Shown: piece after piece, positions 1 through 64,000 of the stretch | Numbering within the stretch: the first letter of the stretch is position 1 | Layout: each line of letters begins with the position of its first letter | Assembly (NCBI RefSeq): GCF_026210795.1 | Contig: NC_089445.1 | Coordinates: 2,914,001-2,978,000, forward strand | Origin: Rhizophagus irregularis | Lineage: Eukaryota; Glomeromycota; Glomeromycetes; Glomerales; Glomeraceae | Reading direction: 5' to 3' | Length of the DNA stretch: 64,000 nucleotides | Notes under the pieces: model-generated | The model's input: only the letters and a program-made list of their open reading frames with translations | The model's database searches: none | What the model was told of the DNA's origin: nothing | Program-made: the position numbers and the translations under genes

Positions 1-363
1 TTTAACAATTTCAGTTTGATATCATATAATTGATATAATTATATTAAATTACCTATTTAAAGGGTAATGTAAATAGAAAAGTTTATTTATGATGCGTAAT
101 CAATGAAAATACAGCGTATACAGCGTGATTAAAAGTTACGCACTTTTATTGGATGGTGAGCTATATCAGCCACAGAACTGAATGACTATGAAGGTCCTGT
201 AACTAATATAGATACTTTTTCCATGCCAAAAAAAGTCAAAAGAAGCAATAAAATGTAAATATTTTCCAAGTTCAAAAAATAAAAAAAATTCAAATAAAAA
301 ATTGATGACAAAATTATTAACTTTCAACAATATAATATAAACAATTCACATATAATAAAAATA
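1..363. other. AT-rich intergenic DNA
   Basis: No open frame, RNA gene or repeat that I can support. It is the 3' flank of the BTB-TLDc gene and presumably holds its polyadenylation region. Confidence 0.5.
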
Positions 364-1857
364 TTAATTTTTCATAACTTGAAAAACTTCATAATCATCA
401 ATTTCAAAATTTTCTGAATCATGAATTTTAACAAAATAATTTACTAATTTACAACTTTTTTGAAATATATGTAAATCTCCACGGCCAAATCCTTGATTTT
501 TAGTATGATCACTATCTGAAATTGCATAGTCATAGTTTTTAACTCTGCTTAATATAATTGTAGTTGGTTTTAAATTATTTAAATAAAATGAAAAAATAAA
601 ACTCCTATCAGTATTAAAATATTTGCTAGTTGCGCACCATCCTATTGGATTATATCCTCCAATAATCTTGTCCGAATTTTTTAATTTAATTATAACAATT
701 GTAGCTCCTTTATTATTACACTTTAATTTAAAATCATCTACACCAAATCCATCTTTACTTCCACATAAAAGTAAATTATATTTATATTGGCCATTTTCAA
801 GTACATTTGGCAATTGTTCTTGTCCACCATCAATCCAGTATGAAATAAGGTTAAAATGAGTTCCCTTAAAAATGGATGAACCAAATATATACTGAGATTT
901 TCTAGGTGGAAGAACTTTTGTGGCCAATTTGCAATCTGGAACAATATAATATAAATTTAAATCTTCTTCAAGTTCTTTAGGAAGCAATTTACCTAAAGGA
1001 CGGACTTTATAATAATATTCTTGTGGTGTCATTTGAAAAAATCGAATATGCTGAATAAATGTTGATAGAGTTTCCTTTAAAGTCTTATATTCATTAATAC
1101 TCCAAGTTGTCATATCAGAATTAAGAGTAGAATTCTTTGCAATGCCCCATTTTATTAAGTTCTCCCAAATTACAATTTCTTTCATATTTAGATTATCACG
1201 TTGAATAATTGAAAGTAAAGCATCATCATCTAGTCCCCAAAACTCATTAGAACCAATCAACAATTTTGGTTCTTGACTCATAATTTTATTACACAATTCT
1301 TCAAGCTTTGAAAAAACTCCTTTATGACGAAAAATAGTAATGAAGAGTTTAATACCATTTTGTTTAATCCAATCATTATTCGAATGATTCAAGTCAATGA
1401 TATGTTGCTGAAGGTGTTCAACAAGCTCATAAAGGTTCATCTCATCTGCCGCAATTAGTAATTCAATAAAATTATTTTCTACATTAGTTGCATCTAACGC
1501 GATTGTTCCAGTATAAATATATCTAAATAAAAAAAATAAAAATTACTTTTAAAATATGTTATAGGTTCAAAATTAATTAATCTATTATTAATATACTTAC
1601 TTCAATATTATTCGGAATATAATTCCGGATACATTTGGTTTCTTAAAGATGTAAAAGTCACCTTCTTTTTTAGCCCAATCTGAAGAAAATGCGGTGCGAA
1701 AGTAATTTGACCTAGCACGCAAAATAACTGAATGTGCTTTAAATACTTCCATTTTGGACTCTTCCCCAACTTGTATTTTTACATTATAATCATCAGCCTT
1801 ATCATAAAGATTGCTAATGTCCCTTAAAAGTGTGTCAGATAAAGTTTGGCAAGACAT
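364..1857 (-). CDS. BTB-BACK-TLDc domain protein, two exons
   Basis: The structure is complement(join(364..1522,1601..1857)), predicted at 471 aa. The start is the ATG at 1857. The 78-nt intron has donor GTAAGT (1600 downward) and acceptor TTTAG (ending 1523), and it splits a Lys codon so that IILK runs into YIYTG without a break. Residues about 20-115 are a BTB/POZ fold (VFKAHSVILRARSNYF, then YIYTGTI and LLIAADE). Residues 120-250 are BACK-like helices (LIKWGIA, FFQMTPQEYYYKV). From about residue 298 to the end is a TLDc domain (SIFKGTHFNLISYWIDG, ATIVIIKLKNSDKIIGGYNPIGW, FGRGDLHI). BTB domains of this sort usually dimerise or bind Cullin-3, and TLDc domains are linked to oxidative-stress resistance and V-ATPase binding. 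The family is greatly expanded in Rhizophagus. The frame is intact and no defect is seen. A specific substrate cannot be named. Confidence 0.9.
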
Positions 1858-3228
1858 TTTTTTCGATTTTACAATATAAGGTACGTTATTTAAATTTAAA
1901 TAATTATTTTTCGGTTCAAAAAAAATGAAATTTTTATATGTACTAAAATAAGAGACATTATTATTATGAAAAAGAAATTAAATCCCTTTATATTGTATGT
2001 TACCTGCCGATCACCATTGTTTCAATTTCTATTGTTTATCGCAAAATGCGCAGTAAATCTGCGACTAAAATTCAGCCGCAGAGATGATCTCGAACTATTT
2101 CATCACGGGTATTATCCTAACAAAATAAATTGATAAAATATTTAGAAAGTTTTATGCCGATCAGCCACAAGTTAATTGGCACTATGTTGTTCTATTATTA
2201 CAGCACATTTAACGATTAAAAATTAATTTTTATTTATTTTTTAAAAGTTAATTTAATTTAAAAATATATAATCATGAAAAAATATAAGAAATATTCAACC
2301 AATTAATAAAGCGAGCAATGAAAAGAAATAAATATACAATACATTAGAAGATAAAGTCGTAGGAAAGGGTTTATAAAAAGACAACTGAAAAAAGCTATTT
2401 AAGGAATAACTCGACAAATAGCAGCTGATGTGAACCAGCTAATCAACTGTTCACACCCACTAACACATTAACAAGTGATGCTATTAAATTTTGAACCGAA
2501 AGAATAAAATTAATAATTATATTTATTTAGCTATTTGATGTACTATGTAATAGTAAACAACATACAACTTAAAGTCCATATAAAGAAATAAATCAATTAA
2601 TGATCAGATAATTGAAATCTAAAATACAGTATTAATAATCTAAAAATGCGTTATTAGTTTTGCCACAAATTTATTTCTTTTGCGGTCAAATTTATAGCAA
2701 ACTACATTAGGTAACATCTATATAAATTCCTATTTAACAGTTTATGTCAAATATTCCTGATATTTTAATGTATAATATTAAGTACTGTACGTTATCGAAT
2801 TTTCTTTTTTATATAACGAAAATTGTCAACATAATAATATTTGTCAGTTTATAGATTAATAAAAGAAACAATAGTAACCAGTTTGAAATTTCAAACAAAA
2901 CTAATTTTTCTGAATTATTCTATAAATTTTGGCTGCTAGAGCCTGTTTAGTACACTTATTAATTCATTTGCATCATTTCGTCGTCTTGCGAAATCAACGA
3001 CTGATTTCGAAAATTTTGATTTTTTTTTGTTAATCTTATACAAAATATTTTGAAATTAAAATAGGACAGCCAAGAGCCAAAAGATTTAAATTATTCAATC
3101 GTATAGGAAAAAGTTTAATATGTCTTCAAACAGACCAGCATTGAATTTTCTTTTGTCTTAGTAAACAAAAAGTTTAATAATTGCACAGAAACAATCGAAG
3201 AATTTAAAAATAAATTATTTACTAAATT
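1858..3228. other. Intergenic DNA upstream of the BTB-TLDc gene
   Basis: AT-rich sequence holding the promoter of the divergently placed BTB-TLDc gene. No conserved element, tRNA or coding frame of useful length was recognised. Confidence 0.5.
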
Positions 3229-3785
3229 TCAAGCTATAAATACTTTACTTTTTAAACTTCTTGTAAATTTTGCAGATTTTATCATTCTTTTATTTGGATC
3301 GAATGCCAACAATTTTTCATTAATCGATATAACGGTGCATGTGCTATTTGTCATGAGAAGTATATAGTTTCGGCGAATCAAATCTTTGTGAATAATATGT
3401 ACTTTTAAGTTCAAATGCAATATTAACTAATTTACCTAGCTTATCTTTCAATAACAGGATATTGAGTTATTCCATAATGTTTATTAATTACATGTAAATC
3501 AACGTTGATGTGTGAATAATATTCTGAGCTAAATAATAATTAAAAAAAATATTAATTGTTTATATATAGACTAATAATCAATAATAGATAAGAATAAAAA
3601 TACCTCATTTAACTCTTTGGAACTGATGTTTTTGGAATTGTTGAGTTCCTCGAGAGCAACTATTTTATTACTAGTACGTTTACACTTTTGAATTTTACTA
3701 AATCCTCTTCAACAAAAAATTCTACATCTTTGAATTTATCATATGGAACAAATACTATTTTATCATCATAAAAATAATTAATTTA
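3229..3785 (-). pseudogene. Decayed protein kinase relic
   Basis: Three pieces in different frames line up in the order of a Rhizophagus-type kinase. Near 3690-3760 is VPYDKFKDVEFF, the usual segment just before the glycine loop, followed after a frame change by KIVALEELNNSKNI, the VAIK-lysine region with Glu in place of the expected Lys. Near 3455-3535 is VINKHYGITQYPVIER, the strand 4-5 region. At 3229-3420 is HIIHKDLIRRNYILL, the catalytic loop. The glycine-rich loop and activation segment are not recognisable, and stops and frame shifts separate the pieces. This is read as a dead kinase copy. The family assignment rests on motif order only. Confidence 0.55.
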
Positions 3786-6180
3786 TTTATTTGTATATAC
3801 CTTATAAAATCATGAATAATTTTATTTCTACTTAATGAACCAAATTTGCTTCAAAACATAATTATGACTTACTGTTGATTTATTGTTCCATAATAAAATT
3901 ATTTCAAAATTATTCCTTAAGACATTAAAGAAATTAGCCTTTAAATATTGTTTTTCCATGTGATATTTTTATAAAATTTTGTAGGATAATTATAATTTTG
4001 ATATATTGATAATGGCAATTTCTATTTGTGCATGACACGGCGACACGCCCAACACGGGTTAAGCCGGTCACCATATAAATGTTAGCCGAAATTCAACTTA
4101 ACGGGAAAAAACAAGAAAAATGACATTTAAAACAAATCTTTGAAACTTATAGATCAAGTAAAAATAAACTTACTTACAATTTTTTTTTTTACATTAATTT
4201 TTGTTATAAGATCACGTGATACTTATTTGAAACGCCCGTGTATATTAAAGAAATTTTCGTCGATATAATAGTAAATATGAGAAAAATTTTCTTTATCTAA
4301 GTATTATTATTGACTTATTGTTATTGTTTGGTTTATGATCAAATCAAAAATAATGGATTTACTATAAACTGAAATTTTCGATGAACGATAAATTTAGTGT
4401 AACTGTAATTAAATTAAAATGAATTAATATATGGCTCTATAAAACCATCATAATACATATAGAAAACCCTCTTTCGATATACCCTCCATATAAAATACCG
4501 TCTCAATACATCAAATATGTAATATGTGGATCTATTTAATTTCCTCAAAATCATCATATTTAACAAATATTATAAATCACATTTAAAAATTTTCATATAA
4601 TTATAATTCTTCTAGTACTGACAGGGTGTAAGTATATACCACTGTATATACCTGGGTGCGAATCAATGTTTTAAAATTTGGTAAATTGATTTGTACCCGT
4701 ACCAATACATTGCTTATTATACTAGGAAATGGAAACCATTATGATTCTGGAGCAAAATTTACATTTTTTATTAACCAATAAATAAATAATTTTATGTATT
4801 AAAATTTATTTACAATGATATTATGAATATATTAACACATCCTCTGAGGATCCTTTTAAGGGAATAAAGCTTTCAAAAAGTCCAACAATAAATACTACAA
4901 AGGGAAGGGATAAAGTGAAATAAAAGAAACAAAAAAAGGGATATTATATTTCGCCTACTTTCTATGAAATGCCTAAAGAAAGATGAACAGGAATCAAGAA
5001 GGAAATGAAAGGAAAGACAAGAAAAGGAAAAAGGAGGTGATGAAGCACAACGTTTTTTAATGTTTCTAATAAAAAAATATACAATAGTCTTGAAATTTAC
5101 TGTTTCTATACTAAAAACCTATAAAGTAAAAAAGGGGATGTAAAAATAAAAATATGAAAAATGGATCAAGGACAAAATTTACAAGATTAAGGAAAGATCA
5201 ATGGCAAATTCCATAAAGAATGAAATAGAGTTAATAAGAATAAATAAGAGACGAAATATAAGAAACAAAACAAAAATAAATAAATAAATAAATAAAGAAC
5301 AAGGTACCTTTTACAAACTGAAAGAACACCTTTTGCTGTATAACAAAAGAACATAAGAAAGAAGTAAAAAGAAAATTAGAGACAAACTGTTAAAAATAAA
5401 AAAAAAATACCTGTTGTCACCAAAGAAAATTTCAAAAGAATGGAAGAAGCATTTTCTTTTATTATTTATTATTTTTTATTTTATTATTTTATTATTTTAT
5501 CAAAAATCATAACTTGCATTAATTCTGCAAGCAAGAACAGGTTTTTTAACTAATCCATATGATAAACACACTACATTTTTCTTTATTGAGAAATCAAGCT
5601 AAAATGATTACAATGAGAACATATCACATGCACTGACTCACAGCGACATTGCATATATATAATCTTTCTCTACGCTCCGGATTGAATTTATATAAAATTA
5701 TATTGAGACGCATGATTTTATATTGCATGGTGTAAAAAAATTAATTAGTTATAATAATCCGATGTTAAAACGTGTATAATATGATGGTCCGCCGTATATT
5801 AAATATGTGGCATTTTGTCTATATAAATAATGAAAATTTTCTTTTACAAAATAAATAAATAAATAAATAAATAAGAGAAATTATTTTTTTTTACAAAAAC
5901 AAATCATTTTTATTTGAATTTTTTTTTTAATAAAAACCTTTTTTCTTATAAAACGATCAAAAATAGGAAATTATTTCCATTTTCAGTTACATTATAAGTC
6001 AACTTTTTTTATTATGAAAGGAGGAAAAGATAAATTAAATATGGTAAGTGATTTCCTTTTTTTAACAAACAAAAAAAATTAAAGGTTAATACTAGCAATA
6101 AACCCTATAGAAAAAAAAACTAGAAAAAACTCCGATAAATTTAAGAAACTCAGACACGTAATCATTTTTCTGAAAAATTT
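3786..6180. other. AT-rich intergenic DNA
   Basis: Long A- and T-runs and simple repeats, including AAATAAAT blocks near 5280 and 5850. No supportable coding region, RNA gene or structured element was found. The stretch 4860-5460 is unusually A-rich on the + strand (purine skew) without an open frame. Confidence 0.45.
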
Positions 6181-9100
6181 TATATGGGGAAACCTCTGAC
6201 CGGCCGACCGTTTCAACTAGTTTGTAGTTAATAAAAAAAATTTTCTCTTTCATTATATTCATATAATTGAATCGAATGTATTACAATACAAATATTGAAC
6301 TAAACCATTTTGCGTTCACAACATTCACAACAATTCAAATATGAATTGGGCCACAAGTCCACAACATATTTTAAAAGTAGATTTTTATTCTCATGAATGT
6401 ATGATGTATATGGTATCACAAAAATCAGAGTATTATTATTATTTCGTGTAATTTAAAATCACAAATTGCCCCAGAAAACAAAATTTTTTAATATTCTTTC
6501 TTCAGTGGTGAATCTTAATGTTATAACTTCTTTGAAAAGTTTCTTTATTAAAATGAGGCGCTTTTAAGTTATAATAAACAACAATGGAAAAAAGATATAC
6601 ATTGACTTTCATCCATATTTAAAAAAATTCTGGATGTCATATCTCTGTCGTAATTTTTTACGTAATGCGCAGAACATCAATTTTTTAAAAAAGAAAAAAT
6701 TATTATTGGGCCATTAAATTTCACAAACACAATAATAAACCCTAACTAAGAAGATTATCAAAATAGCCAATACATTAGGTAATTGCACATTACAATGGAA
6801 TTTCTTATTGATAAAACATATGAGGCTTTTTTTAGATAAGTTAAAATCAATAAATCCGAATTTTATCTTAAAGTTATTGTTTGGTATGACAAGTTGAGGT
6901 GCGACATACACAATTTAATGCAATTCAGATTATTCAAATTGGCGCGGCAATGTGGAGAATTTTTTTTTTTTAAAAAAAAAAGCTTTGATACGGAAATTAA
7001 AAAATAATTATAAAAAAAATTCCAACTAGACAAAATAATTATGTATATCATTCTCCGCTTTTTTTTTCAAAATAATCTGTTACTAGTTGCTTATAATATA
7101 GTTTTTTTAGATTGATAATGTTGGATTGCAAATAATGCATAATTACTAACTTTATGAGGGTCTTTTGTATAGGCTTTTTTTTAATCAATCGATAAATTAA
7201 CAGTAATGATCGGCAGGGTAAGCATATGATTAAAAAAATCTTTATGCCCCCCCTTTCAAACTTTTCAAAAAAAGTACACGTTTACTTGATATTACAAAAT
7301 TAAGCATTCTAGTTGGTTTATGCAATGTGAACAGAATATTTTGACGTTTACGCTTTGGGCATATGTGTTTCTTTTATTTATTGGCAATTTTATAAAAAGA
7401 TTTATTTTTTCTAAAAAAAAATGTTCTACTTGGAGATTTAGTAAATTATTTATTTATTTATTATTATTGTTAGACTAAGTAATTCAAGTAAAAGTATAAA
7501 TAATAGTCATAACAATTATTATTTACTATTAAAAAAAAATATGTATAGTCATCTATATTTTCACTCATATTGATTAGATTATTAAATAGTAAATAATAAA
7601 GAATTTATGAAAAAATGTTGAACTAAATTCAAAAATTATACTTATTAAAAAGAATAGCTTTATTTCTCTAATTTATCACATCGTTTGATATGACAGATAG
7701 ACATATGAAATTTGAAGATTTAGTCCCATACGCATATGCAAATCATGTGAAAGGGTTGTTTGTTTTTTATTAATTATAAATTGACAAGCTGTATTACAAA
7801 ACATGATAAGGTTATTCGTAAGGTAAATAAATAAGGATTTACTGCATTAAAAACTTTGTGTAACAAATAATGAAGTATTTTTTCAAACGTCTATGGATTT
7901 TTTTTTTTAAAAAAAAAAATCTTTTCAGGTTTCAAAATATAAGTTTTTAAACCATTTAAAATCCTTTACCATTTATATTATATGTATATATGAACACTTA
8001 TTGCCAAGATTCTTCTTTTATACAAAATATTATGCTTCCAAAGTCACTATAGTTGTATAGTTGTAAAACTTTTCAAACTACCGACATTAAAATTAAATAA
8101 TAAAATATCAATAAAAATTTGATATTTCCAAACCACAAAGTTTTCTGAACCGTTTTGTTTAAAATTTTGATTTTAATAAAAACGTCTTGAAAGTCAAAAA
8201 AAGGAGGGAAAGAAAAAAATTATCGCAAAAATCTATTGTTTACATACGTCACATTCGATCAGGGACATCTCGGCTGACTGATATGCAACATACATATACA
8301 ATGAAAAGAAGGTTAGGTTATTTAGTCATTTTCTATAAAAATGGGGACCTCACAACAAAAAGGTGGGCTCATTTTTAACCATGGGATCTATTTAAACGGT
8401 CTTTATAACATGTGGTTTTGCAAGCAATTTATCGAGATTATTCATCTTTCAATGCTTAGTTATTTTTATTTTTGTTTAGGCCATAATTATTAATAATATT
8501 TACGGAATGAATTAATTTATTGTGAGTGATTTTTTTTTTGCTCGGTTTCTTTTTTCTTATTATCGCCGTTTTCAAAACTGTGCTACCCCATAGATTACAG
8601 GACGATTACCGGACAAAAACTGGTCAATTTGTCCGTAGTCGCAGTAATCACAACGTACAAAGAAATAATAATTTTTATTAAATATCATTAATAATTTCTT
8701 ATGACGCTTTGTAGGACTACGAAGTGTTGACAATATAATCCATTGTAAATAAAGATAATTTCTAACCATCTCATTATTCAAATAACTAAATAAGACAATG
8801 TTGCGTAAAAAAGAAGAATTATAGTTTAAAGCGAAAATTTTTAAGAAATAATTATTTTCATCCACCCCATAATATGAAGTTTGGGGAGTACTTTATTTAG
8901 TTAGTTACAACCTTTTTGTTTGTTAAAGCGGACAAAATTTGGGGAAATTCCAAATGTATATAAAGCCAATATTACAAAGAGAAGAACATTGTTTGTATTT
9001 ATATGTGGCACAAAATTTGTTTATTCTTTTTTAGAAAAGTCATTTCTTAATTAATCCTTTTTTTCTCTTTACATATATACAGTATATATATACAGTATAT

Positions 9101-9651
9101 ATAATATTATAAAATAAAAAGCCCATTAATATATATAAATTTAAAAAAAAAATTTAATTTGAGCCATTTTTGCTTTAATCCCCACAAACTGTCAAGTCAC
9201 AAAGGATTTGCATATATTAATTAAATACTTGTTTTATTGGGGGGAAAACTTTTTATTTTATATTATAATTTAAAAAAATAAAAAAATTTTTTTGTTATTC
9301 ATCTATTATTATTTCACCGAATTTAAAATGTAAATTAAAACAATTTCTAATCGTTGGGAAAATGTATAAAATACCCAATATCAACAATATCAACCAAACC
9401 CCAACCCTTTTAGATAGCTGGGTTTAAAAAAAAAAATCGCTACAATAACTTAAAAATACCCTTTTGACGACAAAAAAAAAATTATATTTTTTTTTCTGTC
9501 TTTTTTCTCTTTTTTTTTTATAAAAAAAAATAGAATCAGTAGAATATTTTCTATTTATTCGAATCGTTTCTTTTGTTATTTTCGTATTAAAGATTTCTAA
9601 ATAAAATTATTTAGAACATTTCGCATTTTTTTTAAAATTAATACTTTCACA
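6181..9651. repeat. Segmental duplication copy 1 (upstream of first 92-codon gene)
   Basis: This stretch shares ordered blocks with 15.5-18.9 kb and 60.4-63.9 kb. They are the 'attaataaaaaaaa...cattcatataattgaa' repeat at about 6230, the block around 6500-6620 with AATGAGGCGCTTTT, the TATTGTTTGGTATGACAAG motif near 6885, and the block at 8540-8880 (AATTTCTTATGACGC..., TGTTGCGTAAAAAAGAAGAATT). Copy 1 is the most diverged and shows many indels. The short ORFs here are not conserved between copies, so none is called. Confidence 0.6.
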
Positions 9652-9930
9652 ATGGATCACCGGAACCACGATTTGAATAAAATTAACGAAATTAATAATG
9701 ATTATACAAAAATTACATCCTACACAATCAGCAATATTGAAGAGCCCACTCCTTTGGATAATACTACTACTGCTCAATCTTACGTGTCATATTATTCTCG
9801 TGTTATTCACAGACGTAAAACTCGACGAATAATAAGAAAAACAGATGCATTATATCTGATTAGAAGATTACCTATGCAGATTACGAATAATACATTCGTG
9901 AATGAATTTTTTAACGGGTCACGTTTTTAA
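9652..9930 (+). CDS. 92-aa basic protein, family member 1
   Basis: Single-exon ORF from the ATG at 9652, 92 aa. I do not recognise the family. The N-terminal half is polar (Asn, Thr, Ser, Glu) and the C-terminal half is strongly basic: YSRVIHRRKTRRIIRK, then ALYLIRRLP and VNEFFNG. No signal peptide or membrane segment is visible. A paralogue at 18947 has the same length and shares YSRVI, RKT-ALY, RRLP, NN--VN-FFNG. A third copy starts at 63946. The retained frame and identical length in diverged copies suggest a real protein. The pyrimidine-rich leader and A-rich tract before the ATG are also shared. An Arg-rich nucleic-acid-binding or nuclear role is possible but is inference. Confidence 0.6.
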   Translation: MDHRNHDLNKINEINNDYTKITSYTISNIEEPTPLDNTTTAQSYVSYYSRVIHRRKTRRIIRKTDALYLIRRLPMQITNNTFVNEFFNGSRF

Positions 9931-10801
9931 CCTTACTAATTAAAGAACATTAATGATCGATATTTAATATTCCCTTCCAATATCATTTTAACCTAATACC
10001 GTATCGTACTAAATCGCAAACCCTTGCGAATTTTTTTTAATTATATCGACTTTATACTCGTATTATTTCTACACACTCGCGTGCTAATATAACGGGCGTT
10101 GTGTTGTCATAGGGACTGGACATTTTAATACATTTATATCACGTGACACGATCATATGTTTTAAGATTATTATTTTTAAAAAAGAAATTCTCTAACATAT
10201 TGGCTACCTAATATGATAGGTAAATAAGGTAATTAAAGTATAATAAAGAAAACATTTATATAAGATTACAAATATAGACTTAAATTAGGTTGTAATAATT
10301 TATATGGTGGCTAATTGGATCATCATATTTTTAAATTTATTTATTCAAATGGAATATGTACAGATTATAGAAAATAGAAATTTGATATTTATTAATAGAA
10401 TTTAATATGTATAAACCCATAAACCTATGTTCATATATAGTTATTTGCAAAGATTTTCATCATACAATATCGGATGGTTATATACGGTAGATAAAGAAAA
10501 AAAAAATTAGATAAATAACATATTTAAAATATTACAATATATAAGCTATAAATCTCCCTAAATATACATCGTAAATTGCATTAGTCTCTTTCTAAATACA
10601 CACAAAATTTTTAGTGAAAATATTTATAGTTCACTGTCGTCTGCATTTATCGAAATAAAATATTTATCGTTAATCTTTTCTCGTAATTTGATTAAAGACA
10701 AAGTATATAAATAAGTCGCAAACATTATAATTTTTTTTATTTATTAACAAAAATTTCTTTGTATTTCATAAATTTAATAATTTAAAAGTGTTTAAAAAAA
10801 T
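9931..10801. other. Intergenic DNA
   Basis: Downstream flank of the first 92-codon gene. The block at about 10220-10420 resembles 20720-20880, so part of the 3' flank is duplicated as well. No gene was seen. Confidence 0.45.
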
Positions 10802-11227
10802 ATCACCTGCTCACACGTGATTCTGACACAAAGATTTGCTCGCATAATTAAATCATACATTACTTCCGACGCAGAATATCTGGCTAAACATTTTGCCGAA
10901 GCTTCACGTGACCTAGTCTTCTACGATTTTCCTTGGATGAAGAAATCTTTGAAAACCTATTTCGATCAAACGGAACTTTAAATATAAAACTGTCCTAACA
11001 AAAATCCGCCTAACAAATGACATGGAAACTACGGTTATATGCGTTTTCATCAAGAAAAGATATAGATGGCAGGCTGGTTAAAAAGTGAATATGGTGACCA
11101 TTTCGCAAAAATCATTAAAATAAACAAAACTAGATATATTTTAATGTATTTTAACAATGAAAAGGATTTGATGAAAGCAATATATGATTCCATGATGAAT
11201 GAGGATTTAGGAAAGGACTACAAATAA
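10802..11227 (+). pseudogene. Unassigned coding relic in two frames
   Basis: Two short open stretches stand out from the AT-rich background by codon quality. The first, 10802-10981, has 59 codons and no ATG, with RIIKSYITSDAEYLAKHFAE and LVFYDFPWMKKSLKTYF. The second, 11066-11227, starts with ATG and has 53 codons, with WLKSEYGDHFAKIIKINK and NNEKDLMKAIYDS. They lie in different frames, 84 nt apart, and could be two exons or one frame-shifted gene. I cannot name the family. A non-LTR retroelement ORF1 fragment is one possibility, not supported by a diagnostic motif. Confidence 0.35.
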
Positions 11228-12840
11228 AAGGACAAGACGAGATTATAGATAAAGACGGAGGTTTTAAACTGAGAACTTGAAAGACGTCTATATATAAACA
11301 TTTTATTATGATTACATTTTATTATTACTTTTTACTATACTAATAAAATTAATAAAATAGGAAGATACCATCTATTTAAGACGATTCAGTCTTTCGAAAA
11401 AGTGTGTTATTCAATAATTTCACGAGATCATCTGATATTACGTCGTTGATGATCACTTAACTGCGTAGTAACAAATCACAAGTTTCTGCAAAGCTATTGG
11501 AAGTTATCAATTCGAACACACCTAGCTCACCATCAAGATCATATCGCAGGGGCTCACCAAAACCCGTTAAATATTGATAATTATTTTGAAAAGTAACATA
11601 GAATGGACTTTTTATTTACTGTATGTTAAAATTACTATAATAAATTGACAAGTTTGATATGCAAACTATTAATTAATTATTAATAATTTCAAAAATGTCT
11701 AAAATAATAGTGACTATATTATCATTAATGATGAAAGATTGTAATGAAAAGGAGAGTAATGATGATGATGCTACACGCGGGTTTGTGTTCAGATACGCAA
11801 TTTCTGAGGTTCCTGGATGCCTTTAAAAATTTATAAACCGATTTTACTGATATTGAGTTTACTGAAATTTGCAGAATTTGTATTAAATTTTTTGATTTAT
11901 TTAAAAAAAATGCTTGTAGAGTCGGTAATTAGAATGATAGAAGAGATATATGGTTACACAAAATTTAGTATTATTTAATGTTATTTTAACTATCTTAAAT
12001 GACATTTTATTAATAAAATGCTTATCGAATTCTGTAAGTCCAGATTTTCCAATGGATCATAGTCAACTTTCTCTGTGAGTTTAAAATTTTTCATTATTAT
12101 TTCGCGCCCGAGTCACGTTTCAATGGCGTCCAGCATAGCTTTAATCACCTTGCCGATCATTTGTTGATCATATATATCATGTTACATTAAGTTTGAAGCT
12201 TCGGGCGAAGCTACAGATTTACGGCGCAACTTGAAACTTTTAAGAATAAATTATTAAAATAAACCAGCGGAATTTTAGATAAACCAAAAGTTATCATTAT
12301 GTGAATGTTTATGAATATTATTAAAATATATATTGGGCAAAAATTTGGCAAAACTTTATGAACTGTTTAAATAAATAAAACAAAAAAAAATTCTTTAAAC
12401 AACAAATTTGATTATTGAAAATGTTTATTGTTAATTTTTTTATAAATAGTCATTAAAATTTTGCTCATAAAAACATCATTTTTTTAACTTTTATTAATTA
12501 ATAATATTAAATTAAAAATATATATATACAGTATATATATAAATGTCGACAGAATCCATTTGCCATTTTAATTCTACTGATTGTAAAGGAAGAATTAAAA
12601 CCATTACCGATAATACAAAAACAGTTAATAAAAAAAGAATCTATTTTAGTACGGCATTTTATTAAAATTAAAAATGTTACTACTAATAAATGTTGCCTAA
12701 AAATTATGCGATCTTGATAAAATTTAATATACAGTAAATCTAAATAAGTGTTAACCCGTCTGTAAAAACATGAGTACATATTATTATGTATGATTTTCAA
12801 CTGAAACTAATTATAGCGAAGTGAATAAATGATCGTTAAA
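11228..12840. other. AT-rich intergenic DNA
   Basis: No supportable gene. It holds short GC-richer islands at 11400-11580 and 12100-12240 without an extended frame, and a TATATATACAG simple repeat near 12520-12545. Confidence 0.4.
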
Positions 12841-15045
12841 ATTGTGATAAAATAGGGATGTTCGCTATGCTGGCGCGTCCTGGGCTTCTGCGTCCGCGTC
12901 ACGATTCAATAACCCCGCCGGCAATAGTATTGGTGCTGCATCTGCGAATTTAAATTATCATTAAAAGAACCCTTAATATTAATATGAATAAAAAAGAAAA
13001 TTTTTTTTTAAAGTGACTGATTTAATTACCCGCTAAAACAATAGTAAAGGCGAAAATTAGCAATAAGCATTTATTAATTTTGTGATTGTGATATATATAG
13101 ATATATATAATTTTTAATTTGTTGTTTATTAATTTGTTTAAAGAAATTTTCTCACCTCTTTCTCAAAGTGTTTATATAAGAAAATTTCACTATTTCAAAT
13201 TATTTCATGAATCAAAGAAGGCGAAGTAAAGGAAGCGTACAGAGTATTTTTGCCACGTTTTTATATATTGCGCCATTGCACTTTAAGTTAACAATTGGAA
13301 AATAAGTTAATGATTATTTTTAGACGCAATCATTTGTAAAATTGGTATTTTATTAACGAGGGCGAAGTAAAGACGTACAAGAGTATTTTTGCCACGTTTT
13401 CTACATTGTGCCATGTTAAAATTTACAATCGGAGAGAAGCCACTTTAAATTAATAATGAGAAAATACAAGATTTTAATGTTAATAATTATTTTTGGCCGC
13501 AATCATCTGTAAAACTATTTTTTTTTATTAACGTATGAGAGTATTTTGCCACGTTTTTTACATTGCGACACAATCTGAATGAACAGTTCCACTTTAAATT
13601 AATAATGCGGAAATAGATGATTTCTATTTTAAAAAAAGAATAAATAAATAAAATATACATATATTGTTCAAAATGGTAACTAAGATCAAGAAAGTATAAC
13701 TCAATCCATTTATCTGATTATTCACTGCGCAACCATATCAACATAATCATTAGAAAATAAAAGATTATTAGGTATCAACACGTAATTTGTCAAAAGTGTT
13801 TTGATTAGGATGATAATTGTATTAATTCTCATAGACTCTAGCATCAAGTTTGGAAAGTTATTGACATTGTTTTAGAAACTTTTTAAGATTATCGTAATTG
13901 GGTAACTTTTTAAAAAATGATCAACCTAATGTACTAAAATAAACTAACCTTTTATAGAATACTGAAAATTCGGTAGAAATATCCTCAAGAATATTTTCAT
14001 GGTAGAATACAGGATATTTAGTTTGATATACCGGTTTTGTCCGGAACTTGTGCATTATATTCCGTATAATGGTGTAGTTAGCTGAAAAACGGAGTCGAAT
14101 TCCTGATTGCCGATCATCCGGACCCGGTTTAATCGCAGAAAATCCCCCGGAATTCCACGACGATCTACGCTTGAGCCTCTAATTATTTTTCGACTAACTA
14201 CACTCCTCGTAATTTAATTTAGATCAAAGATTTTTTTTTTTTAAAAAAAAAAGAAAGGAAATTTTCTCTTTTTATCTGTATCAAAAATTATCCATTTATT
14301 CATATAATTAAATTAAATGTATTACAATACAATATCCGTCAAATTAAATCATTTTTGCATTTTCACAACTTTTTCTTAAGAACGTATGACGAATATGTGA
14401 TATATAACAAAAATATGAATGAGTATTATTATTGTTAAGCCAGTTCTTGTATGCTTATAAAAATAAGCGTATGGGTGTATGGTAAGCAGAAGGATAATTG
14501 AATAAAATAAATATTAAATAATATTAATGAACGCAAAGTGAAAATAACTATGTAAATATTAGTAAATGTATCATATCACTGTCGATCAATTTACGAAGGT
14601 TACACAATAAAATAAAATGAAATTTCAGTCAAATGCGAATACGGTATTGCACACACGGGCATATACACTCAGACGCAAATGTTGACTCACAAATGTAATA
14701 AAACTCTAAATACACAATGAGATAATTTATTTAATAAATGCTTTATTAAAATATAACAGAATTATCTGTCTTTTACATTGGCTTGGAACACATATATTTA
14801 TAACAAAAATAACTATGCTAATCATGTTAAACATATTAAATAAATGCTATATATTTAACAAATGTAATATGTTAAATATGTGTTATATGTTGCATATGTT
14901 ATATATGTTAAATATGTTGCATATGTTAAACATGTTTAACATATTAAACATTCGTAACATTTGCAACATTCGTAACATGATCGTCAGTCACATGATTATT
15001 CGATTGACATTATTATATTTTCTCCTTATAATTTATTTTATATCA
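12841..15045. repeat. Segmental duplication, proximal block (copy 2)
   Basis: Collinear with 55.5-58.0 kb. Shared landmarks are the GGGCTTCTGCGTCCGCGTCA block, the AAAGAACCCTTAATATTAATATG block, the 13.2-13.6 kb tandem repeat, GACTCTAGCATCAAGTTTGG and ACCCGGTTTAATCGCAGA. The 55-58 kb copy carries two insertions absent here: about 665 bp near 56550, and a TTAA-flanked MITE at 57539. No gene is called. Confidence 0.7.
13215..13640. repeat. Three tandem repeats of ~110-165 bp
   Basis: Units begin near 13219, 13360 and 13535. Each contains GCGAAGTAAAG (first two units), AGTATTTTTGCCACGTTTT, CCACTTTAAATTAA and CCGCAATCAT--GTAAAA. The same three-unit array is present at 55815-56240 in the duplicated segment. 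Non-coding. Confidence 0.65.
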
Positions 15046-15520
15046 CAATTTTTTTTTTTTAAAAAGAAAAAGAAAGGAAATTTTCTCTTTTTCTCCGTAT
15101 CAAAAAATGGATAAATTAAATGCATTACAATATAATATCCGTAATATCCGTAAAATTAAACCATTTTTGCATTCACGATATTTGCAATACAATGAATTTA
15201 AAAAAAAAACATTTTTTCTTGAGAACTTTTGATGCATATAATAAAAAATGAGTATTGTTGCATTTTCTCCTTATGATTTAATTTATATCAAATTTATTTT
15301 TTTTAATAAAAAAAAAAAGAAAGGAAATTTTCTCTTTTTCTCCGTATCAAAAAAATTATCCATTTATTCATGTAATTAAACTAAATGTATTACAATGCAT
15401 ATCTAACTAAACCATTTTGATCATCACAACATTTTGTAACTACAATGTATTTTAAAGAAACATTTTTTTTTTCGAAAATGTATGATGCAATCACAAAAAT
15501 CAGAATATATTATTTAATTT
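14225..15520. repeat. Dispersed ~210-bp repeat, units and half-units
   Basis: Units start with T(8-12)A(8-10) followed by GAAAGGAAATTTTCTC and then TATCCATTTATTCAT. They are seen at about 14231, 15047 and 15296, and form the large array at 58.0-60.3 kb. Between them, 14815-14990 is a degenerate (CATGTTAAATATGTTG)n-like simple repeat. The apparent Met/Leu/Asn-rich ORF there is a product of the repeat. Confidence 0.6.
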
Positions 15521-18500
15521 AAATCACAAAATTTCCAGAAAACAAATATATATAAAAATTTTTTTAATATTCTGCCTTTAAGGAGAACGCAAATCCGGTA
15601 GGCTTTGGGGTGAATCTTAAAAACGCCTCATTTTAATAAAGAAAATTTTCAAAAAAGTATTTTCCAAATAATGAAAATAAATATACATTCACTTTCATCC
15701 ATGTTTAAAAAGATTCTAGAATATATAACTTGTTAATTTTTATTGCATATAAATAAACGTAATATTGCTTTTCAACGGAAAAATGGAATATCCGATATAA
15801 CCAATTATTCTGTTATTTTTAAACAATAAATCACCGTTTTTCTTGTTCTTTAAACACTCATTATAAACACTAATTAAGAATATTTCTAGAAAAAAGAAGA
15901 TATATCACGCGTAAGTGCAACAGTATAACAACGATGTTATTTGGAACCGCAGAAATCATGAAAAACTATAAGGCTTTTTTTAGATAAATTAAAAAATCAA
16001 CAATTTAATAAGTAAATAATCGTCAACATCAGATAGTAAACATATATGCGCAATCCCGTGTAGGAAGTTCGTAAAATTGTTCTATAAAGAATTATTGTAT
16101 GTCACTTATAATAATTTAATAATATTTTACAATATTTCCATAATTCGGTTTCGTTCGTATATATACAGTATTACCGGCAAATTATGTTTTTACGGAAAAT
16201 TATATAAAGAGGAAAATAACGCAAGCCAAATTTAACCAAGATTATTGTTTGGTATGACAAGAACCATATTTGAAACGCTTGGCGTTTTTTATGATGACTC
16301 ACCACGAATTTTTTTATTTTGAAAAAATAGCAATTCAAATTGGCGGAGTGGGAAATTTTTAAAAGAAAACAAAAATTAAAGAAAAAATTATAAAAAAAAA
16401 ATCAATAAAAGAATTTTGAAATATGTAATTAGCTAATTAGCTAAAAATTGATTTTCAAATAAATAGTAAATAATAAAATAAATAAATAAATAAATATTGA
16501 TGGATCAAGATTTTTACAAAAAAGTAAAAAGTAATAAAGTTTATCATCTCTTAGTGCATTGTTTTTTATTTGTTGTCTTGTATATATATAATATATAATT
16601 AGGGCGTAGCGTAAAAAAAAAAAAATTTGAACCTTAAATTTTTTTTGAAATTTTAATATGTACTAAAATACACATCGTGTTACGTGAAAAAAAAAAATTT
16701 TTTTTTGACAAACAAAAATAATAATAATGAATTCACTAGTTATAGTTAATAAAAAAGAAATTATTTTTCATTTCCCCATGTCAAAAATTATTCATTCATT
16801 CATTTAATATATTACAATACGGTATCAAGTAACAACCTAAACCATTTTCGCATTCACAACAATTCGAATCCATAGTTGTAATGAATAATTATTGTTCAGA
16901 AAATATTCTTCAAGGGAAAACGCCTCATTTTTCCAAATCTAACATTGATTACAATAAAAAACAATGGAAAAAATGTTCATTCGCTTTCTAAGATAAGGAT
17001 ATATTCAGAAATCATTAAAAGACGTACAAATCAAATTATTGATATTCATTGATATGCGGATTTCCCCCAATACGGCCGATATGCTTTTATCCTATAATAA
17101 GTTTTACCGAATGTACCGAGTGTCTCTCTAGGTGACTCTAATACTATAAACTGTACATTTTCATTTTTTCATCATATGCTGATTTAGCCAATATCAACAA
17201 TCAAGTACAAAAGGACAATCAAATATATTTATTCAAACAACATTTACCGGAAGTAATCAATGAGCTGCGCCACTGCGCCACACAATTGTATCATATATTC
17301 ATATGTTAATTCTGCAAATCGACCGATATATACAAGACCAATTTGAAGATTCATATGAAAATTCCTTGCAAAGAGAAAAAGTATTAATTAAATATATGTA
17401 CCAATAATTGAAGTCAAGCAGCGCGCCTTTAAAATTGACAGGCTGTATACAGAAACAGCATAAAAAATGAATAATAAATATTTAATTAATAGTTTATAAT
17501 AATAATGCTTTTTAGCCAAGGATAAACGTATTCTGTATATACTTATACATTCAATTTTTAGTTAATAAGGACATAGTAATAGTATCATTGCAAAGCGATT
17601 TCTTATTGATATTAAAATGAATATTTTTTTGCTCGATTTCTTTTTCGTATTAATATTCATTAACAATTTCTTATTTGTAAGTACTACAAAGTATTAATAA
17701 TGTAATTCATTGTAAAAAAAGCTAACAATTTCTAACCATTGCATTGCATTATTCAATTAGCTAAATGAGAAGATATTCGTAATGTGGCGTAAAAGAAGAA
17801 TTGTTACTAAAGTGAAAGTTTTAAAATAAAAAAAAAAATAAAAATAAAACCGTAATATAAAATTAAAATTAAAATATTTAAGGTTTTGTATTTATCTAAC
17901 TATTCCATAAATAGTATGTTGGAGTAAAAGATGCGTGATTGGTTTTATATTTGAAAGCAACGTGCATATTTTGGGGCGCTGCCTTGTATCGATCAAGTTT
18001 TTAGAATGTAGTACAAACTTTTTTTATTTAAATTAAAATTATTATTATTTTTATTTTCTTTTTCTCTTCGCAATATATACTTTGGATTTTACTTTAATAC
18101 TTTTTTCTTTCTACCATTTCTTTACTCACATAAAAAAAAAATAACTAATAAACAAATAACGAACTTAATGACTTGTCCAAGTTCAATTTCTTTTTTATTT
18201 TCTCGTAGTTTTTTTTAAAAAAAGGATATTTTTTTTTTTTACCTTTTTTAATAATAATTCTTTAGAATATTACTAATAAACAAACATGCAAAAAAACAAT
18301 ACGCACAGCTTTAGCGCCACAGAATATATATATATTTTTAACATTGTTTATAAAATCCATTGTGTTTAATTTAAAATTTAATTTAATTCGAATTATTCCA
18401 ACCTATTGTTTTTAATACGATATCTGATCATAGACCCCACAAACCTGTCAAACTACTTATTATATATATACTGGTTAAAAAAAGATTATTAAGATTATTA

Positions 18501-18946
18501 CATAAAAAAGAAAAAAAAATTTTTTTTAATGTAATAATTTTTTTTTATGTATTAATAATTTTTTTTTCTTATAATATATAATTTTTTATGTTAAAATATA
18601 TTATAATTTTTTTATGTTATAATTTTTTTTATATTATAATTTTTTTAAATAAATATAAATAAAATAAATAAATATGTTATTATATTTTAACGAATTTAAA
18701 ATGAAAATTAAAAAGGTATCAATAACAATGATATATTTTCAAATTGGATAAATAGCCGTCTTCTCGCCTGAACCAAACGCAATGTCAGTATAATTAGTTT
18801 TAAAAAAAATTGAAAGAAAAAAGAAAATCGTCATATAATAACCTTTTGACAACCAAAAAAAAAATTATAATTTTTTTCTTCTCTTTTTTTTTAGTACAAA
18901 TCTTCATATTTTATTTAATCAAATCATTTCTTCTGCTATTTTGATA
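15521..18946. repeat. Segmental duplication copy 2 (upstream of second 92-codon gene)
   Basis: Collinear with 60.4-63.9 kb over roughly 3.4 kb. Shared landmarks are TTCTGCCTTTAAGGAGAA at about 15580 and 60410, GCGCAATC at 16050 and 60930, the TGAGCTGCGCCACTGCGCCA block at about 17260 and 62310, and the GGCGCTGCCTTGTATCGATC block at 17975 and 62995. The last 250 bp before the small gene keep T-rich leader sequence in both copies. No other gene is recognised. Confidence 0.75.
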
Positions 18947-19225
18947 ATGAATCACCAGTACCAAGATTTGACCGAAATTAACGAAGTTAATAATGATAAT
19001 ACAAAAATTACAATCAGCAATTTTGAAAATTCCTCTTCTTTGGATAATGCTACTTCGGCTCAATCTAACATGTCAAATTATTCTCGAGTTATTCGCGGAC
19101 GTAGAAATAGAAGAGAACTAAGAAGAAAAACAAATGCTTTATATCCGTTTGTAAGAAGGTTACCTGTACAAGTTTCGAATAATCCACTCGTGAATGATTT
19201 TTTTAATGGGTCATCTTTTCACTAA
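18947..19225 (+). CDS. 92-aa basic protein, family member 2
   Basis: The ATG at 18947 gives 92 aa. An upstream in-frame TTG at 18941 is not used here, because the paralogues start at this ATG. The layout matches the 9652 gene: a polar N-terminus (INEVNNDNTKITISN), a basic core (YSRVIRGRRNRRELRRKT), and a C-terminus with FVRRLP and LVNDFFNGSSF. Compared with member 1 it has lost two codons (YT) in the N-terminal half and gained one in the Arg tract (ELRRKT). No domain is recognised, and no secretion or membrane signal is present. A Tc1/mariner-type MITE lies 62 bp downstream. The function is unknown. Confidence 0.6.
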   Translation: MNHQYQDLTEINEVNNDNTKITISNFENSSSLDNATSAQSNMSNYSRVIRGRRNRRELRRKTNALYPFVRRLPVQVSNNPLVNDFFNGSSFH

Positions 19226-19287
19226 CTAATAAAATATTCGTTCGATACTTAATATTTCCTTCCGATATGTTATCCTAATATCATATA

Positions 19288-19482
19288 CAGTCGACCCTCT
19301 ATACAGTCACCCCCGTATAATCACAACATATAAAATTCCCCTTTATAAGCACACCATATTTTTGCCCAATGTACTAATAAATATATTAGAAAAACCTCCT
19401 CTATAGTCACAACATATGACTTTTTTTATAATCACCCTTTTTTTTCGGTCCCGAGGGGTGTGACTATAAAGGGGGCTGACTG
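19288..19482. mobile_element. TA-flanked Tc1/mariner-type MITE, 195 bp
   Basis: The ends are inverted repeats: CAGTCGACCCTCTATACAGT at the left and a right end reading CAGTCAGCCCCCTTTATAGT on the minus strand. The element is flanked by TA on both sides (19286-19287 and 19483-19484), the target duplication of Tc1/mariner/pogo elements. The CAGT start fits the pogo group. There is no coding capacity. Confidence 0.75.
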
Positions 19483-20251
19483 TATCCCCAAACTAAATAG
19501 CAAAAAATTTTTAATTTTATTGACTTTATTATATCGGATTTATATCACGTGACTTTATTATTTACAACAAAAAATGAAACCGTGACAACAATAGTTTATC
19601 TGCTTACGTAAATTGCAAAAATTAATTTTCAGTTCTTAGAATAGAAATTTATAACATATTTTAACCTATATTCACAAATTTCCTCTTACAATAACCAATA
19701 CCTTCATATTCCTCAATCTTCAGTATAACGTTAACAATAACAATATTAGCACGTATTCTACAGCTTTGAATCCCATAATATTAAATTATCCCCCTATTAC
19801 AAATAAACTTCCATGGATTACATCGACAGTTTGCTAACATCAACAAGTCTAATCAATTCTCTTCCAACCACTCAACACCTGATATTTCTATATATATATA
19901 TATATATACAGATTCTCTCAATGTCATCAATCATCAACATAAGTAAACTAAAAGTTATAAATTGTCTCACCTGAGTTGCAATTTATCACATATTTCAACC
20001 TTGAAACTGTCAGTCACACTCTGGTGACATCAACAACGATTGAGATGAAGCTCCCAGGAACAGAAGATCATCACTCACAAAAATGCTTCTTCTTCTGTTA
20101 ATCAGAAAAAGTAAAAAACGAACATTTACCGCATTTAAATAAATATTAATTAATATCGACCGACGGATCGTAAACCTTTGGAGAATTTCGACCGTAATAT
20201 TTCGTTAATCACAACAATAATCTCAGAACTTCAACACTTTCGATTTTCAAT

Positions 20252-20520
20252 TGGAGGCAGAAACTCCGCTACCTATTCCTATTAATATATATTTTTTACT
20301 TCACGGTCTTATCGCCGAAGAACTTTTGACCTACGTTACGGGATTTATTCGTAAATTTAATATTCGACAACACCTCATCCTACAGCAGTCTCTTCGCAAA
20401 AGATATCACGCAAAATATATGGTTCTTTCATTATGTTCCAACATGGCATCACCAAACGATTAAAAAACGAAAACGTAAACGTTATCCAGTCATCACAACA
20501 TACAATTAATACACCTTATG
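20252..20520 (+). pseudogene. Unassigned coding relic
   Basis: Frame 2 from about 20330 to the TAA at 20516 reads PTLRDLFVNLIFDN, then NIWFFHYVPTWHHQ and a basic tail (KKRKRKRYP). The overlapping frames are also open for 60-80 codons, which is unusual in this AT-rich DNA. I do not recognise the source. It follows the second 92-codon gene by about 1 kb. Confidence 0.3.
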
Positions 20521-21100
20521 ACAACGTTTATACAATGACCTTATGTTCGAAAAACCTCATCAAGACTCCACCGGGTAAAGTATTTAGTCCTTATTGGTGG
20601 ATAAAGGGTACAACAATATATATCACTTTACTTTCTTATACCATGATTGAACATTTTGGGAGTTTTAAGGTGTCACAACGGGATTTTCTTTTCTATTAGT
20701 CAAAGATTTCTCTTTACGAATATGATAAGCAATAAGGCAATTAAAAGCATAATAAGGAAAACTTTTATATAAGTTTACAAATATAAGCTTAAATTAGGTT
20801 ATAATTAATTATAAGTTGGATTATCACATTTTTAAGTTAATTTGTTCGAATGGAATATGAATAGATTATATAAAATAGAATTTGACAAAGTCAATAAAAA
20901 TCAATGACGACAACTTTCATTAAAATATAAGACAAATTTTCAAATTTCATATGTACAGTATAAATCTATACTAATAGTAACAAATATGTAAAAAATTATG
21001 TTAATTATACTGAAAGTTAAATTCAATTAAAGTGACATTCAATCTGTCATGAATATTGTTTATATATCTATTAAAAAGTTATTTTAACTTCTTTAACGGT
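20521..21100. other. Intergenic DNA
   Basis: An open frame of 88 codons overlaps 20433-20699 but has no recognisable motif. The block at 20720-20880 resembles 10220-10400, part of the same duplicated family. Nothing else was seen. Confidence 0.35.
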
Positions 21101-21442
21101 TCATATATTCTTGTTGTAACCAAGTAGGAAGTTGTATAAATGATAAGACGTATTAAGTGTCGCTACCTTAAGAAAATTTAACTGTTGCTTTTTGATAATT
21201 GACTGACACTTGATTAAATAATTCGAAAACGTGCGATAATTAAATCGTAATGACTCAATGATTTTGTTCATAGTGCTACTCGATGATGTCATGTCTGTCA
21301 CGCTTTGATTTGACCAGATTTCAAGATCAGGTGTAACAACAAGATCAGGTGTAACAAATATTGTGAAAAATATTTTTATTAATTTAAAATAATCAATTTT
21401 ATTTTTTTTGTCTGGATATATTTTTCCAACTAAAAAAATCAT
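21101..21442 (-). CDS. Hypothetical protein fragment
   Basis: An ORF of 113 codons whose C-terminal 75 codons have better codon variety than the background (WSNQSVTDMTSSSSTMNKI, FNYRTFSNYLIKCQSIIKK). A perfect 15-bp direct repeat near 21325-21360 produces the doubled VTPDL. A TTTTTTAG tract just after the ATG could be an acceptor, so the first 15 codons may be intron and the gene may continue upstream. The family is not recognised. Confidence 0.3.
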   Translation of the reverse strand: MIFLVGKIYPDKKNKIDYFKLIKIFFTIFVTPDLVVTPDLEIWSNQSVTDMTSSSSTMNKIIESLRFNYRTFSNYLIKCQSIIKKQQLNFLKVATLNTSYHLYNFLLGYNKNI

Positions 21443-22581
21443 ACGAAAAAATAAACAAAAATGATTATATTACAGCAATGGCCTTTGATCCGACCTAAAT
21501 GAAAAAAAAATTAACAAAAAATGAATAGGAAAAGAATTATTATTAAAAAAGTGTTTACCATAAGACCGCAGCATAATGCCATAATCCGACCAATGATCTA
21601 GATTCAAGTCTTAAAAAACAAAAATAAATAATAATATATTTTATAATGATAATGGTAAAATATATAAATAAAGAAAAATTATATAGAAAAATATAATATA
21701 AAATATAAATATTAAATATTTGGTGTTTTAAAAAGAAAAAAAAATCAAAAAAAAATTTGAAAAAAATTTTTTCAGTTTTAAAAAAAAATTTCGGTTTTAG
21801 AAAAGACCAAATTGAAATAGGAAGTTGAAAAAAAAAATTTCAAGTCTGAAAAAGGAAAGTTTGAAAAAAAATCGAAAAAAAAAATTGGGATCAAATTTCA
21901 TTAACTGGAATCGGGTTTACCAATACGAATGAACCAAGTATTTCCATTTATTCTCGTCATTTTTAAAATAACTGAACAGGTATTGAACTAGATTATAATC
22001 TTAGTGTAAGATCAAATAAATTATCATCACTGTTCATAAATTAATAATTATATGGGACGAGAAATCAATATTCTATGAAAAAAGGTTCGCCATTCATCAC
22101 AAGTTAAGTATCAGTTTTTTATATTAGCAATTTTTCATTATTTGAATTCAAGAAATTCAAGAGAAGCTTTGTTTTTGATTTAGAAATTTTTGAGCTTAAT
22201 AATGAATTTTAATGTCATCAGAATTTGAGAATATGTATAAAAAATTTTATATTATTTATTTGGTTTCACACATTTGGTATGTTTATATTTTGATAAATTA
22301 TATTTAATAGTTGGATAAGTTACAAAAAAAAAGATTTATTTTTAAATTACAAACTAAATATTTACTACTCTAGTCTTAGTGTTTAAATAAAAAGAATTAA
22401 ATAATGACCAATTTTTGTTGAATACATGTTATAAAATATTACTTAAACTTAAAAAAAGCTAAAAATTTTTTTTCACAAATAATTTGCCAATTTGTATCTA
22501 AATAATTAGTAAATAAACAAAATTAATTTCATATAAATAATTTACAAATTACTTCTTTTTTTTATGCAGCATATTACACAC
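21443..22581. other. AT-rich intergenic DNA
   Basis: The A-rich stretch at 21730-21900 has repeated GAAAAAAA blocks. No supportable gene or RNA was found. Confidence 0.45.
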
Positions 22582-22884
22582 CTAATTATTTATTATACAA
22601 TCATTCAAATCATCACTTATACCACTAGCTTGTGAATCTTCACTTTCAAGAATTCCATTCAATTTATCACTAGTAAAATTAAGCAATTGACTTGTATAAA
22701 ATGCTTGTGGATGAGATTCAGTAGCATGATAATTATGCCCAATTTGTGCATCTATAAATTCCATAACATTGCATTTTAATTCTTCAGTAATATGTTTAAT
22801 TTCACCTGGATAAGAAAGGAAAATCCATTCTTTAATAGTACTTTGCTGAAACCTCTGATTTAGCAACTTTAACGCTTCTAGCAT
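22582..22884 (-). CDS. Hypothetical 100-aa protein
   Basis: The ORF starts at the ATG at 22884 and has mixed codon use with acidic and aromatic residues: FQQSTIKEWIFLSYPGEIK, HNYHATESHPQAFYTSQLL, and a Ser/Asp-rich end. No signal peptide, membrane segment or known motif is visible. It lies about 580 bp downstream of the Arg-Gly gene on the same strand. It may be a last exon or a gene fragment. The function is unknown. Confidence 0.4.
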   Translation of the reverse strand: MLEALKLLNQRFQQSTIKEWIFLSYPGEIKHITEELKCNVMEFIDAQIGHNYHATESHPQAFYTSQLLNFTSDKLNGILESEDSQASGISDDLNDCIINN

Positions 22885-23463
22885 GTGACCATCACGTGAC
22901 TATATGGTCGATCGCTAGTGGCATTTTTTTCGTCAGTTTCTACCTCACTACTTTATATTTTCTACATGGAGGTAATATGAAACTTTATTTGTTTTTTAAT
23001 TGTGAAAAATACGTTTTTAATTTTTGAAAATACAATTATTTTTATTTTTAAAAAACATGTAATTATAGATTCTGTCATTTCACTTCATATCTGTTATATA
23101 GAAGCGATAAGTTGTATACAAACCATAATAAGATGCTCGTTATTGGATATCGTACAATAGTTATTTTTTTTTAAAAAAAAAAATTAAGTAACGCATTTTA
23201 TTATTAATTATTAAAATTTTAATAGATTACATAATTTTTTTTATCAATAATAAATTATTAATTGTATAATTGTAAAATATTGTAATTTAATTATAACATA
23301 CACAAATAGTACAATATCTTATATAAAAATTAATTCCTCTTGTTATGATTGGATTGCCGCGGATTTTTAAGCGATCAACGTACTAAGTTTCCGTTGACAT
23401 AGCGCCCCTGGTGACACAACCATAACAAGGTGGGAACCCATTCAAGAATAAAATACAATTGTT
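22885..23463. other. Intergenic DNA
   Basis: No gene was seen. A perfect T(8)A(10) hairpin-like block lies near 23164. Confidence 0.4.
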
Positions 23464-24169
23464 TCAAATTTTAAGAATGTACATGGTTAAAGAATATATA
23501 TAAAATGGGCGTATGTCACGTTCTGTGATCATCATCACAGAATTATCCATAATTGTACTATAATCTAATTTGAAAGGCCCAGAAATGCTAAAATCTTTGA
23601 GTGTATCATCAAATGCTGGTCCTAATCCATCGTCAGAAATAGAAATGACATTAAGGTCTGGTTAGATCCATTAAATCAATATTTGAAATTTACAAAAATA
23701 AAATAATGGTAAATTTCAAAATTAATTACCGGCTTCAGCTTCATATTCTTGAATCGGAGTATCACATTTAATCACTTGTTTTTTATTACCCCGGATACGA
23801 TCACTGAATTAAAGTAAATGCAAATCAGAAATTGAGAAAAAATTGCTAAAATAGAAATTATCACTAATTTTTTTTAAAAAAAAGTCTGAACTCTGAAGAC
23901 ATTACCCGGAGTAGTCTTTAGCACTTGGGTTGAACTTACAGAAGATTCAATTGGTTGATGTATATCACTACTATGATCACGACCACGACCACGACCTCGT
24001 CCACGACCTCGTCCACCGCCAGTTTTTCCATGACCTTCTAATTAAATTAAAAAGTACTAAATAAAAAATTATAATCATATTATATTGCAATTTTATATAA
24101 AAAATATTTACTTGTGACTTCTGCTTCATTTTGCATGGTAGTTTTTTGTTCTTTTCGTACTCTTGTCAT
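23464..24169 (-). CDS. Small four-exon gene with Arg-Gly tract
   Basis: Exons inferred from splice signals are 24112-24169, 23906-24037, 23730-23803 and 23464-23657, all on the minus strand. Exon 1 reads MTRVRKEQKTTMQNEAEVT. Exon 2 opens KGHGKTGGGR and continues as five further Gly-Arg pairs, an RGG-like tract typical of RNA-binding or methylated proteins. Exon 3 gives DRIRGNKKQVIKCDTPIQEY. Exon 4 gives LNVISISDDGLGPAFDDTL and ends at the TGA at 23464. The exon 1-2 and 3-4 joins keep frame. The exon 2-3 join does not: the only good donor (GTAATG at 23905) is one base out, so this copy may be frame-shifted or use another site. The function is not known. Confidence 0.45.
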
Positions 24170-24639
24170 TTTAAAAAAAATAAATAATAATTTAAAAATG
24201 TTTTTTTTTTATAAAATTGGAAGTACTGTACTAGTTACGAAATTTAAAAAAATTATTTTTTTATTACTAATTTTATTATCAAGAAACAAAAGTTTATAAA
24301 AGTTTATTTTTAAACTTAATATAAGAAAAAGTCTATATGTTTAAGTTTATTTAGGCAAATAATTTAAATTTAAAACTTTAATATATAAAACCCATATATG
24401 TTAATAAATAAGCTTCTATATATATATTTTAATAAATAAACTTTTTTATACTTCTCACGGTTGCAAGTTTTGAAAATGTCTAATTAAATTACCCTGACGT
24501 AATTGCGGCTAATCATATGATGATCACATTATCTTTAACATTCGGTCTTCAATAAATTTTTTCCTTGAAAAAAAATGATTGGATGATCAGATTTGATTAT
24601 CTGATCTTTTTTTTAATTAATTTTTTTTTCTTCAGTTTC
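24170..24639. other. Intergenic DNA
   Basis: AT-rich promoter side of the Arg-Gly gene. The palindrome GATCAGATTTGATTATCTGATC-like block near 24588-24610 is a short hairpin. No gene was seen. Confidence 0.35.
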
Positions 24640-25935
24640 TTCAAGAACGGACTGAACGGATTTTTTCAGAACGGCGATTTGGACTTCTAAGAATGCAAGA
24701 GGTGCGGAAGCCAGAAGGTTAGTATATTTCGTTTTTTCTTTTCATTTTTTTTTTCATTTTTTTTTTGCTTACTTTATTTATTTCTTTAAGAATTGTCTCT
24801 TTTGGAACAAATATAAGAGATACGGGAAGGTTAGTATATTTTTTCATTATATATATATATATTTTTTCTTTTTTTTTTATTTTATGATTTTTGGTTTTTT
24901 CTTTCTTTTATTTACTTTATTCTTATTTCTTTAGGAACGGTCTCTTCTTTCAGAACTGCAGTTTCGGTGGATTTCTAAGAATGCAAGATAGATGGGAGGT
25001 TAGTATATTTTTCGTTTATTTTCATTTTTTTTATTTATTTTTTTCTTTACTCACCTTATTTTTATTTCTTTAGGAACGATCTCTTCTTTCGGAACGGCAG
25101 TTTCAGTGGATTTCTAAGAATGCAAGATAGACGGGAGATTAGTATATTTTTCGTTTATTTTCATTTTTTTTTTATTTATTTTTTTCTTTATTCACCTTAT
25201 TTTTATTTCTTTAGGAACGGTCTCTTCTTTCGGAATAGCAGTTTCGATGGATTTCTAAGAATGCAAGATAGACGGGAGGTTAGTATATTTTTCGTTTATT
25301 TTCATTTTTTTTATTTATTTTTTTCTTTATTTACTTTATTCTTATTTCTTTAGGAACGATCTCTTCTTTCAGAACGGCAGTTTCAGTGGATTTCTAAGAA
25401 TGCAAGATAGACGGGAGGTTAGTATATTTTTCGTTTATTTTCATTTTTTTTTGTTTATTTTTTTCTTTACTCACCTTATTTTTATTTCTTTAGGAACGGT
25501 CTCTTCTTTCGGAACGGCAGTTTCAGTAGATTTCTAAGAATGCAAGATAGACGGGAAGGTTAGTATATTTTTCGTTTACTTTCATTTTTTTTTTATTTAT
25601 TTTTTTTCTTTACTCACCTTATTTTTATTTCTTTAGGAACGGTCTCTTCTTTCGGAATGGCAGTTTCAGTGGATTTCTAAGAATGCAAGATAGACGGGAA
25701 GGTTAGTATATTTTTCGTTTACTTTCATTTTTTTTTTATTTATTTTTTTCTTTACTCACCTTAATTTTATTTCTTTAGGAACAGTCTCTTCTTTCGGAAT
25801 GGCAGTTTCAGTGGATTTCTAAGAATGCAAAATAGACGGGAGGTTAGTATATTTTTTGTTTACTTTCATTTTTTTTATTTATTTTTTTCTTTACTCACTT
25901 TATTCTTATTCTTTAGGAACGTCTCTTCTTTTGAA
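24640..25935 (+). repeat. ~140-bp tandem repeat with exon-like cores between splice-like signals
   Basis: Seven well-kept units are anchored at the ATG of 'AAGAATGCAAGA' at 24981, 25120, 25261, 25400, 25540, 25683 and 25825. Degenerate units lie at 24693 and about 24800, and a truncated one at 25915. Each unit is a ~64-nt core (GAACGGTCTCTTC ... AGACGGGAG) followed by GTTAGTATATTTTTCG, a long T-tract and TTTCTTTAG. The core is therefore bounded by an acceptor and a donor in the correct order. The core length (64 or 65) is not a multiple of three, so tandem splicing would not keep one frame. ORFs running through the units are produced by the repeat. Confidence 0.8.
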
Positions 25936-26480
25936 ACGGTGATGATCAGGAATAGAGGTAAATGAGGAGTGGTGTGTGCGGATGTGTTTATTAATTAAGA
26001 AACGTTTTAACATTTCTTTTTGGACCACTAAAGTTCAGTCTTTAATTATTAAAAAAATTATTTTTTTACGGAAATACTTTAGGAACCGTCACCCGGACTT
26101 GAATTCGTGAAAGGGTAAGTTAAGCATATAGTCCTTTTGTTATAGGAACGTCACTAACGTTCCTTTTTTTTCCTTTAGGAACTGGCATTCAGGATTTTTT
26201 TTTAACAATTGCTCTGCATTTCTTTATTAGTCTCTGTAATTCTGCACCTTCCATATCAGCTCTGAACTACCTTCCTTCAGTGAAGCATCCACCACCGTTT
26301 CCTTTAACGAACAGTTTCTAACATTGGGATTCTTCTGGTAGGTAATTTTTTTTCATAAATTACTTTATTTTAACGAACTCTATTAAAGGTTCATTTTTCT
26401 CTTTTAGATTTGCCATTTTATTTCTTCGTATTCGTCATTAACTTTTGATTTTCTTTTTTTTGTAGATTTGGCTTCTTTTT
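25936..26480 (+). other. Degenerate continuation with further CTTTAGGAAC motifs
   Basis: Acceptor-like CTTTAG|GAAC motifs recur at about 26080, 26140 and 26175, followed by a GC-richer stretch near 26240-26340. It resembles the decayed end of the adjoining array. No frame can be supported. Confidence 0.4.
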
Positions 26481-27377
26481 TATGGCAAGCCGTACTAAGT
26501 CAAAAGGTTGATAACTTTTTATCATGTTTTATGATGATTTTTCATCATGTTTCATGATAACTTTTCATCATGTTTCATGATGACTTTTCATCATGTTTCA
26601 TGATGACTTTTCATCATGTTTCATGATAACTTTTCATCATGTTGACATGATGACTTTTCATCATGTTGATCATATTTTTCATCATATTTTATGATGTTTT
26701 TCACCATGTGACATGAAATTTTTTCATCATGTGTTGAATAATCTTCATCATGTTTCCTAATATGAAATTTTAACTAACCAAAAATGTCTTGCCAAACTAC
26801 TGGTTTTTTGATGTTCAGATTTAGAAAATAAGAAATTTTTTTTTTACAAACTTAGAAATTTACCGATTTTGCCATTACACAAATATATATCACATAAAAA
26901 ATTTTATCACATCACATTAACAGTATATGAACAAAAGAAAAATAATTCAATAAAAACAATACATATACATAAATGTAGGTTGTAAAATTTTTCGTATGGG
27001 AAGAGTTCGTATGGGATATCTTTGATAGAAAATATTTTTTTGAGATTTTTGAGTTCGTATGGGAAGAGTTCGTATGGGACTTTTTAATAAAGATTTTCTT
27101 TTTGTAGGGTTCGTATGGGATATTTTTAATAAAAATTTTTTTTTTTTGAGATTTTCTAAGATTCGTATAGGATATTTTTGATAAATAAAGATTTTTTTTT
27201 TAAGAATTCTATGGGATGATAGATAAGTTTTTTTTGAAAGATTCTAGGACCCTATAAAAAATATGTATATGGAAAGGATACGTTTTGTATATATTTTATG
27301 TACGTTTCTATAGATTCCGTATACAAATTCCGTATAAGTAATTCGTTATTGAACATTTTTTTAAAAAACTAATGTAT
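26481..27377. repeat. Left arm of large inverted repeat
   Basis: Inverted counterpart of 46313-47200. It includes 26515-26760, about ten repeats of ~20-23 bp (CATCATGTTTCATGATGACTT type), each with internal dyad symmetry, and 26990-27200, several GTTCGTATGGGA motifs. The remaining ~50 bp of the arm resume at 37675 after the retrotransposon. Confidence 0.75.
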
Positions 27378-27381
27378 ACGG

Positions 27382-27970
27382 TGTAACACCTAAGCCCGTG
27401 ATAACTCACGTTGCCACCTTAGGTATTAACAAAATATCTCTTTATTAATAATATAAATAAATACAATAATATGCTTGGTTTAATAAAGTTAAATAACAAA
27501 TAAATAATTCATCATCAAAATTAGTCCAAGAATGTCCTTCTCAAAAGGTGATCTTCACGCCCTTTTATATTTGTTTTTGTGTAACCAAATTCATATTTTC
27601 AATTCATGGGTTTAAATTATCAAAGTATTTCCATTATTTTAATTCTGTATCCATTTGATCATCATGACCTCTTGAATTAGGATCTATAATACTAACGTAA
27701 TGATCAGCAAATTAGTCACCTGACACCTCAGATCACTCGACTTCATTTAATTTAGTATCTTTCGGATCTTTATTCATCCTTAGATCTCGTGACTGATAGT
27801 TTAGTGTCATCTCGGACCAATTATCCTTGAATCACCTGATCAATAGTTTAACGACTTTTCGGTCTATTTATTAATACAACTAAAAATAAATTAAAATTTT
27901 ATACACTAAGATTAAATATAATACTGCGCCTCACAATTAATAAATTTACTATGTATACTACGGCATTACA
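27382..27970 (-). repeat. 3' LTR
   Basis: 589 bp. In element orientation it starts TGTAATGCC and ends GGTGTTACA. It is near-identical to the copy at 37082-37670. Confidence 0.95.
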
Positions 27971-27984
27971 ACTATCCCCCGCAT
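27971..27984 (-). promoter_or_regulatory. Polypurine tract candidate
   Basis: Immediately before the 3' LTR the minus strand reads ATGCGGGGGATAGT, the only purine-rich run at the junction. This is the expected position for the plus-strand primer. Confidence 0.6.
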
Positions 27985-28013
27985 GAAAATTTAATGCCCT
28001 CATTAAATTTATT

Positions 28014-28075
28014 CTAAGAATCGAACTCGTGTCTCGAAGTGGTAGGTGCGAATTATACCACTAAATCAAGCATGC
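28014..28075 (-). tRNA. tRNA-Gly-derived relic (3' part missing)
   Basis: The minus strand starts GCATGCTTGATTTAGTGG, matching a tRNA acceptor strand plus A-box (TTTAGTGGTATAAT). An anticodon-loop-like CCTACCACTTCG and a B-box GAGTTCGATTC follow, in tRNA-Gly style (anticodon read as ACC). After TTCTTAG the 3' acceptor strand is absent, so it cannot fold as a complete tRNA. The missing 3' strand would be AGCATGC, and the element's primer site at 37061-37080 is complementary to a tRNA ending AGCATGCACCA. The relic and the primer site therefore point to the same tRNA. Confidence 0.6.
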
Positions 28076-28292
28076 GTTGTTACCTGACTTAGCTGCGTCC
28101 TGCGGCTGTTCCCGTGGTTTGTCATGTGTTCTTTTGAATTTCACGGTTTTCTTGTACCGGATTTCACTTAGGTCTTTCTTTGGAAATTTTCATTAATTTT
28201 TCCTATTTTCAAAAATTATTTTCGTATCATGTGATTTTAATTCACATGATTTTAAATCATTTTATTTTTCTAAGTTTGACTGGTAATAATAG

Positions 28293-30074
28293 TTATCTAC
28301 TCATCGGCGTATGGTAGATTTTTAATAATTCTCCATTCACAGGTGTTTTCTTGATTACACCCTTAATATCTTTAATTTTGTAGGCTCCATTTGGTAGTAT
28401 TTCATGAATGTAAAATGGTCCCAACCATTTTGATTCCAATTTTCCAGATAATTGTTGTGCTTTGGCTTTATCATAAAGTAATATTTTATCTCCAATTCCA
28501 AAGGTATGTTCTTTAATTATTTTTCTGTCATGATACTCTTTTTGTTTTATTTGAGATTTTAATATTTGTTCTTTGGCTTCATATCAGATTTTCGGTAATT
28601 CTTCTAATAATCCAACTATTCTGTCACTTAGGTTGATTCCTTTGATATCTTCATCCATTATTGTCCGTACATTTCTCCCATATGTTAGATAAAATGGTCG
28701 AATTTTTGTTGAACTGTGCTTTTTATTTCTGTAGGCGAATAATATGGGTGCTATCTTCTGATCCCAATCATCCTTAGTTGATAATTTTGTTAATGCTTGA
28801 CCTAATGTTCGATTGAATCTTTCAACCAATCCATTTGTTTCTGGATGGTAACTGGTAGAAAAATTCCATTTTATCCTGAATTTTTCCATTAATTCTTTAA
28901 TCATTTCATTGTTAAAGTGACTTCCTCTATCACTCAATATCTTCATTGGACATCCATGTCTACAGATGATATCTTCATAAATAAATTTTGACACTTCTTT
29001 AGCAGTTGCTTCTTTTACTGCTTTGGCTTCTGGCCATTTTGTAAAATAATCCATTGCTACTATGATGTATTTATTACCATTTGTTGTTGTGTTCAATGGT
29101 CCGACAAAGTCAATCCCGATTTGATACCATGGTTCTACTACTTTAATTGGGTGTAATTCATTTTTCCCTTGTGGTTTTCCTCTTCTCTGACATTTATCAC
29201 ATGTCCTTACATATCTTTCAACATCATTCAGCATATTTTCCCAATAATATTTATCTTTTAAATTATCATAAGTACTTTTGATTCCCATATGTGCCGATAA
29301 TTCATGACTATGAGATAAATATAGTGCTCCCATCTTTTCAAAATCTTCTATTACTCTGATGTTTTTACCATTTTTCTCAATATACTTTTTACCATCAGTT
29401 ACTCTGATGTTATCCTTAATCTCAACATTTTTAACCTCTATTGGTGGTTTATCTCCATCTAATTCTATTATTTTATTATATACTCTTTCCCAATCTGTGT
29501 CATTATTTGATATTTTAATATTAGCATATTTTTCTCCTTCATAAATATCTTGACATTCTTTAAATGATTTCACCATCTCCATATATCTTTCCTCATTTAA
29601 TAATGGGTATGATGTTTTATGTCCTTGATCCTTTTTCGAATATTTTCTACCTTTGTAATTTTCCCAACATTTTTCATTTTCTAAAAATATCACTATTGAT
29701 TCATCAATTATCCTTTTGTTCCTAAATATTTCCTTTTCTAATAGGTGGTTCTCGTATCTTGTTATGTATCCTCTGTCAAATGATGGTGTTTGTTGATAAA
29801 AATACTCACTATAAGGGCTTTTATCCAATATTAACCAATCCTCATTATCATGTTCTTCCATTCTCCTGTTGATTTGTTCGACAACTTCCTTCCTGAATTC
29901 CCATTCTATACCTTTCTTTGGTATTTTATACTTATCATTGTCCTCTCTTCTCCTTTTAAAGGTGTTAAACCTCACACTTTGTCCTACTTTTTCAAATTCT
30001 TTTATAAGTTTATTTACGATGAATGTTTTTCCAGTACCATCGACTCCACATATAATTATTATTTTAGGTCCCAT
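28293..30074 (-). pseudogene. pol: thymidylate-kinase-like domain plus integrase, interrupted by TGA
   Basis: The ORF opens at the ATG at 30074. Residues 10-17 are a Walker A motif (GVDGTGKT) in IIIICGVDGTGKTFIV. Residues 83-95 (LDKSPYSEYFYQQ) match the DR/DK-SP-YS motif of deoxynucleoside or dTMP kinases, and the whole 1-205 region fits that fold. Residues 251-296 are the integrase zinc-binding HHCC (H257, H262, C292, C295). The catalytic triad is D322 (GIDFVGP), D382 (LSDRGSHF) and E418 (LVERFNRTL). A TGA at 28584-28586 ends the ORF inside the C-terminal part. The same frame then continues to the TAA at 28293 with the GPY/F-type segment (KWLGPFYIHEILPNGAY). Upstream, a 60-codon acidic linker in another frame overlaps the ATG by 11 nt. 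A kinase fused to integrase is not a usual Ty3/Gypsy part. Confidence 0.85.
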
Positions 30075-30251
30075 TTTTACATAATTCGGATAATTTCAGC
30101 TTATTTACTCTACTTAATATCACCTCTATTTGTAATATTTCCTCTTGAGTTTCCAATATTAGTGGTTTTTCCTTACTATCCTCGAAATTTTCAACCTTAT
30201 TATGATTTATCCTGTTTATATTTTTGAATCTTGAGTCTTTTACCCATCTAT

Positions 30252-31732
30252 TTATATTATTCTTGATAATGCATCAGCATTTTTATTTTCTTTTCCTGGT
30301 CTGTGGGTTATTTCAAAATCATACTGTTCTAATTCCATGACCCATCTTGATCTCTTTCCTGTTGGTACTTTTGCAGTCATCAATCCTTTCAAAGCTGCAT
30401 GGTCTGTCACTACCTCAAATTTTCTATTGATCAAGTATTTATGGAAATGTTGTATTCCCCATACAATTGCATAACATTCTTGTTCGGTTATTGGCCATCT
30501 TTGTTCCGTCCTGTTTAAACTTTTACTGGCGTACTCTATCACATATTCTTGACCTTTATCATCCTTCTGAGCTAATACCGCTCCTAATCCTATTCCTGAA
30601 GCATCCGTGATTAATATAAATTTCCTTGTCCAATCTGGTTGTCTTAACACTGGTTCTTCAGTTAATTTCCTTTTTAATATTTCTAATGCTTCATGTTGTT
30701 TGATGCCCCATTCAAACTTTTCATCTTTTCTCAATAAAGATGTTATTGGTTTTACTATTTTTGAAAAATCTTTAATAAATTTTCTATAATACGTACATAA
30801 TCCTAATATTGATCTTACACCTTTTATATTTGTAGGTGCTGTTAATTTTTGTATCTTTTCAACCTTCCCTGGACTTGGTTTTAATCCATTTTTACCAACT
30901 ACATGTCCTAAGAATTCTATTTCTGTTTTTCCAAATATACATTTCTTTAACTTTAGTATTAAACTGGCTTCCCTTAATTTTTCTAACACTAACTTTATGT
31001 GTTTTAGGTGGTCTTCAAAATTTTCCGAATATATCATTATACCATCAATGTACACTATCACAAATTCATTCAGGTATTCCTTTAATACTTTGTCCATCAA
31101 CCTTTGAAAACTGCAGGCACATTTGTTAACCCAAATGGCATGACATTATATTCATATAATCCTGCTGAGCATATAAATGCTGTTTTCTCAATATCTTCCT
31201 CAGCCATCTCTATCTGATTGAACCCTGATGCTAAATCCAGACTAGTAAACCATTTTCCTGAGCTTATCCTTTCTAATTGTTCGTCAATCCTTGGTAATGG
31301 ATATGCATCTGCTATTGTAACTTTATTTAATTTTCTATAATCGATGCAAAATCTATAATTTCCAGACTTTTTTCCTGCTAAAGTCACTGGTGAAGACCAA
31401 GGGCTTCTGGATTCTCTAATTTTTCCTAATTTTAACATTTCATCTACCTCTTTTCTAATAAATTTACCTTTTTCATCGTTTTCTTTGTACCTCTTTTGAG
31501 CTATTGGTTCAGTATCTTCTTTTAATCTGATTTCATGTTTTACTAGGTTTGTCCTGTTATATTTTTCACCATCGTACTCAAATATATCCTTGTATTTTTC
31601 TACTAATACCTTTAATTTACCTTTTTGTTCATTGGTTATGTCCCCTACTTTAAATTTTCCAATAAATTTTTCATGGTCATTTTTATGCTTCTTTATCGTC
31701 TCTTCAGTATCATTCTGACCAAGACTTATACT
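30252..31732 (-). pseudogene. pol: reverse transcriptase and RNase H, frame-shifted
   Basis: RT opens at 31732, one base back (-1) relative to the protease frame. It runs through SRSPWSSPV, RFCIDYRKLN, LPRIDEQL, FTSLDLASGF and MPFGLTN to a TGA at 31097. The coding then continues in another frame from about 31100 to the TAA at 30252, and the junction looks like a single-base loss within VFKG. In the second part, the YxDD active site reads VYIDGIMIYS (GGT at 31041-31043), so one of the two metal-binding aspartates is missing. RNase H follows (LITDASGIGLGAVLAQ, TEQECYAIVW, VVTDHAALKGL), ending in NADALSR. This copy cannot supply functional RT. It replicates DNA from the element RNA in intact relatives. 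Confidence 0.95.
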
Positions 31733-32265
31733 TTAAAATTTTCATTTTCATAATTCTCATAATCATCTTCATATATGTTGTATAATTCATCTTGGTATAA
31801 TTCATCTAATAATTCATCCTCAATTAATGTTTCTTCAAATCCTTTGATGGTCTTTCGTATATATTTTACTGGTACATCCATGGTTTCATCATCCATTTTA
31901 AGTATTATTGTTTTATCTGTGTAATCTATATTCGCCTTAAACATATCTAATACTCCATTCCCTAACACAATTTCATTCTTTCCAGAATCAATTACTTCGA
32001 CCTTAATGGGTACCTCCTTATCCCCAAACTGTATGTATATTGTTGTGGTACCTCTTGATGCTACTTTATCCTCATTTATCATCACACATCTTACTGTACT
32101 TGGCTCTTCAATTCTTAGGTCCATTTCATCCATTATTTGACTAGTTATTACATTTACTGCTGCCCCTGTATCAAACATTACATCCTTCAATTCTTGATTT
32201 ATTATTAGTTTACCCCTTAATGCTGTCAAATGTTCAGCTTCAATGTTATTTATTGGTTCTTGTAG
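31726..32265 (-). CDS. Retropepsin-like aspartic protease (readthrough product)
   Basis: In frame with gag and separated from it only by the TGA at 32266-32268. The active-site motif is MFDTGAAVNVI (DTG), followed by the usual IVLGNGVLDMF block. The stop is the TAA at 31726-31728. The C-terminus is acidic and Tyr-rich (DDYENYENENF). No ATG is suitably placed: the nearest alternative start is a TTG at 32229. Synthesis by stop-codon readthrough from gag is therefore the natural model. It would cleave the element polyprotein. Confidence 0.85.
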   Translation of the reverse strand, partial: LQEPINNIEAEHLTALRGKLIINQELKDVMFDTGAAVNVITSQIMDEMDLRIEEPSTVRCVMINEDKVASRGTTTIYIQFGDKEVPIKVEVIDSGKNEIVLGNGVLDMFKANIDYTDKTIILKMDDETMDVPVKYIRKTIKGFEETLIEDELLDELYQDELYNIYEDDYENYENENFKV

Positions 32266-32268
32266 TCA
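32263..32268 (-). promoter_or_regulatory. UGA-CUA readthrough context at the gag stop
   Basis: The gag frame ends TGA and the next codon is CTA, giving UGA CUA, a well-known leaky stop context in viral and cellular mRNAs. The downstream frame is open through the protease. This is inference from the hexamer and frame only. A mutated sense codon is the alternative. Confidence 0.55.
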
Positions 32269-35200
32269 ATCTACTTGTGGATATCTTCTCATACCATCAT
32301 AATATATTTTTCTTTGTTCTGGGCTTATATCTATAATTTGTGAAAAAGTTGCATTTGCTCTGGTACTTTTCATATCCTCTAATACGTTATATTTTGGTAT
32401 ATTTCTTTGAAATGCGCTTGTCCTATGAATACCTTCAACACGTTCATTTTTACATTCTGATGCATAGTGACCTTTTTGTCCACAATTTCCACATGTATTA
32501 TTATTTCTTTTTGTTTCCTGAGCTTTTCTTAAACTCTCACTAGTAAATCCCCTTTTTGGTAATGCTGCTGCCTTATTCTGTTGACTGGCATATTTATCAT
32601 TTCTTCTGCGTGCTTGTTCTCGATCAATTTCCATATCTATATCTCGATCACTTGACCTATTTTTTATATTACTCCTTGTTTGTCTTGGATTATTATAAAA
32701 ATCTTGATCAACATGGTTAAATACTACATCATTGTTTTGGTAATATGGGTCACCATAATTGTATTCTTGGTCATAATCATCTTGATAATCTTGGCCATCG
32801 TACTCGTATTGGTCATTGTAATCATTATAGTTATCAAATTCCATCGTATTAAATCCTCGATTATTATTTTGGTAATTTGGTTGTCTGTTATAATTATTTG
32901 ATCTTCCATTATAATTATTTGATCCTTTATTATAATTTTGGTTGCTTGGTCTTCTATAGTTTGCTTGACCATTATTTACTCTACATTCCCTTGCATAATG
33001 TCCTGGTTGTTGACATTTATAACATACTCGCAGTGGTTGTCCTTGTCTATTGTTATTTGATGGTCTCCTTTGTCCACTAAGTTGGTTTGTCAATTTTACC
33101 TCTAATTTTTTAAACATCTCGGTAAGGTCATCCTCATAATTTTTCTCCAATGGTTTTTCAAATATATTCTTTGGCTTGTCATCCTGTATATCAATTCCTT
33201 TTCTTTGGGTACTAACTGGTATATTACGTGTTTTTCTTATTAATTCATTAGTAGCTTCCTCCTCTCTTCTTGCTGTATTCACTGCATCATTTAAATTTGC
33301 TGGGTTTTGTCTTCTGACTTGATATCCCAATCCTGGTGTTAATCCTTCTATATAATTATCCACTTGTAATTCTTCATCTAATGCATGGCCTCTGGTAGCT
33401 ATCCTTAATATTTGTCTAAACCTTATCGTATATGCCTCAACATTTTCATTTACTCCTTGTGTTATTTTCTTTAATTCTAACATTTTCCTTTTTCTAACAT
33501 CTTCCCTGGTAAATCTTTGTTTAACCCTATGTTTTAAATCATTATCATTATCGTTATCTTGCCAATTTACCAAATGACCATTGTTTGCTTCCTTCTTTTC
33601 ATTATACCATTGTGCTGCTGCACCTTTCAAACAGGTAGCTGCCATTGCTGCTTGTCTAGCTCCATTTACTCCTGCTGCTTTTCCTATAGCAGTAAATGCT
33701 GTTTCGAATTGTCTTACCCAATCATTAACATCTTCTTCCTCCTTTCCGTAAAAGTGTGGTAAACTGATTATTCCTCCAGCCGCGTTTCCTGCATCTTCAA
33801 TTGCGTTAGCTACTGGATTGGCTTGGATTAATCCAGCCCAATTGTTTCCTATATCATGTCCCCATACTGCTTGTAAAGCCGCTCTAACATCTTCCCTTAC
33901 TTCAGCTCTTGTTGCTCCCATAATTATTGGTACTATTGGTGGAATTGGTGGTATCGGTGGTGTTAAAGGTGTTTCAAATAAATTTTCTATATTATAATCA
34001 GATATTTCACTTTTATCCTCAGAATTTGATTCTGAACTCTCACTTGAGTCAAAACCAGGTCTATTTATAATGTTTTCTTCATAAGGTTCTTCAAAATTTT
34101 CATTGTTATCGGTATCATTTGGATTTAAAATTTCTCCGTCTTTTCCAGATCCATCTGATTCTTTTTCAGATCCATCAGATTTTTCATTATCAGATTCATT
34201 TCCACTGCTTTCACTATCCTCAATTCCAGCTTGCTGTTTTAGAAATTTATCTAATATTCGCCTTAAATTTTCCTCCATTTCATTTTTATTTCCTTGGAAT
34301 ATTTCAATAAATTCTTGATCCAATATTTCTCCATCAGTATATCCCATACTGATTAACCTCAATAACTTTCCATTAGTTATTTCTATTTTATTATTATCAC
34401 ATACTTGTTTCAATCTTTTAACCCTGATATCAATTTCATTTTCGTCATTTTCACAATCCCTACACTTGGTTTTTCCTTCGTCAAATTTATTGTTTATCCA
34501 TCTTATTCCACATTCATCACAAAATGTGGTATTTTCATTTATCCATTCACATAATTTTATCCTTAATTCTTTGTCATCCATATCAATTTCCTGGAAATAT
34601 TTTTCCATAAATTCCGTTGTTAATATTATACTATTGCTTATCCTGAATTCTCTCATTCTTTCTATTTCTGACACATTTAATTCGTATCCTAGTTTTTCTA
34701 AGTCATCCTTTAATTCTAATAATTCTTTTTGTTCACAATTTTTACATTGTCCAATGTCTGCTATCATATCAGGTAACTTTCTATTTCTACAATTTCCACA
34801 TCTTAATGTTTCTTTTGTTAACCATTCATTTATTTCATCCTTCAATTTTTCATCACTTAGTCCCATTAATTCGAAAAATGTACCTAAAAAGTCTTCTGTT
34901 AATATCAATTCTATCCTTATTTTTAGGTCCCACATTCTTTGTATATCTTTGTCAGTGAACCTTCCACCCATTTCTTCAATTTTTCTTTTTAATAATTCCA
35001 CTGTCCATTCGACATTGTCCTCTATTTTTATTTCATAATGTATACTACCATCACTGTCCTCTAATTCATAACTTTCAGGACTAGCACTTTCTGGGTCCTC
35101 AGGTTCCCTTGTAAATTGTTTGGTGTCAATAAATCTTTGTCTTACTTTCTGTATCAATCTCTTCCATGCATCCTTTTCTTCTTGAGTGTCTACCCCCCAT

Positions 35201-35850
35201 CTATTCTGATATTCTATCTGGATTATTAATTCAACTACCTCTTCCCTCCTCAACAGATCTTCTGTTTCTTTATACAATAAATCCCTGAATAACTTTATTG
35301 CTAACTTCTTAACATGTATTGCTTTCATTTCATTTTCCAATATCGTGTTATACCAATCCCAAAATTTTTGAAATCTATTTTCAACATCCCAATCTTCTAA
35401 AATGTATCCATGTTCCATTATTTCTGGACATCCAATTAATCGATCAAATACTTCATTTTCTAAGTCTCCTTCAATACAATCCCTTACAATCACTACTATT
35501 ATTATTCTCAATCCTTTTTCTTTCATTTTCGGTTGTTGTCTGTACCTTATTGATTCAATTATTCTATCTACTATATTCCTGCATTTTCCTTTATGTATTG
35601 TATCCTCCCTTTCTCTATTGTCCATACTTAATAAATTCAATAATTCTTTATGTGTCACATTATTGTACATTAGTATTGTATCCTCGAATTTAAATAAAGC
35701 ATCCCAAAATTTCTTGAATGCTGCTGATACTTCTCTTTCTATTGGATTACATATTTCACATGCTAAACATTCCTCTGGTTCTATCACTCCTAGGTCATGT
35801 TCTCGTTTATGGTTTATATATCCAGCGTTCCAAACATGGTACCATTCCAT
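32266..35850 (-). CDS. Gag, 1,194 aa, with long N-terminal extension
   Basis: ATG at 35850. Residues about 1-640 are an unusual extension. It has an early Cys cluster (CLACEICNP, residue ~29) and two similar modules each carrying paired CxxC (CGNC...CKNC near 350 and CDEC...CRDC near 442), set among helical Leu/Ile/Glu-rich segments such as ILTEDFLGTFFELMGLSDE and ILTTEFMEKYFQEIDMDDK. A Ser/Glu/Asp-rich linker and a Pro-rich stretch follow. Residues ~690-900 are a Retrotrans_gag domain (DWVRQFETAF, AAAQWYNEK, RFRQILRIATRG). Two CCHC zinc knuckles lie near 942 (CYKCQQPGHYARECR) and 1118 (CGNCGQKGHYASECK), with Asn/Tyr-rich sequence between. Ordinary Ty3/Gypsy Gag is far shorter. The extension is intact and so probably selected. 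Confidence 0.9.
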   Translation of the reverse strand: MEWYHVWNAGYINHKREHDLGVIEPEECLACEICNPIEREVSAAFKKFWDALFKFEDTILMYNNVTHKELLNLLSMDNREREDTIHKGKCRNIVDRIIESIRYRQQPKMKEKGLRIIIVVIVRDCIEGDLENEVFDRLIGCPEIMEHGYILEDWDVENRFQKFWDWYNTILENEMKAIHVKKLAIKLFRDLLYKETEDLLRREEVVELIIQIEYQNRWGVDTQEEKDAWKRLIQKVRQRFIDTKQFTREPEDPESASPESYELEDSDGSIHYEIKIEDNVEWTVELLKRKIEEMGGRFTDKDIQRMWDLKIRIELILTEDFLGTFFELMGLSDEKLKDEINEWLTKETLRCGNCRNRKLPDMIADIGQCKNCEQKELLELKDDLEKLGYELNVSEIERMREFRISNSIILTTEFMEKYFQEIDMDDKELRIKLCEWINENTTFCDECGIRWINNKFDEGKTKCRDCENDENEIDIRVKRLKQVCDNNKIEITNGKLLRLISMGYTDGEILDQEFIEIFQGNKNEMEENLRRILDKFLKQQAGIEDSESSGNESDNEKSDGSEKESDGSGKDGEILNPNDTDNNENFEEPYEENIINRPGFDSSESSESNSEDKSEISDYNIENLFETPLTPPIPPIPPIVPIIMGATRAEVREDVRAALQAVWGHDIGNNWAGLIQANPVANAIEDAGNAAGGIISLPHFYGKEEEDVNDWVRQFETAFTAIGKAAGVNGARQAAMAATCLKGAAAQWYNEKKEANNGHLVNWQDNDNDNDLKHRVKQRFTREDVRKRKMLELKKITQGVNENVEAYTIRFRQILRIATRGHALDEELQVDNYIEGLTPGLGYQVRRQNPANLNDAVNTARREEEATNELIRKTRNIPVSTQRKGIDIQDDKPKNIFEKPLEKNYEDDLTEMFKKLEVKLTNQLSGQRRPSNNNRQGQPLRVCYKCQQPGHYARECRVNNGQANYRRPSNQNYNKGSNNYNGRSNNYNRQPNYQNNNRGFNTMEFDNYNDYNDQYEYDGQDYQDDYDQEYNYGDPYYQNNDVVFNHVDQDFYNNPRQTRSNIKNRSSDRDIDMEIDREQARRRNDKYASQQNKAAALPKRGFTSESLRKAQETKRNNNTCGNCGQKGHYASECKNERVEGIHRTSAFQRNIPKYNVLEDMKSTRANATFSQIIDISPEQRKIYYDGMRRYPQVD

Positions 35851-37060
35851 TTTTAATAAAATTCTCTGAAAATTTTCACATTTTTTACTTTTTATCCTTC
35901 TATTATATTTTATTTGACCTATACTGGGCTTGCCTTTACCTCATTTGTTCATTACTGAGTATGGTAGTTTACAGGTTTGTACAAATAAATTTATATTTTT
36001 CCTTAAAATTCCCAACCTAAGGTTGGAGTGTGATTCCATATTTGATTTCAACAATTTCATTATGTATCTTTAATTTAATTCCTTTTATACACATATTTTC
36101 CCATTTCTTCTTCATTAAATTAATTTCCTGTTACAATTATTATTATCTTGTTATTATCATTATTTTGTTATATTTAAAATAATAAGTGGGAGATCCAAAT
36201 CTCCCTCCTACATATTTTATTACTTTTAATTCATCCTTAACCTTTGTATATTTGTCCAGCAAATATTATTTTAATTCTTGTTAACGTTAATCATAATTTT
36301 TCTTGGGTACCCTCACAGAATTATTCTTAGCTAAGTTCACACAGAATTATCTTTAAAGGTCCTTCTCAGACCTATTCCCAATTGATCACACAGAATACCT
36401 CAATTGAGTTCACACAGAATCACACAGAATCACACAGTAAATCACACAGTATTAACCCTGCCATCTTAATTTATAGTGTCGGCTCTGGGTACACTTTTAT
36501 ATTATCCCCGCCATCTTAATTTATAGTGTCAGCTCTGGGTACACTTAGTATGATCAAAGTTCATACAAGACTTAATCTTAATCCTCTCATTCAATTATTT
36601 ACAATATTTTTATTCAAAACCCCTTCTAACTTGATTAGCCTCGCATTTCCCTTGATAATCAATTACTGCCATGCATATTTGATTCATATGCATGGAAATT
36701 ATTGTAATAATAATTTTTCATTGACATATCAGCCGGTGGTCAAGTTAGATCAAAAATTATAATTTATGAACATTATTTTTACATACATGTTTATATTTAT
36801 TCGAATTAATATATATTTTTTTTTTTCCATTGGTAACCTTTATTTTCGCATATCTTAAAATTTTAACATTAATACATTTTTAAATTCTTTTTCAACCAAG
36901 ACTTTAAACTTTTAATTTTATAACTTCTTAATTTTGTCGATCCTTAGGTGAAAGATTTTAATCTTTTACCTGTGATGATCATGTGATAAATGATCATTTC
37001 TTTTCTCGGAAATCCTGTACTCATAACCTGTAGTGATCATGTGAGGATGATCACTTTTCC
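35851..37060 (-). other. Retrotransposon 5' leader
   Basis: A non-coding leader of about 1.2 kb. It holds a ~38-bp direct duplication (CCATCTTAATTTATAGTGTC... at about 36462 and 36510), a run of TCACACAGAAT repeats at 36330-36450, and a duplicated GTGATCATGTGA block near 36970 and 37030. No ORF is supported. Packaging or RNA-structure roles are possible. Confidence 0.6.
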
Positions 37061-37080
37061 TTTCTCGGAGCATGCACCAC
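37061..37080 (-). promoter_or_regulatory. Primer-binding site, tRNA-Gly-like
   Basis: One base inside the 5' LTR the minus strand reads TGGTGCATGCTCCGAGAAAG, complementary to a tRNA 3' end of CTCGGAGCATGCACCA. The AGCATGC acceptor strand pairs with the GCATGCT that begins the tRNA-like relic at 28075. Confidence 0.65.
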
Positions 37081-37081
37081 T

Positions 37082-37670
37082 TGTAACACCTAAGCCCGTG
37101 ATAACTCACGTTGCCACTTTAGGTATTAACAAAATATCTCTTTATTAATAATATAAATAAATACAATAATATGCTTGGTTTAATAAAGTTAAATAACAAA
37201 TAAATAATTCATCATCAAAATTAGTCCAAGAATGTCCTTCTCAAAAGGTGATCTTCACGCCCTTTTATATTTGTTTTTGTGTAACCAAATTCATATTTTC
37301 AATTCATGGGTTTAAATTATCAAAGTATTTCCATTATTTTAATTCTGTATCCATTTGATCATCATGACCTCTTGAATTAGGATCTATAATACTAACGTAA
37401 TGATCAGCAAATTAGTCACCTGACACCTCAGATCACTCGACTTCATTTAATTTAGTATCTTTCGGATCTTTATTCATCCTTAGATCTCGTGACTGATAGT
37501 TTAGTGTCATCTCGGACCAATTATCCTTGAATCACCTGATCAATAGTTTAACGACTTTTCGGTCTATTTATTAATACAACTAAAAATAAATTAAAATTTT
37601 ATACACTAAGATTAAATATAATACTGCGCCTCACAATTAATAAATTTACTATGTATACTACGGCATTACA
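37082..37670 (-). repeat. 5' LTR
   Basis: 589 bp, near-identical to 27382-27970, with ACGG following at 37671. It should contain the element promoter. No TATA box is assigned because the whole LTR is AT-rich. Confidence 0.95.
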
Positions 37671-38069
37671 ACGGAAAAAATTAATCATGCGGAATGTATA
37701 CGGAATTTTAAACTTAATTGCCGATTCGGATATGATCAGCAGAAATTTGATATAAGAATTTGGGGTAAAATTTCGCCGATCACTTATTGAACACTTCAAT
37801 ATGGCACAAAACGCTTAAATAGTAAGTTTACACAAACTATTTTTGTGCACACAAAAATCATACGATCTAATGCAAAAAAGGCCAGAGAATTCGAATAAGC
37901 CTTCGTAAAACAGTCTTTAGTTGTATTTTTAACGACTTTACTATGTACGAACGCTGGATTCCAAGAAAATTATGAAAATTATAAAATATGCATTTAGCAA
38001 TTTTCCATAATAAAGTAATATAAATTTTGTTTATTTGAAAGGTTTAGACTCCTCAAAAAGTTACGACAC

Positions 38070-38800
38070 CACAGTTTTTTTGTCAACATTGAGTTCTATT
38101 TTTCTTAGATTTAAGGATTTCGTGGTAAGTTTTTTGGTGATTACGATTTTTTTTTCTTTTTATTGATTTTATTTTTCATCATTAGAAACAGTTTATGTAT
38201 TCGGAAGTCGGAAATATTTCTATTTAGTTGATTTATTTCATTGTAAATTTTTTTGTGGATCAATATTTAGAAACAGTTCGTCCTCGCGTTGTTTCTCTTT
38301 CTTTATGGATCCAAAGTAGAATTTGTTGATTTATCCTTGGATTTTGTGGTAAATATTATTCTAAGGTTCGAAGATGGGAAGGGTTTTCCTTTTTATTCTA
38401 GATTTTTTTTTATTTTGTCTCTTTTTATTGATTTTTTTATTTATCTTTTAGTAACAGTTCATCGCTCTCGTCTTTCTTATGAGTTGGAGAGGAAATTGAT
38501 CTTTTTTGTCCTAGGATTTCACGGTAATTTTTATGAGATTCGGAAGTGGGATCTTTTTTTCTGGGTGTTGTTTCGATTTGTTTCTTTTTTTGATTTTTTT
38601 TTTTATCTTTTAGGAACGATTTGCCTGGAATCCTTTAATTTTGGTGATTTTTTTAGAGGTTCTGAAGTGATCTTTTTTCTGATTTTATTTTTATTTTTTT
38701 TTATTGATTTTATTCTTTATCTTTTAGTCCTTTTGAATTTGTTGTGCAATTTGAGAATATTTCGCAATCTTATTTTTTTTTAAATTTAGATTATTGATTT
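38070..38800 (+). repeat. Degenerate ~150-170-bp repeats with splice-like boundaries
   Basis: Four to five diverged units. Each has a core starting AACAGTT or AACGATT just after a TTTATCTTTTAG-type acceptor, an ATTT(C/T)(A/G)(C/T)GG|TAA donor-like end, and a T-rich spacer containing TTTATTGATTTT. The architecture recalls the 24.6-25.9 kb array. The long open frame across 38289-38783 is Phe/Leu-rich low-complexity sequence and is not called. Confidence 0.5.
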
Positions 38801-38953
38801 AGGTTCGATTAGATTAGAATTTTTTTTTTTTAGCTATAGATTTATTATTATTATTTTCTTTCCACAATCATATATTGGATCGTGATACAAATTATATAGT
38901 AAATAAAACAAAAACAAAATTATCTAATTTTATTTGCATAATTGAATACAAAC

Positions 38954-41900
38954 TTATTGCTCAGATGACTCCGCTTCCTCAAGAAGCCTTAGTGCCATGG
39001 TTTTCTTGAATGATCGTGACGTGCTTGTTATCCAATTCGCAATTGTGGAAACTTTTGGTACGTCATCTTTGGAAATTTCGTTATCAGTCACTCTTTTCAA
39101 AAGCTCCTCGTGCATTTCATTAGCATTCATTTTGAGCCTAGGATTAGCAGTACCAGAGTGAAACATTATAGTAAGCAATCCCTTGACATGTTCTGTGATT
39201 CGTTTAGTTGGTACTTTTTGATTCACTTTTAAATTTTCAGATAGTGCCCATCCACAACCAAATACAATGGCACTACAAACAAAAAATATGAATATATTCA
39301 CAATAATTCAAATAACACTGACGATATAGAGGAGTACAACATACCTTTTTGATATTGGATCAATATCCATATCTTCGATTTGTTCTTCTTCAACCTGTTT
39401 AGTGTTTACAACTCTTTTATCAGGTATCCTGACGAAAAATAAACATTGATATGTTTCGTTTTACTTACTTCCTGAATTTCTTGATCTCCTTGGGTATTTT
39501 CTGAAAAGCATGATGTTTGTCAATACAAATTAATTACGGAACAATTTTGTTGAAAAAATTACCTTTTCTTGATGTCAATGGTACAGTCCATGATTTTGAA
39601 GGTTGTGTATGTGTTGTATAGATCGGAGTTGGTTTTCCAAAGGTGCGTGATTTTGTAATTTTATCAATTTGACAGTGGGAAATTTTATTCCAATTACCAA
39701 ATTCTGGCAGCGCACGGGTACATATATATCCAGTGTTCTCTCCTGTTTCAGGCCAAGTAAACTCATGCCAATTTGATATACCATTAATCGTTCCTAATTT
39801 TCCTTTTTCTATTCAAAATATATTATCATTCATTTTCTCAACAAAAAAAAACGAAACTAAATATTTACCTTTATCACGATCTGGTTCAAGATGAGATACA
39901 TGAGTACCTGAAAGGTCTTTGATGGCATTTTCAATGTCTTCTCCTTCTTCTATTTCATGTCCTATTTTTACCCATCTTTTTATTGCGTGAGAAATCTAAA
40001 ACAAATAATAATATGTATCAATTACTAATAATACAAAAAAATCAGGTATTTGTTCATACCTGAGCATGGTGAGAGTCTATTGCGGTTTTTGCTTCACCTG
40101 CTTCCAAAAATAACCATCTACGAGGACTTATATCATACCATTCCTTCCAATGGCCTATAATAATCATTAATTCTGTATTACGGTAATGTCCTCCATTGTC
40201 TGAAATAATAGTAACCCATTTTGGTTTTCGCTCCAAAGTTTCTATTACTGAATGTAATGAGGACGCCGTAAACCACCCATCCTGCCGAGTATCTCCAGAC
40301 CAATGGTCAAAAGCTTGCACTTCCAGGTTATTATTTTCAAGATTTTTCGTATACACAAGAACAGAATGAAGCGTCCATCCTCTTTTTCCGAACCATTCAT
40401 TTTTTGTTTCACGAGCTTTTTTGGGAAGAATTTTCATCTTATAATCTACAATTATTAAAGCTCCATCTGAATCAAGTTGAAAGAATTGAGCATTAAACTG
40501 TGCATTGAGGTAAGATTTGCGAGCATGATGTGCCATAAAAATAATCAACCGATTTTGATAGGCTGGTAACTTTTCTTGTTGTTCTTGTTCAAGGCTATTT
40601 TGTAAAGTATCAAAGAATGATAAAAGGGATTCACAGTTGTCACAAGTATCTGGATGGTCCAAATAACATTCACCAAATGCATGGGGTAGGCAATGACTGA
40701 TACATTTACTATGTTTCGCACAACCTGATGAATCAATATTCAATTCTTTTGCAAAATCTCTACGCAAATAACGTCTCAAAACTTGTGCTTGTATTTTTAA
40801 TTCTTTCTATTAAAAATTTAAATTAGAAGTATAAATACTAAAATAATTTATTCATTAATTAATAGGTAAATATATACCCGTAATTGAATATCAGAAACAT
40901 AATTGTCAATCAAATCTTCAATCTCCACAAAAACTTCGTATCCACATTCATTACAGGTTGAGCATAGGCCTCCCAAATCCTCTTTATATTGATATCGATT
41001 TCCCTGGAGACGTGTCATAAATGAAGTTCTTCGCATACCATTAGGGAATGATTCTGAAAACTTCTTCCATAACAATGCTTTAGTATCTTGAAGGTACAGT
41101 ACAGGCAATCCAGTTTCACTATCGGTCTTATAACTACTCATATTTACATTTTCTTTGTTTGAAAAAAAAACTTCAAATTGAACTAATGATTCCTCTGATA
41201 ATTTAACTCGTTGAACAATAGGTTTGAATAGTGGTGGAGCACCATAGCCAATAAATCGTGCATGTTTACGGGCTTCAAGAATGGTATGTGCACTGACCTA
41301 AATTTAAATATTTAATATCTGATATTAGAATTTAAAATAAAGAATTAATTATTCATATAATTTGAAACTAATATCTTACTCCCAATTGTAATTCTAATTC
41401 AGCATATGTAAAATCATCAGCAATAATTGATAATATACGTCGCTTGCCATCTGGAGTCTTATTATTTATCATCATTGCACGTATAAAGCAATCCCAAAAA
41501 ATTAGAGTTTGGTTTGGAATATGTCGGGGCTTGGTCTGGAGAAATCCTGATTTATATAACATGTATAATAAATTCTCATCTTTTTTGTAATCAATTGACC
41601 GCGTCCAAAATTGCCACTTAGAGTGATGATAGAATATTATTTTATTAGCTTATAATAAAAAAAATGGTGGTTATTTGCTATATCATAAATTTTCTTTGAT
41701 GGGTCGGGTCATGAGAATCTAAATTTTTTTTTTGCCCGTAATTTTTTTTTTTTTTAAAAAAAAATAATAATTGGTATAAATAATACTTCGAATATTTTTC
41801 TCTTTTTGGATACTACTATAACATATAAGATTTTTTATTACTTCGTAACAAAAATTTGATAAATTCTATTTATACTTTCTTTACATGATATTTTGCCATA

Positions 41901-43053
41901 TCTTTTTACTAAATTAAATTATAATAATTACTATTGAAATATATTTCATACTAATAATTTTTAGTTACTCTATTTTCTACACATATTTTTACAAATTAAA
42001 TTATACATAAAAATAAATTTTTACACATTACCATACCTCAGATTCATGAGATGACCAAGGCGTTATATTGTGACAACCTGCAGCACGTAATGTTGTTTTC
42101 CATGCTCTCAATTCTCGATCACTAAACTCATACTCACTTGGATAAAGTTTCTCAAGACTAGACGTAAATTCAATTATTGGATTTTCACTATTAGCCCAAG
42201 ATTCAAAGAATTGATACCATTTTACATTTGCAAGTGTTCGACGTTTAAGATTGTAATCAAATACAGATTTTAATAAAGGAAAATTGTGCCAATTATCTGG
42301 CGAGCATGTGGGTTTTGAATTCTCTTGAATAAATTTTCTTGTAAAGGAATTTTCAAGGCCAAAAAGTTGGATTCCTTTATATTGTTTTATAAACTTTGAA
42401 ATTTCCCATACTTCATTTGGAGAATTGGCTACAAACCGGTTTTTAATTTTGTAATCTTGATAAATTTCAAGTGTACAATCTTTATCTTCAATTGTAGATA
42501 CAAATATTGCCGGTTTATCATGATATTTATTGTTGAGTGAAGCTTTGTATCCTAACCCACCATTATTCCAATCTTCGCGTAATGAAGTGCCAATACTATA
42601 AACAAATATTAGATATTTTCCAAGAAGAAAAGAGAAAGGAAAAAAAGGAATATTTTGAGATAATTGTGAAATTATATCCTTATCATTCCATCCTATTACA
42701 AGTGGACCAGAAAAACGCGTTCGTTTTTGAAATATGCTAGCGTATAGATTCGAAACTGCAGCAGAAGAACTACTTTCTACACTGCTTGAAAAGACGCCTG
42801 AAGTACAAATAAACCCAGGAGCAAAAGAGTTTTCAGAATTTCCTAGTAAAATAGTGGTATAAAAGTCCATTTCATTTAGAACAGCTTTTGTGGTTTGACC
42901 AATACGAATCAGAAAATAATTTGAGATTTCATTTTCTTTATTGTCACTATTTTTTTGCCACCAAAGACGCGAATATGGCCCATAGTGCAAGTCTAATAGT
43001 ATAGAACCTACTACTAACAAGGTAACAACAATTTCACGAGCTTTAGGCGCCAT
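38954..43053 (-). CDS. DDE/RNase H-fold transposase-like protein, nine exons
   Basis: Inferred exons are 42037-43053, 41380-41616, 40878-41297, 40060-40806, 39869-39995, 39563-39808, 39469-39500, 39345-39428 and 38954-39272, about 1,080 aa. All introns are GT-AG. Exon 1 is a conserved N-terminal domain (LREDWNNGGLGYKASLN, FSDRELRAWKTTLRAAGC). Exon 3 has a CSTCNEC zinc-like pair. Exon 4 carries CAKHSKCISHCLPHAFGEC and then the catalytic core: IIVDYKMK, GWTLHSVLVYT, IISDNGGHYRNTE and FLEAGEAKTAIDSHHAQ, giving candidate D, D, E/D residues. The protein would cut and join DNA at the element ends. The join from exon 6 to exon 7 leaves the frame needed by exon 8 one base out, so this copy may be frame-shifted in its C-terminus. 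The 420-nt first intron holds a T/A-rich insertion. The superfamily is not assigned. Confidence 0.7.
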
Positions 43054-43166
43054 AAAAAAGAGACGACTTTGAGATTCAAAAACAATATATTTTTTATATG
43101 TTACTTATCCCCAATTTTTATAGTAAATAGCTATATGTGTCACTGCAGATCTTATCCGGACTAGCA

Positions 43167-46100
43167 ATTAATATTTTTAGAAGATAATTTTACAAAAATT
43201 CCGTATCATAACACGAGATCACATGATTGTTTATTGTTTTGTTATGATACGTTTTTTGTTTTTTATATAAACCCTTACTTTGATGAGTTTGATCTTCCGA
43301 TCTTCCTTTCTGTCTTTCCTTTCCTTTCTAAATTTTTCTTCTTTCTTCGTCACCCCCTTTTAAAAATAATTTTTTTTTTCGTACCTCACTTTAAAAAAAA
43401 TTTTTTTTCGTCACTCTCCTTTGAAAAAAAATTTTTTTTCGTCACCCCTTAAAAAAAAATTTTTCTTTTATTCCCACTCTTCTTTTTTTTTAAAAAATAT
43501 TTCTTCTTTCTATTTCTATTTCCTCTTTATAAAAAAATTTTTATTTTTCTAACTTTGACGTCCTCCCTTTAAAAAAAAAATTTTTTTTTAACTTTCCTAA
43601 CTTCGTTATCCCTCTTTTTATCAAAATATTTTTTTTGGTTTATTCTTTATTCCCCTTTCTTCTTTATTTATATTTAATTTCATAGGCCAGCAGATTTTTT
43701 TTGTGAGAATACTCAGTTTCTTTTTTTTTTTTTTTTGTAGATCAGTTTGGGAGTCCTTTTCTTTTTGTAGGATGATTCAGGATTTTTTTCTTTTTTTAGG
43801 TCAGTTCAAATTTTTTTGTTTTTTTGTATGTTGGGTTCAGATTCTTTTCTTTTTGTAGGTTGTTTCAGTTTTGTTGCTTCAGAGTCTTCTTTTATTGTAG
43901 GTCAGTTTTGGATTTATTTTGTTGTTTTGGTTTCTTTTTCATTAGACGCCTCATAATTCTTTTCTTTTATGTAGGTCAGACATTCTGGAGTTCTCTCTCT
44001 TTTTTTGTAGGAATGCTGACCTTTGGTGACTTGAACGATTGCAGATGGGGGTTTTGTTTCCAATCTTTTTTTTTGTTCTTTTAGGTTGTTTGACTCCAAA
44101 TGAACCTAAACTTATAGATAATTTAGGTGCAATAGGTGGTTTTAATAAAGAGTGAATTTTCATTTGTACTTTAATTGTATTTACATAAATCTAATTTCAC
44201 TTTATTAAATTAAATAAAAAATAAAAAATAAATATAGTAAACTGTAATACAAATAGTAAATTCAGTGACCAAATTGTATAAATTTCATGATAAAATCAGT
44301 GATCAAATCATGTAAATTCCATATAAATCCCGTGCAAATTCCGTATCCAAACCATATTTTTGGTAATATGGAATTGTGCATTTTTCCGTATCCTATTATG
44401 ATACGTTATTTCTAAGGAAAAAAAATCGTATAAAAACTTTATAAAAAACGTATCTAATTTTTTTATAGGGGGATATTTCTAATAAAAAAATTTTTTGAGA
44501 TTTTCTAAGATTCACATAAAATATTTTTGATAATTTTTTTTTTTGAGAGTTTTTTTGATAATTCATCAAATAACACCGTGAGAACGTTTTTAATGTATAA
44601 TTCAATAAAAAAAATGTTGCGAACCAATTTTTTATTGAATTATATATTAAAAAACATTTTTGCTATGCTTTTAATGAATTATTGAAAAAAACATTGCGAA
44701 TCTTTTTTTTTATTGAATTAAAACGTTATTACAATGCTTTTAATAAATTATTGAAAAAAACAGTGAACTTTTTTTTTATTGAATTATATATTAATAAACG
44801 TTCTCGCAACGTTATTTGATGAATTATCAAATTAAAACAATTTCAAAAAAAAAATCTTTATCAAAAATATCCTATATGAATCTTAGAAAATCTCAAAAAA
44901 AAAATTTTTTATTTAAAATATCCCATCCCTATAAAAAAATTGGATACGTTTTTTATAAAGTTTTTATACGATTTTTTTTTCTTTAGAAATAACGTATCAT
45001 AATAGGATACGGAAAAATGCACAATTCTGTATCACTAAATATATGGTTTGGATACGGAATTTGCACGGAATTCATATGGAATTTACATGATTTGATCACT
45101 GATTTTATCACAAAATTTATACGATTTGGTCACTGAATTTACTATTTGTATTACAGTTTACTATAATTATATTTACATAAATCTAATTTTACTTTATTAA
45201 ATTAAATAAAAAATAAAAAATAAACAAAATACAAATACATTATGAAAATTCCCTCCTCATTAAAACCACCTATTGCAACCAAAATTATCTATAAGTTCAG
45301 GTTCATTTGGAGTCAAACAACCTAAAAAAAACAAAAAAAGAAACATAAGAACGTCTAACCTAATTGGAAACAAAATCCCCCCTTCATATAATATCTGCAA
45401 TCGTCCAAGTCACCAAAGGTCAGCATTCCTACAAAAAAAAGAAAGAGAACTCCAGAATGTCTGACCTACATAAATGATAAGAATTATGGAGCATCTGATG
45501 AAAAAGAAACCAAAACAACAAAATAAATCCAAAACTAACCTACAAAAAAAGAAGACTCTGAAGCAATAAAACTGAAACAACCTACAAAAAGAAAAGAATC
45601 TGAACCCAACTTACAAAAAAAAAAAATGAAATTCAAACTGACCTAAAAAAAGAAAAAAATCTTGAACAATCCTACAAAAAGGAAAGGAAAAGACTCCCAA
45701 ACTGATCTACAAAAAAGAAAAAAGAAACTGAATCTTCTCACAAAAAAAATCTGCTGGCCTATGAAATAAAAAAAGGGATAAATATAAATAAAAAAGAAAG
45801 GGGAATAAAGAATAAATCAAAAAAAGAAATATTTTTTTAAAAAGAGGGTAACGAAGTTAGGAAAGTTAAAAAAAATTTTTTTTTTAAAGAGACGACGTCA
45901 AAGTTAGAAAAATAAAAAATTTTTTATAAAGAGGAAATAGAAATAGAAAGAAGAAAATTTTTTTTTAAAAAAAAAGAAGAGTGGGAATAAAAGAATAAAA
46001 TCAAAAAAAATTTTTTTTTTAAAGGAGAGTGATGAAAAAAAATTTTTAAAGTGAGGTACGAAAAAAAAATTTTTTTTTTTAAAAGGAGGGTGACGAAAAA

Positions 46101-46308
46101 AGAAGAAAAATTTAGAAAAAATAACAAAAACAAGACAAGAGAAAAAGAGAAGGAAGGGAAGACAGAAAGGAAGATCGGAAGATCAAACTCATCAAAGTAA
46201 GGGTTTATATAAAAAACAAAAAACGTATCATAACAAACAATAAATAATCACGTGATCTCGTGTTATGATACGAGATTTTTGTAAGATTATTTTCTAAAAA
46301 TATTAACT
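43167..46308. repeat. ~3.1-kb palindrome (fold-back) centred near 44.69 kb
   Basis: The left arm 43167-44692 matches the minus strand of the right arm 44694-46308 from end to end, with small indels. The outer pair is TTAATATTTTTAGAA, with GATCTTCCGATCTTCC matching GGAAGATCGGAAGATC further in. The inner pair is GATAATTCATCAAATAAC and GTTATTTGATGAATTATC at 44558 and 44811. Almost no spacer is left. A transcript crossing it would form a ~1.5-kb hairpin. CGTATCATAACA-type short inverted motifs sit at the edges. Confidence 0.8.
43690..44155 (+). other. Run of polypyrimidine-TAG mini-segments ending in a coding-like exon
   Basis: At least seven segments of ~30-45 bp each end in a T-rich tract plus TAG (ends at about 43740, 43771, 43800, 43859, 43901, 43965, 43977 and 44010). 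The last acceptor (44083-44084) is followed by 44085-44155, which reads CLTPNEPKLIDNLGAIGGFN and ends in TGA. The segments are too short for normal introns. The inverted copy in the right palindrome arm (45245-45770) has a frame change in the last exon. This may be the eroded 3' end of a gene captured by the element. Confidence 0.4.
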
Positions 46309-46312
46309 GTTA

Positions 46313-47200
46313 AGTTTAAAAATTCCGTATATATTCCGTATGATTAATTTTTTCCGTATACACTTCATATACATTAGTTTTTTTAAAAATGTTCAAAAAT
46401 GAATTGCTTATTAAATATACGGAATTTGTATACGGAATCTATAGAAACGTACATAAAATGTATACAAAACGTATCCTTTCTGTATACATATTTCTTATAG
46501 GGCATACGAACTCAAATAAAAACTCTTCTATCAAAGACATCCTCTCATATGAACTCTAAGAAAATCTCAAAAAAAAAAAATTTTTATTAAAAATATCCCA
46601 TACGAACCCTACAAAAAAGAAAATCTTTATTAAAAAGTCCCATACAAACTCTTCCCATACGAACTCAAAAAATCTCTAAAAAATATTTTCTATCAAAGAT
46701 ATCCCATACGAACTCTTCCCATATGAAAAATTTTACAACCTACATTTATGTATATGTATTGTTTTTATTGAATTATTTTTCTTTTGTTCATATACTGTTA
46801 ATGTGATGTGATAAAATTTTTTATGTGATATATATTTGTGTAATGGCAAAATACCAGAAAATCGGTAAATTTCTAAGTTTGTAAAAAAAAAATTTCTTAT
46901 TTTCTAAATCTGAACATCAAAAAACCAGTAGTTTGGTAAGACATTTTTGGTTAGTTAAAATTTCATATTAGGAAACATGATGAAGATTATTCAACACATG
47001 ATGAAAAAATTTCATGTCACATGGTGAAAAACATCATAAAATATGATGAAAAATATGATCAACATGATGAAAAGTCATCATGTCAACATGATGAAAAGTT
47101 ATCATAAAACATGATGAAAAGTTATCATGAAACATGATGAAAAATCATCATAAAACATGATGAAAAGTTATCAACCTTTTGACCAGTACGGCTTGCCATA
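46313..47200. repeat. Right arm of large inverted repeat
   Basis: Inverted match of 26481-27377 plus 37675-37722. It includes the ATGATGAAAAGTCATCA-type short repeats at 46975-47180, the CCCATACGAACTC motifs at 46600-46720 and the TTATAGGG motif at 46495-46502. The stretch 46255-46505 is present once more, in the same orientation, at 53138-53367. Confidence 0.75.
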
Positions 47201-47495
47201 CTTTTTAGGTTTTGGTGACCCTTCAGTGTTATCTTTCTTTTTAGGTTTTGGTATTTCCTTTTTTATGTTTCAATGTCTCTTTTGTGGAAATTAAGGTGGG
47301 TTTTTTCTATTGTTTGTTGGTTTTTTTTTGTTGTCTTTGGTTTGGTACTAAACTATTAAACTTTCTTTTTTAGGTTTTGTTTTCGTTTCACCCTTCAAAC
47401 GCGTGGGATTTTGGTAAAAAATTGGACAATGTTTATGTTTCTATATATTTCTTTAACGTAACATATATTAACATTTTTATTTTTTCTTTTTTTAG
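47201..47495 (+). other. T-rich stretch with repeated CTTTTTAGGTTTTGG
   Basis: Two to four CTTTTTTAGGTTTTG motifs at about 47208, 47238 and 47370, in the style of the other acceptor-like repeats. It directly precedes the PIWI exon. No frame is supported. Confidence 0.35.
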
Positions 47496-48101
47496 AAGAC
47501 TGAGTCTTTAGACATCCTGAATGATCCTTACGTCATGTATACGAATCCTCAAGGCGAAATTACTACGGTGTTGAATATTGCTTGTCACAAATCTTTGTTT
47601 AACAAAAATTATCCTTCACATATCATTATATGTATTTTGGGATTAACGGGTCCAATATATGGAGAAATTAAAAGGATTGGGGACATGCAATTGGGTGTTC
47701 CAACTCAATGTATTTTACTCAAACGATTAGTGAGAAAAAATGGAATCGATCAAATTTGTTCAAACATCTTTTTGAAAGTGAACGCAAAATTAGGTAGACA
47801 AAATGTAATATTAACCAATGATCAAATTGATTTTGTATCTTCAGAACTGACAGTGATATTTGGCGCTGATGTTTTCCATTCTGGAAGAGGTGATAATAGG
47901 CCAAGTATTGCAGCTGTATGTGTCTCATTGGATTCAAAAGCTACTAGATACGGAAGATTTAGTGTTAATAAGGATCCTCGAAATGAAATTATTGAAGATC
48001 TCAAAGGAATAGTAATCGATTTACTTCGTGTTTTTTATCAAAGAAATTAAGTTTTACTGAGAAAAATTTTGTTTTATCGTGATCGGTGAGTTTGGCAATT
48101 T
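47496..48101 (+). pseudogene. Argonaute PIWI-domain fragment, truncated and frame-shifted
   Basis: An acceptor TTTTTTTAG (ends 47495) opens a frame reading KTESLDILNDP, then YTNPQGEITTVLN, GEIKRIGDMQLGVPTQCIL, NIFLKVNAKLGRQN, VIFGADVFHSGRGDNRPSIA, DPRNEIIEDLKGIVID and LLRVFYQRN before a TAA at 48048. These are the first half of a eukaryotic PIWI domain in order, including the first catalytic Asp (GADVFH). Past the stop, in another frame, KILFYRD (48063-48083) matches the next conserved block containing the second catalytic Asp, and then the sequence decays. The PAZ and MID domains and the catalytic His region are absent. It cannot be a working slicer. It lies just outside the right arm of the inverted-repeat element. 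Confidence 0.85.
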
Positions 48102-48774
48102 TTTCTTGATTTTTATTTTGACAAGCATTTTCTAACTGTTCTTTTTTCTTTTTAGACGGTTCTTAAATTCTTTGGATGAGGGACTTTGGTGGGAGTATTA
48201 TTTTTTTGTTTTATTCCATCTTTATTTCATCTTTTAAAAACGGTTGCTAATTTCTTTTTTTTCCTTTTTTTTTAGGCGGTTGGTGAAATTGACTCTTAGT
48301 TAGATGCTTGCGTGAGATAGGTAAGTTTCGAAAAAAAAGGAATTCGAAACTTTATAGAAAGAGGTTTTTTTTAATTTATTTCCTTTTTTTTTGTAGAGAA
48401 GTTGGCTCCAGCTTGGAAACCAAAATCCCAAGTATAGTTTCAAAAAAAGGAATTCAAAACTTTAGAAAAAAGATTTTTTTAGCTTTTTTTTAGTATAGAT
48501 TAATATCGATACAAAATAGATTTAATATAGATTTAGATAGTTGATACAATGAAGCTGTATTATAACTTTGAGTAAACTGTAATATTACTTTAAATAAACA
48601 ATATATTTACATTAAATAAACTACATTTTTGCAATATTTTTACATTAAATAAACTACATTTTTGCATTGTATTTGTTACATATAAACTTGCTGGACTCTC
48701 GAAATTATTCACAGTATTTTTATATTCGCTCCATATGGATACCCTACGTTAAACATAAAATAGCGATACGCCTA
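48102..48774 (+). other. Decayed sequence with further CTTTTTAG motifs
   Basis: Acceptor-like tracts at about 48153, 48279 and 48395 are each followed by 30-60 nt of less T-rich sequence (TTGGATGAGGGACTTTGG, GAGAAGTTGGCTCC). A GTTTC-A(8)-GGAATTCGAAAC block recurs at about 48326 and 48438. Possibly remnants of later Argonaute exons, but no match is convincing. 48540-48770 is plain AT-rich DNA at the 3' side of the kinase gene. Confidence 0.35.
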
Positions 48775-51700
48775 CTACTTTTTTATAATATATATAGCGG
48801 CTACATAGCTACTACACAGTCCCGATTTTGCAAGTTTCAGTAAAGTATTTAAAATTTTTTCAGAAGATGGCCTTTTTAATGGATCTTTATTCCAACCCAT
48901 TTTCATTAAATCTACATAACATTGTGGAATATTTTCAATAATTTCAGGTCGTTCACCTTTACAAATACTTAAACTAAGTTGAATATCATGTGCCCTATTA
49001 TTAAATGGCGGTGCTCCAGATGTAAATTCCCACATAATCATAGAAAAACTATATATATCACTAGCTGGAGTATGAGATTTTCCCCTTAAAACTTCAGGTG
49101 CCATAAATGGTATAACACCATAAATATCATATCTTTTTAAAAATGATTTTACAGGTTGACATAATCCTAAATCACTAATATAAACCTTTTCATTCTTATA
49201 ATTTTCAGTTTCTTCATCTTCTTCATCTTCTACATCCTTATGATTTAAAACGTTGCCATCATGTAAATCACAATGAATAAGATTTTGTTTATGTCCGGAA
49301 ATAATTTTGTATAACATATGTAATTTTTGTTTCCAATTATTTTTTACTATATTTGTTAAATTTCCTCTCAAATTACCTTTGTTTGCATAATCCATTACTA
49401 CCATATAATTCAAAGTATCTGGATTTTTTGTAAATCCATAAAGATCAATAATTCCATATGAATCTAAACAACTCTTATGACATTTCCACTATAAAGAATA
49501 ATAATATATTAGAATAAATAAATATAATTTAGATTTTTTTTAAAAAAATAGCATAATACTATTATCATACTTCATTCAAAAATTCATCTAAATTTTCATT
49601 TAAATTATTGTGACATTTAAGAGCTACTTCTATAATCTTATTATATGATTTATATCCATCTAACCAAATAGCTTTGTATATAGAACCAAATCCTCCTTTA
49701 TCAAGATATTCAATATTTTTTAATTGGTTATAAGGAATCCATTTTAATTTATTTCTAAAAATAAATTAATCTATAATTGCATTTTTACTTTTACCAAATC
49801 TATAAATTTAAATAATTAAAATTATATTAAAACATATATATCAAAATTTAAAATTTAAAATATAATATTGAGTACTTACTCTTAAAATTTAAATGAGATT
49901 TAATAAAATATAACTTAGTTTTTTCATAAATTATATGTAAAATAACCTATAATTAATAACTTACCAACTGAAGTAAAGATGTTTTTTCAAATAAAGAATT
50001 CAGTTAACTAAAGCTATAACTAAAATAAATAATACATGATAGGAATAACTAATAACTTACATGCTATATCATTAAATATTTTAGTAAAGAATTTAGTTAG
50101 ATTAAACTATATATATATATAAATATTATATAAATATGTGGTTTATAACTTACAATCTAAAATAAATTACCAAATTATTTTTTTAAACAATAATTAGTTT
50201 AGATTATATATAAGTATTACATAATAGAATAAATAATAAATATTAAATTTACCAACTATATATCAGATAAGTTTTTAAATAAAGAATTTAATTAGATTAA
50301 AAAATTATATACAAATATTATATAAATATGTAGCTTATAACTTACCAGCTAAAATAAATTACCAGATAATTAATAAAGATTTAATAGTTAGTTAAAATTA
50401 TATCATATAAACATTATATAAATGTATATAATAGAATTAAATTAATAACTTACAAACTATATTATTAAATAAGTTTTAAATAAAGAATTTAGTTAGTTAA
50501 ATTATATCATGTAAACATTATATAAATATGTAATATTAAAAAATAATTAACTTACAAGCTTTATTATTAAATAATCATTTAAAAAAGAATTTAGTTAGTA
50601 GCCTAAATCATTATATAAATATGTGATAATAGAATAAAATAAATAACCTACTTCCTATATATAAATAATTTTTAATTGAAGAATTTAGTAGTTTAATTTG
50701 TATGTAAATATTAATAGAATTAATTAAATAACTTACCATCTACATTAATAAAATGAATAATTGGTATATGATAGTATTATATAAATATGCTAAAATAAAA
50801 TTAAATAAATAATTTATAGTAACTTACCCACTAAAAGAAATTACCAAAATAATTTTTTAAATAAATAATTTAATTAGCTTAAATTTTACGTAAATATTAT
50901 ATAAATATGTACTAATAATAGAATTTAACAAATAGCTTATAACTTACGTCCTAATTCAATAAAGAATTTAGTTAGTTTAAATTATAAATATGTAATAATA
51001 GAATTAAATAAATAACTCACTCCCTATAAATAAATAAGAATTTTAGTTAGTTTAAATTATTACATGTAAATATTATATATACTGTATATGTAATAATAGA
51101 ATTAAGCAAATAACTTACACACTATAAATAATTTTTTAAATAATGAATTTAGTTATATGTAAATATTATTTAAATATATAATAATAGAATTAAACAAATA
51201 ACTTACTCACTATAAATAATTTTTTAAATAAAGAATTTAGTTAGTTTGAATCATATATAAATATTATATGGATACTTAATAATTGAATTAATAGAATTAA
51301 ATAAATAACTCACATTCTATATTATTCAGTTAAATAATTGAATTTAGTTAGTAGTTTAAATTATATGCAAATATTATATAAAAATGTAAGAAATAAACAA
51401 ATAACTTACTTCCTTAATTTTTTGTATAAGAATTTAGTTAGTTTAAAATATAGAATTAAATAAATGGCTTATAAATTACCAACTAACCAACTAAACCAAC
51501 TAAAAGAAATCATCAAATAATTTTTAAATAAAGAATTTAGTTAGTTTAAATGATACATAAAATTAAATATATTAAATAAACAACCTTATAACTTACATTC
51601 TAAGTAAATAAATAATTTATTAAATAAAGAATTAGTCAGTTTAAATTATATGTAAATATAATACAAATATGTAATAATAGAAATATAGAATCAAATCTTA

Positions 51701-52456
51701 CTATCTATATTATTTAATTATTTTAAATGAATAATTTAGTATATTTAAATTTGTAAACATTGTACAATAGAATTAAATTAATAAAAATAAATAACTTACC
51801 AACTACCAAAAGAAATTGCCAAATAGTTTTTAATAAAAGAGTTAGTTAGTTTAAATTACATGTAAATAATATTACAAATATATAATAATAGAATTAAATA
51901 AATAACTTACTCTCTATTGTATTAATTAATTTTTAGATAAATAATTAGTTTATAATGTAAATATTATATAGTTATGTAATAATAAAATTAAATATAGCTT
52001 ACCAACTAAAAGAAATCAACAAATAATTTTTTAAATAAAGAATTAGTTTAAATTGTATAAATAATAAAATATTGATAAATTATAACTTACACCCTAGAGT
52101 ATTATTAATTATTAAATTAGTTGGGTACATATAATACAAAGTATATACTGTAAATTATATATCACTTACAATCTAATCATTCAAATAATGAATATCAGAT
52201 ATATTGTTAGTTGAGTTATATAAAATACTAAACAAATAAATATAATATATTAAATATTATAATTTACCATCTGTAATATAATTAATTACCGAGTAATTAA
52301 AAATTTAGAAAAATGAAGTAAAGAAAGAACTAAAGATTTAAATAGATGATAACTTACTAACTATAGTATTATCAAATCATTAAATGAATTATTTAGTCAT
52401 ATGTATTATAACAAAAATAAGTAATTCAATTATAAGATAATCTATTAACTTACAAC
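48775..52456 (-). CDS. TKL-type protein kinase with a 5' chain of 3-nt microexons
   Basis: The catalytic exons are 49571-49754 and 48775-49488 (TAA at 48775), with an 82-nt intron and frame kept. The first reads KLKWIPYNQLKNIEYL, the glycine loop DKGGFGSIYKA and VALKCHNN (the VAIK lysine). The second has YMVVMDYANKGNL (hinge), LIHCDLHDGN (HRD with Arg replaced by Cys), ISDLGL (DFG as DLG), PFMAPEVLRG (APE) and SDIYSFSMIMWEF. The first exon needs two bases from upstream. These come from a 1-nt exon (49880) and a chain of 27 three-nt microexons (49965-52456), giving a stop-free peptide that begins FNDWFEIDKF and ends VDSFEN. The true start codon lies upstream of 52456 and was not found. This would be a soluble signalling kinase of a family very numerous in Rhizophagus. 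Confidence 0.8.
49880..52456 (-). other. Array of 27 three-nt microexons and one 1-nt microexon
   Basis: Each item is the minus-strand triplet and its lowest coordinate: GTT 52454, TTA 52358, ATG 52268, ATT 52170, GGT 52091, TTG 52003, AGA 51911, TTG 51800, ATA 51702, AAT 51597, TTG 51480, GAA 51410, AAT 51314, TGA 51207, TGT 51119, GGA 51021, GAC 50948, TGG 50828, ATG 50737, GAA 50652, CTT 50556, TTT 50454, CTG 50346, TTG 50253, ATT 50154, CAT 50061, TTG 49965, then A 49880. Every one is preceded by AG and followed by GT, mostly GTAAGT (also GTGAGT, GTAAAT, GTAGGT, GTAATT). Introns are 67-117 nt and related in sequence, and most contain an ACTAAC(T) branch-site match about 25-40 nt before the AG. 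Codons are split after the third base of each triplet. Confidence 0.75.
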
Positions 52457-52540
52457 CTAAATTATTAAATATAAATTTAAATAAGAACATGGTTTAGAAT
52501 AATGATGTTTGAATTAATGTAAATATTATATTATTAGGCC

Positions 52541-52721
52541 ATTCCAAACTAATAATTAGTTTAACATGAAAAATTTGAGGATAATTTAAACAAACTTGAT
52601 ACCACTCAATTTTAGGAAAAAGAGAGGTGCTTTTAAACATATTTGGACATATGTGTTTAAATTACCTTTGAAATTTTCAAAAATAAAAGGGAAGGATGTT
52701 AAACTAAAACCAATTTGGAAC
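52541..52721. mobile_element. ~180-bp MITE-like palindromic element
   Basis: The ends ATTCCAAACT...TTAGTTTAACAT and ATGTTAAACTAAAACCAATTTGGAAC are inverted copies of each other with a few changes. The interior has no frame. It lies just upstream of the first recognised microexon and may have displaced or lengthened the intron there. Confidence 0.6.
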
Positions 52722-53137
52722 AGCATTACATAAAGTAATATAATAATATTTAAATTATTTCAAATGATTTTTTTTCTAAAAAAAATTTTAATATTTAGCT
52801 TGTTTAATACCTTCAGATTCCTTGGTGCTACTTGTAACTTATTGCAATTTGATTAAAATTTTAGAATAATTCTAATCTGTATTAATTATTCATGTTACGT
52901 GCTTTTACCTTTATCATTACTTTGTCTTTGTCCCATAATCATATGCCTTTAATCTTTATCTTTGCTTTGTTTTTGTCCTATTACTATATAAATCAAAAAT
53001 TCTTCCCTAGCTGAAAAGATACAGTAACGTAAATATATTTTTCAATTAAATGGTGGATATTTATGCAAAATGCATTATGTTGATCAAGTACTGCATGTAT
53101 AACAAACAAATTTTGAAATTTTGTATGTCCGCAGCTG
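52722..53137. other. Possible 5' region of the kinase gene
   Basis: On the minus strand an exon-like stretch ends at 52811 (AAGGAATCTGAAG before GTATTA) with a phase that could join the first microexon, but no start codon or family match supports it. The rest is AT-rich, with a repeated CTTTATCATTACTTTGTCTTTGTC-like motif near 52910-52975. Confidence 0.25.
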
Positions 53138-53367
53138 TCACATGATCTCGTGTTATGATACGGGATTTTTGTAAAAATATTAAGTTTAAAAATTCCATAT
53201 ACATTCCGCATGATTAATTTTTTCCGTATATATTTCGTATACATTAGTTTTTTTAAAATACGTTCAAAAATGAATTGCTTATTAAATATACGGAATTTGT
53301 ATACGGAATTTATAGAAACGTACATAAAATGTATACACCTTTCCGTATACATATTTCTTATAGGGCA
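53138..53367 (+). repeat. Solo fragment of the inverted-repeat element end
   Basis: Matches 46255-46505 in the same orientation, from CATGATCTCGTGTTATGATACG through TCCGTATA...TTAGTTTTTTTAAAA to TTTCTTATAGGGCAT. The right edge at TTATAGGG supports that motif as a real element terminus. Confidence 0.7.
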
Positions 53368-55288
53368 TCTTCTACTTCTCAATGAAGTACTCTCACTGTT
53401 TACCCTGAAGTGAGGACACGAGATGGATTTCCTTCATTATATTCGAAACTTGAGAAAGGAAGCTAAATTTGAAGAAGCTAAATTTGAAAATAATGCGACC
53501 ATTATTATTTATATACGGTAAGTGGCTATGATTGGGATTAAGAACGACCAAGATTAGCACAAGATAGTATCAGCCATGTCTTCCCAACAAAGAAGTTCTT
53601 CATAAAATCAAGATAAGAATATGACTCTTCTCATATCGTGCAATTGAATTTTAATATGATTCTAATCATTTTATTGAAAGATTCCATTAATTTTCAAATG
53701 CAAATCCTCATAATATGTTCATAATCCTTAGTGTTCATCTCCCATTGGGCAATATATTATTTTTGTTGTGAATCAACACGTACTTTGCGATAACAATAGT
53801 GATGTATCAGTAGGTTGTTATTGCTGTAAAGTTGGATGTTTATTCTTTCCACCATTTTGATTAGAAGACAATATATATTATATTCGCTTTAATGTTATTT
53901 TTTATTTTCTCAATCATAATTAATAATAAATAAAAATATTTTTAAGGCAAATATTGGAATCCCAATGTTTTTCTCATGTAATATTGTCATGATTGCCGTT
54001 TTCAAAATAATCGTCTAAAAATCACGTGTAAATGTAACACTAGAAATACGTTGCTAATGGTTCATAATACCCATAAAGTACGTGATAAAATATAATCAGC
54101 TCTTAGCAATTTACTCCTTTCTTATACAGCTTTTTCCAACTAGATTTAGAAAGAATAATTAGATTTATTAGTAATTTTTAACAATTTTTAACAATTATAC
54201 AATAAAATACATATATTTAACCTTCTTTTTTGTTATTCCACAACGTTTTAAGATCTCCATAAAGTACCTCTTTCCGGTATTAATCATCTCTAACAATTTC
54301 ATCCAAGTAATAATTAAGATATTCTTTTTAAATAATATTTTCTTGTAAAATCTAAAATAAAATAGATTAATGTCAATACTAATCATAAAATTATAATGAT
54401 AATTAACCAACTTTCATATCAGAACCACTAAAAATTTTCTTCTTCCTATTTGTTGTAAAAATGAATTCGTTACGCATTTCCATTTTTGATAACATTTAAG
54501 AATTCTGTGTACTGTTGGAATACTGATTCTTAGTAGTTGTTAAAATTTCTTTTAATTGTTATTGTCGTCACAAAATAAATACAATACCCATAAATATATT
54601 ATTAAAATTAATAATAAATATTATCGAAAAATATCCATCTTAAATACTCACTTATAATACGTCCTATTTCTTGAAGCAAAGCTAGTTAGAGTGTGATTCT
54701 TGTGTGATTTGCAAATTTATATTGTAGTGTTCATAAAATGATTTACCATAAAACGTTAAAGAATTGTGGCACAGCTACTATTTGTGCGTTCGATTTCGAT
54801 TTTCTTAAAATATCGAAACATTTCGTGAAAAAGCACGTGGTGAATCAATGATCATTATAGCTAACAAAACGTTTTTGATATGAACATAAATATTGTAAAA
54901 ATTCATGAAGGATGTACTGTATTTAAAAGCGAAGTTAATAAAGTACTAATTTCATTAAATAATTTTCTACAATTTTTTTCGCAATTCTAAAAGTAGAAAA
55001 AATTATTATTGTTTCACATGAAATATTATTAAAAAATTCAACTATAACTTTTTAAAAAATTTCACTTAATAAATTTCAAATATGAAAATTCTTATATGTT
55101 GTATCATAAGGTAAGTCGTAACATTTTGAATTCAAAGTGAACTGACGAATAATAGGAAAACTGTTATTACGTAAAAATATCATCAAACATGATAATATCA
55201 TTAAAAAAAGCTCACTACCGACTTAATTAGTTTTATCGATAATCAAAAAAAAATATATATTCTATTTTAGTATGGAATCGTTACATAT
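53368..55288. other. AT-rich intergenic DNA
   Basis: Several 60-130-codon open stretches have no motif and poor codon variety. No gene, RNA or element is supported. Confidence 0.4.
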
Positions 55289-55309
55289 CTAGTAAAAGAT
55301 TAATAATTG

Positions 55310-55525
55310 TTCTGCGTCTGCATCACGAGCGACTAATAATCGGGGTTTAGCTTCTGCGTCCGCATCACTTTTCATGCCACCAAGGCGGCTTCTGCCATAA
55401 TGCCCATGGGGATTGGGCTTCTGCATCCGCGTCACGTTTCCATCCCTGTTGGGCTTCTGCGTCCGCATCACGTTTCCATGCCCATGGGGGTTGGGCTTCT
55501 GCGTCCGCGTCACGTTTCAATGAAC
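55310..55525 (-). repeat. GC-rich minisatellite with coding-like units
   Basis: Five to six units of ~33-45 bp contain GACGCGGACGCAGAAGCC on the minus strand (around 55313, 55352, 55420, 55454 and 55498), with ATGGGCATGGAAACG spacers. The reading frames give alternating RTQKPN and DADAEA strings. One unit also occurs at about 12883-12905. It stands out as GC-rich in an AT-rich genome. An ORF of 74 codons spans it but is better explained by the repeat. Confidence 0.6.
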
Positions 55526-57535
55526 CAGGTACTGCATCTGTGAATTTAAATTATCATAAAAGAGCCCCTAATATTAATATGAATAAAAAAGAAAATTTTC
55601 TTTTAAAGTGATAATTTATTTACCTGCTAAAACAATAGTAAAGGCGAAAATTAGCAATAAGCATTTGAATTTCATTATTGATTTTGTGATTGTGATATAT
55701 ATAGATATATATAATTTTTAATTCGTTGTTTATTAATTTGTTTAAAGACCTCTTTCTCAAAGTGTTTATATAAGAAAATTTTTTATAATAACACTATTTC
55801 AAATTATTTCATGAATCATGAAGGCGAAGTAAAGGAAGCGTACAGAGTATTTTTGCCACGTTTTAATATATTGCGCCATTGCTATGTCAAAATTTACAAT
55901 TTAAGAGCAGAGCACTTTTAGTTAACAATGGGAAAATATGAAATTTTGACGTTAATGATTATTTTTAGCCGCAATCATTTGTAAAATTGTTGTTTTATTA
56001 ACGAGGGCGAAGTAAAGACGTACAAGAGTATTTTTGCCACGTTTTTTACAATTGAAGAGAAGCCACTTTAAATTAATAATGAGAAAATACAAGATTTTAA
56101 TGTTGATAATTATTTTTAGCCGCAATCAACTGTAAAATTATTATTTTTTTATTAACGTATTATTGTATTTTGCCACGTTTTTTTACATTGCGCCACAATC
56201 TGAATGAACAATTCCACTTTAAATTAATGTGGAAATAGATGATTTCTATTTTAAAAAAAGAATAAATAAATAAAAATATAATATATTGTTCAAAATAACT
56301 AAGATCAAGAAAGTATAACTCATTCGATTTATCTGATTAATCATTAGAAAATTAAAAGGTTATTGGGTATCAACACGTAATTTATTAAAAGTCTCATAGA
56401 CTCTAGCATCAAGTTTGGAAAGCGGTTATTGACATATTATGTTTTTAGAAAATTTTAAGATTATCGTAATTGGGTAACTTTTAGAAAATGATCAACCTAA
56501 TGTACTAAAATAAACTAACCTTTTATAGAATACTGAAAATTCGGTAATAATGTAAATTTTTAGCAGATTATAAACCATTATTTAACAAATAAAGTTCAAT
56601 TTTTTATTGTTTCGAGTTATCGTATATACTGTTTTTATGCTTTGTAACAATAAATAATATGAAAAAATCATAGTACTACGGAAAGTTCAATCTGTTATTT
56701 ATTACTACTACTACTATTATTATAAATTTAAATTTAAATGATGATTATAGTATAATTTATTTTATCTTCTTGGTTTCTTAGGATATTCTTGACTGATTTA
56801 ACCCAACTCAAATGAATAAACATACAAATTGATTAATATTTACACTATTCTTCCACACTAGGATAATATATTTTATTTAGTTATTCCTCTAATATTCTTT
56901 TCTGCTTTTAAAAAATCCATATCAGATATGTCGCGTATAGTTATTAATATAAAAAATAAATTATTTTGAAATACTTGTAATAATCGTTTTGTATAAGTAA
57001 ATTTAATAAAAGTTTGATTACAAACTATATACGGTGTTGTATTATATATGAAAAGTTTATTTGATACGAAATTCTTTGAGTCCTTTTCTTTGTTATTTTG
57101 CAAAAAAATCACTAGTAATGTTTGAATATAATAAGCTTGCATTTTATCATACGATAAAAATACTACATAATAATTAACAAGGTAATATAGACTCTTGATT
57201 TATATTATATAGTACAGGATATTTAAAAATTTCAGTTTGATATACCCTGAATTTGTACATTATATTCCGGTCAATTTCAATGCATTTTCTGGACACTTTT
57301 TTCGTAGGGCATGTGAGACCTTATCACAAAAATCAGAGTATTGTCGTATTCTCTCGTATAATGATGTAGTTAGCCGGAAAACGGAGCCGAATTCCTGATT
57401 GCCGATCACCCGGATCCGGTTTAATCGCAGAAAATCCCCGGAATTCCACGACGATCTACGCCTAAGCGGGTTCGGATCACGCTGCGGCTAATTATTTTTC
57501 GGCTAACTATAATTTAGATCGGATTTTTTTTTTTT
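55500..57535. repeat. Segmental duplication, proximal block (copy 3)
   Basis: Collinear with 12.88-14.24 kb, including the tandem repeat at 55815-56240. An insertion of ~665 bp (about 56550-57215), absent from copy 2, contains a small ORF (56873-57142). Sequence resumes at GGATATTTAAAAATTTCAGTTTGATATACC. Confidence 0.7.
56873..57142 (-). CDS. Hypothetical 89-aa ORF within an insertion
   Basis: ATG at 57142, TAA at 56873. It has more varied codons than neighbouring ORFs (KEKDSKNFVSNKLFIYNTTP, ITIRDISDMDFLKAEKNIRG). There is no signal peptide or known motif. It sits in the ~665-bp segment missing from the paralogous block at 14 kb, so it may belong to a mobile fragment. Low confidence that it is translated. 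Confidence 0.3.
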   Translation of the reverse strand: MQAYYIQTLLVIFLQNNKEKDSKNFVSNKLFIYNTTPYIVCNQTFIKFTYTKRLLQVFQNNLFFILITIRDISDMDFLKAEKNIRGITK

Positions 57536-57538
57536 TAA

Positions 57539-57998
57539 GGGGAGAGTGTAATCACGTGACTTTTAATGGCGCAAAAATTTTTTTTGTGCTATTCAGAACG
57601 TCCATGTCTAATAAAACATTTGTAAATTACTAAATATTAAAAAAAATATATTATTTTCTTACCTTTTGGAACCTGAAAGTTCACCAGGTATAGTTTTTAT
57701 TTAGACTTAAATATTATATTTTGGAGAAAATATCAAAAGAAGTTTCAAAAAGGTTGCGAATCGCTTAGTGAAAGTTTAGAATCTCTCTACTGGAAAACAT
57801 AATATTATTTTTTAACAAAAAGCATTTTATCATTAATTAATTTAATATATTTGTATTCTATAGGTATGTTTTCACATGTCTTTACAAAAATAATAATAAA
57901 ATAATACATAATTATTCAAACTAAAGTACTTTTGTTCTTGGGCTTCATATTTTAAATTTTTGCGCCATTATTATAAATCACGTGACTACACGCTCCCC
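57539..57998. mobile_element. 460-bp MITE with TTAA target duplication
   Basis: Inverted ends GGGGAGAGTGTAATCACGTG and, on the minus strand of the right end, GGGGAGCGTGTAGTCACGTG. Similarity continues through GGCGCAAAAATTT. TTAA lies directly outside both ends (57535-57538 and 57999-58002). The paralogous site at 14232-14250 has an uninterrupted T-run/A-run with a single TTAA, that is, the empty site. TTAA duplication suggests piggyBac-type mobilisation. Non-coding. Confidence 0.8.
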
Positions 57999-58002
57999 TT
58001 AA

Positions 58003-60330
58003 AAAAAAATAAAGGAATATTTCTCTTTTTCTCCATATAAAACAATTTCATTTACTCATGTAATTAAATTAAATGTATTACAATGCATTATCCGTCAAAT
58101 TAAACCAGTTTTGCATTTTCACAACATACTATGCAATAATTCGAATCTACAATGAATCATTTTTTTTCTCGAGATCATATGACGCATATGTGACGTATCA
58201 CAAAAATATGAGTATTTTGCTTTAATTTAGATAAATTTTTTTTTTAAAAAAAAAAAAAGAAAATTTCTCTTTTTCTCCGTGCGTATCAAAAAATTATCCA
58301 TAATTAAAATTAAGTGTATTACAAACTAAACTATTTTGCGATCACAATAATTGTATTTTAAAAAAAAACATTTTTTCTTTGGAACGTATGATGCATATAA
58401 CAAAAATATGAGTATTGTTGTATTTTCTCCGCATAATTTAATTTAAATCAATTTTTTTTTTTTAAAAAAAAAAAAGGAAATTTTCTTTTTTCTCCTTATC
58501 AAAAAATTATCCATTTATTCATGTAATTAAACTAAATGCATTATTTTTGCATTTTTACAACAATGTAATTTAAAAAACCATTTTTTTTCTCGAGATCATA
58601 TAACGCATATGTGACATATCACAAAAATATGAGCATTGTTATACTTTCTCCGTGTAATTTAATTTAGATAAATTATTATTTTTTTTTTTAAAAAAAAAAG
58701 AAATTTTCTCTTTTTCTCCTTATCAAAAAATTATCCATTTATTCATGTAATTAAACTAAATATATTATTTTTGCATTTTTACAACAATGTAATTTAAAAG
58801 CCATTTTTTTTCTCGAGATCATATGACGCATATGTGACATATCACAAAATATTAGTATTGTTATACTTTTTTTTTAAAAAAAAAAATGGAAATTCCTCTT
58901 TTTCTCCGTGCGTATCAAAAAATTATCCATAATTAAATTAAATGTATTAAAAACATTAAAAACTAAACCATATTTGCAATCACAATAATTGAATTTTAAA
59001 AAAAAACATTTTTTCTTGGAATATATGAGACATAATAACAAAAATATAAGTATTGTTGTATTTTCTCTGCATAATTTAATTTATATCAATTTTTTTTAAA
59101 AAAAGGAAAATTTCTTTTTTTCTCCGTATCAAAAAATTATCCATATATTCATGTAATTAAACTAAATGTATTACATCAACCATTTTTGCATTTTCACAAT
59201 AATGTATTTTAAAAAACCATTTTTTTTTCGAGATCATATGACGTATATACGCATATGTGACACATCACAAAAATATCATACTTTTTTTTTTGAAAAAAAA
59301 AATGGAAATTCCTCTTTTTCTCCGTGCGTATCAAAAAATTATCCATAATTAAATTAAGTGTATTACAAACTAAACCATTTTTGCAATTACAATAATTGAA
59401 TTTTAAAAAAAACATTTTTTCTTTGGAACGTATGATGCATATAACAAAATATGAGTATTGTTGTATTTTCTCCGCATAATTTAATTTAAATCAATTTTTT
59501 TTTTTTAAAAAAAAAAAAGGAAATTTTCTTTTTTCTCCTTATCAAAAAATTATCCATTTATTCATGTAATTAAACTAAATGCATTATTTTTGCATTTTTA
59601 CAACAATGTAATTTAAAAAACCATTTTTTTTCTCGAGATCATATAACGCATATGTGACATATCACAAAAATATGAGCATTGTTATACTTTCTCCGTGTAA
59701 TTTAATTTAGATAAATTATTATTTTTTTTTTAAAAAAAAAAGAAATTTTCTTTTTTTCTCCTTATCAAAAAATTATCCATTTATTCATGTAATTAAATTA
59801 AATGTATTACATCAACCATTTTTTCATTTTCAACAACAATGTATTTTAAAAAACCATTTTTTTTTTCGAGATCATATGACGCATATACGCATATGTGACA
59901 CATCACAAAAATATCATACTTTTTTTTTTGAAAAAAAAAAATGGAAATTCCTCTTTTTCTCCGTGCGTATCAAAAAATTATCCATAATTAAATTAAGTGT
60001 ATTACACACTAAACCATTTTTGCAATTACAATAATTGAATTTTAAAAAAAAACATTTTTTCTTGAGAACGTATAACAAAAATATTAGAATTGTTGTATTT
60101 TCTCCGCATAATTCCCTATAAAAAATTTTATCCGTTATTTCTATAAAAACACTGTAAAAACTCCGTAAAAATGAGCCTTTCACAGAACCATTCACGGAAA
60201 ATGTAAATGATTTGATAAATTCCGTGATATAAATTATTAATTCCAGAATTATGAGCCTTTTTACGGAAAAAGGACGGAATATAAAAAACATTTCTTTTTT
60301 TTCTCCGTATCAAAAAATTATCCATTTATT
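58003..60330. repeat. Satellite-like array of ~200-230-bp units with ~1.05-kb higher-order repeat
   Basis: About eleven units, each with T(n)A(n), GGAAATT-TCTTTTTCTCC, TATCAAAAAATTATCCAT, ACCATTTTTGCA and TCGAGATCATATGACGCATATG blocks. TATCCAT anchors fall at about 58308, 58506, 58732, 58923, 59139, 59337, 59543, 59773 and 59977. The order of unit subtypes repeats, and 58370-58690 is almost identical to 59420-59725, indicating a recent ~1.05-kb duplication. ORFs here are formed by the repeat. Confidence 0.75.
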
Positions 60331-60399
60331 AATGTAATTAAACTAAATATATTATCAAACTAAACCAATTTGTTATCACAACATTTATAACAATTCGAA

Positions 60400-63300
60400 T
60401 TTACAATATTCTGCCTTTAAGGAGAACATGATATCCGGTAGGCTTTTGTGGTTGAATCTTAAAAACGCCTTATTTTAATAAAGAAAATTTTGAAAAGGTA
60501 TTATCCAAATTATAACATTAAAACAATGAAAATAAATATACATTCATGTTTAAAAAAGATTCTAGACAGATATACAACTTGTAATTTTTTATTGCATATA
60601 AATAAACGTAATGTTGCTTTTCAACGGAATAATGGAATAACCGATATAACATCAATTATCCTGTTATTAATATAAATTTTTAATGGAGTTAATAGGAGAA
60701 AAACAACAATCAACGTTTTTTATATTCTTCAAACATTCATTATAAACACTAATTAAGAAGATTTCTAAAAAAAAAAGATATATCACGCGTAAGTGCAACA
60801 AGTATTACAATGAAATTTTTTTTTCGTTCGTGTTATTTGGAACCGTAGAAATCATGAGAAAACTATAAAGCTTTTTTTAGATAAATTAAAAATCAAGCAA
60901 TTTAATAGTAATAATCGTCTAAACATATATGCGCAATCCAGTGTTACAAGAAAGGTCGTAAAATTAAATTGTTCTATTTTTTCCTATAAAGAATTATCAC
61001 TTATAATAATTTAATAATAATTTATCCATAATTCGGTTTCATTCGTATATTGATAGTATATATTACTGACAAATTGTTTTAACAGAAAAGTACTTTTGAA
61101 TAAATTATATAAACGAGGAAATAGCGCAAGCCGAATTTAACCTTAAAGATTATTGTTTGGTATGACAAGTGAAATGCTTGGCGTTTTTTTAATGATGACT
61201 CACCTCGCATTTTTTTTTTTTTGATGTCAAAAAATAGCGATTCAAATTAGTGGAGTGGGAATTTAAAGTTTTTTTTTTAGAAAAAAAAAAAACAAAAATT
61301 AAAGAAAAAATTATAAAAAAAAAAACCCAATAAAAGAATTTCGGAAAATGTAATTGGCTAATTAACTAATAATTGATTTTCATATAAATAAATAATAAAA
61401 TAAATAAATAAATAAATAAATAAATATTTATTTATTTTGACGGATCACGATTTTTGCAAAAAATAAAAATTAATAAAGTTAGTGCATTTTTTTTCTTTGT
61501 TGTCTTTTTTTTAGAAATACTTTATATATAAATAGTATATATAATATATAATGAGGGCATGGCGTAAAAAAAAAAAAGAACCTTAATGAACTTTGCATGT
61601 CATTTTAATAGTTATAAAGTATGTACTGTACTACTAAAACGCACAATCGTGTGTTACGACTGTTACGTGAAAACCCGCTATGATTATTTTGAGCGAGTTA
61701 AGAAAGTAGATGGGATATGTGGCAAAAAAAAAAAATTATTTTTCATTTTTCCGTGTCAAAAATTATTCATTCATTCATCAAATCGAAATGAATATATTAT
61801 CAACCTAAACCATTTTCACATTCACAACAATGATACATGTGACAAAAATTAAAATAATTTACAAATTGTCTTCAAGGGAAAAAGTATTGCGGTAAACCTC
61901 AAAAGTAATCAAAACGCCTCATTTTTCCAAATCTAACATTAATTACAAAAAAACAATGGAAAAAATGTTCATTCGTTTTCTAAGATACCGATATATCGAT
62001 ATATCATTAAAAAAAGCACAAGGCTTTTTTAAAATCAATAAATTAATAGGAATGATCGACAACCTTTCTAAACAAGATTGATGTACGGATTTCCTCCGAT
62101 AAATATTCGCTACAGAACAGTGCACCGAATCTAATGATATGCTTTCTATCCTATAATAAGTTTTACCGTATCGAATGTCTATATACTCTATAGACCCTAA
62201 TACTATATAGAATATACATTTTAATCATATGCCCGACTTAGCCAATATCAACAATCAAGTACAAAAGGACAATCAAAAATATTTATCAAACAATATTTAC
62301 CAGGAATAATCAATGAGCTGCGCCACTGCGCCACACAGTTGTCATATGTTGATTCTGCAAATCGACCGAAATGTACAAGACCAATTTGAAAAATTCATAT
62401 GAAAATGGTATTTTGTTGCAAAGAAAAAGTATTAATTAATTAATTTAATTTATTAATTTAATTTATGTACTAATAACAAAACTTTATTAATTAAAATTGA
62501 CAGGCAGTATCTGGTATACAAAAACAGCATAATAATAAGGCAATATTTAATTAATAGTTTATAACAATGCTTTTTACACGCATTCTGTATATGCAATTTA
62601 TTACTTATACATCAATTTTTTTTTACATCACTAATTTTTATTAGGCACTAATGAAGTCAGATTAATAAGATTCATTATCAACGTTCACTAATTTATTATG
62701 AATGATTTTTGTTTCGTATTAATATTCATTAATAATTTCTTATGCAAAGTATTGAAAATGTAATTCATTGTAAAAAAAAAAGATAATAATTTCTAGCTAT
62801 CTTATTATTCAATAAGATATTCGTAATAATGTCGTAATGTGGCGTAAAAGAATGATAGTTAAAGTTGTAAATAAAATAAAAAAAATAAAACCGAAATATA
62901 TTTTTATGACTTGTCCAATTATCTAACTATTCCATAAATAGTAAAGATGCGGAGTTGGTTTCATATTTTGAAAGCAAACGAACAAATTTTGGGGGCGCTG
63001 CCTTGTATCGATCAATTTTTTAGAATGTAGTACAAACTTTTTTTATTTAAATTAAAATTATTATTATTTTTATTTTCTTTTTCTCTTCGCAATATTTACT
63101 TTAATATTTTTCTCTTTCTACTATTTCTTTACTAACATAAAAAAAAAAAAATAACTAATAAATAAATAACGAACTTAATTTAATAACTTGTCCAAGTTCA
63201 GATTTCTTATAGTTTTTAAAAAAAGGATATTTTTTTACCTTTGTTTGTTAATAATAATTCTTTAGAAATATTACAAAAAAACAAACACGCAAAACAAACA

Positions 63301-63945
63301 AACAATACGCACAGCTACAGCGCCACAGTCACAGAAGAAAAAAAAAAATTTTTTATTTTTAATTTACCATAGAATTATTCCAACCTATTGTTTAATACGG
63401 ATCATAAACCCCGCACTTGTCAAACCATACTTGTTAAAGAAAGTTTATTATATAAAAAAGAAAAAAAAATTTTTTTAATATAATAATTTGTTGTAATAAT
63501 TTTTTTGTAATAATTTTTTTTTTTAATGTAATTTAATGTAATAATTTTTTTTAATGTAATAAAAAATTTTTTTTTTCTTATGTTAATAATTTTTTTTAAA
63601 TAAAATTATACTTTAATAAATAATTTTTTAAATTAAACACAAATAAAATAAATAAATATGTTATTATATTTTAACAAATTCAAAATGAAATTAAAAAAGG
63701 TACTAATAATAATGTCAGATTTTCAAAAATAGATAAATACCCGTCGTTTCTTTCTTCTGAACAAACCATGCAATGACTCCAAAACGACAGTTTAATTAGT
63801 TTTAAAAAATCGAAGAAAAAAGAAAATCGTTATATAAACCCTTTTTTTGACAATCAAAGAAAAATTATAATTTTTTTCTTTCTTTTTTTTTAGTAGAAGT
63901 CTTTATATTTTACTTATTCAAATCGTTTCTTCTACTATTTTGATA
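60400..63945. repeat. Segmental duplication copy 3 (upstream of third 92-codon gene)
   Basis: Collinear with 15.57-18.95 kb, with the same landmarks and many small indels. The final 200 bp (T-rich leader, TTTTGATAATGAAT at the start) match copy 2 most closely. No other gene is recognised. Confidence 0.75.
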
Positions 63946-64000
63946 ATGAATTACCGTTGCGAAGTTAATGATGATAATACAAAAATTACAATCAGTAATT
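63946..64000 (+). CDS. 92-codon gene family member 3, cut by window end
   Basis: The ATG at 63946 begins MNYRCEVNDDNTKITISN, running off the window. It matches member 2 (18947) but lacks about eight codons after the fourth residue, which leaves the frame intact. Whether the rest is complete cannot be seen. Confidence 0.55.
   Translation, partial: MNYRCEVNDDNTKITISN

Follow-up and report, generated by a model that had tools for sequence, protein, structure and literature searches.

Among the systems closest to the locus described here, the micro-exon genes (MEGs) of Schistosoma have exons of 6-36 nt, introners and introner-like elements form families of near-identical spliceosomal introns dispersed in unrelated genes, and the fungal allorecognition genes (HET/NLR) are amplified and carry hypervariable WD40, ANK, or TPR repeats that possibly give recognition. 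MEGs, as far as the published account describes them, hold most of their coding sequence in very small symmetrical exons (PMC4350168). Isolated 3-nt and 1-nt exons described in Drosophila hth, Arabidopsis, and Fusarium CYP621A show that spliceosomal inclusion of such exons is possible (PMC7392893, PMC4674806, PMC12940212). Here we analyzed a stretch of 64,000 nucleotides (hereafter the window) from Rhizophagus irregularis (assembly GCF_026210795.1, contig NC_089445.1, positions 2,914,001 to 2,978,000). This symbiotic soil fungus was long thought to be asexual, and its hyphae fuse.

On its minus strand the window contains an array of 3-nt exons (Table 1), which very probably represents a series of single-codon exons, all constitutively included, that encodes the hypervariable segment in an amplified family of fungal kinases. 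On the one hand, this family resembles MEGs in its very small, symmetrical, tandem exons, its multigene nature, and its variable products. On the other hand, its exons are single codons, up to 49 of them consecutive, they belong to a kinase, and the introns between them are nearly identical; moreover, junctions formed by skipping are unprotected from stops, and variation lies between loci. Near-identical introns are also shared with introners, but the arrays whose gene was reached are tandem and precede kinases. Amplification, hypervariability, and a possibly recognition-giving part are shared with HET/NLR genes, from which the family differs by its combination of a kinase and a codon array, the L025 model having no WD40, ANK, or TPR domain. 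Whereas the tiny exons of hth, Arabidopsis, and CYP621A are, as far as described, single, those of Rhizophagus form chains. No such arrays appeared among the matches listed for the literature on Rhizophagus and Glomeromycotina and on 3-nt and 1-nt exons, a search that took in few subscription papers and left bioRxiv uncovered. We know of no other gene layout in which consecutive codons each stand alone between similar introns, nor of a precedent for splicing 20-50 introns around 3-nt exons.

All 27 AG-NNN-GT units that an earlier note on this DNA had reported were recovered, running from 52456 to 49965. As that note had stated, the donors are mostly GTAAGT (19 of 27; the others are two GTGAGT, two GTAAAT, and one each of GTAAGC, GTAAGA, GTAATT, and GTAGGT), spacings of 70-120 between units correspond to introns of 67-117 nt, and a hand recount gave 25 G or C among the 81 triplet bases (31%). 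Its reading phase also held, unit 14 being TGA in phase 0 and phase 1 being open across the array. The overall interpretation was borne out in part: phase-1 reading of one-codon exons ahead of a kinase was upheld by the avoidance of stops at adjacent junctions (see below), whereas a supposed IDKF match, a direct join to the kinase, restriction to a single gene, and intron gain as the only cause were not. Specifically, the array had been taken to run straight into an exon at the WIPYNQ acceptor, but the frame passes through the 1-nt exon and then through K1. As judged by eye, a direct join of the last unit to the 49754 acceptor, which precedes AAATAAATT, produced a stop in the array phase, and a candidate 5-nt exon, ATTTG, failed in frame; in the paralogues read, K1 starts with those bases. 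The likeness of F-x-x-W to ordinary paralogues is real: an ordinary-exon relative (L079) has the homologous FxxW...SGNxxIDKFI...WIPYN linker and kinase start, with FxxW-TSGN contiguous in one exon and no array, and the array position falls between W and SGN. The resemblance to IDKF was coincidental, the homologous IIDxFI (IIDKFI) being encoded downstream in K1.

Table 1. Features of the array-bearing kinase gene in the window (positions are those of the whole stretch).
Feature	Position	Strand	Description
Exon 1	52909..52936	-	MGQRQSNDK plus 1 base; start codon, N-myristoylation-like MGQ, phase-1 end; predicted boundaries
Exon 2	52811..52837	-	VTSSTKESE plus 1 base; short, polar, phase 1 to phase 1; predicted boundaries
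Array	49965..52456	-	27 three-nucleotide exons and 26 introns; phase-1 peptide FNDWFEIDKFGKLMWRLDGTFSVDSF
Units 1-5	52091..52456	-	Conserved 5' anchor [LF]-x-[DN]-W
Units 6-26	50061..52005	-	Hypervariable part; peptide unlike in each of 13 arrays (joined or fetched long)
Unit 27	49965..49967	-	TTG, the commonest final array unit
1-nt exon	49880..49880	-	A, in TTTTAAG-A-GTAAGT; in-frame bridge from array to K1
Exon K1	49571..49799	-	EFGKSKNAIID*FIF...KWIPYNQ...; carries the linker and the start of the kinase domain
In-frame TAA	49766..49768	-	Inside K1, window copy
Exon K2	48775..49488	-	Remaining kinase domain; C-terminus shorter than in joined paralogues

Exon 1 of the window matches in position the MGQCI[GS]K of three paralogues (L013, L025, and L030), in which the equivalent of exon 2 (acceptor AAG in the window copy) joins in frame. 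In these three loci, exons 1 and 2, the array, the 1-nt exon, and K1 form one stop-free frame, and the same full join in the window copy is open except for the stop in K1. This stop was found in the window copy only, with none in 23 other loci in which K1 was read. Because of it and of the shortened kinase, the window copy may be dead. The range given in the earlier note left out the exons at 52811-52936, the 1-nt exon at 49880, and the true K1 start at 49799, and the in-frame stop went unmentioned.

The array had been regarded as the oddity of a lone gene, but arrays were present in 29 of the 30 kinase loci fetched (the best-scoring 30 of 189 matches, including the window locus, L009), and a pattern of three perfect donors in a row, with TAG-N3 separating each from the next, had 710 matches genome-wide, compared to 0 for the reversed pattern. 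The 1-nt exon was located in 27 of the 30 loci (i.e., not in L012, L033, and L037), and a strict pattern for this 3' junction of the array had 79 matches genome-wide and 0 in the control. Joined arrays consist of 21-49 exons, almost every one 3 nt long, followed by the 1-nt exon and the kinase exon; the unit count is a minimum in arrays whose 5' end was not reached with certainty (L010, and possibly L038, L080, and L081). Array span exceeds 3,000 bases in six of the 11 joined loci, with a maximum of 4,937. The ends of the arrays are conserved, and their middle is hypervariable in both sequence and length. Among the joined arrays, 10 of 11 carry [DN]W (L010, as far as it was fetched, is without the 5' anchor, its first unit lying 90 bases from the fetched edge), and the exceptions to a final TTG are ATG in L017 and TCG in L024 and L038. 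Three arrays on contig 1 had no listed close kinase: two precede a diverged kinase, and the fetched piece of the third ended before any gene.

The unit pattern is far from chance. Throughout the 11 joined loci, which total 83,312 bases, AG-N3-GTAAGT occurs at 333 sites for a total of 355 GTAAGT, and AG-N1-GTAAGT at 40, comprising 30 inside AGN triplets and 10 1-nt exons. All other AG-to-GTAAGT spacings from 0 to 15 occur at most three times each in this unbiased count, and on the reverse strand no AG-to-GTAAGT spacing rose above 1. The array parser, which looked for 3- and 6-nt exons only, returned 530 units of 3 nt and nine of 6 nt; the unbiased test of exon length is the spacing count. In an intron survey with the AG and donor type fixed by the search pattern, GTAAGT was the donor in 332 of 377 units (two GC donors were found), a CTRAY branch site was present in 262 of 363 introns, the median length was 97 nt (59-125), and the donor consensus extended to +9. 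These predicted introns have the GT-AG ends, the branch site, and the fungal length of U2-type spliceosomal introns. Spacings above 200 nt in L025 and L034 (277) are insertions with inverted-repeat ends, as read by eye, and that of L022 is an insertion; another in L034 (222) and two long spacings in L010 hold units whose donors are variant (GTAATA or GC), one further long spacing in L010 holds two 6-nt exons, and L080 spacings are long (180-214).

Phase-1 joins of adjacent units gave 0 stops at 570 junctions in 28 arrays, against 16.5 expected from shuffles, and 0 at 481 against 14.4 expected when distinct adjacent pairs were counted per array. The 28 arrays comprise 11 joined, 15 partial, and two extra ones (L080 and L081); L012, L033, and L037, with no 1-nt anchor found, were excluded, as was L016, whose parse was ambiguous (four 6-nt calls) though stop-free too. 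Units two, three, four, five, and six apart showed no clear stop depletion (observed/shuffled: 15/15.7, 17/14.8, 10/14.0, 12/13.2, and 14/12.3, respectively). That stops are absent solely at adjacent junctions indicates that selection 'sees' the array translated with all exons included, in order. This bears on the idea of a non-coding tandem repeat, in which 2-5 kb would escape transcription or be removed as a single intron, the triplets being the variable spot of a satellite. The array occurs in no protein among the database matches listed, as such a repeat would have it, but the restriction of missing stops to adjacent phase-1 junctions makes a repeat of this kind highly improbable, as do the spike of AG-to-GTAAGT spacing at 3, the match of array-end codons to the ordinary paralogue, the connection of up- and downstream frames via the array and 1-nt exon, and a triplet GC four times that of the introns (40% vs 10% in the family arrays). 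The same counts weigh on a splicing-diversity device, i.e., combinatorial exon skipping with many isoforms per gene, as proposed for schistosome MEGs. Any skip would be frame-neutral with parsed units of 3 or 6 nt (the only lengths sought), and one public gene model (P0005) includes just a subset of the units; we nevertheless consider it improbable, given that junctions two to six units apart give stops near the shuffled rate and that the donors are mostly perfect.

Alternatively, each triplet could be a codon read in phase 0, with the 1-nt exon really a 5-nt exon, AGTAA. The downstream frame would fit too, and public models P0016, P0026, and P0047 seem, by eye, to be read in this phase. However, phase-0 stop triplets show no depletion (3 vs 2.7 expected), the exon encoding MGQC in L013, L025, and L030 finishes in phase 1, the donor after AGTAA would be weak and variable (GTGTTA, GTAATA, GTATTA), and in 20 of 26 arrays codon usage favored phase 1 (another phase in six), all of which renders phase 0 very unlikely. 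Phase 2 gave 73 stops at 522 junctions. Our preferred reading remains that of constitutively included exons joined in phase 1.

A complete gene would accordingly begin with exon 1 (MGQC..., myristoylation-like) and a polar exon, continue with 21-49 small exons, and end with the 1-nt exon, K1, and K2. The L025 model matched Pfam PF07714 (3.8e-42) and PF00069 (2.4e-37), and the catalytic motif LIHCDFHDGN, read by eye, has the HxD...N of a TKL-like kinase. Starts of MGQCIGK, MGQCISK, or MGQRQS were present in four of the 11 joined loci (L013, L025, L030, and the window); L014, L023, and L038 have MDQ instead of MGQ, L022 has a stop after two codons at the exon 1 position, and exon 1 was not found in L010, L017, and L034. 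Weighing against this structure, none of the 120 listed matches (of 1263) in the protein database carries this N-terminus, and a protein search with residues 1-92 of the L025 model returned zero matches. Several public gene models likewise chain triplet exons in another phase or omit most of them. Illumina and Nanopore RNA reads have been published for strain DAOM197198 (PMC10234402, PRJNA722386); the Nanopore RNA was, as far as the source describes, mapped with a 3000-base intron limit (PMC10234402), so that with arrays above 3,000 bases reads skipping unmappable 3-nt exons could have been lost.

Next to introns at least 98% identical between loci, the flanking triplets are nearly as unlike as random pairs. 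Within one locus, identical introns are mostly followed by a shared triplet (24% of 54 pairs differ in it); when both flanks match completely it is shared in 8 of 8 pairs, and in 7 of 7 at up to 1% divergence, while at 2-4% it differs in 27 of 39, pairs in these comparisons sharing introns and thus not being independent. The profile of divergence by position around the triplets had no clear decay and did not separate gene conversion from hypermutation. A dedicated process that rewrites the three exonic bases and spares the introns could produce the near-random differences between loci and those at 2-4% flank divergence. Such targeted mutation is nonetheless rather improbable, as fully identical flanks within a locus always share the triplet, and homogenization of introns with selection on codons predicts the same pattern.

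Dense intron gain was the cause originally proposed; in an introner-like form, near-identical introns would have entered every codon of a pre-existing variable exon, with little later turnover. It accounts for near-identical introns separating unrelated codons, and the FxxW codons, contiguous in the ordinary linker, are likewise split into single exons in the array. Alone it is insufficient, and we deem it unlikely, given that arrays differ wholesale between paralogues, that unit number varies from 21 to 49, that multi-unit blocks are duplicated with identical spacing in L025, L038, and L081, and that we know of no mechanism for insertion every 3 nt in one phase. The paralogue pair L080/L081 was counted with the block repeats as support for the array model.

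In the single-codon exon model that we favor, short U2-type introns with near-perfect GTAAGT and CTRAY would be removed successively by intron definition, so that the triplets would need no exonic splicing signal. Arrays have grown by unit duplication, as the block repeats show, and may also have shrunk. Crossover between intron repeats would change whole codons and never shift the frame, and since each codon is split 1+2 nt across two units, any reshuffle would create a new codon where the units meet. Recombination would homogenize the introns, with selection holding the codons different. We tentatively put forward, as a possibility still short of an even chance, that codon-by-codon diversification acts on a large kinase set (79 loci by the strict 3'-junction pattern), many of them probably anchored in the membrane; in this scheme, recombination between the near-identical introns would rewrite the recognition segment in whole codons and with the frame kept, providing a germline self/non-self or partner repertoire. 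By analogy, the variable segment may serve in recognition of non-self or of partners.

If transcripts confirm this structure, spliceosomes would routinely join dozens of 3-nt exons and one 1-nt exon, well beyond assumed exon-size limits, and the part of a large kinase family that varies most would have escaped gene finders. The arrays would represent a new route to protein diversity, in which one codon is the variable unit, the intron supplies the conserved frame, and every recombination joint becomes a new codon through the phase-1 split. In R. irregularis, where hyphae fuse, such a family would be an obvious candidate for recognition.

All 27 units of AG, three nucleotides and a donor that the earlier note had claimed were found in the window, where they run on the minus strand from 52456 to 49965 without exception. 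The whole genome (146.7 Mb, 32 contigs) was queried with the window kinase, yielding 189 matches, a lower bound since scoring covered 138 candidates. Upstream chains of at least four units were present in 29 of the 30 best-scoring kinase loci (the window's own included), L033 being the single exception. Arrays were joined for the window and for ten loci extended by 4 kb, and these 11 arrays comprise 21-49 units each (that of locus L010 is possibly longer). Three perfect donors in succession, with TAG-N3 in the intervals, were matched 710 times genome-wide versus 0 in the reversed control. The strict pattern of a 1-nt exon plus the acceptor of the first kinase exon (K1) occurred 79 times versus 0 in controls, a count of patterns and not of arrays. 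On contig 1 of the same genome (G000:C1), similar arrays lie 5' of a diverged kinase subfamily (TSGSKIVDQFI...WIPYN) at C1:1383485-1385595 and C1:2291971-2294320. Other regular donor/branch-site repeats, ~184 and ~100 nt apart, were seen at C1:3251979-3252758 and C1:3005137-3005404, and may represent a different type of repeated-intron gene.

The 11 joined arrays contain 375 three-nucleotide units, whose donor positions +1 to +9 read GTAAGTTAT with 91-100% agreement per position, the first six positions being partly fixed by the search pattern. The exact GTAAGT hexamer was present in 332 of 377 units. Array introns of up to 140 nt had a median length of 97 nt (range 59-125), and CTRAY was found in 262 of 363 of them, at a median of 35 nt upstream of the 3' end. 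The exonic bases are unconstrained, with a GC content of 40% versus 10% in introns. Strong intronic donors would compensate for the near-absent exon, and the introns would be spliced out successively by intron definition. Weaker donors follow the ordinary exons 1 and 2 (GTAAAA, GTAATA; GTATAT, GTATCT, GTATTA). The arrays were parsed for exons of 3 and 6 nt. In the L010 array, two introns are of the GC-AG type and two exons are 6 nt long, with the frame kept. Individual array introns of L025, L022 and L034 carry insertions that leave the splice sites unharmed; by eye, those of L025 and L034 have inverted-repeat ends.

Exon 1 codes for MGQCIGK or MGQCISK in loci L013, L025 and L030, and its end is in phase 1, like that of the short, polar exon 2. 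Joined in order, these two exons and the array, with the 1-nt exon A and K1 after it, form one stop-free frame. The 1-nt exon, flanked by TTTTAG on its 5' side and GTAAGT (or GTGAGT) on its 3' side, was seen in 27 of 30 kinase loci. K1, read in 24 of these 30, starts with ATTTGG and encodes EFGKSGNxIIDKFI...KWIPYNKF in the phase of the array. Among the 11 joined loci exon 1 varies, with MGQ in four, MDQ in three and an early stop in L022; it was not found in three. The window copy has the same layout (MGQRQSNDK-VTSSTKESEG-FNDW...) and is open as far as a stop in K1 (EFGKSKNAIID*FIF), which only this copy has among the 24 loci with K1 read; its kinase part is shortened as well. The stop-free peptide of the earlier note stands for the array, which is open in phase 1; the stop in K1 went unreported there.

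Both ends of the arrays are conserved. In phase 1, 10 of the 11 joined arrays start with [DN]W, mostly as [LF]x[DN]W[FYW], and L010 had no start anchor within the fetched part. The last array residue before EFG[KTE]S is F in 10 of 11 and Y in L017. Relatives with ordinary exons are plentiful: 150 matches came up for a 62-aa linker query, and all except one lack an inner stop. QQNFKNWTSGNNDIDKFIQDTQLSATHWSEVLEWIPYNKF is contiguous in L079, the one such relative read, so that the array is inserted between the W and the SGN of this linker, with the FxxW codons now single exons. The likeness of F-x-x-W to the linker of related kinases proposed in the earlier note is borne out by this correspondence; the IDKF of the window array, likened to that linker as well, is not the homologous one.

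Stop codons were counted in 28 arrays (598 units) and compared with controls in which unit order was shuffled within arrays. Phase-1 junctions of neighbouring units held 0 stops in 570 versus 16.5 (sd 3.2) after shuffling, and 0 of 3000 shuffles reached zero. Units 2, 3, 4, 5 and 6 apart gave 15, 17, 10, 12 and 14 stops versus 15.7, 14.8, 14.0, 13.2 and 12.3 expected. When distinct unit pairs were counted once per array, neighbours had 0 stops in 481 versus 14.4, and pairs 2, 3 and 4 apart had 15, 17 and 9 versus 13.6, 13.2 and 12.2. Phase 2 contained 73 stops in 522 codons versus 62 shuffled, and phase 0 had no depletion of stop triplets (3 versus 2.7 expected from marginals). Judged by kinase-exon codon usage (8,777 codons), phase 1 fitted best for 20 of the 26 arrays, whereas four were fitted best by phase 0 and two by phase 2. 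Because stops are absent solely at adjacent phase-1 joints and codon usage favours phase 1, these sequences are hard to explain other than by selection on mRNAs that join each 3-nt exon to the next.

Units are also duplicated: the blocks TTA-ATG-ATC-ATC-GGT in L025 and CTG-CAT-ATG-ATC-ATC in L081 are each present twice with identical spacings. In the array pair L080 and L081, picked because the intron before K1 is identical in the part listed, 17 of 25 L080 introns had a match of at least 95% anywhere in L081; the arrays comprise 26 versus 33 units and their peptides are unrelated (WFVVVVGIVYFRDVVWDVWDGRIAF; WWSTAPAHAFALAHHRDDYDHPAYDHPAYDHPF). Intron pairs were compared among 13 arrays, the pairs having introns in common and hence not being independent. 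For the 53 between-locus pairs 98% to <100% identical, the next triplet differed at 0.85/0.38/0.81 of positions and the preceding one at 0.70/0.32/0.57, random triplet pairs differing at 0.73/0.54/0.74. Fully identical introns between loci (7 pairs) had a different next triplet in 57% and previous triplet in 86%; within one locus (54 pairs) the values were 24% and 35%, and these within-locus pairs speak for common ancestry of the triplets. Within loci, the triplet was always the same where both flanks were identical (8 pairs) or at most 1% different (7 pairs), and differed in 27 of 39 pairs at 2-4%, which indicates that fresh duplicates are alike at first and that the triplet is the first part to diverge. 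Mutation targeted to the triplets is an improbable source of this divergence; we prefer a reading in which introns are homogenised and selection favours different codons.

A protein search with residues 1-92 of the L025 model gave zero matches, and the modelled N-terminus was in none of the matches listed (120 of 1263 database matches). By eye, the public models P0005, P0016, P0026 and P0099, and likewise P0047 of R. diaphanus, seem to chain triplet exons in another phase or to use only some; all five look like gene-finder output, not RNA evidence. Since P0047 looks assembled from triplet exons, it suggests that R. diaphanus has arrays too. Known neighbours are the micro-exon genes of Schistosoma, in which very small symmetrical exons make up most of the coding region (PMC4350168). 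Isolated 3-nt and 1-nt exons are likewise on record. Among the publications listed in the literature searches, none matched the combination, still subject to RNA proof, of a chain of one-codon exons, hypervariable codons set in near-identical introns and a 1-nt exon common to a large gene family.

Other features of the window are tabulated; the two ORFs with BTB, BACK and TLDc domains are probably a single gene.

Further features in the window, with strand and basis of assignment
Feature	Position	Strand	Basis
Ty3-like retroelement pieces	28584-31732	minus	Pfam: integrase (rve, H2C2) 28587-30095, RT/RNase H 30255-31145
RT-like ORF of the retroelement stretch	31097-31732	minus	by eye
ORF with partial Piwi domain, near the kinase copy	47496-48050	plus	E 1.2e-27
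Two ORFs carrying BTB, BACK and TLDc domains	364-1977	minus	domain matches

The kinase domain of the gene product is unmistakable. The MGQC of some copies is likely a membrane anchor which, together with a hypervariable segment directly before the kinase, suggests a sensor whose specificity resides in the array. Because hyphae of different strains fuse, a role in recognition would be a natural guess for the array kinases.
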